A stretch of 64,000 nucleotides of DNA from Bryum argenteum. Its lineage: Eukaryota > Streptophyta > Bryopsida > Bryales > Bryaceae. The notes beneath the pieces were generated by a model that saw only the letters and a list, made by a program, of their open reading frames with translations, searched no databases and was not told where the DNA came from. This document shows positions 1 to 64,000 of the stretch, piece by piece (position 1 is the stretch's first letter; each line of letters starts with the position of its first letter). Position numbers and translations under genes: made by a program. The stretch is from positions 3,617,501 to 3,681,500 of the forward strand of contig CM073331.1 of assembly GCA_037043015.1 (NCBI GenBank). The letters are read 5' to 3'.

Positions 1-1788
1 CGCTTTCAACGACACCTGACGACCCAATCAAGGTTGTTTATTGTAATGACCTTGTTGTGGCGGGACGTCACCATTGAAGGTCGTTCAATGTAGGATCAAA
101 GTAGACTTAGGGGTAAAACATTTACCAGGTGATGTGCGTCGCATCCTACGTGGTAGCACAATAATCGTCCAATTAAATTCACTTTTTTCATCGTAAACAT
201 CATCACAAATTCTATATTAAAGTTATTTGGGTCAAAAATCTTCAAAAAATAAACTATGTAGCCCACGAAGACCTTTCAATTTGACAACAATATTGTCGAT
301 TGGGCATTCTAGGTTAATGAAAATCTCAAGATTTCAACAATCGTTTCTTTGATATGCCCCATGAATCCCAATCACCCAATCAACCACGTCTAGATCTTTA
401 GGAAGTTGAATGGTTTTCTAAATGAGTGATTCTATGATCATAAATTGTTATAAAAATTCTCAAACTTAATATTGTGTCAATTATTAAATTCAAGAACTTC
501 TCTCCATCAAAAGATCTCCAAGCTCTAGAAGCCTACGCTATTAACATCAATCCCACAAACTTGGTATTCAAAATACTTTAAAAGATTCAAGAATATAGGG
601 CTCAATGCAAGGGAAGCCTTGTTTCTTTCTTTCCCACCAACAAAATCGACCCACGTACTCTAATTATATTCGTCTAAGATACTATAATACCTGCCCGTAC
701 CTAAACTCCACTGCCCGTACCTGGACTCGGCTGCCCGTATCCACCACGTTCGGAGGAAATCCCCGAACGACGTCCGGCTCCTCGCATCTGGTCTTGGTCT
801 CGAATGCCGCGGCGATTCCTCGTCACGTCGATTACTCCAGCCTCTTCAATTCGCAGTACAATCCTTTCCATAGGATTCCACTCTTTTCAATATTTTTTGA
901 TAATGATCGATGCTCCCAATCGCTTTTGACGATCTCATTTGCATCTTCAAGGATCGACATGTACCCACTGATCGTACTACAGTATAATTGCTTTCCATCA
1001 CCACGAATCTGGAGCATTAGATCGGGCTTCTCGGAATCGTTTTGCCGTTGACAGTTTTGATTACGAGTAGACCCCATTGCTATTATTGATTCTTCACGGC
1101 TCCGAATGAACGAAACTGTATGGGGAATGGAATCCATCAAAACTCTCGATCACGTCTGCAGCTATTCGTGGGGTGATGAAAAGGACAGGCCGGCCCATGT
1201 CAACGCCAGAGCAATTTCGTAACTTTTCACCGTTGAGCCAGGGATCTAGTAACGGAGTAGATCCAGTTATGCGTATGGAGTCAAGCGAGCCAAGTACCTA
1301 CTCCCCGACCCCCACGGGCTCAGTTGACCCAGGAAGTTGCTGAGAAGTGGGGTAGCGGCTAAAGATAGAGGGGTGCGACGAAGCTTGGCAGCCTCTCCAA
1401 ATATGCCATCTGCTATTCAATCGGAATCTGCATGCTACTCACCGAGCAGTAAATAGGCAATGGTTCGTAGTGCAAGTTGACTTGAAGATTCCGGGACCAC
1501 ATCTACAGTGGCCTCCGCATCTCATGGGGCTCCACACTCTTCCAAACCAAACCAATATCCCCAATTTCGGAGATTTTGCGGCACGTATTCTGGGACCGGG
1601 ATGAAAACAATGGGTGGATGTAGATGGCGGAAGCCTTTCGACACCTGCTTCATTAATTGCTCACCACGGTACTTAACGGAAGTCAATGGACCATCATATC
1701 GAAAATTGCACACTCACTCACAGGTTGTTCAGCTGCCGCGCATCTACCTGAAGGCTTGCACCTCCTTCGTGCTTCGTTACCTAGGACT
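1..1788. other. No recognised gene; upstream region of secreted-peptide gene
   Basis: AT-rich DNA up to about 600, then a GC-richer stretch with overlapping open frames on both strands. At roughly 690-746 a 20-base unit containing CTGCCCGTACC is repeated about three times. The longest ATG frame on the minus strand (1137 to 832, 101 codons) resembles nothing I know and could be chance. The last few hundred bases should hold the promoter and 5' leader of the gene beginning at 1789; I see no clear TATA box. Confidence 0.4.
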
Positions 1789-2652
1789 ATGGCTTCCCGT
1801 ACTTCCGTGGCGCTTCTGTGCGCCTGCATCGCCCTTCTGCTCCTCGTTAATGTGAGCTCCGCCGTGGAGGAAACCCAGTTCGCCACAGGTACCCATCTCT
1901 CTTCCTCCCTCCCCCCCACCCAGTAGCAGTCGCAACTTGCATCAATGGTGCCGCAGCACATCTAAACGAGAATCTGATTAGTTTAACGCGTATCACACAT
2001 CTGAACCCTTCACTAACTTTTCGGTTTTATTTCTTTCTGTTCAGGCGCTGACTCCACCACCCAGCAGTTCTACCTCCGCGGCAACACCGTAAGTTCACTT
2101 CCTTTTCACTTTGCAGTCCTTGCTATCGATTCACGAAATGGCAAACGTATCTAGCGTCTGTACTGGAACCCGAAGGACAGTTTCAACTTTGCAGTTGCTT
2201 TCATTGGTGCAGTGATCTGAACGAAAGAGTCTCTATGTCTAGCAGCGTTTGAGACGGACAGGAAGTACAGTTTCAGCTTAGCAGTTGAATCAGTAACTTG
2301 AACAATATAATAGTTTAAGTAAAGTTGCATCGAAAGCGGGTTCTGAAGGACAGTTCCAACTTCGAAGTTACTAGTACAGTTTTAGTGATTTGAACCGAAG
2401 GACAGTAGCGTCTGAAACACGATGGAAAGTACAACCACAAGTTAGCGTTCCCACAACGCGGTCTTCTCTCATGAATTATCACAAGTACGGCGACGTTGTT
2501 GTCTGACTTTTACCCGGTCATTACTGCAGGTGGACGCAATGATGCAAGGAGACGCACTGCCGGAAGACGCGACGGTGGAGAGTTTGGGCGCCGAGGCATT
2601 CGCTGATTACACCCCGAAGGCGAACTGCAGGCCCAAGCCATGCAAGCGATGA
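1789..2652 (+). CDS. Small secreted peptide, three exons (88 aa)
   Basis: Predicted exons 1789-1888, 2045-2088 and 2530-2652, all with GT-AG introns and a continuous frame (267 nt, 88 residues plus TGA). The protein opens with a clear signal peptide (about residues 1-25, hydrophobic core VALLCACIALLLLV). The mature part of about 63 residues is Gln/Thr-rich, then acidic, and ends NCRPKPCKR with two cysteines and a basic tail. The middle exon is only 44 nt and its phase is needed to join the other two. The product is probably exported to the wall or apoplast; I do not recognise a family and its function is unknown. An AATAAA lies 64 bases after the stop. The alternative of a non-coding locus is disfavoured because three exons stay in frame and the signal peptide is strong. 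Confidence 0.65.
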
Positions 2653-2715
2653 AGAACACACCTCGGAACAAGTCTCTAGCGGGAAGAAACTTTCAGTTTT
2701 AGTAACAGAATCGGG

Positions 2716-2721
2716 AATAAA
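2716..2721 (+). terminator. Poly(A) signal AATAAA of the secreted-peptide gene
   Basis: Canonical AATAAA in A-rich sequence shortly after the TGA at 2650-2652. It is a plausible polyadenylation signal; plant signals are loose, so position alone supports it. Confidence 0.4.
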
Positions 2722-3960
2722 GAAAAAAATGGAACTCTATCAATGAAATAGAATTTTGTAATGGTGTGGTACGTGAGTACCCACTAAAATCGATTGTGCC
2801 GTGCCATGACTAGTGATGGAATGCCCGCCCGCCGCAGTAAACTAGTTGAATCATCTACAATCCTGCATGGCTAGCGTTCGTGCTGATTCATTCAAGCTGA
2901 GTGTACTCCGACCCCCTTCCCTGTATTTTGTACACTAAATTCTATTTTCACACTCATTTTTGGGAATTTCAACGCCGTCCCGTTCTTGCGGAGAGAGAGA
3001 CTCACAGGTGACGTCCGGGTGTGCTGCATGAATGTCGGCTTTCGGAACCCTCTAATACTGGTGCCTTTGGTATTGTTAGAATGTGCTTTAGAATGTGTCT
3101 TGCTTGGTTGGCTGCTTGAAAGGCCGTGCTAGCTAGCAGTGCACACGATGATGCCTTTCCTTTGCCGCCTACTTCACGGCATTAACGTGTGCCTATCCTA
3201 TCATGGTTGCTAATTTTTAGTTGATGCCTTTTGAAGTTGCAAAGTTCCCTTTAGGGCTTTTACACGTGGTCTACAACTGGGAGAGGGTGATTGGCGGGAG
3301 TCTCATCATTCTCTTATCAACTTGGGTTTGTATCTTTAGTACTTCAAATGGTATCTGAATTAGTGTAGATGATAATAGTCTAGGAGATGGAGAGGTTCCT
3401 CTTTTGGTACGTTTATTGTCAATTTGAAGATAGGGCCTAGCAAATGGACATATGTGGCTTGGTGGTTTGTAGCCCGTGACACTTTCTTTCTTGCAGTAAA
3501 GGAAAGAAAACTAGCATACGTTTCATGGTCAAACACTTGAGGATCGGAATGTCGTAGTGGTGAATTATTGAATTTGCTACGTTCCTTGGGAAACATGGTC
3601 TTTGTACTCAAATTTGAATGACGAACTTGTCAAAACTCAAAATGAATGATTATGTTTTGTTTCAATCGAATTGTCAAGGGGTTTAAGTAGCACATTATTT
3701 GTGTTTAGCATTGTGGTTGACTTCGACGATTAAACATCTTAAATACATGTGAACGTACTAGAGGATAATGAAAACCAAGCTCATTGTAAAATTATTGAAT
3801 CATGTAACAAGAAACTTAATTTGGAGTAGATCGGTGCTTGGGGACTGATCTTTGTACGTGGGGCGGTGTTATTTCTAGACACCAATCAGCTGGGTAACTT
3901 TTTTATGGTGCTGGTATGTTTTTTCAAATTCTGTAACCAATCCATGTATAATTGTATATA

Positions 3961-4593
3961 CCCTTAAACCCTGAGGGGCTGTTTTTTTTTTTCAGTAGAA
4001 TCTGCTCTGTAGCTCTCAATGTACTCGTCTTCTCACTTACATTTTGATGTCAAATTCGTCACCTTCTTATGATGCATTCAAGAAGAGAAATTTTACAATA
4101 CAAATCACAATTTGTATGAATGATTGTGTGCTTTGAAAGGATTGTGCTAGGTAGGTTGGGGGCGCCTGTAAATAAGTGCTACTAACGTTTCCCGGAGCCC
4201 CCTTCAACCAATGGGATTTTTTCTTCAAAATCCTTGGAATTTTCAGTTTGGACCACCTAGCGGCCGTTTTTGATAATTTTGAACTCAAATTTGAGACCCG
4301 CTACCCCAAATTACTCTAGAGAGCCTACTCCTTGTTATTATAAGCCTACACTTTAAATTAGGGGGCTCATTACCCATTCCCCTCCCTTGCTCCCGAAAAA
4401 TGCTCGTAGCAGTGAAATACGGTGATCTGTAGATTGGGGTTGTACATAACCTTGTATGAGGATGCAAGCAAATCATTTATTGGTCCATTGATGATGCCCA
4501 AGTTCAAAAAGTGCACTATTCATGATGCCCAAGTCCAAAGATGGTATGATTCAATTCTGGGCTCGCCGTTTTAACCCCATGTGCGTATGAGGG
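3961..4593. mobile_element. MITE-A (piggyBac-type, TTAA target), interrupted copy
   Basis: Left end begins CCCTTAAACCCTGAGG; the right end is GTGCGTATGAGGG followed by TTAA. The interior matches copies at 5683, 17001, 53180 and 56306 (CTGTAGCTCTCAATGTACTC, TTTTGATGTCAAATT, GGTTGCAAGC-type blocks). About 270 bases at 4160-4430 do not belong to the family and match another repeat at 4655-4885, so this copy carries an insertion. No coding capacity. Confidence 0.7.
4160..4430. repeat. Repeat inserted in MITE-A, second copy at about 4655-4885
   Basis: Shares GATAATTTTGAACTCAA-, GAGCCTACTCCTTG- and AATTAGGGGGCTCATTAC-type blocks with the stretch at 4655-4885, which lies just outside the same MITE. 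Neither copy codes for anything. Class unknown. Confidence 0.5.
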
Positions 4594-5223
4594 TTAAATG
4601 TAATGATTGTTTAACGAAAATTTCATGAAATTTTCGTGAGTCTCGCTTTAACCCCAAAAGGGGCAATGGTTCGTGGCAGCTACCATGGAGGCACCCTAGA
4701 ATCCGTGGGGACCTCCCAAGGCCGTTTTTTATAATTTTGAATTCAACTTTGAGGTCTGCGACCCCAAGTTACCCTTACAAGCCTACTCCTTGGCATTTAA
4801 TGTCTATACATCAAAAAATTAGGGGGCTCATTACCCCTCCTCCATCCTCCTTGGTAGCTGCTACGAACGCTTACCCCCCCCCCCCAAAAGGACCAAGCAT
4901 GTTTCGGAACCTTCAAAACCAAAAACTATGACTTTTTGACGACTTTGTACAAGTTGAGGTATGATTTAATAATTTTTACTTTTTTAGGTATTTCCCACAG
5001 TAAGATCTTCAAACTAACTAACTTTATTGACACCTTGTAAAAATTAAACCATTGGATCTTTACCATTTGTAAGATCGTAATGTTCAATCTTGATGCGCAA
5101 GACTTTTTGCAACATTTTGGAGCGTGCTCTTTTAAACTTTGAAGGTTGCACTTGTAAAAATGGTAATTCTTTTGACTTGAGGAACTTCAGAACTCAAGTA
5201 GTGATCTTGTTATGAATTTATTT

Positions 5224-5481
5224 CAAAAAAAAAAAAAAAAAAAAAAAAAAAGAAAAAGAAAAAAGAAAAAAAGACGAAAGACTACTTAGATACAAACCTG
5301 CCCAAACTGCCCTTTTTGGGCTTGAAAACTAATATTTTAACCCCTTCATCTAGATTGCATGTTTGGTCTTTTAGGGGTTAATGAACACTTCCACCAGTAG
5401 CAACATGCCACCTCCCCCAACAACAACGAGTTGTTTCTTTCTAGGGGTTCTTGATCCAAGAATGTCCTACATGAATAGGTG

Positions 5482-5515
<34 letters not shown>

Positions 5516-5561
5516 AAAGAGAGAAGAAGAAGAAGGGAAAGAAAAAGAAAGAAAGAAAGAA
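5224..5561. repeat. Poly(A) and purine-rich low-complexity tracts
   Basis: Runs of A at about 5224-5250 and 5484-5513, the second followed by an AG-rich tract to 5561. Open frames across them are low-complexity Lys/Arg or Phe strings and are not genes. Poly(A) runs of this sort often mark retroposed DNA, but I see no element attached. Confidence 0.8.
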
Positions 5562-5682
5562 AAGGTTTTGCACCAAAAAAGTCTCATACATAAATATCAT
5601 AAAGTCTCATACATAAATATCAAATAAATTTGCATATGTGAGAAGATTTCAACATATGTGCTTTGAATCATTTAACGCCTAA

Positions 5683-6039
5683 CCCTTAAACATCAGGCTA
5701 TACGGATTTGGGCAGCCCAGTATTGGATCACAGCATCTTCTGGACTTGGGCATCATGAATAGTGTCCTTTTTGAACTTCGGCATCATGAATGATCCAATC
5801 AATGATGAGCTTGCAACCTCCTACAAGTATTGTACAACCCCAACCTACCACAATCCTTTCAAAGCACAAAATCACTCATACAACTTGTGATTTGAATTCT
5901 AAAATTTCACTTTTTGAATGCATCAGAAGAAGGTGACCAATTTGACATCAAAATATAGGTGAGAAGTTGAGTACATTGAGAGTTACACAGGAGATTATGT
6001 TGGAATATGACCCCTCGGGTCACCTCAAGGATTTAAGGG
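5683..6039. mobile_element. MITE-A copy, 357 bp (inverted orientation)
   Basis: Ends CCCTTAAACATC and GGATTTAAGGG, flanked by CTAA on the left and TTAA on the right. It is in reverse orientation relative to the copies at 17001 and 56306 and matches them along its length, including the blocks GATGAGCTTGCAACCTCCTA and CACAATCCTTTCAAAGCAC. Non-coding. Confidence 0.75.
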
Positions 6040-6889
6040 TTAAAGGTCTGAGCGTGTCGCTTCGGCCAATATATCGTGTTCCTTGCGTATTTGCATAACT
6101 TCTGATCCGTACTACCGGTATGGAGTCCACTCTATAACAAAGTTGATATTTAAACAAAAATAAATTATATACATTGCTCGACCCATTCTGTGACATACCT
6201 TATGATCTGCAAGGATTTTAGCTTGGAATTAGTTATAGCGTATGGAAATACGTCTGAGAAGCTAGACCCTAATTACATTCAATTGGGTCCAAGATTTGCT
6301 TTGCTTTTTTTTTCAAGGCATGCACATCAAAGATACGCTTCTGAAGGAGATATAGCTCCTTGAAAATCTACCATTAAAATTTATTTTCAAAAAAATTAAT
6401 AAAAATTTAAAATAAAAAATTTAAAAATTTAAACAAATTTAAAAATCATTGTCAAGACATCATTGCAAATCTTATATCAAATGTATTTGGATAAAAAGAC
6501 TTCCAAATAAAAGTTGTTGGAATCATCCTAAGATCACACTGGTGTAAAAAATATTTATGAGAAATACTTTCTTGATTCAAAGTAAGGGCTTGGAATACTA
6601 AAAGTGCTGCATTTTTAGTAAAGCAATACTAAAAAGACTCTTACAAGGAATCATGCCATAAACTTATAACATTTTTGATTAATATAAGGCTTTCACAATT
6701 AGAAAGTAACCTCATTTGGAATCTAACTCAACAAACTTTGTCAAAAATGGAGCTCAGATGAAGAAAATATAGCTCTTCAAGGTTTTGGTTAGGATCATGG
6801 TTGTCATTCAAAATGGTCAAGTTCAAAATCTCATTGTGTTTAGGCGTTAAGTTGCAGGGTTTTTTCTCCTTCTTTTTTTCTTTTTTTGA

Positions 6890-7025
6890 CACACATGAGT
6901 TGTACAACCCATGGCCTGGGGTTTGGCATTAGGTAGTAAGAGATTTCATGGGCAAGGAATCAAACCTCTGACCTCACAACTCTTCAGACCACTAGGTACT
7001 AACTAATGTCACTTGCCTAGTTTGA
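6890..7025 (-). repeat. tRNA-derived SINE-like fragment
   Basis: On the minus strand a box-B-like GAGGTTTGATTCCTTG follows a tRNA-like TAGTGGTCTGAAGAG box-A region, and the plus strand carries GGCCTGGGGTTTGGCAT and CATGGGCAAGGAATCAAACC. The spacing suggests a tRNA-derived SINE head rather than a functional tRNA, because no acceptor stem closes. Different sequence from the SINE family near 53-59 kb. Confidence 0.35.
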
Positions 7026-7516
7026 GGTCATTCCAAACCTAATTTCCGATGTTTTCAAAAATTACAAGAGTAGAATCAAATTTATAAATAAGAACGAATA
7101 TTAATTTCAATTGGGTTAACTACCATTCACAAATTCTTTTATGCTGAAGTAGAGCATCTCCTATGGCCACTCTATCCGCGCCTTGTAATTGGTGGTAGCA
7201 TGGCCTCAAGGAAATCCGATATTTAACGCGACTTGTACAACTCCCCGCAAGACCTCTTCTCTTCGCAAAGGCCCTCCAATCCCGCCAAACATGGGCTTTT
7301 TGTAGGGAGTATTTCTCCTCCGTGAAGCAACTAGTGACAAGAACAAGAGAGAAGGTTGGTTGCAAGCATCCATGACTTCAAGTTAAACTCTCAATATTGA
7401 TTGGCCTCCATTCGTCCGATGTGACCGCTTGTCGACCACCATAGAGAAAATTTCACCCTTCATTGTTCTGTCACTTTTTGTGAGCCACTCAATCCATAGC
7501 ACATGCTCTTAGTAAG

Positions 7517-7546
<30 letters not shown>

Positions 7547-7547
<1 letters not shown>

Positions 7548-7806
7548 CCATAAAGTTCCTTGATTCAAAATTCCTAAAATTACAGAAATTGAACTTTGCT
7601 TACTTTAGGCCAAAAAAAACTTAAACTAAGTATCAATTAGAAAATCCAACCGTAGGATCCTAAAGTGAATTTGCCTTATTACTCGCATGCATAATCTGAA
7701 CCGTTGATTCTTTTTCATTTGTGAAATTATAATGGTCAAAGTTAGCTGATTTTACTCCTTACGAAAATCCCAAAAAGCCACTTCGACTTTCTTGGATCTT
7801 TAGGGG
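7547..7806. mobile_element. MITE-C copy (related to 8551-8809)
   Basis: Begins CCCATAAAGTTCC and ends GGATCTTTAGGGG followed by TTAA. It shares internal blocks with 8551-8809: an AACCGT(T/A)-GGATC segment, a CTGAACCGTTGATTCTT-like block, and AATTATAATGGTCAAAGTT. The termini and TTAA flank are of piggyBac type, but the family differs from MITE-A inside. Confidence 0.45.
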
Positions 7807-8550
7807 TTAAACCAATTAATGTATTACTCAATTGAAACTAATATACTTGAACAAGGGCAAGCACCTTGCCCAACAAATGGGGGGGCTCTTAGTTTGGAGA
7901 AAGAAATGATACATTTCTTAAGGACGGTGGCCACACTAATAATTGTAAGTAGAAAAGTAACACTTAGAAGATTCATAATTCGAAAGTGGAGGGGGGAATG
8001 ATTTTATACTCCGAATGTATCTTTGATCATAAGGCTCCTCAATTGTTTGAATATCAAACGAAAATCAAGGAAAAAAAGATTTTTAACATATATACTTTCT
8101 TGTCATTTCACTCCCAAAAGACCCTATCCATTTGCCATCTTGGGGAATATGTTTCCTTACTGGTTGCTTTCTTACTCTCGAGTGGTCTTTTAAATGTAAA
8201 TGATTGTATCATATCCCATTTGAATTGTTGAAGACAAAGAGATTATGTTTGTGAATGTCTAAGATACCAATGTATGAACCTAAACACAAATGGGTTTCGG
8301 ACTTTACTCTAGATAACAAGTTGTTTTTTGAGGAATGAGTTATTATATTACTAAATGAAAGTGAGACATAGAGGAGATATAATTCCAAATTTTAGGCTCT
8401 CTTTACATTAGAAATGAGAAGCCTTTGTCCGAATTCCGATGACCCCTACTTCAGAAGACGATTCTTGAGAAGTCATGGCCTTTGAATGTAGTGTAAAGCG
8501 AGAGAAGGCCAAAGGCTCCTATGTGGAAGCTTTTTCTAAAATGAACCTAA

Positions 8551-8809
8551 CCCCTAAATTTCCTTGTTGCAAAACGGTCTAAATCACAAAATTGACCTTA
8601 TTTTAGATTAAGCTCAAAAAATCTCAATCTAAGCATTATTATAACGATTCAACCGTTAGATCTCATAGTTCACTTGACATTTATCTCACATGCTAAATTT
8701 GAACCGTTCGTTCTTCCTCATGTTTGAGATTATAATTATCAAAGTTGGCTGAGTTTTTCTCCTACGAGAATCTCCAAAACCCATTTCTAGTTTTAAGAAA
8801 AGTTAAGGG
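8551..8809. mobile_element. MITE-C copy, 259 bp
   Basis: Starts CCCCTAAATTTCC after CTAA and ends AAGTTAAGGG before TTAA. Contains TTGAACCGTTCGTTCTTC and TATAATTATCAAAGTTGGCTG, which align with 7547-7806. Non-coding; assignment to a piggyBac-type family rests on the CCC...GGG ends and TTAA-like flanks. Confidence 0.45.
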
Positions 8810-8813
8810 TTAA

Positions 8814-11700
8814 AATATACTAAATGATTGATTGTGGTTTTTTTGCCCAATGGACCTCTGGATTTTTAGTTAGGTCCGCCTCATTGAAACATGCCTAATT
8901 ACAATATCGGGGGCGCCCATCATTGTGCACGTTTGTTGCCACAAGTGTTGTTCATGTCATTCTTTCCTTTTAGAATTCAAATGTGCTTTGTGTAAAACCT
9001 CAGTCACTTCTTTGGCTTCTCAATTCCTAAGACTCTCCATTGGCTCAAATGTATTTTCTCTTGACTTCTCACTTACTATCATTATTTAAATATAATTGAA
9101 TAATGAGCATGATCTCATTTTCAAAAAAATGTTTTTGGAACCAATCAATGTATAGTTGAGAAAGGTTCCCCCACGTGCATGAGTATCAAACAAAATTGCA
9201 TATTCGAAGGCTTCGGCATTTATTAGTTTCTTAATTGACTCAGCAACATGTTGTTTGAGACCTTTGAGTGGTCGGTTGGGTACTTTTTCACTATTAAAAG
9301 TATATTATGGGTGCACATGTGGGGTACATTTTTGAATTAAATGATTGAATAAAATCTCCTTTTTTGAATATTTAAATGATAAAGATACGTATCCTTGTGT
9401 TGCATAGTACGAGTAGTGGATATGAATCTAGACAATATACTACTCACTGCAAATATTATAGGGAGTCACTTTAGGGCACCATTTTAGGAACACTCGCAAA
9501 AATTCATAACTCATGTAGAAGAGTTCAGAAATGATAATTCTACTTGCTCTAGCTTTCTACTAATTTTTCCCATGCATGGAAATTGCTTGCATGGGTAAAT
9601 TTTCCGTGCTGAGAATTTAGCCATTATTGACTATCCATCGAAATCATTCAAGAATAGAAAGTATCTACATATTAAATTTTAGTGTTAAAGAATATAATTG
9701 GAGTGGCTTTAGTTGATATGAAGAAAATTCAAGAAAATAGCAGTTTTTTTTTATGAGGATGGTGGTGAATAAAATAATTGTAAAAGAAAGGTACACTAAA
9801 TAATATATTTTTAGTGTGAGGTGATGAACAATGTGCTTACCCTAACTACCTTTCCAACACTATTTTGTGAGTAATTAGTATTGGCAGCTACATGTGTAGC
9901 CTCCCTAAACCCTAACCCTAATCTTAAGCTAAAACTCTTTCACCTCAAGTTTCATTTCTAAATTCACACTAAATATCCATATCGCAAATGTTAATATGTT
10001 ACTATTCTTCATAAATAGTGTGAGGAATCACATTTAGTGTTATTACAAAAGTAGGATGTTTGCAATTACTGTCACTCACATTTAGTGTAGCTTATAGAAG
10101 AAGTTTCAATCAAATTTGATTTGGAACTCAACCTCTAAAGGGCTAGAGGTTCAAATAGACTTTATTTGGAACTTGTGTGAGGCATTGCAAGTACATTGCA
10201 AAATTTTAAATGCAATTTTGGCAAAATATTGGACAGTGTGAAATGCAATGGGGAAAATTTTATTGTTCTAAGAAGGACCTATAGAGTGAAGTTACTGTTC
10301 CCTTGAATTTGTGCTAGCATTTTGGTATCTACCTAAATTTGTGATATATTCTTATATATTCTCAGAACCTCCATTAGACAATTATTTGGCAAAAAAAAAA
10401 AAAAATTAAAAAAATTGAGATTTTGCTTTCATTCATTTTGTACATGAACATGTTGGGAGGACCTCGGGATCCCATAGGAATACTCTAATTTGGTGAATGC
10501 CATTTCTTCATCACATTGCCACAATTAAACTGTTCAGGGGAAAAAATTAATGCATACAAAATTGTAGTTAATTTTTCTCATAGAGTTTATAAAAAGGTGC
10601 AATATAATTTGAAGTTTCTCTTGGGAATCTTTGAAATCCCCGAGGCCCCCCAAACATGTTCACATGTCTATATATTACCAAGACATTGGCATGGAGGCCC
10701 CCCAAACATGTTTACATGTCTATATATTACCAAGAGAATGGCATGGGAGTCATTTGTTATAAATTATCTCAATGGAACCGCTATTTAGTTGTGATAGTTA
10801 TTCTACAAAAAGTTATTCTGTCTACGATAATAAGGAGCTCAAACAAAGATGGTATTTATGAATGATCCCTTTTGTAATTTACTCTAACTTGTGTTAGGTA
10901 AGACTTAAATAACAGGTCCCTCAAACGACCCTTTATTTCAAATTTGTTCAAACCATTTTTTTTGGTTTTCTCTATAAAAATAATTTCATGCTAATAAGTT
11001 ACAATTAATGATCACATCCCCAGATCCGTTGAGAAGATCAATATTTTTATAAATCTCCTTGTACTAGTACATCAAAAAATCCTAAGATTAAATTTTTTTT
11101 AATAATTTATATGAAAATTTTCAAAATTGATTTGTTAACTTGATCATTTGGAAAGAAATTTGAAGCTTCCTATGTAACCCAATGTGCCTCTACAAGTTAA
11201 ATGCACGATAATATAGAGGACGTGCAAAACCAGAGAAGCACATTACCGCTTCTTCAGAAGCCTTCTATAGGTCTCAACATTTTGCAACATCTTTGCTAAG
11301 AGAAGCAACTATCAAGTACATTGGCATCTCTTGCCTAACTTAGGTGTAATGATTAATTGACCTTTATATAGCTGAGATAGCAGTCTTGCCATCCGATGAG
11401 GGCTTGTAAATATATTATGCAATGATATCTATTTTCTTTCTCTTTCTCTCTTTGTTTTCAAAGAAAAAAGGAACAGTAAAGTCAATGTATTATTGTTGAT
11501 GAACTCTACTTTCATTTGAGCTTTAAAAAAAAAAATAAATAAAAAAAAAAAAAAATCACGGAAATAGGCTGTTCAACCTTGCATGAAGTTGGAGCCATCC
11601 ATTCAAAGGCGGGTATCTCCCGGGTATCTACTGGTTCGACAGAGGACACCGACGGACTACGGAACGCCCACGAAGAATTTCGAGGCTTCGAGCATTCACG
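8814..11700. other. AT-rich gene-free region
   Basis: No supportable gene. It contains a short telomere-like run CCTAAACCCTAACCCTAA near 9905-9921 and a 52-base unit repeated twice in tandem (10643-10746, beginning AGGCCCCCCAAACATGTT). Several ACACTAAAT/ATTTAGTGT inverted motifs occur between 9790 and 10095, resembling the ends of the MITE at 57012, possibly decayed relatives. Confidence 0.6.
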
Positions 11701-12338
11701 TCAAAGTGAGAGCGAGCCCTAACGAAGGAAGGGAGGGTCGCATTGCTCCAGGTGATTGAGGAATCCGCAGCATTGAGGTGCGGGCTGGGCAAGATGGCGA
11801 TGGCAGGCATGATCAAGAACCTGCGCGTGACGAAGACGGGCCCGGGGTCGAAGTCATTAGGGGAGGCTCAGCAGCGAGCCACGGATTTCTTCCGGGAAGC
11901 TTGCAGGGCGCTGCCGTCCATCATGGATCGCTACAATCTATACGACGTCATCACGTTGTCGGAGTTGCGGTCCAAAATTGCGCTGGAGTTTCGGAAGCAC
12001 CACCACAACACCAATCCCAAGGTGCGTGCCCGAATTTAGGGTTTGATGTTTGGCATTCTAGCGCATTGGGCAGGGATCGGGGGTAGAAATTGGCTGGTGC
12101 ATGAAGTGAATGGTGGTGAGTGCAGGTGATTGACATGCTAGTGTTCAAGGGGCGCGAAGAACTGCAATACTGCATTGATCATTCGAAGCAGAGGCATCAT
12201 CTGCTGTCGCAGTATATTATCGGAAGGGAGGGGCTAACGGGAGACGTGTTGAAGCTAGGCGAGTCGTACAAGGGGGAGTCGGAGTTTTTGAGGAATTTCT
12301 ATCGGGGAAACAACTGAGGAACCTCCAAATTGGTATGG
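11701..12338 (+). repeat. Left arm of NDUFA6 inverted duplication
   Basis: This ~640-base arm is nearly identical to the reverse complement of 13592-14230. Identity covers the leader, both exons, the 104-base intron and about 20 bases past the stop, then ends. The arms are separated by about 1.25 kb of unique sequence. Confidence 0.85.
11794..12317 (+). CDS. NADH dehydrogenase (complex I) subunit NDUFA6/B14, LYR protein, copy 1
   Basis: Two exons, 11794-12021 and 12126-12317, encode 139 residues; the intron (12022-12125) is GT-AG in phase 0. The protein matches the B14/NDUFA6 subunit, a LYR-motif family member of the matrix arm of mitochondrial complex I that binds acyl carrier protein. Family features seen: EAQQRATDFFREACRALP, then IMDRYNLYDV, and in exon 2 VIDMLVFKGREELQY with KQRHHLLSQYI. 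The length fits plant homologues (about 130-140 aa). The start chosen is ATG at 11794 (MAMAGMIKNLRV) with a good context (AAGATGG); an upstream in-frame extension lacks family similarity. The second copy on the opposite strand encodes the same protein. The intron contains TTTAGGGTTTG, a telo-box-like motif common near plant housekeeping genes. Confidence 0.9.
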
Positions 12339-13591
12339 GGAGCCTGTCTCTTTTCAACTTTAGCCACAGGCTTTGATCGACTTCGCTTCTTACTTGCAGA
12401 GTCATGACTTGTGCCTAGTTTCTGAGCAATGGACGTAGGTGTCCGTTGGTTTGGCTTGGAACTGTATGACACTGATTCAGGTTCTACAAACTCGTTCATC
12501 TTCTTCCTTGCAGATACCGAAGACCCTATTTCTTGGAAAGCTCATCACAATAAGCACTCTCATCAGAAGCTCATTTGAATAATGTCTTCCTCCTAGGTTG
12601 TGTTGCATCAGATTAGGTAATGTACTGCCCTTGGTGACCACGAAGGCTAGTTCTGTGAAAGGAACAAAAGTGAACCTCTTTCAACAGAAACAGTAACAGT
12701 AGATTTTCAGGCACTTGTATCATGGCATTCATTTGTCACGGGCATTCGCAGTGGAGTGTGAGGACATTTTGTCCCGTAATGTTATCGAGTCTGTTACTTA
12801 TCAAGGGTTGGCTGCAGCTTAAGACTTTATAACCTTCGCTGGTGACAAAGCTCTTGGAGTGACAGTAATCGATTGCTTACTACGTTGTTCAAAGCATTCC
12901 GTGGTCGTGCAAGGATAGACAGGGTTTGAGCTCTAGTTCATTTGACTTCTAATCATGAGATGTGAACATGTCGATGATATAGAAAATGTTGTAACCCAAT
13001 TAGATGGCTGATGGAGGGTACTACCTCTCCTGCTCATGAACTATTTCTCTTTGTCATAGATCAAGCCTTCCTGAATTCGAACCGTGTACAAAGTTCAGTT
13101 CCTTACAGGGACATACCATGCGGGCAGGAAATTGTGAACTCGACTTAATGCGATAATCATGCATCTCGAGTTCTGAATGTTGACTGCATCTCGAATCTCA
13201 GATGTTGACTACAATTAGTATTTTATGTAACAGGACTGGATTGAACCGGGTCCAACAGTCACTCAGAAGTTCGCGACTTGAAACTCAACATTGAAACTTT
13301 AATGCTAAAGATAAGAATTGCAGTGAACAAATTCCCCGGATACCTTCTCCTCGATTGTCTGAGTCAAAATTGTACAGAAGTTGAGGGACACTCAACAATT
13401 AAGGCTACGCTAATGAGCATGTTCTTCCATAAAAGATTGCTCCAATATGTAGCCTTACCAAGCTCCCCACGTTCCAGAGAGAAGGATCTCAGTGCAGATG
13501 CGGTCACAGAATTCTGCAAGTACTAGGCAATTTTCCTACAGCACCCGACTCCGAGGCTGAAACGGACCAGGTAAAGGCACTAAAGTGAGAA
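12339..13591. other. Spacer between the two NDUFA6 copies
   Basis: Unique sequence between the convergent genes, probably including both 3' UTRs. No coding region is supported; the ATG frame at 13278-13526 (82 codons) looks random. TTCTTCCTTGCAG near 12501-12513 could be a splice acceptor for a 3' UTR intron, but this is speculative. Confidence 0.5.
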
Positions 13592-14230
13592 GGCACACCA
13601 ATTTGTAGGTTCCTCAGTTATTCCCCCGATAGAAATTCCTCAAAAACTCCGACTCCCCCTTGTACGACTCGCCTAGCTTCAACACGTCTCCCGTTAGCCC
13701 CTCCCTTCCGATAATATACTGCGACAGCAGATGATGCCTCTGCTTCGAATGATCAATGCAGTATTGCAGTTCTTCGCGCCCCTTGAACACTAGCATGTCA
13801 ATCACCTGCACTCACCACCATTCACTTCATGCACCAGCCAATTTCTACCCCCGATCCCTGCCCAATGCGCTAGAATGCCAAACATCAAACCCTAAATTCG
13901 GGCACGCACCTTGGGATTGGTGTTGTGGTGGTGCTTCCGAAACTCCAGCGCAATTTTGGACCGCAACTCCGACAACGTGATGACGTCGTAGAGATTGTAG
14001 CGATCCATGATGGACGGCAGCGCCCTGCAAGCTTCCCGGAAGAAATCCGTGGCTCGCTGCTGAGCCTCCCCTAATGACTTCGACCCCGGGCCCGTCTTCG
14101 TCACGCGCAGGTTCTTGATCATGCCTGCCATCGCCATCTTGCCCAGCCCGCACCTCAATGCTGCGGATTCCTCAATCACCTGGAGCAATGCGACCCTCCC
14201 TTCCTTCGTTAGGGCTCGCTCTCTTTGATG
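13592..14230 (-). repeat. Right arm of NDUFA6 inverted duplication
   Basis: Reverse-complement partner of 11701-12338. The coding differences I can see are synonymous (for example CTA versus CTC Leu in YNLYD, and AAC versus AAT for the last Asn). Divergence begins abruptly upstream, where the two 5' flanks share only patches such as GAAGAAT and CATTC. Confidence 0.85.
13614..14137 (-). CDS. NADH dehydrogenase (complex I) subunit NDUFA6/B14, LYR protein, copy 2
   Basis: Mirror copy of the gene at 11794: exon 1 is 14137 down to 13910, the intron 13909-13806, exon 2 13805 down to 13614. The predicted 139-residue protein appears identical to copy 1, with the LYR-family core and the KQRHHLLSQYI segment. 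Intron length and splice sites are the same. Its promoter differs from copy 1 beyond about 90 bases upstream of the ATG, so the two copies may be expressed differently. Genes are tail to tail with about 1.3 kb between stop codons, so read-through from both would give complementary RNA. Confidence 0.9.
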
Positions 14231-14927
14231 AGGATGCTCGCATTCTTCGTTGGTGTCGGGAGGTCTGTGAGCTCGGTGTATACCCGGACCGATACCCTCC
14301 TGTGTACCGGTCTTCGTTCGTTGCGAAGCCACCCGAGGTTTCTCGTTGTCACGGGTGGGATCGATGGATACCCGATACCCGCTTTACCCCCAAAAGTTCA
14401 ATCCGGCCGGATTTGGGCTTTCATGGTTTTGAATACCTTATGTGAAGTATTCACTCGTGGGGGTAAAAAGTTTCAACTTTTTCCTTGAAATTAGCAAGCT
14501 AGTGAATGACTTTCTTAAGTTATTTCACAAGTTGATTTGTAAAATTTGAGATGTAAAATTTTGTAGATTACTAGGATGAGAATTTTTTTATTAAAATTCA
14601 AAACTTTTCAGTGATGTGTTTACAATATCATGAGTATGGGTATTCATTGGTAAGTATGTATGTATACATGGTATTGGGCAAAGTATGGTAAAAGTACATA
14701 AATATTCTTATACCCTAAGAACCTCGCTAGGAAAGTGTTTATAAAATTTGATAAAAAGTACATCATTGTTGCATACATCGGGATAAACAACTTAGAACTT
14801 GTTTGCTATATCTCATAACTTCATATGCAATAACATGTGCAACTATCTTCTAAATTCTTCTCAATTATGATCTGATGCAAAAGGCATTCTAAATCTTCAA
14901 GTCTTGGATCTTATTTTGTGGATCATC

Positions 14928-15278
14928 CTAATCGAGTAAAAAATGTTCCAAATAGTCTAATCCATCAAGTTGTCTTGATTTAAGTGCACCAACCTCACTA
15001 GTTTGTTGAAATGTTGATTTGACCTTGTCAATAAATTTGGTGAGATGAGCTCCGTCATATTGTGGTGTCAAAATGTGCCCCAATTTCCTCAAATCATTAA
15101 GTACTCCATCTAGGTTTTGTGGTGGTGGTGGGGCTCCTGTGTCATCAATATCAATGGACTCATAGAAATTGATTCCATCAAATTGGGGTGTTACCTTGCA
15201 AACAGTCATGGCATTTTTTTCTCGAATATTTGCAAATTGTTGCTTGAACCACTTTTTCATATTTTCAACTTCTGTCAT
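14928..15278 (-). CDS. Hypothetical protein, 116 aa
   Basis: An ATG-started frame of 116 codons. The protein begins MTEVENMKKWFKQQFANIRE, has a central CKVTPQFDGINFYES segment and a short Pro run (GAPPPP), and ends in an acidic LDYLEHFLLD. Helical character and many charged residues suggest a soluble or coiled protein; I do not recognise it. The central segment recurs, with substitutions that keep the frame, at about 24400-24560, so the sequence is a repeated family, either a small gene family or part of a larger transposon gene. No intron or partner exon is obvious. The flanks 14231-14927 and 15279-15781 hold nothing else I can name. Confidence 0.35.
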   Translation of the reverse strand: MTEVENMKKWFKQQFANIREKNAMTVCKVTPQFDGINFYESIDIDDTGAPPPPQNLDGVLNDLRKLGHILTPQYDGAHLTKFIDKVKSTFQQTSEVGALKSRQLDGLDYLEHFLLD

Positions 15279-15781
15279 TTTGATCCAGAAGTAAATTGAT
15301 TCCCTACTTGTCGATCTTGAACAAATGTGTAGTTCTTCTTAAGTAGCATGTACAAATCAGTCGAATAAAAGAAAAAGAATGTTATGTTCTGAATGAAAGA
15401 TGATTGACTTATATATGACTTGAAGTATCTTAATGTAAAACGTAAAAGTTGTCAAACTCTGTAAAAAAAAAAAGTTGTCAAACTCTGTAATAAGTAAAAG
15501 AAGCCCCCTAGTATACTTTAATCACATTTTTATGTACGACTGTTCATACCGCAAGTACCATGGTATCGAACATTCATCGCGACCCTGCGATAGAAGCTGC
15601 AGAAGCTCCGACAACAGTCGGGAGCGGGGAAGTGCGACAGCAGTCGGGAGCGGGGAAGTGCGACAGAAGTCATGGGGAGGGGGAGCGCGGCTAGGATTGC
15701 TCATTGAGCAATCCCTATACTACCGTAGTTGTTACGTGACAAGGATTCCTTCTCTAGTTCTAAATCTACAATTTGCCCTCA

Positions 15782-16020
15782 TCCCAATTCAGTCAAAATG
15801 ACATTATTTGGGTAAAATGGCACACCTCAACTTTCTGATCTGCAGTTCAAAAACCATGTGATATACATAATTTTAAGGTGATGTCAGGGAAAATGAGTGA
15901 CAATGTACGTAGAGAAGTGATATTACAAAAAATTGAGATATTACAGAATACACCATTTTGTATGAACACAAATGTAAGATCTAGTGTGACAAAATGAAAC
16001 ATGGCATAGTGCCATTTTAA
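15782..16020. mobile_element. MITE-B copy, left part (right end at 17356-17372)
   Basis: Family with ends like CCCAATTCCGTTAAAATG and the inverse; other copies lie at 36160, 50865 and 58902. Here the left end (CCCAATTCAGTCAAAATG) and body run to ...GCATAGTGCCATTTTAA at 16020. The missing end, CGGAATTGGGG preceded by TTAA, resumes at 17356. The 1.3 kb in between is inserted at the TTAA within the MITE's terminal repeat. Confidence 0.8.
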
Positions 16021-17355
16021 CCCTAAACCCCTAAACGTCCCTAGTGTCGAAAAACGACATTTTGGATGAAGGGCAGAAACTTTGAAGAGCCATAACTTCT
16101 TCATCCAAACTACGTTTTTGAAGAAATCACTTGGGTTAGGTCACAAATCAAGTCTAGTTTATGTGGTAAAAATTGCAGACTCATAAAATAAAGTATGAAT
16201 AAATGGCATGGATTTTAGCGAAGGCAGCTTTTGTTTTTGGGTTTTCAAACATTTGGCATGTTTTACCATTGCAAGCCAATTATGTGAATCTAAAATAGTT
16301 TTTCATGATTTTTTTTTCATAGGTTTGATATTTAGATGCATCCCAACAACTTTCTAGCTGGAATTTTTTTGATCTAAATAATTTTGGTATTGGCTTTGCA
16401 ATGATGTTTCTACGATGAAAAAAGTGAAAAAATGGATGATTTTTGAAGAGCAAGATCTCCTTCATCCACCGTTAGATTTGACTTTACTTTTTGGGATGGA
16501 TTCCAATTATAGTCTATTTTTAGTGCTAAAAACCTTGATCTAATCGAGGATATATTGAAGAAAAGGCATGGATTTGAGTGCGAGGGGTCTAGTTTTTGAC
16601 TATTTTTTCTTTTTAAAATTTTTGGCAGTTTTCACGACTACAAGGCTACTATTTGAGCCAAGATTTTTTTTTGATGAATTTTTTTGGTACATGAGTGTCT
16701 TTGAGATGAAGATGAACAACTTTCTAGTTGCTGATTTTTTGATTGCAAATTTCATGTTGGTAGTATTTTCACTCAAAGTGGAAATGATGATATTTTGTAT
16801 CCTGTTTTGCGCACTAATATGTTATGATCTCGCAATCCATGAGGTCCCATGAGTCAAGTTTTGGTCCACATGATCTACTACAAGTCTATTACAAGTTTGT
16901 ACGGTTGAGATCTAAATAGCTTATCTTTATTTTCATCTATATCACTTTTTTTGAAAATGAGTTTTTGGCTAAAAATACCCCAAGGACGTTTAGGGGTTAA
17001 ACGCCCAAGGTGACCCGAGGGCTCACCTTCCAACAGAATCTTCTCTGTAGCTCTCATTGTACTCAACTTTTCACTTATATTTTGATGTCAAATTGGTCAC
17101 CTTCTTATGATGCATTCAAAAAGTGAAATTTTACAATTCAAATCACAATTTGTATGTATGATTTTATGGTTTGAAAGGATTGTGGTAGGTAGCTTGGGGT
17201 TGTACATAACCTTGTAGGAGGTTGCAAGCTCATCATTGATTGGTGCATTCATGATGCCCTTGTTCAAAAAGTGCACTAATCATGATGCTCAAGTCCAAAA
17301 GATGTTGTGATCCAATTTTGTGCTGCCCGTTTCACACCCCATGGGCGTTTAAGGA
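16021..17355. mobile_element. MITE-A copy inserted in MITE-B, itself split by another element
   Basis: The MITE-A sequence is CCC at 16021-16023, then a target copy TAAA at 16024-16027, then (after the inner element) TTAA at 16997-17000 and ACGCCC onward to GGGCGTTTAAGGA at 17343-17355. It sits in the TTAA of MITE-B: TTAA at 16017-16020 on the left and 17356-17359 on the right. The body has the usual MITE-A blocks (GTAGCTCTCATTGTACTCAA, TTTTGATGTCAAATTGGTCA). Confidence 0.75.
16028..16996. mobile_element. Inner piggyBac-type element, 969 bp, inserted in a MITE-A terminus
   Basis: Perfect 13-base inverted ends CCCCTAAACGTCC (16028-16040) and GGACGTTTAGGGG (16984-16996), flanked by TAAA (decayed TTAA) and TTAA. 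The site it entered is the TTAA inside MITE-A's own terminus (CCC-TTAA-ACGCCC). The interior has no convincing gene; frames of 60-94 codons on either strand are AT-rich and unrelated to transposases. It is probably a non-autonomous element. Confidence 0.75.
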
Positions 17356-17775
17356 TTAACGGAATTGGGGTTCTTACAATAATAAGCTCAAACTTTCTTT
17401 CAAATACTTTTAATCTTCTTATCATGGCTGTAACTTCACATTTTTGTAAATAAAAGTATTGTGTACCTAGAACGTAACTTACAATTACTTACAATCCAAG
17501 TGACTTATAGTGCAAGTAGTAAGTGCACGGTGGTAACTGCGGGTAATACATTACACATGTATTGCCCAAGAGCGGCGTGCCCAGTAACTACAAAGCAAGG
17601 GCTTGTTCGCTCAGGCAGAAAAGAGCGGAACATAGGCTCTAGAAACACTTTTCACTAAGAGCCCCTTAACAAATCATGTATTCCCTACCTTTGACGACAA
17701 CATTGTAAGGATTTAGCATTTGTATAAGAATGACATAGCATATTAAATAAAATCTACTTCTATAACATAATACTG

Positions 17776-18440
17776 TTCGGCGATCCTTTCTACCTACCAG
17801 ACCTTCCTACCTACCAAGCCTTTCTACTCATCAAACCTTCCTACCCACCACACCTTCCTACCCAACGTACCAACCTACCATCTTACGAACTTACCAACCA
17901 ATCTATCTACCTATTCTTTTATGTTTTTGGATTACGTAATTAAAAATGAAATATTTTAAATTTATATTTAAAAAAAAAAAAAAAAAAACACAGGCATATA
18001 TATGGTAGACACGAGATACTTTCTAAAAATACCATATAAAGTGCTTCTCTATCGAGACGACGGGTACCTTACTATATACAAATAATAAACATAATATGAG
18101 GAAATGCTAAACACGAGATAATTCTATAAAAGTACCTTATAAAGAGCTTTGCTGTCGGGAGGACACGTACATTGCTAGTCTATATATATAATAAAATATT
18201 GTACGGCGATCCTTACTACCCACCAACGTACCAACCTACCAACCTACACACTTACCAACCTACCTGCCTACCTTCTTCTATGTTTTTAAAATTACGTATG
18301 AAAAACAAATAAAAAACAAAACACGGACGTATATAAAAATAAGCATAATGTGAGGAAATGGTAGACACGGGATAATTTTATAAAAGTACTATAAAAAGAG
18401 CTTTCCCGTCAGGACGTGGGGTACATTGCTAGTAATCAAT
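17776..18440. repeat. Degenerate tandem repeats (CTACC-rich and TAGACACGAGATA units)
   Basis: Two blocks rich in CCTACC/CCAACC, each beginning CGGCGATCC, alternate with three diverged units built around AGACACGAGATAATTCTATAAAAGTAC and ending in GTACATTGCTAG. The order suggests about three tandem copies of a ~200-base unit. No coding potential. CTAG endings recall Helitron termini, but no hairpin or A|T target is clear. Confidence 0.5.
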
Positions 18441-18568
18441 AATAAAATCACGATAACACACACATGGTATATATTGTATGTTTTATTGATGGTACGAAAC
18501 TAAAAACATGGTACAATAAGAGGTATGGTTTTATAAATAATAGAAAAAGCAAATCAATAATCTATACA

Positions 18569-19915
18569 TTACGATTTGGTATGGTGAATTACAAAACATT
18601 TACTCATACAAACTGATACATTACAAGTAGGACAATACCATTTGCATTTTTTTTTTGCAAACCACACACCGACGTCGAAGTTGAAGACTATTGTGTAGTG
18701 CAACTTTTTGGGATTTGGGACCGCCACCCCTGGCATACATGTTGTTTTCTCCATGGGCAAAATATTAGCAATTTCTACATAGAATTGTTAATGAGAGATA
18801 AGTTTAAATTCTCTATTTAACATTGCTTTTTTGTACGAATTATACGCATTCAAAAATGATTGATCTAATATATAAAAGTGTATTTTATGCTACCATTTGT
18901 GAACCGCTATTTGCAAAGAATAATAACCTCTCAATTGGTCATGCACATCAACACCCCTCATATGTTCTTGGTGATGCAACAAAACCGGGGTCGCCTAGAT
19001 ATTACTTCCCATATGCCAACGGGTTATAAACAAGGACTTTGAAGTATCTACTGAATTAAACGTTGTTGAAAGGAAAGAATCAAGCTTGTTCTCACACCAC
19101 GCCACGACCCACATCTTCTTGCTCGCATGGACGCGATACCAAAGTTCTCCCCGAGATTCTGCCGCCGGTGAGTTGGTAAGAGCTTGGGGTCACCCAATTT
19201 GATTTGTTCTACAAGTTCCTATCGCAAAAATCCCACGCTTCAACAAAGTCCAAAATAAACTAGGTGAGGTAAAAAATTGTCACACGTGGCAATGTGGTCT
19301 TTACCTTCTAGGCCTCCCATGAGGTTTAGCACCAATCTCCCTCCAACGTTGCCCTCCTCTTTGGAATCACTCGCCTCACAATAAATCTCAATCCTTTGCA
19401 CATACTTCGACTCACAATTAGCTATACACCATATCTTCAAACCCTATTGCCTAGATTTTGCTTTCATGTATTGACGAATGGGAGCGTACTTGTCGGTATA
19501 CTTTATAATCATTTCGTCTACGCATACGTTTTGTTCAAGGTTATAGTATGTAGAACACAAATTATTATGTAACCATTCAGTTTTGGCTAATTTATTGTAA
19601 GTAGGGCTGAATTTATCGGTACTAACATTTCTATTGTCAACCAAGTGCAAACATCTCAAAATGTCTTTAAATCTATTTCTACTCATGCATTTAGTAACTG
19701 CTTTGGTTATAAATAAATCATCAAAAGATTTTGACCAATGTAATCTAACATTAGGCATTTTTTTGGTAGGCATTAGCATAAGAATTCCAAAAAAAGTCAA
19801 AAGCTCCTTTACCGTCAACAACACCTACCGTTCACCTCTACGGGTCTTGCCTTCTTCATTGCTTGATGCGGCATACAAATTGGACATTCTAAAAATTCTC
19901 GGTAGCACTTGGTTA
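18569..19915 (-). pseudogene. piggyBac-family transposase remnant (DDE_Tnp_1_7)
   Basis: Read on the minus strand, consecutive open segments carry the hallmarks of piggyBac transposases in the right order. From 19824: KELLTFFGILMLMP and MSRNRFKDILRCLHLVDN; the first catalytic Asp in NVCVDEMIIKY. From 19440: a GIKIW-like segment (KIWCIANCESKYV), GGRLVLNLM and the second Asp in TCDNF. At about 18800-19000: GVDVHDQLRGYY (third Asp region) followed by KWW and NAYNSYKKAM. At 18569-18760: the Cys-rich tail CPTCNVSVC with CFVIHH. Stop codons interrupt the frame (for example after GERQ, near 19441 and in the VDxxD region), so it is non-functional as sequenced. The enzyme class performs cut-and-paste transposition into TTAA sites, which matches the MITE-A insertions in this window. 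Confidence 0.8.
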
Positions 19916-20822
19916 GGCCAAAATAATAAAAAAAAAGTCAACAGGATTTTGGCATAGAGTCAAGGGATCTACCATACCTTGGTTCCCCCCTAACCAAATA
20001 ACAGGGGATTGTTATTACAAGGTGAATTCCACATACCGGGGGCAAAACGCTCATTGACCGGTAAGTTAGAAAATTTAGTGGAAGTCAAATTACAATCTAA
20101 ACCTATTTCATTTGTTGGATTAGAAGAGGTTATAAACCGCTTCTTGAAATTTGGGGTCAATTGCAAATTGTTGATTTTTTTAATGTTATGTGAAACTTTG
20201 GATGATGATTGCCTAGGATAATAAGTACAATCGGAAGTGTTGTTGTTAGAGGCACTTGAGGTTGTAAGTCTAGAATCCCAAAGTTGGACCTCACTTACTC
20301 TACTATAATTCATATTTTCATCGACGAACTTTACAACGGCCTCATGTACAATAAATGTACCCCATGGTTCATACAACAAAACTCTTAGCATGTCAACAAC
20401 AAGTAATAGGTCAAAGAACTCATCCACCACCGTGGCCCAAAACATATCTGAATCTTGTGCATCACAATCTAAATAATGGGGTATTCAAATGAACCAATTC
20501 AAACTTAGGCACAATTACACATCTCCCAAGAATTCCAAGATCATACAAAGACAATAGCAAAGTTTTGTTTATATCACTCAAAATGATATTTCTACTAGAC
20601 AATGAAGAATTAATCCGAACTAATTCAAATTCACTTTGAGCTCTAGAATCTAAATTACAAAAGGATTGATCTTGTAAAGCCTCCACAAGTAAATTGATGT
20701 GACCTCCTTCGGGTTGATTACTCTGCAAAAACCCACCAAAATCATGAGCAGGATTTTCAAGTAGAGAATCCACTGTGGTTGCATTTACACTTTGACCAGA
20801 GGGGTGTAACATAGACTTACTT
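19916..20822 (-). pseudogene. Possible N-terminal part of the piggyBac-related ORF
   Basis: Two long AT-rich frames (20445 to 19990, and the distal part of the frame ending at 20462) lie directly upstream of the transposase remnant on the same strand and change only by short interruptions. The translated text is Asn/Ser-rich with acidic stretches (MFWATVVDEFFDLL, LVVDML), without a domain I recognise. piggyBac proteins usually have a variable acidic N-terminal region, so this is a reasonable assignment by position and base composition only. Confidence 0.3.
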
Positions 20823-20825
20823 GAT

Positions 20826-22002
20826 GAGTTGGGATTCCGACGCTTCCTACCACTAGCCTTCGTACCAGACGTCCCTATTGGATGGGTGTGCTCTGGGGCT
20901 GGAGTCTGGCTCCCCGTGCAAACTAACCTGGGCATGAGCGGAGTATACAATCCCTCTACGGATTGTTCCAGCACGAGCTGGCCACCCGCATCCAGCTCCA
21001 AGCGCTGTCGCACCAATCGCCGATCACTTGTAGGGAAATCAACGCCGCTAAGGAGGACGACTTGGTCGAATGCAGCTCCTGAGCCATGGACTGCAGCGTC
21101 CCTGCTCAGGTCGATATCACCTCCATCATTGGACCTTGAGCGTACTGATCGTTGCTGACCCTGCCAACTACACCGAATCCACCCGGCAACTCCTGCACTC
21201 ACTCAAGCAAACTGGAAGGTCTCGGCAACAAATCTAATTTGTTGTCGATGATTTGAGATGGATGTGAGCAGTGCAGTCACCAAATTTAGGATCAAAAAGC
21301 TGGTTCCTGTATTCTTATCTTGCATTGCGATTCTCTGTGTAGGTTGCTTCCGTATTTATTTTCTTGTCATCGATATCCATCTACTTCATATATAAGAAAT
21401 AATCACAAGGTTTTTTGCGAAGGTTGAGTAGGAGTCTTTTGCATAACTTCCTGATTGCTCACGAAACTGCATACTTACTAAAGCACCCACTAACGCACTG
21501 GTCTCATCAATCAATCGATCATAGCTAATTAGCTTGCTAAGTTTTAATTCAGCATTCTAGAAAACTGTGCAACTTGGAATGAGGAATCGAACTTCCTAAT
21601 TAATTCTTATAAATAAGAGAACTTGCAATCAGAGGTGCTAATCAATCCTACAAACATCTCGAATAAAACAAAATAGGGCAGACGGAGACATACCGAGACC
21701 GTGGGTGACTGAGGCCGAAATTGCCTTCCCTGAGATCGTTGCTATAGGACCTGCTTGCATCACTGGAACACCTGAGGCGTGACAACTTCGGGCCTTGATA
21801 ACACCTCTGGTGCAGTTGTGATTACCTGAGGTTCTAATCTTGCACTACCAAAGCACCCAGCTTTATCAATTTTGACAGTTCTTATGATCCCTAAATCGTG
21901 AACGCTAGAGATTGGGTTTTGTGACTCACCAGAATTGTTGCCCCTCCCGGTGGAACTTCTTGGAGACTTCATTAGGCTACCAAACCTCCCTGATGAATTC
22001 AT
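20826..22002 (-). other. GC-rich exon-like segments of an unidentified gene
   Basis: Composition changes sharply at about 20825 from AT-rich to GC-rich. On the minus strand an open segment 21202 to about 20926 reads like coding sequence (VLLSGVDFPTSDRRLVRQRL, LDAGGQLVLEQSVEGLY) and is bounded by a GTGAGTGCAG acceptor-like start and an AG|GTTAGT donor-like end. Further upstream, 22002 to about 21765 starts ATG (MNSSGRFGSLMKSPRSSTGR) and continues through possible exons. I could not assemble a family match. It may be a host gene truncated by the piggyBac element downstream, or a spurious reading. Confidence 0.3.
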
Positions 22003-22222
22003 TTACAGAACCGCTAAAACTGAACTGAATTGAACCGCCATTACCATGAGCTGCAAGGTACCTGCAAAGCAGGATTATCGCTTTTTGATAGCTAAGCATA
22101 TGATTCGCAGGGCATTAAATGAGAGGTTTTTTAAGATTTCAAAATATAAGACCTCACAATTTTTAATTTTTTTTTTAATTTTTAATTTTTAATTTTTTGA
22201 TTAAATAAATTTTAAAATTTTA

Positions 22223-22590
22223 ATAAGATTGATATATGATATCATGATTATATTAGACTTATTCAACTATATAGATTTATTATATATCCATTATATATTG
22301 ATAATTATATAATTTAAATATATTGATAGATAAATTTGATTGATATATTGATTGATATTACAATAGATTTTAATTCAAGTTATCAATAATTTATTTTCAT
22401 GTAATTAGAAGCATAATAATAAATGCACTCTGCGTCACTCCGAACATCACCTATAGTTCCATTTTTGATTAGTAACAACACGTTATGTTTGTATATACGA
22501 CAAGTATGAATTCCTATCCTGTGGAAAAACTAAAAATAAGGTGAATTTGAACTGATATGAATTCCATAAAAAATTTGGAATTGCGTATAA
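22223..22590. repeat. AT-rich direct repeat, second copy at about 24612-24937
   Basis: Shares TATGATATCATGATTA, GGCACTCTGCGTCACTCC-like and AACTAAAAATAAGGTGAA blocks with 24612-24937, in the same order and orientation. The pair brackets the duplicated Agenet region. No coding capacity. Flanking sequence 22003-22222 and 22591-22797 is AT-rich with nothing recognisable. Confidence 0.6.
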
Positions 22591-22797
22591 ATAAAACTTG
22601 GTAAACATTTATGCAAAGACTATTCATTTTTTTTTAGTACTCAAATCTAGATTATTTTTAAACATATATTTTTTTTATCCCAAGGACACAAACTCATTGT
22701 AATATTTTCTCATTCACGCATCCTAAAGTAACAGCTGTATGCACTGATGTATGGTGTTCTATACTCACTTGGAACATTTTTAGCATGAGACGAAGGG

Positions 22798-23906
22798 GAC
22801 TGACGATGAGATCTTCGGCGGCAAGCGGCGGTAGTGGGCTAGACTTGCTGAAATTCCGATCTGGTGAGAACTTTCTATGTTTTGTGATTGATTTGGTATT
22901 ACAAAGAAAATTGAGTATATTAGTAGAGGATGGTAAAAGCTTCATAAGAGAATTTAGGTGACATTTAATTATCCAAAAATACATTGTAATAAATAGAACT
23001 TGATCTTCTTATATTTCATGTGACAGTAATGAAAGTCTAATCACAGGCAACAGATCACAGGCAACAGTTTTGTATGAGAGCCTGGAATCTATGTTTTGTG
23101 ATTTTTTGTTAGTAATTTGGTATAAGTAAAAATGTGAGTACAAAATTGAGTTTGAAGAAGAGAGCAAAAGCTTGACGAGGATTCAGCCTTAGAGATGCAA
23201 AATTTTATTGATAAAATGTTATGGAACTTGGCTTGATTCTGTTCCAAGTTGTACAAAAGTCTAACATGCACACTTTAGTGATAATATATCAATTCGTACT
23301 GAGCTTTGCAACTTTACATTCGATACAAAAATTAAAAATTGTACATACTTAATGGTGTCGTTTTATGTTGTCAGCCTTCACCCAAGCGTATTTCTTAGAG
23401 CTTGGTTTGTATAAATAATCCCAACGAGTGCGGATGTGCTCGGTAGCAATGTACATATTGCAATAATTATGGTCAAAGGAGACAATGTACTTATTACAAT
23501 TTCGTAAAACTTTTGTGATGACACCCTCCCACCAAACACAATTGACATATACTTCAATTCGGTCTCCTGCCTTCCGTTTCCTTGTCTTATTGAGATGTCG
23601 AGACTTAATTTCAGGCCGTTGAGGACGAAGTGAACGCAAATATTGTACTTTAAGTTCATCGCTCAAGAGTCCACTATTGGGATCCTCTGTTTCTTTGAAG
23701 TCCGGATATACAACGTGTACTTTTGTCATATTCCTTTCCTCGTCATACTCAATCTCTGTTGTGTGGGCAAAGAACCAAGGACCTCTGCATCCTTCTTCAT
23801 TTGATCGACACTCCACATCAATGTCCCCCACGATCCTTGAGGCTATATACATATGCTTGTAACATGAGGATATTTGTATCATTCTTAGCCTCATCTTCAT
23901 CACCAT
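22798..23906. repeat. Segmental duplication of 31848-32826
   Basis: From GACTGACGATGAGATCTTCG, which is the last coding stretch of the PPR gene, through the tail-to-tail Agenet gene, this block matches 31848-32826. It therefore carries about 30 bases of PPR 3' coding sequence without the rest of that gene. This copy has roughly 85 additional bases near 22975-23065, including a tandem ATCACAGGCAACAG duplication. Confidence 0.8.
23349..23906 (-). CDS. Agenet (Tudor-like) domain protein, copy 1
   Basis: Single-exon frame of 185 residues. It contains two tandem Agenet-type modules: the first around DIDVECRSNEEGCRGPWFFA with VHVVYPDF and LKVQYLRSLRP, the second around IEVYVNCVWWEGVITKVL with YIVSF and the IRTRWDY segment. 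Agenet/Tudor folds bind methylated histone tails or other peptides; plant proteins with paired modules (DUF724-like) act in the nucleus. The last 150 residues closely match the gene at 32311, but the first ~20 residues differ (MVMKMRLRMIQISSCYKHMY replaces the start of the other copy), so the original start codon region has been replaced. It may be expressed or a relic; the frame is open throughout. Confidence 0.7.
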   Translation of the reverse strand: MVMKMRLRMIQISSCYKHMYIASRIVGDIDVECRSNEEGCRGPWFFAHTTEIEYDEERNMTKVHVVYPDFKETEDPNSGLLSDELKVQYLRSLRPQRPEIKSRHLNKTRKRKAGDRIEVYVNCVWWEGVITKVLRNCNKYIVSFDHNYCNMYIATEHIRTRWDYLYKPSSKKYAWVKADNIKRHH

Positions 23907-24311
23907 AATCCTTCATTTATTTATTTATTATTAATTTTTTTTTTTTTTTTGGTATTTTGAGAGCTTCCAGCTATAGTTTGATCAGACGTTACAAAATTAG
24001 AAATTGGACCAAGTTTAAAAAGTATATATATAAAATAAAATAAAGCTTTCACTTTTTCTTTAATTATAGAATTGTACAAGCTAATGGAAAATAACTTAGA
24101 TTTCAAATATAAATGATTCTCTACAAAGGGTATTTTATGCCACATTTGCTTCAATTATATGTTTATGTATCTTTTATTTATAATAAAGAGACATTTTGTT
24201 TGATAATTAAAGCTTTGGTTATTATTGTCTTTCACTTTTTATGACAAGTTGATTGATTATTTTTTCATTTTATCACTACATATACTTTTGAAGTGGTTGT
24301 TGTTAGCAACA

Positions 24312-24400
24312 ATGTCATCAAGAAGATCTTTACTTGTGGATCGCAGAGGACAATGACGTGGAGTGTAGATTAGATGAAGATGAAAGTGGTGAAGGGGCCC
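24312..24400 (+). pseudogene. Inverted fragment of the Agenet gene 5' end with its promoter
   Basis: The plus strand from about 24000 to 24400 matches the reverse complement of 32730-33120: first the upstream region (ACTTTTTCTT-, TTGTACAAGCTAATGGAAAA-, TGCCACATTTGCTTCAATTA-like blocks), then the start ATGTCATCA and about 80 more bases of coding sequence with stops and a frame change. The homology ends at a GGTGAAGGGGCCCC junction. It lies head to head with the Agenet copy at 23349-23906. Confidence 0.7.
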
Positions 24401-24565
24401 CTATATGATTAGAATGAATGGATTCATAGAAATTGATTCCATCAAATTGTGGTGTCACCTTGCAAATAGTCTCTGTGTTTTTTTCTTGAATATTCTTCCC
24501 GTGTACATTTACGAGCACAGATTGCTGCTTGAATCACTTTTTCATATTTTCAACTTGTGCTATTG
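24401..24565 (-). pseudogene. Fragment of the 14928-15278 hypothetical gene
   Basis: The minus strand encodes CKVTPQFDGINFYES, identical to the centre of the 116-residue protein at 14928-15278, preceded by a related EKNTETI stretch. The homology covers about 160 bases and is fused to the inverted Agenet fragment. No complete gene remains. Confidence 0.6.
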
Positions 24566-24611
24566 TAATCTAAAGAAAAATTGATTAATTATAATTTTTT
24601 TCTTTGGATAA

Positions 24612-24937
24612 GATTAGTATATGATATCATGATTACATTGGACTTATTCAACTATATAAGTTTGTTATATACCTATTATATATTGATAATTATATAATTT
24701 AAAAATATTAATTCAAATTTAAATTATCAATAATTTATTTTGATGTTACTGGAAGCACAACATTTAATGAAGGCACTCTGCGTCACTCCAGAAGTCATCT
24801 ATATTTTCATTTTCTATTGGTAACTACAGGCTATGCTTGTATATACAACAGGTATGAAGTCGTGTCTAGTGGACAAACTAAAAATAAGGTGAAATTGAAG
24901 TGATATGAATTCAATAAAAAATCTGAAACTGCGTAAA
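24612..24937. repeat. AT-rich direct repeat (partner of 22223-22590)
   Basis: Second copy of the AT-rich repeat described at 22223, with several small indels. The pair may mark the ends of the unit that brought in or duplicated the 22.8-24.4 kb segment. Confidence 0.6.
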
Positions 24938-25078
24938 TGATTTAAATGATGATTGAAATAGTTGAATGTGGCATACATAGATTTCAAGATCAGATTCAAT
25001 GACTAAACAAGATACTATGTACAGTATATTGAAATTATGCAACCAAGCAAGTAATGCAATGAAAATTGTAAAATTAGA

Positions 25079-28864
<3,786 letters not shown>

Positions 28865-29046
28865 AAGACTAGATTGCGAGCTTCTTCCAATTAAACCCTC
28901 GTCGAATGTCCAGCTGCATATTTCGGCAATTTTGGATTCAAAAGACACCACAGTCGAGCAGCGCTAACCCCGCCATGACTTCAAAAAGCGCGGGAGGGCG
29001 TGACATTAGAGAAGGTGCCATTATAGAGAGAAAGCTGCAGACTCGG

Positions 29047-29062
29047 AACCCTAAACCCTAAA
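29047..29062 (+). promoter_or_regulatory. Telo-box in the DHFR-TS/PPR divergent promoter
   Basis: AACCCTAAACCCTAAA, a double telo-box of the kind found in plant promoters of proliferation and translation genes. It lies between the divergent DHFR-TS and PPR genes, 183 bases upstream of the DHFR-TS ATG. DHFR-TS is typically cell-cycle linked, which suits the motif; regulation is inferred. Confidence 0.5.
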
Positions 29063-29099
29063 TCGCGAGCTGGAATCGCTCTATGTCGTTGTTCGATTT

Positions 29100-29720
29100 G
29101 CCTGACTTTTGTGAGTAATCTGATTTCTATTCTTTTAATCGGTTTTAAATTAGTGTAGTGGTAGATGGAGACAGGTGCAAAAATTATTCGAAACCTGATC
29201 GGAGAAGGATCTGCTAGAGTTGTAGAGGCTCAATTCGCTCTGTTGCAGTAAGCTGTCGCCTGCGCAATTGATGCTTGTGAGTAATGTGAAAATTTCCTCC
29301 TGAGCAGTATGAAGGTTTAGGTAGTGGTAGATGGAGACTTTCATTTTCTCGATTGTATCTCAGAACATTTGAAATCTGATGAGAGAACGAGCTGCTGAAG
29401 TACTCATCTTGTTCTGTGGCATATACCTCGCAGATTATGAGAGAAGCACGGAGAATGCATTGCCAGGAGTGATGTTGTTCTTCGGCGTCAGAAACTTTGC
29501 TTGATCGTCCGGAAATCGATCTGCGCGCCGGATTCTTGTAAGTAGTTCGATTTCTTTCTTCTGATTAGCATCGGGGTTATAAGTAGTGGCAGATGCAAAA
29601 GTTCCTTCTCGATCAGGTGCAATGACAATTGAAATCTGATTAGAGAAGGAGCTGCTTGAGTTACAGAGGTCAAGCACTCATTACGCACGGTGGCATTATC
29701 CTTTCGCAGTTATCAAGAGA
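29100..29720 (+). repeat. Diverged tandem units in the PPR gene leader
   Basis: About three units of roughly 170-250 bases, each with a GTAGTGG(T/C)AGATG block (near 29156, 29322 and 29583), a GAAA(C/T)CTGAT..GAGA block, and a splice-donor-like GTGAGTAAT or GTAAGTAG. They lie upstream of the PPR start codon and may represent duplicated 5' UTR exon/intron segments. Confidence 0.45.
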
Positions 29721-29809
29721 AGCGCGGAGGATGCAGCCGCCCGCGTTTCCAGGAAAGGCGATGTTATCTGGCTTTGATTGATTGTTCGAAAGTCGAAGCG
29801 AGTTGCAGA

Positions 29810-31884
29810 ATGAGGGGCGCTAATCAATTAGGCCCTTTGTTGCGTCGACTCTGTCTGAATGGACCATCATCATCATCACCTTTTGTAGCCGTTTCTTCAT
29901 CATCTCTTTCAGAATTATACACGAGGACTGTTGTCCATACAAGTCCAACAATAAACCTCGACTTTTTTCCATCTGCATCACCATGCCTGGCTTTCGTTAA
30001 ATCCTTGTCGACGTTGGCTGAGGCCAGTCCCACTAGTCCACCAAATTTTCAAGGTATTGTCCTTTATCTCTGAAACGACCTAGGATTGATCATTTCGTGT
30101 CAAAGACAATGCATATGTTGGAACGTCCCACAAGAACGTGGGGTTGACATGGTTTGCTCTTGGAGCAGTGGATCCAGGACTACAGAGGATTCCGTTTAAA
30201 CGAAAAGGAGGCCTACCGTCCACTCGATCGCGAACAAACTCTACAATCGCCTCCCTCTTGAAGATCCTGGTAGCTTGTCAAACGAATGACGAAGTAGTAG
30301 CGCTTCTGGAGCAACGATCCGAGGAGCTTCTTCGACCTAATAGTTGGCCATGGCTGCCTCTTTTAGATGCGTTGCAAAAAGGCCCGAAACCTCACATCGC
30401 CATGGAGGTGAAGATCCCTTTCACTAATTCGTCCCTTCTCATGAGGATTCAGGGTTTAAGGGTGTTTCGCTTTCGCAGGTGTTCAATTGGAAAAAGGGCA
30501 AGTTAGGATGGGGAGCATCACCAAAAGAGTACGCAAAGATGATCTCGTTCGCAGGACGAATCAGTCAACCAAAACTAGCAGCAGATCTGTTCTCCGAAAT
30601 GGAGCAACGAGGTATCAAAAGGACAGCCGTGAGCTACAACGCGCTCATTCATTCCTACGGCCGCAACAACGAAGCACACAAGGCTTTGCAATTGTTCACC
30701 GACATGAAAGCTACAGAAGATTGTCAGCCGACTCTCGTGACTTACAACACGTTGATCTCCATGTTCAGTCGAATGGGAGCTGCGGAGGATATGAAGAACC
30801 TATTTGCAGATTGCAAGGAAGCGGGGTTCAGTCCTGATAGACATACTTACAACGCTCTCATTTGGGGTTACATGCGATCAGGGCAACTTGCGCAGATGGA
30901 GGAGGCTTTCAATGAGCTTCAGGAAGGTGATTGTCAAGCCGATGTCATCACTTTTAACGCTCAGATCATTGGCTACGCTCGCGCCAACGCCGTGGAGAAG
31001 ATGGAGAATGTGTTCTCTAAGATGCAGGAGGCTAATATCCCTATCAATGCCATGGTGGGAGAGATTCTTATCGAGGTTTATAGTCACAGAAAGGAGTTTC
31101 AGAAGATGGAGCACATCATGAAAATCATGGACGACACCCCAGGTAACCTGCTTTTCCCTTCCATCACGACTCGATCGAAAGAAAAACTGCATGTCTCTTT
31201 CTGAGAAGAAGTACTCAGTTGCTCTTTTTGAAACTGGCGTGAAAAAGAAAGTCCATGCCTCTCTTGAGACTGGCATCAGCTTTCGACCTATCCTTGGATG
31301 TTCATTCTTACCGAATTATATCATAAGTGAGTGTTATTCTAGTACTAGTTTCACTGATATCCATTGTTTTGCAAGCAGGTGTTCAGTACGGGTCCCGGGT
31401 GCACAGCATGGTAATCGAAAGCTACGCCGAAGCGGGGAAGTTAGACGAAATGGAAACCGCCATCACACGAATGTTCCAGAACAGACGAATGTTCTCTACA
31501 CCAAAATCGTTACACGCATTAATCCAAGCATACTCAAAAGTGGGCGAGTACGATCGATTGGCAAAAACAATGGACATCGTGAAGGGAGCAGGATGGATAC
31601 TACAATCCGGAGTCTTGAACGTTCTCATCTCGGAGTATGGCAAGGGTGGTCAGATCGACAGAATGAACCAAACGTATCAGGAATTAGTGAAGGCAAACAT
31701 CAAACCCTCCATTGAAACATTCCAGCATATGATTGATGCTTATGAAGCAGATGGGAATGACAAGGAAGTTGATCGATTGTATGATATGATGCTTGACGCT
31801 GGGTATAGCAAGTCGCCGGTTCAGCGGCAGCCGGTCGATCGCATGTGGACTGACGATGAGATCTTCGGCGGCAAGCGCCGGTAG
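29810..31884 (+). CDS. P-class pentatricopeptide repeat protein, probably organellar
   Basis: Four exons, 29810-30053, 30169-30407, 30479-31142 and 31379-31884, give 550 residues. The second exon begins at a tandem GAGCAG acceptor, so a start at 30166 is equally in frame. The first ~80 residues are Ser/Arg-rich with few acidic residues, typical of a mitochondrial or plastid transit peptide. From about residue 170 come roughly nine 35-residue PPR motifs, for example VSYNALIHSYGRNNEAHKAL, VTYNTLISMFSRMGA, HTYNALIWGYMRSGQ, ITFNAQIIGYARAN and GVLNVLISEYGKGGQ. There is no E/DYW editing tail, so it belongs to the P class, whose members bind organellar RNA for splicing, stability or translation. It ends DEIFGGKRR. 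Tail to tail with the Agenet gene at 32311; divergent from DHFR-TS. Confidence 0.92.
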
Positions 31885-32310
31885 TGGTTTATTTAAAAAA
31901 TCCGATTTGGCAAGAATTTTTTATGTTTTGTGAGTGATTTGGTATTACAAAAAAATTTGAGTATATTAGTAGAGGATGGTAAAAGCTTCAGAAGAGGCTT
32001 TAGGTGACATTTGATTATCCAAAAAATGCTTTTGTATGAGAGCCTGGAATCTATGTTTTGTGATTTTTTGTTAATAATTTGGTATTAATAAGAATGTGAG
32101 TACAAAATTGAGTTTGAAGAAGAGAGCAAAAGCTTAAAGAGGATTCAGCCTTAGAGATGCAAAATTTTATTGATAAAATGTTATGGAACTTGGCTTGATT
32201 CTGTTCCAAGTTGTACAAAAGTCTAACATGCACACTTTAGTGATAATATATCAATTCGTACTGAGCTTTGCAACTTTACATTCGATACAAAAATTAAAAA
32301 TTGTACATAC

Positions 32311-32826
32311 TTAATGGTGTCGTTTTATGTTGTCAGCCTTCACCCAAGCGTATTTCTTAGAGCTTGGTTTGTATAAATAATCCCAACGAGTGCGGATGTT
32401 CTCGGCAGCAATACACATATCGCAATAATTATGGTCAAAGGAGACAATGTACTTATTACAATTTCGTAAAACTTTTGTGATGACACCCTCCCACCAAACA
32501 CAATTGACATCAACCTCAACTAGGTCTCCCACCTTCCGTTTCCTTGTCTTATTGAGATGTCGAGACTTAATTTCAGGTCGTTGGGGACGAAGTGGACGTA
32601 AATATTGTACTTTAAGTTCATCGCTCAAGAGTCCACTATTAGGATCCTCTCTTACTTTGAAGTCCGGATATACAACATGTACTTTTGTGATGTTCTTCTC
32701 CTCGTCATGCTCAATCTCTGTTGTGTGAGCAAAGAACCAAGCACCTCTGTACCCTTCTTCATCTGATCGACACTCCACGTCAATGTCCTCCATGATCCAT
32801 GTGTAAAGATGTTTGTCTGATGACAT
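32311..32826 (-). CDS. Agenet (Tudor-like) domain protein, copy 2
   Basis: Single-exon gene of 171 residues starting MSSDKHLYTWIMEDIDVECR. Two Agenet-like modules are visible: one with DEEGYRGAWFFAHTTEIE, VHVVYPDF and LKVQYLRPLRP, the second with GDLVEVDVNCVWWEGVITKV, KYIVSFDHNY and RTRWDYLYKPSS. The paired Trp in CVWWEG and the following hydrophobic strands fit the Tudor-like fold that reads chromatin marks or other peptides. The protein is much shorter than typical DUF724 proteins and lacks their C-terminal region. It is the parent-like copy of 23349-23906: the start region here matches the inverted fragment at 24312, so this copy retains the native start and promoter. Nuclear role is inferred from the family. 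Confidence 0.75.
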   Translation of the reverse strand: MSSDKHLYTWIMEDIDVECRSDEEGYRGAWFFAHTTEIEHDEEKNITKVHVVYPDFKVREDPNSGLLSDELKVQYLRPLRPQRPEIKSRHLNKTRKRKVGDLVEVDVNCVWWEGVITKVLRNCNKYIVSFDHNYCDMCIAAENIRTRWDYLYKPSSKKYAWVKADNIKRHH

Positions 32827-33120
32827 TGTTGCCCAACAACAATCACTCCAAAAATAGAATAATAGTGATAAAAATGAAATGGAAGTGATCTTGATTCGAT
32901 TTTATAATCAATTAACTTGTTATAAAAGTAAAAGAGAATGATAACTCAAAATTTAGTTATTAAACAAAGAGTCTCTACTATTATAAATTAAAGAAATATA
33001 TACATATAATTGAAGTAAATGTGGCATATATATACTCATTGTAAAGAACCTTTTACATTTAAAATTTAAGTTATCTTCCATTAGCTAGTACAATTTTATT
33101 AATGAAGAAAAAGTAAAAAC
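32827..33120 (-). promoter_or_regulatory. Conserved upstream region of the Agenet gene
   Basis: About 290 AT-rich bases upstream of the Agenet ATG are clearly similar to the reverse complement of 24000-24311, which also ends at an ATGTCATCA start. Shared blocks include a CTAGTACAATTTTATTAATGA-type and a TGTGGCAT-type stretch. Conservation with the coding start suggests it was copied as promoter plus 5' end. Confidence 0.45.
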
Positions 33121-33228
33121 TCTCTTTTACTTTATATTTTCAATCCGATCTGCCTGCTGCGGTCTTGCAGCCATCGCTTAGAAGCAGAACGTACTTCAAA
33201 TCTCTCTCGAACTTCAAGTGGAGTAGGA

Positions 33229-33280
33229 ATGTCCCATACGTTCGGGTCAAGCTTCTCAGAAAGCGGTCGGTACAAGAAGG
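33229..33280 (+). promoter_or_regulatory. U2 snRNA promoter: USE-like and TATA-like boxes
   Basis: GTCCCATACG at 33229 resembles the plant snRNA upstream sequence element (consensus RTCCCACATCG), 72 bases before the RNA start. GGTACAAGAAGG, about 33 bases before the start, sits where the TATA box should be. The same two blocks with the same spacing precede the other copies, at about 45159 and 45997 (the last with GTACCATACG). Confidence 0.65.
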
Positions 33281-33300
33281 CTGGGTTGAGATGGGGGAGC

Positions 33301-33493
33301 ATACCTTTCTCGGCCTTTTGGCTAAGATCAAGTGTAGTATCTGTTCTTATCAGTTTAATATCTGATACTGGGCTCATCGAGCCCCATGATATTAATCGAA
33401 TTTTTTCGTGGGTGCGTGTCCATCCGGCAGCTTGCTGCTCGGACCCGCGCGCGTCGCCTTGGTATTGCACTACCTCCTCGGCCGGCGCACCCC
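33301..33493 (+). ncRNA. U2: U2 spliceosomal snRNA, copy 1
   Basis: Begins with the canonical ATACCTTTCTCGGCCTTTTG and continues through GTAGTA (33334-33339), which pairs with the intron branch site, then CAGTTTAATATCTGATA. Stem II is GGCTC-atc-GAGCC, the Sm site is AATTTTTTCG (33399-33408), and stems III and IV follow (CCGGCAGCTTGCTGCTCGG region; TTGGTATTGCACTACCTCC loop). The length fits plant U2 (about 196 nt); the exact 3' end is estimated. U2 is the RNA of the U2 snRNP, which selects the branch point. All functional elements look intact and the upstream promoter boxes are present. Confidence 0.92.
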
Positions 33494-34671
33494 AACTCCT
33501 TGTCCTCAGGGAAACCCAAATCAATCCCAAATTGAACCTGAAGAAAATGAAAAGCATCACAACAATCGAATAAGCGTACTGTTAGCATCGAAGAATTTAC
33601 AGTTGCTTGGATTGTAACCACTTGCTTCGTGCATGAACCTGCTCAGACATTGCGAATTTGAGTGGCCAAGAATGCAAATCGACTATCTTAGAATCAGTAC
33701 TACGCAAGTCCTTCACAAGCAACGCCAGCAACGGAACACGACAATTTAGGCAGGCACGTACAATTTCAAATACGATTATCTCCATCGCAAAGTGAGAATG
33801 TGCAGTAATTTCGTAGAACCCAGTTTCATGGTTAAGGACACAAATTTACAGATGCGCAAATGGTTAGCAATTTCAAGCAGCTGGGTAGGCTGAATGACAT
33901 GAAATCCATCGGCGGCAATATGTCAACCAGCGTAATTGGATTACTTATTCTTGTGGAATACATCTACCTGGGCCCTGGGCAGTGCAATCCGTGATACATA
34001 GGCACATTGTCATGAGCTCCAAATCCCTAATCTATGTAATAATCTTAGAAACATTATCTCTTTCGACTGGCAGATTCCATAAAAGGTGCATATCTTCTCC
34101 ACCCATGCACGTCACATCGAATCGTTACGTTTCGAACACTCCGAATTTCGAACACCCAACGCAAAGTATGGAAATGATATTAGCAATTTAGCACTTGGAA
34201 TTTCAAGCAATTTGTTTCCCGAGTAGCCTCGAGAGGTTAAAGAAACGACATTCATCAGCGGTAACAGATCAACCATAGTACCTGAATTTACTGTTCTTAT
34301 AGATATGTACATCTAGTACAAGACCCAAGTGCTTTCCGTGACAGGCACATTGTCCTGGCTGGAACTTCATCAACTACGTATTGCATTCTGAAGGTCTCAG
34401 AAACATAAAGTTCTCTCTTGAGGCAATTTACACAATCCAAGCACAGAGACCATCTTTGTTTTCCAGCCAAACCTGTTTATCACTCAGTGGTACTCCATAC
34501 ATCCTAAAAGCTTCTACTTAAATTTACAATTCGTAGACCTGCCTCTGTCCAGGACCCCATCCTGTCGGGCGAACTCTTGAGACGATAGTACTTTCTGTGA
34601 GAAAAGCTGGCACTTCAAAATTTTCCATTGCCGGCACCTCAAGTTGCAGTGTACTTGGTGAAAATTGCACG
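33494..34671. other. Flank between U2 copy 1 and the expansin stub
   Basis: No gene supported. Immediately after the RNA, a GGGAAACCCAAA(T/G)CAATCCCAAA(T/C)TG segment is shared with U2 copy 3. Towards the right, from about 34540, GACCTGCCTCTGTCCAGGACC and the following sequence match the region 3' of the split expansin (36870-36970), so it is the downstream flank of an expansin copy. Confidence 0.5.
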
Positions 34672-34758
34672 CTAGTTCTTGAACCGCACATTGCTCTCGA
34701 ATGGGAGCTGCAGCAGCCCCATGAGACCCAACAATGCCCACAGTGGAAATCTGGCCAT
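34672..34758 (-). pseudogene. Expansin stub: signal peptide joined to C-terminal end
   Basis: A 28-codon frame whose first 16 residues (MARFPLWALLGLMGLL) resemble the start of the expansin signal peptide at 43674 (the ...LLGLMGLLHV part) and whose last residues (FESNVRFKN) match the C-terminal end YESKVQLKN of the same gene. Everything between is gone. The upstream (34800-35000) and downstream (34540-34670) flanks also align with expansin flanks. This is an internal deletion of a whole expansin gene. Confidence 0.75.
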
Positions 34759-35355
34759 TGCGAAAGACGTAGGGAATTCGCGCGTTAAGGCACGTAGAGT
34801 GGATCGCAAAGGCCAAATTTGGAGTGAGGGGATCAATGCAGTGGGTGCTTTACAGCTGTGATCCGTGGTCGCCAGGAGCATTCAAGTTGTCGGATAGGGT
34901 GGTGATCGTTTCGGAAGTGCGAGGGGTCACAGCGCGGTGATCAGAAGCAGGTCGTTAATTTAGTGGAGCCAAGCGCGAGATTGTAGCTCTCGTGACTAGT
35001 CGGAGCAACGACGTCCCCAGAAACACACCCTCACTCAACAGGAGATGCCTGTGGGAGTAGCATCACCGCAAGGGATAGTGGATGAATAGAGATGCTTCGG
35101 GAGGTGGCTTGAGTTTCTGCGACTGATTGCGACTGCCAGGACGCCCAGGTACGCCTCCCCGACCCGAACTCGTAGGCGAAGTGGGCCATGAGGCCTTCGA
35201 ACTGGGAGATGCGCGCGGCGGTATCGCGGGCTGTGACTTTTGAGACGGTGGGCGGTACAGGTGGGCAGCCTATGTTCACTCATATCAGAACTGGGGCTCA
35301 AGGGCCTCTCTATCAGAAGAAAGTCCCCGAGATATGCTTTTAAATTCTTTTAATG

Positions 35356-35361
<6 letters not shown>

Positions 35362-35412
<51 letters not shown>

Positions 35413-35626
35413 TATTTTATTTTTTTAAAAAAAAATTTTTAACCAATCAATTGAGAGCAATGCAATCATGATTTTGAGTAGCATAGTTACTTGGTGGTGA
35501 AGCTGAAATGGGTTTCTAGCCTGCTTGAAATTTAGGACATGTCTAAAAAATTTAGAAATTATTGGGCAAAAAAATCAATCAGTTTCCTATTGTGCAACTT
35601 TGCAATTGGAAATTTATCACTTCTAG

Positions 35627-35671
<45 letters not shown>
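35362..35671. repeat. (TA)n microsatellite and A homopolymer
   Basis: A TA dinucleotide run from about 35362 to 35407 and an A run at about 35632-35671. The AT-rich DNA between them holds no gene. Confidence 0.9.
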
Positions 35672-35674
<3 letters not shown>

Positions 35675-36159
35675 TAGAAAATTCCTATGGTCAACAATAG
35701 AAAATCTTGACGTTTAGATTTTTTTAAAAGCGTTTCAAGATCGGATAATTATGAGAACTCACAAATAACATGGATATTGTCTATTAGGCAACTTGGAAGA
35801 GGATTGAAGAGAGTCCTTCTACCAATCAAAGTCATCCTATTTCACTATCACTTTGTGTACGAGCTTTGTGCATTCTGTAACATTCGTGGTCTATGTTCAT
35901 GTGGATTTGTTATTGGAGTGGGAAATATGAGGAACATCATTTTTGAATGAAGTTTTTCATCACAATTGGCAAGCACACTTCACTTGTTGGGGGCCTTGCA
36001 ACAAATTAATAAGCAATTGGCAATCCTCTAAGTGATTCATGGGAAGTGGTAACACTTCACATATGTAACAAATTTCAAGTTTGTATTTTCCCATGGAAAT
36101 CTATATCCGCACTTAAGGTCCTTCCTACAATGTTTACTTCAATCTCATTATTAACCACA

Positions 36160-36425
36160 ATTTCTATAAAATGGTGTTATTTTGCTAAAGTGGTGTTAAT
36201 TCACTAAAATGGCACCCCTCACCTTTCAATTGTGAAGTGCCATTGAGAAACCATATGGATTTAAAGGTGATATTACAAGATATGGATGATAATGTATACA
36301 TAATAGTGATATTACAGACAAAGTGTGATATTATGATAATTATACACCATAGTGCAAGTATACAAATTATGCAAGTTTTTGCGTGGCAAATTGGTACATG
36401 ACATAGTGCCATTTTACCAGAATTG
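36160..36425. mobile_element. MITE-B copy, diverged
   Basis: Contains ACTAAAATGGCACCCCTCAC near the left end, GGTGATATTACAAGATATGG and TAGTGATATTACAG inside, and CATAGTGCCATTTTACC at the right end, in the same order as copies at 50865 and 58902. More diverged than those, so older. Confidence 0.6.
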
Positions 36426-37628
36426 AAGTTCTTTGTAACTCTACAACTTCACTGGATCTACTCAGAATCTGCGGATTCAAGTTCGTAGCCGAGTTTGGAT
36501 GTGAATGTCGACTACAACGCCATGCGTGATATACTGCGTTTCCGCATTCATTACACAAAATCATGCAATCAAAGGTGCACGATAAAAGCGCAGATTTGTT
36601 GATATGTCCAAATTCGGTGCAATTCATTCCAAAGAAACTTTATTTGTCGGCCTCAGTAAGTCAGCCATATCATTACAAGACCATAGTTCATTCCGTGAGA
36701 ACAAACAAGATGTCGTGGACCTTCTCAGAGCTGCAATTTCAACTAAAACTACGAAATGCACTCGGAAGCTCTCAAAAACATATGCATCTCTAACTGATTG
36801 TTCACTCTCGCATTCATGAGAAGTGCTACAGCCTAACGACACTCTGTCGCTCAATATTGATGTGGACTCGCCTCTGTCCAGGACCATGCCTAGTCGGGCT
36901 ATCACTCATCTCTAGCAACCACCGCTGGTAGCCAAAAGCATGTTCGACAGTGTGGGTGCTGTGGAATGCACAAGCTAATTCTTCAACTGCACCTTGCTCT
37001 CGTACAGCTTGCCGGGCACGAAGCCCTCGGGGATCACGTCCTCTGCCACCACGGAGTGGCCATTCAGCTTGGTTGTGACCTTGATGGAGTAGGGACCCTT
37101 GAAAGCCTGCCCCGACGTGTTGATCAACATCCAATTGGCGCCCCAGTTGTGCTTCGCCGGCTGGAACAAATCGCTGCCGCTGTGCTTAATCTCCACGCTC
37201 TCGATGTCACCCGGCCCACCCACGTACTTCACCGCGAAAGACAACCAAAACGCCGTCGACCCCGCATCCATGTCAAACGCCATGTTCTGATTTCCGTAGT
37301 CGCACGGCACGCGCTTATACATGATGTCATACTCTCCCACATTCCGCAGCTCACCGTCCTTGTCTGGCAGCGCCATGGCGCTGATGGCAGCTCCACTGAA
37401 GTCGAAGGCGGGGCTGGACTGGCTGCAGTACACTCCACCGGGACACTGATCTGTGATGACAATGCGAGTGGCATCGGGATTGCAGGTGGCGTGGGTGCAC
37501 TTGACGTCGTAGCATTGGCCGCATCCCAGCCCTCCCTGGTAGATGGCTTCGTTTCCCGCCGCGATCTTGGGCCCATACGGCGTGCCCGTGAGCGTCTTGT
37601 AGCCGCAGGCACCCCCGCTGGAGCCCTC

Positions 37629-37870
37629 TGTTGGTGCTTCTTGACCAGAATCGTATCCCGTCTGAAAGGCTACTGTCCTGTAGTAGTTGAGTTAGCTTTA
37701 AGAGGTAGATGGTTTAGTTATTAGCCCTTGTTGGTAACCCTAACCAAACAAGGGCTGCTCTTTATTTTGGTTGGTAGAGTAGAACCCTTCAGAGATGTAT
37801 ATATGGCCCAAGCTTGGCATTTCATTTTCATATATACAAGTGGATTACTAGTCTTGCTTATTTATCAACA
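37629..37870 (+). repeat. 5' LTR of the copia element
   Basis: Starts TGTTGGTGCTTCTTGACC, ends TTTATCAACA. Contains a likely TATA box (GATGTATATATGG, about 37794-37806), which should drive transcription through gag-pol. The 3' LTR has one T fewer near base 13. Confidence 0.95.
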
Positions 37871-37882
37871 TGGTATCAGAGC
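37871..37882 (+). other. Primer-binding site (initiator Met-tRNA)
   Basis: TGGTATCAGAGC directly follows the 5' LTR, the standard plant copia minus-strand primer site. Confidence 0.95.
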
Positions 37883-38025
37883 GTGGTTGCTAGATTCTCA
37901 TACTTGCTTGCTTGTCTACTAATTAGTGTGACTATCACAGAATAGTGCTGTCTATTGAAGGATATTGCTCACTTTAGTAGGACACCATAGAAGTTGCAAG
38001 GACTAGAGTTCAGAAAAGATAGATC

Positions 38026-38352
38026 ATGGCACTTAGAGATGTATCCATGAGTGACTCATCTAAACTAAATGGCAACTCCAACTACACTGTGTGGAGTTTC
38101 AAGCTTAGAAACCTCATGACAAGAGAAGATTCATGGAGAATAGTGGACCCTCCAGTAGGAACATTAGCTCCAACGTCACAAGCAGACATAGATGCCCTTC
38201 AGATTCAGAAGAATAAGGCTCTTAGCATGATAGCACTTTCAGTCAAAGATCATGTTATTCCTTACATAGCACACATCACAGAACCGGATGTATGCTGGAA
38301 TACTCTAAAAAGCCTCTATGCTAGCAAACAAATAGCAGGAAGCTCATGCTAA
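38026..38352 (+). CDS. gag: copia gag, N-terminal part (frame ends early)
   Basis: A 108-codon frame starting MALRDVSMSDSSKLNGNSNY, with the typical copia/UBN2 features: NYTVWSFKLRNLM, WRIVDPP and CWNTLKSLYASKQ. It stops at 38350-38352, just overlapping the next frame, which begins in a different phase and carries the rest of gag (LKMEEGSS...). A shift of one base near 38338-38345 would make the two continuous. The shift sits inside gag, where copia elements are not known to use recoding, so a one-base deletion or sequencing error is the simplest reading. Confidence 0.85.
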   Translation: MALRDVSMSDSSKLNGNSNYTVWSFKLRNLMTREDSWRIVDPPVGTLAPTSQADIDALQIQKNKALSMIALSVKDHVIPYIAHITEPDVCWNTLKSLYASKQIAGSSC

Positions 38353-41300
38353 AGAGGAAATTAGCCACCCTTAAGATGGAAGAAGGCTCTTCCATGCCTT
38401 TGTTCCTCCAAGAGCTAAGAGTACTTTTGAACGAATTTGCTAGTATAGGAGAAAAAATTGATGACTCCTTGCTTGTTGAGCAAATTCTTATGGCCCTTCC
38501 AGGGAGCTTCCAAGGTCTGGTTGACACTCTAACATACCAGCGAACTCTTCCGACTGTCGAGGAGTTGACCGAGCTGCTGCTGCAGGATGATCACAGACGC
38601 GAAATGAGAAGCCGCAAAGAGGGTGAAGTACTGATGGTTCGAGGTAACCAGCGGAGAGCCCAATCATCACAGACCAAAGACAGCGGCACAAGAACCAGCA
38701 AGAAGGTCGGAGACTGTCACTATTGTGGGGGTCATGACCACTGGGTCAGATCCTGCCCGGAACTAGCAGCAGAAATCAAACGGCGAAAAGCTGATCGGCT
38801 AGCTCGTACTGAAGGGCGCCAGACAATTAACCTGATTGACAACTTCAGAGCAGATCCAAGCGACGACTCCGCCTCCGACCAAGATCAGGACCTCGCGCCC
38901 GAGCTTGCAGTCAACGTTGCTGAGCTGAACCTGGCTTCCTACTCCAAGGACCTCCCACTTCGGGACTGGTACGTCGACAGCGGAGCCTCGGCTCATGTCA
39001 CCGGACAGCGTGAGGCTCTCGACCATCTCGCACCTGGACACTACTCCAAGGTCAGCACGGCGGGTGGTGAATCTCTCAATGTAGTCGGACGAGGTACCGT
39101 AGACATTTCTATGACCTCTGGAATAATAAAGTTTGACAAAGTTTTGTATGTTCCGGGCATTACCAAAAATCTTCTGTCAGTTGGGGCCATTGCCGATAGC
39201 CATCCTGGCCGCATGGTACTCTTTAGCTCCGATAAGGTCTGGATCTTGAGCGACCTTGAGCTCCCCGACTCCTCTCAGATTCTCGCTACGGGTTATAGGA
39301 ACCCCCAGAATGGCCTTTATCGATTTCGCCCACCAGATGGCTCCATTCTCGCTGTCACCTCTGACAGCACCGTTACCACAAGGCCTGCCGATAACTCCTC
39401 CAACATACCTGCTCGAGAGCACGCTGACCACACCATGCTGATCAGGGATGTTGTGCCACCGTTGGTAGAGACGCCGAGTAAAGCGCCACCTACTCCAATC
39501 ACCAGCTCGGCAGCCGCAATCAGATTTCAACGGGCTCACCACGAGCTACTGATCTGGCACAAAAGGTTTGGTCACTCCTATTTTCGAAATATTCTCTCGA
39601 TGCAACAGCAAGGCACAGTAGTTGGCCTTCCCTCTATGACGGGTATCCAGACGCCGTTTCCGATCTGCCCAGCCTGTCAATATGGCAAACAATGCCGTTT
39701 ACGACCTGGCCGCTCACATGGGACTGCCAATTTCGGATCAGCAGCTCTCCTTTCGCATGCTCCAGCAGCAGTCCACGAAGTCCACAGCGTTCCAATCTCG
39801 GCAGCCCGCCCTCTGATCAATCCTGTCAGCTGTACACAAAGTAACGGATTCAATGGGGTACGTCGTGCCTCCGAACCACTAGCTCTTGTTCACTCTGACT
39901 TATGTGGCCCAATTGGCGCCTCACCCTCAAGTTCCAAATACATTCTTACCATCACTGACTATTATAGTCGTTTCACATGGCTTTACTTTCTAAAGAAAAA
40001 GAGTGAAACCTTAGACAAGTTTAGACAGTTCAAAACAATGGTAGAATTGCAAATGCCATTCAAAGTCAAAGCTATTAGATCAGACAAAGGAGGGGAATAC
40101 ATAGCAAACTACTTTGTACGCTTTTGTGAAGAGACAGGAATAGTTCGTCAATTCACCCAAGTCTACACACCCCACCAAAACGGTGTGGCCGAAAGGAAGA
40201 ACCGGAGTCTCTTGGAGAAAGCCCGCTGCATGGCGTATGAGAGCCATGTTCCAATCCATCTTTGGACAGAAGCCGTTTCCTCCGCCAACTACCTGATCAA
40301 TCGCACGTCTACTTGTGCCAATGGTGGAGACACTCCTTTTTTTCGGCTTACAGGTTCCAAACCTTCCATTTCGCACCTGAAAATCTTTGGTTGTAGATCA
40401 TTTGTACTTGATACTACTCCATCTAGAACCAAATGGTCTCCCAAGGCAATAGAATGTGTCTTTGTGGGATATGATAACGAATCCAAGGGGTTCAGAAACT
40501 ATCATCGCCCAAGTCGAAAAATTCTCATCTCCAGCAACGTCGCTTTTGACGAAGCCAGCTATCCGTTCGCTGCCTCCAGTTCTTCTGCGCGCTCTCCTGT
40601 CGAGGACTGGCTCCTCTTTCCCATCGAGCCCGCCATCTCTCACAGCACGTCTCCCCCGGCTTCCTCGAACACTGATTCTCCTGCCGTCTCAGCTGCCGAC
40701 TTACCCTCTTCGCCCCTGCCATCGGTATCTCCGCTCTGCTCAACATCGCCTTCGCCGTGCCCTGTTTCACCTGGCTCCGAATCGCTTGGCGACTCTTACT
40801 CTCACCCGAGGCGTGCCGATGAAGACGACCCTCTAGCTGCTGGCGATTCTGCTGATCACACCAACCTCTTTGTTCCGATTCCAGACGGAGGCTTCTCAGT
40901 TCACCTTCCTCTGCACGCTTCACCGGCTGCTACCCCAACTACCCTGCGCCCAGTTTGCTCTTCCAGCCCTCCGCCTTCGTCTGGTGCCACCATCGGCAAT
41001 TCCGCCACCGCCACGACTCGCTCTGGCCGAATCAGCCGTCTGCCACCGGCGCTCCGTGAGTACCATCTTCACCTGGCTGACTCGTCTTCATGCACAGGAC
41101 TACCAGCCAGCCTCTCCGAAGCCCTTGAGCACCCTGGCTGGCGCTCCGCAATGGAGAGTGAACTTGCCTCCATCAACAAGAATCGCACCTGGGACATCGT
41201 ACCGTTGCCTCCTCACCGAAAGGCGATTTCCACAAAATGGGTTTTTCGAGTAAAAACGAACATTGATGGAACTCCTGCCAAACTCAAAGCGCGTCTAGTA

Positions 41301-42635
41301 GCCAAAGGCTTCCAACAAAAGGAAGGTATTGACTACCGTGACACATTTGCTCCTGTTGTCAAATGGAATACTTTTCGCAGTGTTGTCTCTCTAGCAGGCA
41401 ATAAAGGCTGGAAAATCTTCCACCTTGATGTCAAAACCGCATTTCTTAATGGAGCAGTAGAAGAAGAAATCTACGTTCTCCCTCCTCCAGGATTTGACTC
41501 CTCTACATCCAGCGACCACGCATGCAGGCTCAACAAAGCCCTATATGGGTTAAAGCAGGCACCCCGGGCCTGGCATTCAAGGGTCGATTCTTATCTTCTC
41601 AGTCAAGGCTTTCATCACTCCCAAGCTGACTCGAACCTCTACATTACGAATCGCTCTGGGCGGCTATCGCTGCTCCTCCTCTACGTCGACGACGTTTACC
41701 TAACAGGCGACGATGCTGCTCACCTCGAAACTGTCCGCTCCAACATCAAACTCGAGTTTGAGATGGCTGATCTAGGACTGCTGTCTCACTCACTTGGACT
41801 TGAGTTCAAGTTTCGCCCTGATGGCATCGCCGTCTCACAGCACAGCTATGTCCGCGAGCTTCTTGCCGAGTTTGGCATGAGCGACTGCCGCCCCACCTCG
41901 ACGCCGATGGCTGAAAAAGCGAACCTCGTTCCAGACATGCTGGAGCCTCCCACCGATGCTACTCTCTATCAGAGAATGGTCGGTAAGTTGATCTTTTTAA
42001 CCCATTCCCGCCCGGACGTTGCATATGCCGTCAGTATAGTTAGTAGATTCATGACTAACCCTCAGGAGTCTCATTCCCGTGCCGTAAAACACATTCTTAG
42101 GTATCTTCGAGGTACTAGTGACTTTGCTCTATTATATCGGCGCGGGGGGGAATTGTCACTTCATGGGTTCACTGACGCCGATTGGGCAGGAGACACACAT
42201 GATAGAAAGTCCACTACTGGGTTCATTTTTATGCTAGGAAACACTCCAATAACTTGGAATAGCAAAAAACAACCTACTGTAGCCCTTTCATCTACAGAAT
42301 CCGAATACATGGCCGTCACGGAAGGTGCAAAAGAAGCACTATGGCTTAGAAGACTCTTAGAAGAACTCAGAGTCCAGGACCCTCAGATTCCCACAATTAT
42401 CTATGGCGATAATCAGGGCAGTCTTAACTTGGCGCACAACCCAATTTACCATGCTCGCACTAAGCACATAGAGGTCAAACACCATTTTATTAGAGAGAAG
42501 ATTTTGTCAAAACAAGTGAAATTGGAATACACTCCAACCACGGAGCAACTAGCAGACATTATGACAAAAGCCTTGGGTAAGATAACTTTTGAGAGACTGA
42601 GGAACCAACTTGGACTGGTAAGGACAGAATCTTAG
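38346..42635 (+). CDS. pol: copia gag (C-terminal part)-pol polyprotein
   Basis: An uninterrupted 1429-codon frame. In order: remainder of gag with a CCHC knuckle (CHYCGGHDHWVRSC, about residue 125); aspartic protease (WYVDSGASAHVTG, about 205); integrase zinc domain (HHELLIWHKRFGHS ... CPACQYGKQ, about 397-445) and catalytic core (VHSDLCG, YTPHQNGVAERKNR, about 515-615) with GPKPS-like SKPSISHLKIFGC; a Ser/Pro-rich linker; reverse transcriptase (KARLVAKGFQQKEGIDY, active site LLYVDDVYLTG at about 1110); RNase H (GFTDADWAGDTHDRKSTTGF, SSTESEYMAV, YGDNQGSLNLAHN) to the C-terminus. All catalytic signatures look intact. Together with near-identical LTRs this suggests recent activity. Confidence 0.95.
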   Translation: MLKRKLATLKMEEGSSMPLFLQELRVLLNEFASIGEKIDDSLLVEQILMALPGSFQGLVDTLTYQRTLPTVEELTELLLQDDHRREMRSRKEGEVLMVRGNQRRAQSSQTKDSGTRTSKKVGDCHYCGGHDHWVRSCPELAAEIKRRKADRLARTEGRQTINLIDNFRADPSDDSASDQDQDLAPELAVNVAELNLASYSKDLPLRDWYVDSGASAHVTGQREALDHLAPGHYSKVSTAGGESLNVVGRGTVDISMTSGIIKFDKVLYVPGITKNLLSVGAIADSHPGRMVLFSSDKVWILSDLELPDSSQILATGYRNPQNGLYRFRPPDGSILAVTSDSTVTTRPADNSSNIPAREHADHTMLIRDVVPPLVETPSKAPPTPITSSAAAIRFQRAHHELLIWHKRFGHSYFRNILSMQQQGTVVGLPSMTGIQTPFPICPACQYGKQCRLRPGRSHGTANFGSAALLSHAPAAVHEVHSVPISAARPLINPVSCTQSNGFNGVRRASEPLALVHSDLCGPIGASPSSSKYILTITDYYSRFTWLYFLKKKSETLDKFRQFKTMVELQMPFKVKAIRSDKGGEYIANYFVRFCEETGIVRQFTQVYTPHQNGVAERKNRSLLEKARCMAYESHVPIHLWTEAVSSANYLINRTSTCANGGDTPFFRLTGSKPSISHLKIFGCRSFVLDTTPSRTKWSPKAIECVFVGYDNESKGFRNYHRPSRKILISSNVAFDEASYPFAASSSSARSPVEDWLLFPIEPAISHSTSPPASSNTDSPAVSAADLPSSPLPSVSPLCSTSPSPCPVSPGSESLGDSYSHPRRADEDDPLAAGDSADHTNLFVPIPDGGFSVHLPLHASPAATPTTLRPVCSSSPPPSSGATIGNSATATTRSGRISRLPPALREYHLHLADSSSCTGLPASLSEALEHPGWRSAMESELASINKNRTWDIVPLPPHRKAISTKWVFRVKTNIDGTPAKLKARLVAKGFQQKEGIDYRDTFAPVVKWNTFRSVVSLAGNKGWKIFHLDVKTAFLNGAVEEEIYVLPPPGFDSSTSSDHACRLNKALYGLKQAPRAWHSRVDSYLLSQGFHHSQADSNLYITNRSGRLSLLLLYVDDVYLTGDDAAHLETVRSNIKLEFEMADLGLLSHSLGLEFKFRPDGIAVSQHSYVRELLAEFGMSDCRPTSTPMAEKANLVPDMLEPPTDATLYQRMVGKLIFLTHSRPDVAYAVSIVSRFMTNPQESHSRAVKHILRYLRGTSDFALLYRRGGELSLHGFTDADWAGDTHDRKSTTGFIFMLGNTPITWNSKKQPTVALSSTESEYMAVTEGAKEALWLRRLLEELRVQDPQIPTIIYGDNQGSLNLAHNPIYHARTKHIEVKHHFIREKILSKQVKLEYTPTTEQLADIMTKALGKITFERLRNQLGLVRTES

Positions 42636-42671
42636 AGACTAACTATCTGTGAAGCCCAAACCCTAAACAGC

Positions 42672-43199
42672 TCACATCGATTGTCCACTGTCCCTTAACC
42701 TTGCTACTAACTCCTCCATATCTTCAGAAAGTAGGATTCTGAAATGCTCTATCTCAAACAAAAAACGTTCAGGTAAAGTCTGATAGTCTAACCCAAGCGC
42801 TAATCTGCAAGCGCAATAGCTCCTCTGAGTGTCGAGTAGAGCGAATATCCGACCATTCCACTCAATTGTTGAGGTCACGAATCGGTTCCATGCAACGCTA
42901 ACTGAACGCAGCTGAACGAGAAGCTCACTTGACGGTGGCGACATCAAAGCTGCCCAGACTCTGTCAATGACCACATCGTCTGGGAGATATGGGATCAAGG
43001 CTTCCGAAACTGCTGGAGAAAGATTTGCCGATCCCTGTAGCTGCTCATCACTCAACCTTGGCTCCAGAAAGAAGATTGTTCTGGCAAAGTCGTTGGGTTC
43101 CATCATCCGGAAGAACAAGTCAACTAGGTATCCTGAGGTCCTCCTCATCATCGCAATGATGTCCCTCAGGAAAATAGAACTGATCTGCCACAAGGACAT
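42672..43199 (-). CDS. Antisense F-box-like ORF inside the copia element
   Basis: A 175-codon frame starting at ATG 43199 on the strand opposite gag-pol, between the pol stop (42635) and the polypurine tract (43282). Residues about 85-125 read as an F-box: LIPYLPDDVVIDRVWAAL, then LLVQLRSVSVAWNRFV and the Trp in STIEWNG. F-box proteins link targets to SCF ubiquitin ligases through SKP1. The N-terminal ~80 residues and the C-terminal ~50 (LPERFLFEIEHFRILL) have no motif I know, and no kelch or LRR target-binding domain follows. Extra ORFs, sometimes antisense, are known between pol and the 3' LTR of some plant LTR elements; an F-box-like one suggests capture of a host exon. Intact over its length. 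A short real exon acquired without function is the main alternative. Confidence 0.6.
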   Translation of the reverse strand: MSLWQISSIFLRDIIAMMRRTSGYLVDLFFRMMEPNDFARTIFFLEPRLSDEQLQGSANLSPAVSEALIPYLPDDVVIDRVWAALMSPPSSELLVQLRSVSVAWNRFVTSTIEWNGRIFALLDTQRSYCACRLALGLDYQTLPERFLFEIEHFRILLSEDMEELVARLRDSGQSM

Positions 43200-43281
43200 T
43201 TTGAAGCTCAACTCACGAACAGACTGGATCCTTCTGCGATTTCAATCAAAAGTGATCACTCCAGCACACACTGTCTGGAGC

Positions 43282-43290
43282 GAGGAGGGG
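43282..43290 (+). other. Polypurine tract
   Basis: GAGGAGGGG immediately before the 3' LTR; plus-strand primer site for reverse transcription. Confidence 0.85.
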
Positions 43291-43531
43291 TGTTGGTGCT
43301 TCTGACCAGAATCGTATCCCGTCTGAAAGGCTACTGTCCTGTAGTAGTTGAGTTAGCTTTAAGAGGTAGATGGTTTAGTTATTAGCCCTTGTTGGTAACC
43401 CTAACCAAACAAGGGCTGCTCTTTATTTTGGTTGGTAGAGTAGAACCCTTCAGAGATGTATATATGGCCCAAGCTTGGCATTTCATTTTCATATATACAA
43501 GTGGATTACTAGTCTTGCTTATTTATCAACA
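43291..43531 (+). repeat. 3' LTR of the copia element
   Basis: 241 bp, matching the 5' LTR except for one base missing near the start (CTTCTGACC versus CTTCTTGACC). Followed by the CCCTC target duplication and the 5' part of the expansin gene. Confidence 0.95.
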
Positions 43532-43674
43532 CCCTCGCCGTGCGGATCCCCGTACCAGGTGGCGTGGCCAACGACCCACTGGTCGTCGTAGCCATCCACA
43601 CACCCGGCGAGGTGCGCCGTGACGTGCAAGAGCCCCATGAGGCCCAACAATCCCTGGCACCGCTGCACGGCCAT

Positions 43675-44000
43675 TGCAGAGAATGCACGCACAGCTTAAG
43701 GTAAGTACCCTGGATCGCAATGCAGCGAGGTGAATGGCCGAATTTGAATACATGGGGTGGTGCTTTATAGTCGTGATCCATGACCGCCAACAGCATTCAA
43801 TTTGTCTGAGAGGGTAGTGATCGCTTCAGAAGTAAGAGGGGTCACAGCGTGATGATCGCAGAGCAGGTCGTTAAGTTAGAGGAGTTAGTGCCGTGGTGAC
43901 AAGTCGGAGCAGCAGCCTGCCCCCGATCACACCCTCTCGGACAAGCGCTCAACTGGAAGAACCGATGCTTGTGAGAGTTCCACCACCGAAGTATACGGAT
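43675..44000 (-). promoter_or_regulatory. Upstream region shared by the expansin copies
   Basis: Blocks such as GGGGTCACAGCG(T/C)G(A/G)TGATC, GCAGGTCGTTAA and GTGACAAGTCGGAGCA recur upstream of the stub (about 34880-35010), after U2 copy 2 (about 45590-45690) and in part after copy 3 (46370-46500). A TTTATAG near 43766 could be the TATA box. Conservation among copies that have lost the gene reflects duplication rather than function. Confidence 0.5.
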
Positions 44001-44545
44001 GAGAAGTGGATAATCGGAGATGCCTACCACCTTAAGGTTCGGGAGTTTCTGGAACTACACGGCTGGGAAGTGGATAATCGGAGATGCCTAGTACCACCTC
44101 AATGTTCGGGACTTTCTGGAACTACACGGCTGAGAAGTGGATAATCGGAGATGCCTACCACCTCAATGTTCGGGACTTTCTGGAACTGCAGCCGTGTATC
44201 AGCCCCAGGTCGCCATGAATGCTACCCTGACCCGAATGTGGTGGCAGAAAGTGGACCCTGAGCCCTTCAAACTCGGAGATGGTCGCGGCGGTAGTGGCGA
44301 CTGTGGAAGTAGAGCTCTAAGGATCTGTGTGTTAAGCCCCTACGAAAATCCTTCCATCAATGTGAGAAATTTAGTACTGCACTTACGAATTAACAGGGGT
44401 GACAATTGAAATGGGCTATTAGACCAATTACTGTGGTTAAAGAATTAGAGTGGACAGCTAAGAAAATTGGCTTTTAGACCAATTACTGTGGTCAAAGAAT
44501 TAGCGTGGACGGCCAAGGAAATTGGCTTTTAGACCAACTACATCA
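44001..44545. repeat. Two short tandem arrays upstream of the split expansin
   Basis: Three units of about 65 bases at 44001-44197, each with GAAGTGGATAATCGGAGATG and TTTCTGGAACT. Then about two and a half units of roughly 60 bases at 44407-44541 with TTTTAGACCAATTACTGTGG and AAAGAATTAG. Neither is coding. DNA from 44546 to 45158 shows nothing recognisable. Confidence 0.7.
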
Positions 44546-45231
44546 AAGAGCCTAAATAACATAAATTAGAGTTTTTAAAAAAAATTCATATAAATTCTAC
44601 ACAAAATTCTCAAAGCCATATGTTAATGCTCAAGTCATATTACTGGCTCCAAACAGTCACGAAAACCAATCAGTACCCGATTGGCATTTCATTCAACAAG
44701 CAGCCCCACGAAGCAAGAAGGATTCATGATCCTTACGTGTAATGGACGCTGAATCTTTTTGTGGAATCTGAAACGCACAATGCCGTGAAACATCTTTAAC
44801 CTACACAATTGATGTAACTATGTGTAGCTGATGGAAGCTCCGAATAAACACATGCATTGGGAATGAATAGATATGGAGTACGTTGGAATTGTCATGAATT
44901 CGTAGTGCTCAGTCACTTTGAAGTGGAGGTCCCTAGCTTTTCGGTATAGCAATCATATGAAAAGGATGTATAAAATGAATGTTCTACGGTTGTGGCCCTG
45001 AAGTGCGTATGACGAATCCATCGTCCTGCTCAATCCTTCAGTCGGTGAATACTCCATGTAAAAGGCCTTCGGAACTTATTCTCGACGACTCAGGCCTTCA
45101 AAGTCATCGAAATAAGGCAGCAGTCACTCGCTGTTGAGCATTTTTACTGCTGTTGTGAGTGTCCCATACGTTTGGCTCGAGCTCCACAGAAAGGTGTGGG
45201 TACAAGAAGGCTGGGTTGAGAATGTGAAAGT

Positions 45232-45424
45232 ATACCTTTCTCGGCCTTTTGGCTAAGATCAAGTGTAGTATCTGTTCTTATCAGTTTAATATCTGATACG
45301 GGGCTCATCGAGTCCCATGATATTAATCTAATTTTTTCGTGGGTGCGGGTTCATCCGGCAGCTCGCTGCCCGGACCCGCGGGTGTCGCCTTCGGTATTGC
45401 ACTACCTCCTCGGCTGGCACAGCC
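45232..45424 (+). ncRNA. U2: U2 spliceosomal snRNA, copy 2
   Basis: Same 5' sequence as copy 1 (ATACCTTTCTCGGCCTTTTG), GTAGTA branch-pairing element, stem II (GGGCTC-atc-GAGTCCC), Sm site AATTTTTTCG and stems III/IV. The USE-like GTCCCATACG (from 45159) and the GGTACAAGAAGG block precede it at conserved distances. Differences from copy 1 are concentrated in stems III/IV and may be compensatory. Likely functional. Expansin-upstream-like sequence begins within about 100 bases after its 3' end. Confidence 0.9.
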
Positions 45425-46065
45425 CTAACTCCTTCTCCGAGGGAGCCCCAAAGGAATTCCAAACTGGACTGCCTGGCATTGCGGCGAGGAAAATGCTGCC
45501 GAGATGGCCTGATTTGAATGGAATGGGATGGATGCATTCCGGTTGCGATCTGTGGCTGCCGGGAGCTTTTAAGATGCGGTGAAGAGTGTGACTGTTTGGG
45601 CGTCACTTGAGAAGTGTGAGGAGCCACAGCGCGGTGATCGCAAAAGCAGCGCCGAAAATTTAGCACTGGTGAAAAGTCGGAGCAACAGACCCACTCGGAC
45701 AAATACTTAACTGAAAGAAGAATATGTTTATGAGAAAGAGAAACGGCTGAGTAGGGGATATAGTAGGATGCCTACTACGGCTAGGTTTGGGAGGTCGCTT
45801 GAGTTTCTGCTACTGCCGGCGTGTTCCTACTACAGTACTGCCTACTACGTCCAGGTCCCATGTACGCCACCGAATGTGGCGGCGTTTGCCCTTTGCACAG
45901 AGGGTAAAAACATGGTAATTGAACGATATCGCAAAAGCACTTCATTTGTCCACTTAGTGCAGTAAGGACAAGCATTGTGCATACTGTGGTGAATGTACCA
46001 TACGTTTAGGTCGAGATCCACGGAAAGGTGTGGGTAGAAGAAGGCTGGGTCTTGAAATCAGAAGC

Positions 46066-46260
46066 ATACCTTTCTCGGCCTTTAGGCTAAGATCAAGTGT
46101 AGTATCTGTTCTTATCAGTTTAATATCTGATACGGGACTCATTGAGTCCCATGATATTAATCTAATTTTTTCGTGGGTGCGGGTATATCCGGCAGCTTGC
46201 TGCTTGAACTCGCGAGCGTCGCCTTGGTATTGCACTACCTCCTTGGCTGGCACAACCCTC
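46066..46260 (+). ncRNA. U2: U2 spliceosomal snRNA, copy 3 (variant)
   Basis: Starts ATACCTTTCTCGGCCTTTAG: a T-to-A change in the otherwise invariant CCTTTTGGC of stem-loop I. The branch-pairing GTAGTA, stem II (GGACTC-att-GAGTCCC), Sm site and later stems are kept. Its USE is GTACCATACG rather than GTCCCATACG and the TATA-position block is GGTAGAAGAAGG, so both promoter boxes have decayed by one base. It may be a weakly expressed variant or an incipient pseudogene. Confidence 0.85.
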
Positions 46261-48115
46261 TCTCCCTTCCTCGGGGAAACCCAAAGCAATCCCAAACTGG
46301 ACTTAAACAAAATCAACATACTGTCGCAGTCTGGAAGGTTATGCATTGGATGGAACTTTTGTGTTCGTAATCGTGGCCCGCCAGGGGCATTCAAGTGTAC
46401 GGACTCGGAATGCGGCAACTGCGGAATGTAGGCCGAACTTTTAGTAAGGAAGTGGACCCGGTGGACCCAGCTGCAAGCAAGTCGGAGTAGCGGCTCCGTA
46501 TCACTCTCCTCTCTCAACTCTCCGCATCACTGTCCTCTCTCAAGAGTCACAACGACTTGGCCCGTTGCACATCTTCAGTGATGAGAGCGGTGTGCCTCGA
46601 ATGCGGACACACTGAGAGTTTGCCTTCTCTAGGAATGCCAGGTACTCCATTGTAGCCCCTGCTTGAGTTGAGACGGTGTTCGCATTACCTTTAAGATCTA
46701 TAGCTATAAGACTCCATCAGATTAGTACATAATAGATTATATTTCTCTCGAGAAATCCATATCAGCATTTTAATTAGTTCTTCCAATCACTCATATTCAT
46801 TCTGACGTAATGTTAAGTTCCATCGAAATTCAAGAAAAATTAATGAATATGGTTGTTGAACAAAACGAGATCAATATACACCAATTATCGCGTAGCAGAA
46901 CTGTTCGTTTGTCATTTTGCATTTCCTCCTCAAATTCTATTTTCATTCACTGTGATAGTCTGAAAATTCTCAAAAGGAAACTGGAAGCGTAACTGACAAC
47001 CACTTTCTGGGTGGATATGTCATTAGAACGTCAACTCATGGAGTTAGGGAAGATTAACGGCACAGGGTATTTCATGTACTCTATCATGTCAAAGCAGCAA
47101 ATTAGGCCAGGTACACCACTATATTCACATATGGCAGTCAAGGGAGGTCGCCGAAAATTCACTCTGGTTGCGGATGCTCTGACAGTTTGATATCTGGATT
47201 GTAAAATTATCACTTCTGTGATTGCTGTACTGTACAATAGCTTACTCCACTATTTGCGTAAGTTTCGCCATGCAACCCTCCCGGGTTAGGTCAACTGTAG
47301 AATTTGTATACAAAAATCAGGGGTAACCTCCGATCAGGTAGCAGGGATTTAACGTTTGATTCGTAGCGGCGATTCCTCCCGCGGCTGACTGATGTCATGT
47401 ATGTTACATCACCATCAAATGTTCGATTTCGAACGGATATGTAAATTGGAAGATTCGAAGGTCATATTTCATTCATGGTTGTAGATCAAAAAGTAGAGCA
47501 TGTATAAGAGTAAACAAAAATTGTTCAAGAACAAAATTTGACCAGTCCTTAATTTGGCCGAATATAAAATCTATATAACTATCATCTTACAACCTAAAAT
47601 GATCAAATAGGTTGCCAAAATGAACATGTGCCTCTACATGATTTGATGAGTACAGAGTTGCACGACATAAAAACTGATTCGAGCAATCCATTGATTACTA
47701 AAGAATATGAGATATGTTAGTGAAAACTAAGGAATGCTAATGACGCATGCAAGCTATATCACTGATCGGCCTTAAGTACGTGTTGGTTTGATCTTACATT
47801 TAAGTGTTTGTATTTTAGCTCCGTGAAATTATGTAGATCATGCTTTTGAAAATGATATAGGGACTTCCAAATTCAATTTAACAATCCCAGGGCAGAGTCA
47901 ACAAAAAAACTCCACTTCATATCAATACTTCTTCCGATTACACGATTATAATCTCATGCCGGATCGATGCTCGTTCCACATACTCTGCACTAAATTATGG
48001 AGCCTCACAGACACGCAACTCCTGATCATTCTTCCCGAAGTCACAGTCGGAGGCTCTCGCTCCAGAGTCCTGTGAAGGCCCCTGATCACTGGCACCGCTA
48101 AGTCTACTAGCTACC
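46261..48115. other. Expansin-flank remnant and unannotated DNA
   Basis: 46370-46500 has short matches to the expansin upstream region (GTGGCCCGCCAGGGGCATTCAAG). The rest, to the stop codon of the intact expansin, is AT-rich with no supportable gene; ATG frames of 60-68 codons here look random. The last ~200 bases before 48116 are probably its 3' UTR. Confidence 0.45.
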
Positions 48116-49115
48116 TCAGTAAGACATCTGCACCGAGCTTTGGTAGAGCTGACCAGGTTGGAAGTACTGCGGGATTACATTAGTAGCAGTGACAGTATGC
48201 CCATTCAGAAGCGCAACGATCTTGACAGAGTAAGGACCCTTGAAAGGCTGGCCGGAGTAGTTAATAAGCATCCAGTTCGCACCCCAGTTGTGCTGGGCGG
48301 GCTGAAACGGCCCACCATTCTGACTGATCTGCACGCTCTGAATGTCGCCAGGGCCGCCGAGGTACTTGACAGTGAACGAGAGCCAGTAGTTGCTTGAGCC
48401 CGCGTCCACTTTCAGCGCCACGTTCTGGTTCGAGTACGAGCACGGCACGCGCTTGTAGAGAATGTTGTAGAGGCCGATGTTGCGAAGCGCGCCGTCCTGG
48501 CCTGGGTTGGCCATTGCGCTGATGGCCGCGCCGCTGAAGTCGAAGGAAGGTTTGTTCCCGCTGCAGTAGGTTCCTCCTGGGCAAAGGTCGGTGATTACAA
48601 TACGAGTTGGAGTGGACTTGCAACTTGGGTATGAGCATTTCACGTCGTAGCATTGCCCGCACCCTTTACCGCCTTGGAAAATGGGGGCGTTTCCTGCTGC
48701 TATCTTGTTTCCGATGGGCGTTCCTGTCAACTGCGTGTACCCACATGCACCACCTGCATACAAGGATCATCGATTCATCAGTGTATCGAGCTGGCTAACT
48801 TCGGAGTCTTCCTCTTTCGAAACAATCGATGATAGTCCGAAAAAACTAATCAGTCCTATGTCAAAACAATCCATCATAAAATTCTCGAAACAATCAATCG
48901 TAGTTCGAACAGATACTCATCGTTCGAAACAGATACTCATCAAAGTATGTGGGCTTACCGCTGGACCCTTCGCCGTAGGGATCACCGTACCAAGTTGCGG
49001 TACCAGCCAACCAGTTTTCATTGTATCCATTCGCAGCGAGGCTAACAGTCGCGGCCCCGACGAGCGCTACGAGCTGAAGACCCACGAGTAGCAACACCAC
49101 TGGAGCAGCAGCCAT
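48116..49115 (-). CDS. Expansin, beta-type, intact two-exon gene
   Basis: Exon 1 is 49115-48959, exon 2 48753-48116; the 205-base GT-AG intron splits the Gly codon in SSG|GACGY. The product is 264 residues, normal for the family. A signal peptide (MAAAPVVLLLVGLQLVALVG) targets the wall. Domain 1: ATWYGDPYGEGSSGGACGY, GCGQCYDVKC, ITDLCPGGTYC, SFDFSGAAISAMA (the usual HFD reads SFD, keeping the Asp). Domain 2 (CBM63): VKYLGGPGDIQSVQI, HNWGANWMLI, GPYSVKIVALLNGH, ending SSVQMSY. Expansins induce pH-dependent slippage between cellulose and matrix glycans. It is the only uninterrupted member of the array; the loss of the HFD His is shared in kind with the split paralogue. Confidence 0.93.
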
Positions 49116-50864
49116 GTTGATCGAATGTCGACTGAGGAATCTGCTTGAACCAGCTAAATCTGATCGACTGGAACCGAGATGGTCGATTAATATGTGAGCG
49201 AGACGATGTGGAACGCCAAGTAAACGAGTTACTCGATTCAGTATAACTCGAGTAACTTCCGAGGTTGAAGGCCTTGAATTATGGCGGTGCAAGGTCAACT
49301 AATGAGTATTTTTCTATCAAGAATGGCCCAGTGGCTATATATGCCGCCTACGAATCTCGAGAATTAGCTCGCAACAGTAAAGAACAGGAACAACAGCACA
49401 AATAGTGTGGTTTTTACATCTTTTTTCTTTAAATATTACAACGTGTTGCTTTTCTTTTTTCTTTAACTAATTAATGTATTAACCTTCAAAGTCGAAAGCC
49501 CCCAAAATTGTTAGAACTCCTCAAAACCACCCTCTTTCAATGCAAGATGAAAATTTTCAACTTTTGACGTAATCTCAAGCAATATAATCGTAAGATCTTA
49601 TACCTAACTTGTTCATGTAAAATGTGTACCAAAACATAGTTCCAAATTCCTTACCAATTGTGAGATCCTAACATTCAAAGTTGAAAGATAAGTTTTTTCC
49701 TTGTTGCAAAATGGGTTTGAAGTTTTTTGTGAGCCCATAAAACCAATTTCAAGAGTAGATTGAAACTAACTTGGCTCTTTAAATTCTTGTACCTAAGTGA
49801 GTTAGGAACTTGCCTAAGTATGCAATTTTTACCCTCATGCGACTTAATAAAACCCGAAGAAATGCTTGGATTTTCACATGGAGACATGCTGAAATTCAAC
49901 TTCAAAGGCCAGTGCAAATGATCCAAAGAACGGATCCTCTCAGAGTAACCCACCAAAAGCTTGGATTCCTTGGCTCAAGGTTTGTCTTGTACCAAAACTT
50001 CTTTTGAAATTAGGGAGGAGAGATGATGGGTTGTCCTCATGTAAGGACCGTGTCGTGATAAACTGATAATCCTCCACTTAATTTAGATAAATGACGGAAA
50101 ACAACTAATGTAAGCATCTCGAACAAGGGAGTTACAAAAAACATGCTAAATTGAGGGAAAAATAATACAAAATAAGAAATGAGGGTGACCCGTATTATTA
50201 AGAGGGCTTGCCAAGCCCTCTTGGCAAACGGGATTCTGAAAAAAACAACCCGCTTTTATTAATACATGTGGAGTGTCTCCAAATTACTGTACATGCAAGC
50301 CACCCTCACCTTCAAATAAGTACGGGTCGGTTCAAGCATGGGGACAGACCCATACAATGAATTTTAGGCACCTCCGTAATGGTATACAAAGTGATTTGGG
50401 CATGATCCCATGCAAGTTTAGCATCGGGAAAGTCGTAGAATCCATGTTTGACTGTCTCTGGCTCCCCTGCATCACAGCAAACACACTTTCTGTCTGTATT
50501 GCGAAATGTTCATCTGGTATATACGACGTGTTATTTTTAAAATGGACTTTTTCGATGAGTTCTGGGCTCTGTCAATGAATGGTTGACTATGCTCTGCTGC
50601 ATCGGCGAGGTCCTTGCTCCGACTGTCGGTTTCCCGCTGTCTGACAGACATTGAAGGAGCACCCAATGTAGACCCGGATGGCGGTAAACTGCTCTTGATC
50701 GCAATAATGTATGTGCTTGAATCTTATTCCGTAAGGGTTCACTTTCGAGTTGACGAAGCTTCATGCACGTCTGTACTGATTCCCTCGATCGCATTCCATA
50801 TGAACATGAGCTGCGATGTGGCTGCGGAGAAATTTCCTTCTTGGAAAGTGCGGAAAGGGTCTAT
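49116..50864. other. Intergenic, repeat fragments
   Basis: Upstream of the intact expansin the first 200 bases are presumably promoter (a TATATATG lies near 49337). Beyond that, AT-rich repeat-like sequence (TTCCTTGTTGCAAAAT block also in MITE-C). A 23-base imperfect palindrome AAGAGGGCTTG-c-CAAGCCCTCTT lies at about 50200-50222. No gene supported. Confidence 0.45.
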
Positions 50865-51118
50865 CCCCAATTCCGTTAAAATGGCCTTCTGCAGCTAAAA
50901 TGGCATACCTCAACTTTATGAAGTGCAGTTCTAAAACCATGTGATATAACAAAATTTGAAGGTAATATTATGGAAAATGAGTGACAATGTATATAAAGGA
51001 GTGATATTATCGAAAATAGTTGTGTTATTACAAAATACATCATTCCATGTGAGCACATATGTAAGATTTGGTGTGACAAAATGGCACATGGCATAGAGCC
51101 ATTTTAACGGAATTGAGG
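50865..51118. mobile_element. MITE-B copy, 254 bp
   Basis: Ends CCCCAATTCCGTTAAAATGG and the inverse CCATTTTAACGGAATTGAGG. Internal GGTAATATTATGGAAAATGAG and GTGACAAAATGGCACATGG blocks as in the other copies. Non-coding. Confidence 0.8.
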
Positions 51119-53179
51119 TTAGTCTACAATTTCAACTAGGTTTTGCAGCAAAGAAATAGTGATCGTACTCGGCAAGTCCGTTTAGTCTTGGTCCCATTTG
51201 GTCACACGTTCATATGCTTGCAAAAGGGCAGATTTTTCTAATATTCCCTTGTTTTCTGTATTGTCTCCACCACTTTTCCACTCAAATGTCACCTCCGTTT
51301 TACATAAAGTCATCTTGTTTCAGAATGATCACCCTGAACATTCACATATTTTTCATCATCTTTTTGTTCGACCCATCCTAAACTTGTCATTTTTATGAGA
51401 TTTGGCTCATACTAGTAAGAGGATTTGACTAGCACACGAAAAATTTCGTTAATCGAGAGCTGGGGATGAATTGGGCCTACACAGGTATGATTGTGACTTT
51501 CATGGATGTTTTGTCGAGTTGACCTTATGTTGTAAGGAACTTAGTCAACTTACCCATCGTGGAGATGTAGGTTGATAGACCAAAAATGTCAAACCGCATG
51601 TTAACCCAAAACTCCAGAATATTTGGCATATATTTAGAATCAAACGTAATGAATGTAAGTCATTCTAAACTACCAAAAACCATTATTTTCTTTTGGAATG
51701 ACCTTAAACTACCGCATGAGGGAGTGAGATGTCATTAACCATGTGGTTGGGGATTAAAACATGTTGCTAGGAGGTGGTATATCCTCGATAAAATCAAATC
51801 AGCCTCCCATTCGATGGATTCCTACATTGTGTTTCATCAAAGAATGTTGTTGGGAGTTTGAAATCTATTGCCAACAAGTGGTTTATCCTAGTACATAGAA
51901 TCAACCTCTCACCTCATGAGTTTATGCAATGTGTTTCATCAATATTTTTATTTCATTTTTAGAAATAAAAATACTAAATAAATGCTTTACTGCACGGTAA
52001 TGCACGGTAAAGCACTTGTTGCACGGTATTGCACGGTAATGCACGGTGATGCACGGTAAAGCATGTGTTGGCCATCTCATACATCTGTTCGTTGTGACTT
52101 GTAAATACCGTGACTCTTTAAACATGCCTCGTTTTGCAAGTGGATCGTGTCCTGATGTCAAGGAATCATTTTTCATCCGAGAGACTTGGCGCTTCAAGCG
52201 GAACTAAGATTCATCGCTTCATTCATGCTGATCATACGGCGTCGAAAGCAGTTGCATTACGATACTCCCGATCACATTCACCTACTACCGATGGTCACTG
52301 ACCCTGAATTTATTTGAGAATGAGACATGTATTTTCCGAGCAATATGTTTCTCAGAAACGCTGATCCCCAAGTTGAAGCAACAGTCCGGACACGATTGAA
52401 AACGATGATCACATTTTCAGCTAAACTGCCAACTTACCTACTCCAACTCTTTGACCACGCAATCGAATCGAGTTTTCGACTACCTGCGCGCATTCTTTAC
52501 TTTTCTTCGACGCCGGTAACTGAGCCCGACTTATCGGAGTTCCGTCTTTATATAGCCATTGCAATTGAACACCGAAAGCGCATTTCCATACATTGCCGTT
52601 ATCCTGGTGGGAGGGAAATGCATTCCTCGCGTGCAAAATCAGTGCCAGGAAAAAGAGGATCACCGTATTCTCCCCCCTGCGAACTTTTCTCGGAGCTCCA
52701 CCAGCCAACGAGGAATTTTGCTCAGAAACCTGTCAATTTCAATTTGGACCCCCTCAGACTCATTTTTTGGTGTTTGAGAACTCCCCCTCGCCATTCCAAA
52801 CAATAATCTAATGTCCAGCAGGCTCCCTTACCTCTCCCCCGAAAAGCTCGTAAAGGTGTTTTACGTCAATCCGGGAAAAGAGTGCCGCGCTGAGACTCAT
52901 GCTTGATCGAAATTCTTTGACAGGATGCTTGCGAATGAATTATTATCAATGCTTTCTCGTCGCTTGCTTACCGAAATGGAAATGGCGGGCACCCAGAAAT
53001 AAATAAAAAGAAGGGGGGCGAGTATCCAAGGAGATCGGAGACGATTCCAGTTGTGTCAGGAATTGATAGAGTGATTTCAGGGACTTCGTCGGCGGTTTAG
53101 AGAGACCGACCATCCTCTTTTTACTTTCAGCTTTTCGGATGGAGTTTAGCTTTCTACCTTACTTTTTGACACAATTTAA
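51119..53179. other. Gene-free stretch with a 10-bp tandem repeat
   Basis: A TGCACGGTAA-type 10-base unit is repeated about seven times at 51991-52060, with one interruption. A GC-richer patch at about 52300-52950 has open frames up to 159 codons on the plus strand, but both strands are open there and I see no protein-like signature. Confidence 0.5.
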
Positions 53180-53540
53180 CCCTTAAAGGTCCTTCCACTC
53201 CTCAATGGGCAGCCCGAAATTGGATCTCAGCATCTTTTGGACCTGGGCAACATGAATAGTGCACTTTTTGAACTTGGGCAGCATGAATGAACCAATCAAT
53301 GATGAGTTTGCAACCTCCTACAAGGTTTTGTGCAATCCCAACCTACCTACCACAATCCTTTCAAAGCACAAATCACTCATACAAATTGCGATTTGAATTG
53401 TATGATTTCACTTTGTAGATGCATCACAAAAAGGTGACCAGAATGATATAAAAAAATAAGTGAAAAAATGAGAATCAAAAGAGCTACAAGCAAGATTCTC
53501 TTGGAAAACAACCCGAGGGGCTGACAGGCGCCTTTAAGGG
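53180..53540. mobile_element. MITE-A copy, 361 bp (inverted orientation)
   Basis: TTAA at 53176-53179 and 53541-53544 flank ends CCCTTAAAGGTCC and CGCCTTTAAGGG. Same internal order as the copy at 5683 (AATCAATGATGAGTTTGCAA, CCACAATCCTTTCAAAGCAC). A clean TTAA duplication. Confidence 0.85.
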
Positions 53541-53559
53541 TTAATTGCGTTTGGACAGA

Positions 53560-53900
53560 AAGAGAACCTCCGACCTATGAAGAGGCTGGCGTGAATAGAG
53601 TGTTCGTTCGATGTGAATCCTTGAATGTATGCCCGAAGGTCATTACGCTACTCGCAAGACAACCAAGATTACTAACCCCTCTAAGAGTAAACACTATATA
53701 CTCACCACTGTCTTAGAGATACCCCATATGGTAGCCTCCCATGGGCTTTGAGGTACCCATACAATGAGGTCCAAGAACCCCCCACCATAGTTGAATGAAT
53801 TATGGTGGTGAGCATCATGACGGCAAGGGGAGTAGAACCTACGATTTCCTCATTGGCGGGCCATGAGCTCTAACCACCAAACCAAGACTTGTGGTGCCTT
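53560..53900 (-). mobile_element. tRNA-derived SINE, copy 1
   Basis: On the minus strand it starts GGCACCACAAGTCTTGG and has a box A (TTTGGTGGTTAGAGCTC) and box B (GTAGGTTCTACTCC) of an RNA polymerase III promoter at tRNA spacing. Then come the family body (GGGGGGTTCTTGGACCTC, GTATGGGTACC) and the tail (GAACACTCTATTCACGCC). It has no protein. Two further copies are at 57240-57800 and 58695-59300. Confidence 0.7.
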
Positions 53901-56301
53901 GCATTTGTACACAGACTTGCAGAGGATCCAATATAGAGTTTGGGTGACTGAAGCACAGAGAATGGTGTCTTTTTTTCTTTCTTTTTAAAAAAAAAAATTA
54001 AGTCAATAATCTATTAATCAACTAAGAGAAATACAATCCTGAAGACCTGAACCAAAGTAGCGTACTACTTAGCCAAATTGGTGACTTTTGTTAAAGGGAA
54101 CTACAATCTTGACGACTCCAATGCATCAAAGAATGCATGATTTGGATATATAGTATACAAAAGTTATCAAGACTGATTTGAGTAGTGTTCAAAATTCTTA
54201 TTCTTGGTCCAGTTTATATGTCAAAGGTCTCATCTACAACTAAGCTAGGAACTTGACTTATATGCATTCAATGTTGTACCATTTGAACACTTTTAACACT
54301 ATTCACAAACAAGTTTTACCATTCTTTGCTTCAACTTGAATGTTCATATCAACTTACAAATTTGAAATAAGGTTACAAGTTTGTACTTTATATACTATAG
54401 CTCATTTTTTATGCATGATTTGTATCACTTACACTTCATGTTAAGAAACTTACAATTTGGAGCGAGTTTTGAATAGTCTTGATATTTGAAGAATTTCCAT
54501 CAGAGCTTGTAAAAGCCCTTTCTACACCTTTACAATGCCGCACTAGATAGTGAAGGGTGGTGCATGAGAAATTGAGTTATATCTCTCATGGACTAATTAC
54601 TAAGCTCAAATATATTCACTTTCTTTCCGATTTTAAGGAATTACTTATCAATCTACCATAAATGCTATGCAATATCTTTCTTTAAATTGCTCCACACCAC
54701 AACACAAGAGGAAGAGATATAGATCATGCATCACAAATGGACTATAGTATCTAGAGAACAAACTTGCAAGCTCATTGCAAGCTAAAATAGTAACACTAGT
54801 TTGTGGATAGTGTATGAAGCTTTTGAAATTTGTATATTTTTATTGATTATTTTGTACAATTGTATCAAAGATGTAGTAGTCTTTATTGTGAAACACACTT
54901 CATGGTTTGGAAATCGGATCATTTTTTAGTACAAAGGCAATGTTCAAAGTTGATAGAAAATTTGTCCTTTATTGTTGAATTCGTAAATCATCTCGAGGGT
55001 ACTAAACTATATCACCAAATGAGTTACATTCAGAATAGAAACAAGAGAAGGTGCCGCAATCTTCAATCAATTGTCATGTTTACAAAAATGATCCAAATTG
55101 CCAACTACAAATTGCATCAGAGAGATAATGTAGTATTTTATTCCATCATTCAAAGAAATTCCAGTAAAAACTAGAAATTATAATTTAATAAATGACTTTA
55201 TAACATATTATATACTATTTACCTGAAGCTCTTACTACGAGCTACTTTTTTTGAGCCATGACACAGTGAAAAACTTCAACTTTCTCTAAAGAAATCTATT
55301 TCGATACACTTTCTATATATACAACTCCTTTCTAGAGGAAAAAAATTGAATTTTACCCCCCAAGAAGCCCAACATTGAACTTTTGTACCCTAAGCAAATG
55401 TCACGATAAACAAGAACAACTCCAAATGATCATAACGACCACCTCAAATAACCATATTCCATGAAACTACCACCAAAGTGCTCGAAACGTATCAAAACTA
55501 CCTCTTTCATGCTAATTCAAGCCTCATGTGTAAGAAAAGCCCATGAACTATCATTGCATTTTATGATGTGTAAGTAACTATTCCAATAAGAGACAACATC
55601 AAGGTTTCTTACACCAAATCAACTCAATATTTGTGAATGTAAGCCACATACATGTAAAGTGCATCAAAAGAGGTCTCTAAAGAGATATCAATACTCTCTT
55701 TCTCAACAAACCTCACCATGTAATGGTCTTCATGACAGCTAAAGGTAGATACCAGAAAGTAAGCTAAAGTATACTAAAGTTGCACATTTGGACCCCGAGA
55801 TTTTTCAGGTATTAGTAAAGAAAAATGCACTACCTTTCTTTCATACTTCATAGTTTGCAATTTGAATAGATTCTACAAACATGGTGATCATCTGAAAGTT
55901 GAACATAGGTTATCTCTTCTTGTTCTCAATGTAACAAACGTGGCGGTCATTTGAAATTTGAAAGTTGAAGGTATGTTATGAGTTCTTGTTCTAAACGCAT
56001 AAACTTGTTACTGGGTACTGTACAGTCGATTACTACCGACAACTACGGAGCATAATCAGCAATTTAGCGAGTGATTACCGGAGGTAAGGAGGGAGGAGTT
56101 CCCCCTCCAAGGTGACAGACTTTAATAATTCAATGCCAATTCTAGCAAGGCGACTTCAATTTATGAGCCTTTAATTTGTAAAACGGCTGTTTTGTACTCT
56201 ACCAAGTACCAAGCAAGTACGGCAAGGTCCACTATGTCCTTGTACTTCGAGGAATGTGTAGCCTATTGGACAGGTTATCGGCTTATCGCTGAGGGATTTG
56301 C
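53901..56301. other. AT-rich gene-free region
   Basis: No gene supported. The longest frame (54830-55174, 114 codons) is AT-rich and has no family signature. I see no ordered repeat beyond short A/T tracts. Confidence 0.5.
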
Positions 56302-56305
56302 TTAA

Positions 56306-56667
56306 CCCTTAAACGCCCGAGCAAGCCCGAGGGGCTTGATTCCAACAGAATCTTCCCTGTAGCTCTCATTGTACTCAACGTTTCACTTATATTTTGATGT
56401 CAAACTGGTCACCTTCTTCTGATGCATTCAAAAAGTGAATTTTCACAATTCAAATCACAATTTGTATGAATGATTTTGTGGTTTGAAAGGATTGTGGTAG
56501 GTAGGTTGGGGTGGTACATAACCTTGTAGGAGGTTGCAAGCTCATCATTGATTGGTCCATTCATGATGCCCAAGTTCAAAAAGTGCACTATTCATGATGC
56601 CCAAGTCCAAAAGATGCTGTGATCCAATTTTGGGCTGCCCGTTTTAGACCCCAAGGGCGTTTAAGGG
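56306..56667. mobile_element. MITE-A reference copy, 362 bp
   Basis: Perfect 13-base terminal inverted repeats CCCTTAAACGCCC (56306-56318) and GGGCGTTTAAGGG (56655-56667) between TTAA at 56302-56305 and TTAA at 56668-56671. Such CCC...GGG ends with a TTAA target are diagnostic of the piggyBac superfamily. Best-preserved copy in the window; non-coding. Confidence 0.9.
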
Positions 56668-57011
56668 TTAAAGTTGGTCACGGAGCCTCTCTTGGGGCAA
56701 ATAATCCCTGCCCCCAAATAAAAATTGGGGTATATTTGCCCCCTAATTTTTTAATGGTTGATGTCACCCATGGCTCCATGGGACAATCTCAAGGGTGAAA
56801 AGCGGTCGTAGACCCTATTTCTGAACTCAAAATTTAGAAAAAAACACAAGAGGGCGTTCCAAAATGCAAAAAATATAAAAACTGGATTTTCTGGCCAGGC
56901 AAGGGATCGGGCAGGGTCGAGGGGCTCCGCGACCAGCTCGCTGACCAGCTTTAAGCTCACCCATCGCTGAGGGAGAGTGCTCAACATTAGCGCGCTACCA
57001 ATAACAGAGCA

Positions 57012-57234
57012 CTACACTAAATTTGATAATTAGTGTTAAATTATTATAAGATTTGAAAATGCCATAAGTTTTTACTTTTGTTTTAAAAAAATTACCAAGA
57101 GCATTGATTCTAATACTATATAAGAACCCCCATCTTGGCCAATATAGTGGGTAAAATTATTGAACAACAGTAAAAACTTATAACATGCTTATGTAAATTA
57201 GTGTATCTAACACTAATTATCAAATTTAGTGTAG
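57012..57234. mobile_element. MITE-D, 223 bp, perfect 27-base inverted ends
   Basis: The first 27 bases (57012-57038, CTACACTAAATTTGATAA...) are the exact reverse complement of the last 27 (57208-57234). The interior is AT-rich and non-coding. Target duplication not clear; superfamily unassigned. Confidence 0.8.
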
Positions 57235-57239
57235 GTTTC

Positions 57240-57800
57240 TTCATCCAGAGGTAGAAGAGAAACTCCAACCTGTTTAGAGGCCGGTGGGAATCAGGGTTCG
57301 GGAAGTTTTTTTACTTTCACTGGCTAAAATCCGGCATTTCCCACACCCAATCGGTTTTTCACATATCTCTTTCGGTAATTGCCTTATTTTGTAGTGAGAT
57401 AGAAATTTATTTGTATTTTTCATGGGCTTTTAGCTTGTGGTTTCATGAATAGACCGGCCACTGTGCTAAAGCCATCGGCTGATAATATATTAGTCATTGG
57501 TTCTTCCCAATCATTGGTGGGAATAGAGTGTTCGTTCGTCCTATCCTTGGATGTAGGCCTCCAAGTCATCATACCAATGGTTGAACTACTAAACTCTCTC
57601 GGGGCGAACACTATGCTAGTTCCTATCTTGCCATTGGTGCCTTAGAGATACCCGACATGGTATCCTCCAAAGGGCTTTGGGGTACCCATACAACGAGGTT
57701 CAAGAACCTCTCACCATAGGTAAGCACCAAGCGACATGAGAAATAGAATCCACGATCTCCTCATTGGGGGCCATGCAGGACGCCAAGACTTGTAGTGCCT
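57240..57800 (-). mobile_element. tRNA-derived SINE, copy 2, with internal insertion
   Basis: Minus-strand SINE matching copy 1 from the head at about 57800 to GAACACTCTATTCCCACC at about 57516. The tail piece (GAGAAACTCCAACCTG...GGTGGGAAT) continues at 57255-57291. Between lies a 224-base insert (57292-57515) with the nine bases GGTGGGAAT repeated on both sides. Confidence 0.6.
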
Positions 57801-58694
57801 TAAATATCCAGAGGTACATAATAGCTTATTTACTCAACAGTTGCATGGACCCACGTAAAATATTATAGGGTGCAAAGTTAGGGCACCATTTTAGAAAAAA
57901 CTATGAGATTGCCTTCAAAAATTTACACCAAAAGTGTACAAAAATGATGAATCCTTTTTGACTATCCTTCCACTTTTACTTTCCCCATGCATGAAAATTG
58001 CTCACATTATTTACTTCACTACAAATTCGAGCCATTATTGGGCAATCTCCTCAACGTAAGGTAGAGTACTCCAATATTGGGAGTGGTACGATTGTTATGA
58101 TTGGTTCAAAGCAGAAGAAAAATAATGGAGCCATGGGCTTTTTCATTTCGAGATACATTATAGCCTTGCGAATAAAATATACTCATTAGGAAAGTTATAG
58201 GTGTTAATTAGTACATTTTTTAAAGAATTATCTATAATCCCAAATTCAAACATTCATAGCAAATTGTAAAAGAGTTCAAAATTGATGAATCTACTTGGAC
58301 TATCCTTCCACTTACTTTCCCCATGCACGAAAATTTCATACAATATTAGGTTCACTACAATTTTCCCATGATGAGATTTGAGGTTGTCTACATCATACTT
58401 ATGTGACTCTAAGGGGGGCTTTTACACTACGTACGGATCAAGAGATGTGACAATGAAAATTCAAAAATTTAATCTTGACTGACTTGGTAACTCTTTTTAG
58501 TGTGAAGTAAACTTGGTTACAACAAGTATGAGCTTAATTTTCTTAATATGCATTCTCACCATCCAATTTCCACTTTCCCTTCCTTTCTTATTACTCCTAA
58601 TAAATGAATGACTCAATCAATAACTTTACTACTCCATGGTCTCCTAAACTTTAGTTAAGTTGATGTATATGCCTCAACCCATATATAATCAAAT

Positions 58695-59300
58695 TAGAGG
58701 CACCACAAGCTTTGGCTTGGTGCTCAGGGCTCATGACCCCCAATGAGGAGGTTGTGGGTTCTCTCCCCATGTCGGCGTGGTGCTCACCACCTTAGTCCAC
58801 CCAACTATGGTGGGGGGTTCTTGGACCTCGTTGTATGGGTACCTCAAAGCCCTTTGGGAGTGTACATGTCGGGTATCTCTAAGGCACTTGTAGCTAGGTA
58901 GAACCCCAATTCCGTTAAAATGACATTATTCCGGTAAAATGGCACACCTCAACTTTCTGAACTGTAGTTCAAAAACCATGTGATATAACAGAATTTTAAG
59001 GTGATATTACGGAAAATTAGTGACAATGTATACAAAAAAGTGATATTACAAAAAAAATTGTGATATTACAAAATATATCATTTTATATGAGCACAAATGT
59101 AAGATCTAGTGTGACAAAATGGCACATGGCATAGTGCCATTTTAATGGAATTGGGGTTTTAGGAACTTGCATAGTGTTTATCTCGAGAGGGGTTAATAGT
59201 CATGCCATTGGTGTGATGGCCTCTCGGCATACATACAGGATAGGTCGAACAAACACTCTATTCATGGGAGCCTCTATATAGGTTGGAGTTTCTCTTCTTT
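58695..59300 (+). mobile_element. tRNA-derived SINE, copy 3, interrupted by MITE-B
   Basis: Plus-strand copy: head AGGCACCACAAGCTTTGGC, box B GTGGGTTCTCTCCCC, body up to 58901, then MITE-B, then GGAACTTGCATAGTGTTTAT to the tail AAACACTCTATTCATGGGAG and GGAGTTTCTCTTC. The other two copies show the uninterrupted joint (GGAACTAGCATAGTG). Confidence 0.7.
58902..59159. mobile_element. MITE-B copy inside the SINE, 258 bp
   Basis: Ends AACCCCAATTCCGTTAAAAT and ATTTTAATGGAATTGGGGTT. TAG at 58899-58901 and 59160-59162 may be a 3-base target duplication. Younger than the SINE copy it entered. Confidence 0.75.
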
Positions 59301-59627
59301 TTCTTTTTGAATCAACTTAGACCATGGAACATTATCCACTTTGGATAATTTAGCACTCATCAAAGACTTAAAATTTAGCAAAAAAATATTGTTTATTTAT
59401 TTATTTTAGATGTAATGTAAAGAGAAGTTGGATCAAGAACTTTTATTTGGCCAACTACAAATTTTAGAAAAGGCCATGGTCAATTGTCATGGTCCATACA
59501 CTAAGCACATTTAAGAACATTGATGCTTGAAAATGAATGAGCTAGTAGTATTGTTGTAGTGGGGTAGGAGGTCAAGTTTTAGGTCCAATATATATAGTCT
59601 CTTCAAGTATAGGTTTTGGCGGAACGC

Positions 59628-60610
59628 GGGTTCCCGTAGGAATTTTATGTTCTCATAATGCCATCCGTTCATCAATATTTGAAGTGTTTAGAAATTTAAA
59701 AAATAAATAAATCATATTCTTCTTGTTAAAATGCATCCAAATCTATAGATATTTTTTCTCACTGAGTTTAAGAACAAGTGCGGTATCTTCTTCAAGTTGA
59801 TGTCAGTTGGGTTTTTATGAGACTTCAGAGACTGGCCATACGGTTCACAAGATATATGCTAAAAGTGATACTAATGAAGAATTACTTTTAATGTTATCAT
59901 CTATTTATGCATTTGACTTGAAAACTCTTGGTTGTGAAGCCATGAAGGTATATACAAGTTGCATGAAAGTCAAATATGCTCCTGATTATGTAGCCATCAA
60001 GAGGCTTCCTCCTCACATTTATGAAAGAGCCTTAAGGCTATCTTAAATACATACTCAAAATCTTATATAAATACATAAGTCATTGAGAGTAATATTAACA
60101 AAATAGAAATAGTCATGTTGTTAAATTATATTACAAACTAGAAAAGTAAAAGAACAAGATATGAATATAGACTGTGCTTACATACTAAAATCAGAGTCTT
60201 TGGAGTTTTGAATAATCTTGTGGAAGCATTTTTCATAACAATGATAATTAACAAAATCCAAGATTAGAAAGGTAAGGTGATTCATGAATTGCGTCTTTTA
60301 TTATGAAAGATCTTGACTTCTAGATGAAGTGGTATTTTTAAGGTTGAAGTTGTAAGGGTGCTAAATGATTTATATACTTGGTGTACTTATATCAAGAGAC
60401 AAATGAATTGGATGGCGAGGTTGAGGTCCCATGAAAACCCGACATCAATTTTGAAATAATATTGCACTTGTTTATATATTCATCGAGATTTATTTTTTAT
60501 GGTTTTGAATGCAGCTTAAGGAGGAGAATCTGAAAAGTAATTTTTTATTTCTAAACCCTTCAAATATTGATGAAGGGATGATATCTACTAGATCACACAA
60601 ATGGGAACCC
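59628..60610. mobile_element. ~1-kb element with long imperfect inverted ends
   Basis: The left end GGGTTCCC (59628) followed by ATCCGTTCATCAATATTTGA and GTTTAGAAAT is matched in reverse complement at the right end: ATTTCTAAACCCTTC, AATATTGATGAAGGGAT and GGGAACCC (60603-60610). The arms are about 75 bases. The interior contains an exon-like frame (59807-60046) but no transposase, so it is a non-autonomous DNA element, perhaps with captured sequence. Confidence 0.6.
59807..60046 (+). pseudogene. Exon-like ORF inside the inverted-repeat element
   Basis: An 80-codon open stretch directly after TGTCAG, a plausible 3' splice site, with no ATG at its start. The translated text (GFYETSETGHTVHKIYAKSD, then LGCEAMKVYTSCMKVKYAPD and RLPPHIYERALRLS) looks more protein-like than the AT-rich surroundings. 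I do not recognise it. Possible terminal exon of a captured host gene. Confidence 0.35.
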
Positions 60611-61604
60611 ATGATCTTGCCAATAGGTCTAAATACGTTGTCTAAATACATTTAAATATATGTTGCAATGTTTAAATACGTGCAACATTGAGGGTTTAAA
60701 AAGCCAAAACCAAAAGTACAAATGCATCCAAAGTTTGAAAGGATCTACAAATCATTAACCTAAAGGCATGAGACATGCAATATTTGATGGCAAAGAAGTG
60801 AAGGCGCTCAACATAGATAAACTAGAACTATGCAATTTTTGATATAAGCAAATTTGAGTAATTTTTGCTTGAATGGATCATATTGCTCAAATGAAAAACA
60901 TTCAAAACTATAAGTGATGCAAATATGTATGAAAATTGAAAGAAATGAATGATATTGGAGATGAATAAAGTGCATATCTCATGAGCAAAATCTCCAAAGC
61001 ATTTGCTTTCTCTGTCCTATGATGTGAGATTAATATGTTCTCTCAAATCTACCTCTAGTCATAGAACCAAGAGAAACTACTAATCTAACTCTATGGGACA
61101 GAGGGAGTATAAAATTCTCATTTTAAAGAAGCTTTTTTGCTCTAACATGTCGAGTATAGTATTTCTCTTGAGAAAAAGTTCCAACTTTCTACTAAAGAGT
61201 ACCATACCCTAAAAAATTCTATTTCTTAAATGTGTTATTATTTCTGAATATGAGTTTTCACCTAATTAAAGCATCATTTAGTAGGCTTTAGTAAAGTCTT
61301 TCTTAGTATTTTACTCACATATATGGCCAATTTGGCATTAACAATATTATTTATTGGGTGTCAAAAACTAACAAAAACTTATTTTGAAAAAATGATAATG
61401 GCACCAAAAAGGCTGAGATTAAGATAAAATCAAGTTAGCCAAATCCAAAAATTCAAAATTAATAAAAATGCTCGGCACTAGAGTGTTGAATTGGTCCTAT
61501 ATATATGATACCAGATTGCTTGCAAATTCTTTGAAGGTGAAGAAAAAGCAATGAATGCTTTCGGCTAAGTTTCAGTCTTGGAGGCATTTGAAGTTGCCTC
61601 TTGA

Positions 61605-61676
61605 CCCTTAAACGCCCAGTCCCTCTGAATATACACTAAAGAGCATGCCCAAGGGGCATGCTTGGGTGTTTAAGGG
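61605..61676. mobile_element. Micro-MITE, 72 bp, MITE-A ends
   Basis: CCCTTAAACGCCC at the left and GGGTGTTTAAGGG at the right, flanked by TTGA and TTAA. Only about 45 internal bases. Similar to 63397-63463 in reverse complement (CACTAAA(G/A)AGCA, GGGGCATGCTTGGG), so it is a deletion derivative that itself moved. Confidence 0.75.
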
Positions 61677-63396
61677 TTAAGCATTGTGACAAGTATATAC
61701 TCAACCCATGGTACACGCATGCTTTTTGATTTGAATCTATGCCCAAATATTGCCAAATATGTCAAATGTCTTTGACATGTGCCAAATATGTCTTAGGCTA
61801 AGTTTTAGTCTTGGAGGCATTTGACATATGAACATGCATGCCTCTGTATATGTGAACATTCAACAAAGTAATGGTGAAAAATTAGAATATTGTGTTCAAG
61901 GTTTTAAGATGATATCTAGATTCGATGAATCATCTTGTGATTTTCAAATTTCCAAGTGAGTTTCTCTATTTGATTTTCAACAAAGCCTCGGTAGCAAGAG
62001 TCTTGCATCCTGTAGCAAGAGCCTTGAGGATACATAGTAAGATTACAGTGTGGTGAAATAACAGACAAATAAGAATCAATGATGAAAACCATGCTTTGAT
62101 AGAGTTGTATGTGAATCCAAAGATTCTTGAACTAATTTTGGAATAAAATTATGGTTCCTAATAAGTTTTCTTTTATTTCTTTTATTTTTTGAAAAAAAAT
62201 CTCCTTTTTTTTGAGAAGAATTTTTATTCAAAAAAGATTCCCAGTGAGTACAAATAGTCTTTTGTGCCAAAAAAATTGTATTTTTTTGTCTACCTTTTAT
62301 TAAGTAGAAAATTAGAATTGTAATCAATCTAATTACTGTATGTCAAATAGAGTAAATTTGAAAATGATTAAATATATTTACTTCATAAATAGAGTCAATT
62401 TGAAAATGATTAATTATATTTACTCCAATATGAAGTGAATATAGATGAAACCAAGGATGACCAATATAAAAACATGAATATAAATTCCAAGGTGTATAGA
62501 CAACAATTACCACCAACGACACACTCAATTATCAAGGTACCAAGTACCAACAGAAAGAATCTTTTGATTGAAAAAAAATCATGAAGAGATTGTAATTGCA
62601 TTCTTTAGATTGAAGCTTGTAGAAAGTATCCATTTATTTAAAGTGACAGATCCATATGAGCCTCACTCTCCTCTACCTCATAATTCAAATGAGGTCAAGA
62701 TTACAAGTAGTCAAAGGCACGGAAGTCAATGATGAAGAATTGTTTGTCGTAAGACATCGATGACGGCCAATTATGCACACATTCATCCATGTTTACGTGA
62801 GTATAAATACACCACTCTCTTTGCCTCAACCACTTCTCACCATTACAATTGCGATCGTTGAGAGAAATATGCTTTAGTATCACCGGGCTCTATCAACCAA
62901 GCGCTTTCTCGTTGCCTCAACTACTTCTGACTTTTGCAACTATAATTGTGAAGCAAAGCTTATGTGAGTACCTTCAAGTTACCTTCAAGTTTATCAGAGA
63001 ACAATTTCTTTTTACCTCAGATACTTCATTTGGAATTGTGATTGTTAGCAAAGACTTTCATGTATTTCTTCTCACACACTTTTTCCTTGCCTCAACCACT
63101 TCCCGACCTTTTGTGCTGTAACCATTGAAAGAAGCTTGCCTCGGCTTCTCTCGATAAGGACTCTCTTTCTCTTTACTTCAACTACTTCATTTGCATTTGC
63201 GATTGTTAAATAGAGGCTTTCTTGTATTTCTTCTAATACACATTCTCCTTGCCTTGACCACTGTCTTCCAATCTTGTAATTATTGAGAGAAACCATCACT
63301 TAGATTATGTGAGTTACATTCACCATTACATCTGTGGTGATCCTAAACCCCACGTTTCTTATTTTCTCTTTGTAAGTATAAGAGAGTGCATCTTAA

Positions 63397-63463
63397 CCCT
63401 TATACGCCCAAGCATGCCCCTCAGGCTTGCTTTTTAGTGTAGTTTCAAAGGGGCGTTTAAGGG
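63397..63463. mobile_element. Micro-MITE, 67 bp, MITE-A ends
   Basis: CCCTTATACGCCC to GGGCGTTTAAGGG, with TTAA on the left and TTAC on the right. Shares its interior with the 72-bp element at 61605 in opposite orientation. Confidence 0.75.
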
Positions 63464-63949
63464 TTACCAATTGAATTCGAACGAGACATTCTAATCACAC
63501 TAACCACCATAGTTATTCTTTGTGAAACGTTTGCATATCAGTCTTTAGAGGAGCGGGTGGGTGAAAACAAGTTGACTTTATTGTATTTCTCTCAGTTGAT
63601 TAATACATTGGTCAATTAGGTCAAGAAATTTAATAAGTAACAAGTTGACTTTGCAAGATCAGTAACAGTCCACTCACTGCAGGTTATTTCGGGGTCACTT
63701 CCGCGCTACCGGCGGTCCGAAATCGGTCAACCACAGTTACCGCATCGAAACCGGTAACTCTCTCAACTCTTTGCATCTGGCGCTCTCTACACTAAATTAA
63801 GCTCCGCCATAGCTAACTCCCGCTTCCGCCACAGCCAATACTGTTATAAGGCTCCACCTGCTCGAAGTCAATGTACCACTGTGTCACCACCTGGAGCAGC
63901 TAGCTCTTCAGATGCTTTAGTGTAGAGAATCCTTCACCGATTCGACTCC

Positions 63950-64000
63950 ATGGCTGCTGTCACTCCAGTCGTCGCGCTCCTGCTCGCCTTGAGCCTCTTG
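63950..64000 (+). CDS. Start of a secreted-protein gene (cut by window end)
   Basis: ATG at 63950 opens MAAVTPVVALLLALSLL, a classic signal peptide. The start resembles that of the intact expansin (MAAAPVVLLLVG), so an expansin is possible, but 17 residues cannot decide. GC-rich leader upstream supports a real gene. Confidence 0.5.
   Translation, partial: MAAVTPVVALLLALSLL

Follow-up and report, generated by a model that had tools for sequence, protein, structure and literature searches.

An open reading frame that lies antisense between pol and the 3' LTR of a retrotransposon of the moss Bryum argenteum belongs to a family of antisense accessory genes. This family is found in a deep Ty1/copia clade of the genome, is inherited with the element and is kept as protein. 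We describe the frame in one copy, contained in a stretch of 64,000 nucleotides (contig CM073331.1, positions 3,617,501 to 3,681,500; hereafter the window, whose internal positions we use for this copy), and in its relatives as surveyed in this one genome.

The element in the window

The Ty1/copia element spans 37629-43531 (5.9 kb) and is the single such element described in the window. It has the structural features of its class: a pair of LTRs of the form TG...CA (5' LTR, 242 bp, 37629..37870; 3' LTR, 241 bp, 43291..43531; both on the plus strand), a 5-bp target-site duplication, CCCTC, read from the sequence on the left (37624..37628) and right (43532..43536), a plus-strand primer-binding site TGGTATCAGAGC at 37871..37882, and a plus-strand polypurine tract GAGCGAGGAGGGG at 43278..43290. 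The same 12 bases follow the 5' LTR in 7 of 7 other elements examined, and a similar tract precedes the 3' LTR in these seven. The primer-binding site is putatively the complement of the 3' end of full initiator tRNA-Met, which would speak against the Bryco lineage. For Bryco, a copia lineage of REXdb, the REXdb survey gives a half-molecule tRNA-Met primer site (PMC6317226).

On the plus strand, a gag start (38026..38352) is followed, out of frame, by 1429 open codons (38346..42635) that hold the rest of gag, protease, integrase, reverse transcriptase and RNase H. Pfam matches in this region are Retrotran_gag_2, Pol_BBD, gag_pre-integrs, rve and RVT_2; protease and RNase H are named from their position and from the usual layout of the family. 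Integrase precedes reverse transcriptase and the domains stand in copia order, as the assignment to Ty1/copia demands. The two LTRs share 229 bp without mismatch and their sole difference is one single-base indel, so the insertion is young. In this copy gag-pol is interrupted, its gag start and its pol ORF being in different frames; in two relatives gag-pol is one open frame of 1556-1558 codons. The initial annotation had called the element active-looking, a description that suits its young LTRs and open pol but not its displaced gag start.

The element is inserted in an expansin gene: the left flank (36978-37625, minus strand) matches DPBB_1 and Expansin_C in Pfam, and the right flank (about 43532-43690, minus strand) reads by eye like the start of an expansin protein and has no Pfam match. 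Short direct repeats lie to the right of the element at 43988-44190 and 44409-44518.

The antisense ORF occupies 42672..43199 on the minus strand, with its ATG at 43199 and its stop ending at 42672, and encodes 175 amino acids. It lies between the end of pol at 42635 and the start of the 3' LTR at 43291, exactly the position claimed for it beforehand. A DNA search of the element's own genome (258.8 Mb) finds this ORF once and finds only one relative pair of its LTR, 72-73% identical; these repeat counts are lower bounds, and as far as DNA search shows the element's own family looks single copy.

Diverged elements carry the frame in the same antisense position

At the protein level the picture is different. 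Searching the genome with the window ORF returns 79 matches at E <= 1, and 57 of them lie downstream of an RNase H (with the best 150 of 1435 RNase H candidates as the reference set), all 57 antisense and none sense, 52 of them at a distance of 100-365 bp. For 79 randomly placed matches, the number expected beside an RNase H by chance has a mean of 0.12 and a maximum of 3 in 1000 trials. Among the remaining 22 matches, copia pol is found on the opposite strand for five loci, for nine hits (at eight loci) and for four of the last eight, which brings the matches that are antisense just downstream of copia pol to 75 of 79. For the other four, C10:2550939, C4:15906668, C10:13516675 and C4:6607011 (E-values 6e-5, 0.0013, 0.016 and 0.5, respectively), the stretch examined shows no pol.

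Four further ORF queries, drawn from other subfamilies, give 76, 81, 64 and 64 matches, and the five queries merge into 91 places. Eighty of these are antisense beside copia pol (63 beside an RNase H of the reference set and 17 beside pol in fetched loci); of the other 11, four have no pol within the stretch examined and seven were not fetched. Sense-side placement beside a scored RNase H (best 150 of 1435 candidates) occurs at 0 of the 91 places. The ORF is more than a chance opening: its frame is found again, as a protein family, in elements that have diverged, and always in this antisense position beside pol where a pol is seen.

An iterated profile finds the ORF protein in 75 of 95 fetched loci, and once repeats of the same place are removed the 95 loci hold 64 distinct copies. 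Sixteen of these read as one frame over nearly the whole profile, 31 as one frame over part of it, and 17 are in at least two pieces. The 16 nearly full-length ORFs range from 175 to 286 codons, 15 of them under 250. The arrangement known as an aORF-3R, in which most copies of a lineage keep an antisense ORF after pol and before the 3' LTR, is what we find, with the 3' LTR demonstrated for seven carriers, the window copy included. In the other six, pol is followed by the ORF, then by the polypurine tract and the 3' LTR; their LTR pairs are 98.9, 99.1, 99.2, 97.8, 100 and 99.6% identical, and target-site duplications match in five, with one mismatch in the sixth (C7:10217k). These carriers of the ORF are young.

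One copy, L012, has a second antisense frame of 153 amino acids, about 1.1-1.5 kb downstream of RNase H, which falls outside the family and has a weak F-box look by eye. Among the best 150 of 1435 RNase H candidates there is also a different copia family, with about 51% identity in RNase H, clustered at C1:28.9-29.0 Mb, C5:19.1-19.3 Mb and C7:1.39-1.44 Mb. This clustering resembles that of RLC5 in Physcomitrium, which clusters once per chromosome according to a moss expression study (PMC7466625).

The ORF follows the element and can be lost

To compare the history of the ORF with that of its carrier we use 25 of the 41 single-frame ORFs, those with a clean RNase H piece of more than 110 residues and with near-duplicates removed. 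ORF and RNase H distances are correlated (Mantel r 0.79, with 0 of 9999 permutations as high), 22 of the 25 have the same nearest neighbour by either measure, and 17 of 22 splits are common to both trees. The phylogeny of the ORF follows that of the element's RNase H, and the ORF is common to a deep element clade.

In an RNase H tree of 70 copies, the ORF profile is found in 54, which is not an unbiased rate because the loci were fetched partly by the ORF itself, and is absent in 16 that are spread over several groups. Some of these 16 are remnants and not true absences, since L065 and L095 hold a broken ORF piece (tblastn), L037 has an F-box-like stretch by eye, and L027 keeps the edges of the region with its core lost. 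The last of these (C7:6149-6155 kb; also L025, L102) is the closest relative of the window element, with 90% identity in RNase H; it has identical 243-bp LTRs and an open 1558-codon frame but lacks the core, so not every copy needs the gene. Within this clade the ORF is old and open to loss. Separately, L031, L033, L034 and L035 are very similar copies with no ORF match, their similarity stopping about 600 bp after RNase H, and this group may be a recent burst of elements that lack the ORF.

It had been proposed that this element captured a host F-box exon, and the near-identical LTRs, hence a young insertion, together with an LTR family that is single copy by DNA search, are what a recent capture by this one element would look like. 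We reject this explanation and give it practically no credence: the ORF stands at the same antisense place in diverged elements in 75 of 79 matches (57 of them beside an RNase H of the reference set), it runs through a deep clade, and its tree agrees with that of RNase H. A donor is not seen either: not one of the 91 ORF places comes within 3.7 kb of the best 150 of 328 F-box-like (Pfam) places in the genome, 149 of which exceed the Pfam cut-off.

The ORF is under selection as a protein

The initial annotation suggested judging the frame by its presence and dN/dS in other copies, and since the LTR family of the window has, as far as DNA search shows, a single member, we apply this check to relatives. 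The answer has two sides: the ORF is intact in some and conserved by dN/dS, and it is lost or has no profile match in others. Under the codon model GY94, 21 of 26 pairs show purifying selection (omega <= 0.41 with p <= 6e-5). Saturation makes omega unreliable for the deepest pairs, most of all for L004/L003, L012/L069 and L002/L004. Examples are L009/L008 (0.055), L005/L012 (0.097, LR 100), L007/L009 (0.133, LR 91), L062/L063 (0.28, p 9e-8) and the window copy with L003 (0.124, p 3e-7). In five recent pairs (L058/L070, L080/L081, L018/L020, L009/L010 and L073/L077) omega is 0.54-0.93, indistinguishable from 1. Between subfamilies omega is well below 1, and in this sense the frame has indeed been kept open.

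For RNase H, omega is 0.06-0.09 in eight moderately diverged pairs and 0.26, 0.31 and 1.0 in three recent ones. The ORF value is 2.7-6.5 times that of RNase H in seven of the eight moderately diverged pairs, the eighth (L002/L004) being saturated for the ORF, and from this ratio we conclude that the ORF is less constrained than pol.

The other reading frames serve as controls. In seven of seven control pairs, four of the five other frames have omega > 1; the mirror sense frame has omega of 0.24-0.44 in these pairs, yet carries stops in 13 of 13 intact copies. In all 13 of the intact ORFs examined, every other frame holds 4-27 stops. We considered a gene on the sense strand here and rejected it, with 4-15 stops per sense frame in the same 13 of 13 intact copies.

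Architecture of the product and the F-box-like core

The usual order of the product is a hydrophobic N-terminal segment, a linker, a divergent F-box and a tail. In its full form the protein starts like MSIP..QSVENL and continues with a hydrophobic LSLWQ-FLL-LW segment, a variable linker, a core of the form LIPxLPDxxVxxxxWPxL...LLxLRxxNxxWRRFVGxTxEW, and a tail with CPP and YYxL. Nine columns (L91, L95, D97, V100, W105, L117, W127, E136 and W137 in L005 numbering) are invariant in 12 intact proteins, a set that includes two near-identical pairs, and P96 is nearly so; in a wider set of 25, partial frames included, three columns are still invariant. Counting from the first ATG, 12 of the 16 nearly full-length ORFs reach a 19-residue Kyte-Doolittle mean of 1.58 or more in a segment that starts within the first 60 residues, and the four below it are L009 (1.47), L010 (1.42), L056 (1.32) and the window copy.

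The window ORF is shorter at both ends than its fullest relatives. Its N-terminal segment (residues 1-33; 43101..43199, minus strand) corresponds to the hydrophobic segment that resembles a membrane anchor in most intact relatives but is not itself membrane-like, with a 19-residue hydropathy maximum of 0.97. The tail is missing from the window copy and from L003 and L004, and because these two are its kin the short form seems to be a subclade trait. The core lies at residues 67-114 (ALIPYLPDDVV...TIEW; 42858..43001, minus strand).

The centre of the frame had been read as an F-box from the start, a reading that holds for the family profile and fails for the window protein alone, which has no Pfam match at E <= 1. 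With the first 12 members, no Pfam family is below E 0.01 and the F-box-like model is matched by one member at E 3.7; in this smaller set, with its two near-identical pairs, CDK2AP and DUF7159 are matched by two of 12 each (best E 0.05 and 0.18). With 25 members, PF00646 is matched by five (best E 0.0018) and PF12937 by four (best E 0.00069), and F-box models are the only Pfam families matched by more than one of the 25. The curated cut-offs are passed by 0 of the 25, the best scores being 18.5 bits against 20.5 for PF00646 and 19.8 against 24.3 for PF12937. Five of ten members scanned singly have F-box matches, all on the aligned core stretch and spanning the second half of the model only (positions 17-45).

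Comparing profiles with hhalign, we find that the family profile matches an F-box profile with a probability of 71.7%, and when trimmed with 85.8% and a score of 35.8. The reference profile consists of eight F-box sequences; all ten sequences gathered for reference are recognised as F-boxes by Pfam. The score compares with at most 18.6 in 300 column shuffles and 8.9 for the reversed profile, and LP and W are in register over the core. A profile search of solved structures gives one chance-level match (E 1.2 and 1.3), and a single-sequence AlphaFold model of the window protein is uninformative (pLDDT 42). The comparison of profiles argues with moderate strength that the core of the ORF product is a divergent F-box.

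Discussion

Antisense genes at this place have precedents in plant LTR elements. Grande and RIRE2 are Ty3/gypsy elements. A review (PMC7264820) describes an antisense aORF-3R between pol and the 3' LTR in maize Grande (gene23), rice RIRE2, Silene Retand and bean PvRetro13; it finds in such ORFs no clear similarity to other proteins, save for domains such as SMC and Transposase 28, and regards the roles of antisense accessory genes in plant LTR elements as undetermined. The family described here is like these in its place, its antisense strand and its conservation across copies. It differs in what is encoded and in its carrier. The Grande ORF has its own upstream promoter and encodes a nuclear protein, and that of PvRetro13 has an SMC domain, where here we see an F-box-like core and a hydrophobic N-terminus. 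Retand encodes a TRP28/Transposase_28 protein in a Ty3/gypsy carrier, according to the text cited (PMC11963269), whereas our carrier is Ty1/copia and not Retand-type, and PF04195 (Transposase_28) is absent among the Pfam matches of the 25 members at E <= 10.

Within copia, the REXdb survey (PMC6317226) reports extra ORFs in 582 Ty1/copia elements and no conserved domain that the majority of elements in a single lineage share. It names a forward 3' eORF as characteristic of the SIRE lineage, unlike the antisense ORF here, and in the part cited it names neither a conserved reverse eORF in copia nor an F-box. Since that survey has a threshold of at least 250 codons, and all but one of the nearly full-length ORFs fall under it, most ORFs of the F-box-like family would have been missed. 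The main text of the moss expression study (PMC7466625) has no mention of an F-box. The initial annotation knew of no described copia family with such cargo, and we likewise find no F-box ORF in copia described among the open-access titles and abstracts listed.

How might the protein be made? The start codon is 44-58 bp from the 3' LTR in six other carriers and 91 bp from it in the window, where the antisense strand of the LTR runs into the ORF. From this spacing in seven carriers an antisense message would start in or near the 3' LTR, and the ORF is probably transcribed from it. TATA-like boxes on the antisense strand upstream of the ATG are found inside the LTR in four of seven elements, and upstream ATGs occur in all seven.

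F-box proteins link targets to SKP1-CUL1. Two parasite systems are of interest as analogies, and one of them, HIV-1 Vpu, has a single membrane anchor and no F-box of its own. P0 of poleroviruses is a parasite-borne F-box protein that forms an SCF and directs AGO1 to degradation (PMC11371168), and Vpu is a retroviral accessory protein that works through SCF via beta-TrCP (PMC6212966, PMC4517359). P0 differs in being a gene of an RNA virus, and the likeness is one of functional analogy only; Vpu differs in binding a host F-box protein, and no homology is claimed.

These precedents and the anatomy of the ORF suggest an accessory protein that would guide SCF to a host factor, in many cases at a membrane. 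We think it rather probable that the ORF is an accessory gene of ancient origin and that its product recruits the SCF (SKP1-CUL1-F-box) ubiquitin ligase, likely against a host restriction factor. The protein would do so by binding SKP1; its N-terminal hydrophobic segment would tether it to a membrane in most subfamilies with an intact ORF, and the linker and C-terminal tail may hold the target. Most likely it would serve to eliminate a host factor restricting the element, in the manner of P0 and, with other targets, of Vpu, and as first-ranked candidates for the target we would name RNA-silencing proteins such as ARGONAUTE. A fuller version of this reading we hold only tentatively: that the copia clade encodes a membrane-tethered F-box protein, a parasite-owned SCF ligase made antisense from the 3' LTR and removing host silencing or restriction factors, which would make it a retrotransposon analogue of Vpu and P0, retained from an early stage of the clade.

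The main rival is that the element is its own target: the F-box protein, made antisense when the LTR is active, would serve as an SCF adaptor that lowers Gag or Pol and so controls copy number. A regulatory role in retrotransposition is suggested for antisense ORFs in the review cited above (PMC7264820), and constraint below that of RNase H and absence in several groups would suit a dispensable regulator; yet a self-limiting gene would be expected to be lost in competition between elements, and this one persists over a deep clade, so that self-control seems doubtful to us. We judge it improbable that the conserved protein is no SCF adaptor at all and that its F-box-like helices have a different function, in the nucleus or at a membrane, of the kind put forward for the Grande or Retand antisense proteins. 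The single-sequence Pfam matches, all of them partial and below cut-off, and the lack of a match among solved structures point that way, but the profile-profile match is in register with the F-box and far above 300 shuffles, and only F-box models are matched by more than one of the 25 members. That the antisense RNA matters and not the protein, by pairing with genomic RNA and tuning silencing, is very unlikely: such roles are discussed for other elements (PMC7264820), but selection here acts at the codon level in the frame of the ORF, and the other frames of the 13 intact ORFs are full of stops.

The ORF family offers a biochemical handle in the F-box, young elements with intact copies, natural losses that allow comparison, and selection that can be measured. 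If SCF is recruited, plant retrotransposons, like retroviruses and poleroviruses, would use cullin-RING ligases, and which host factors restrict plant retrotransposons would become a directly testable question.
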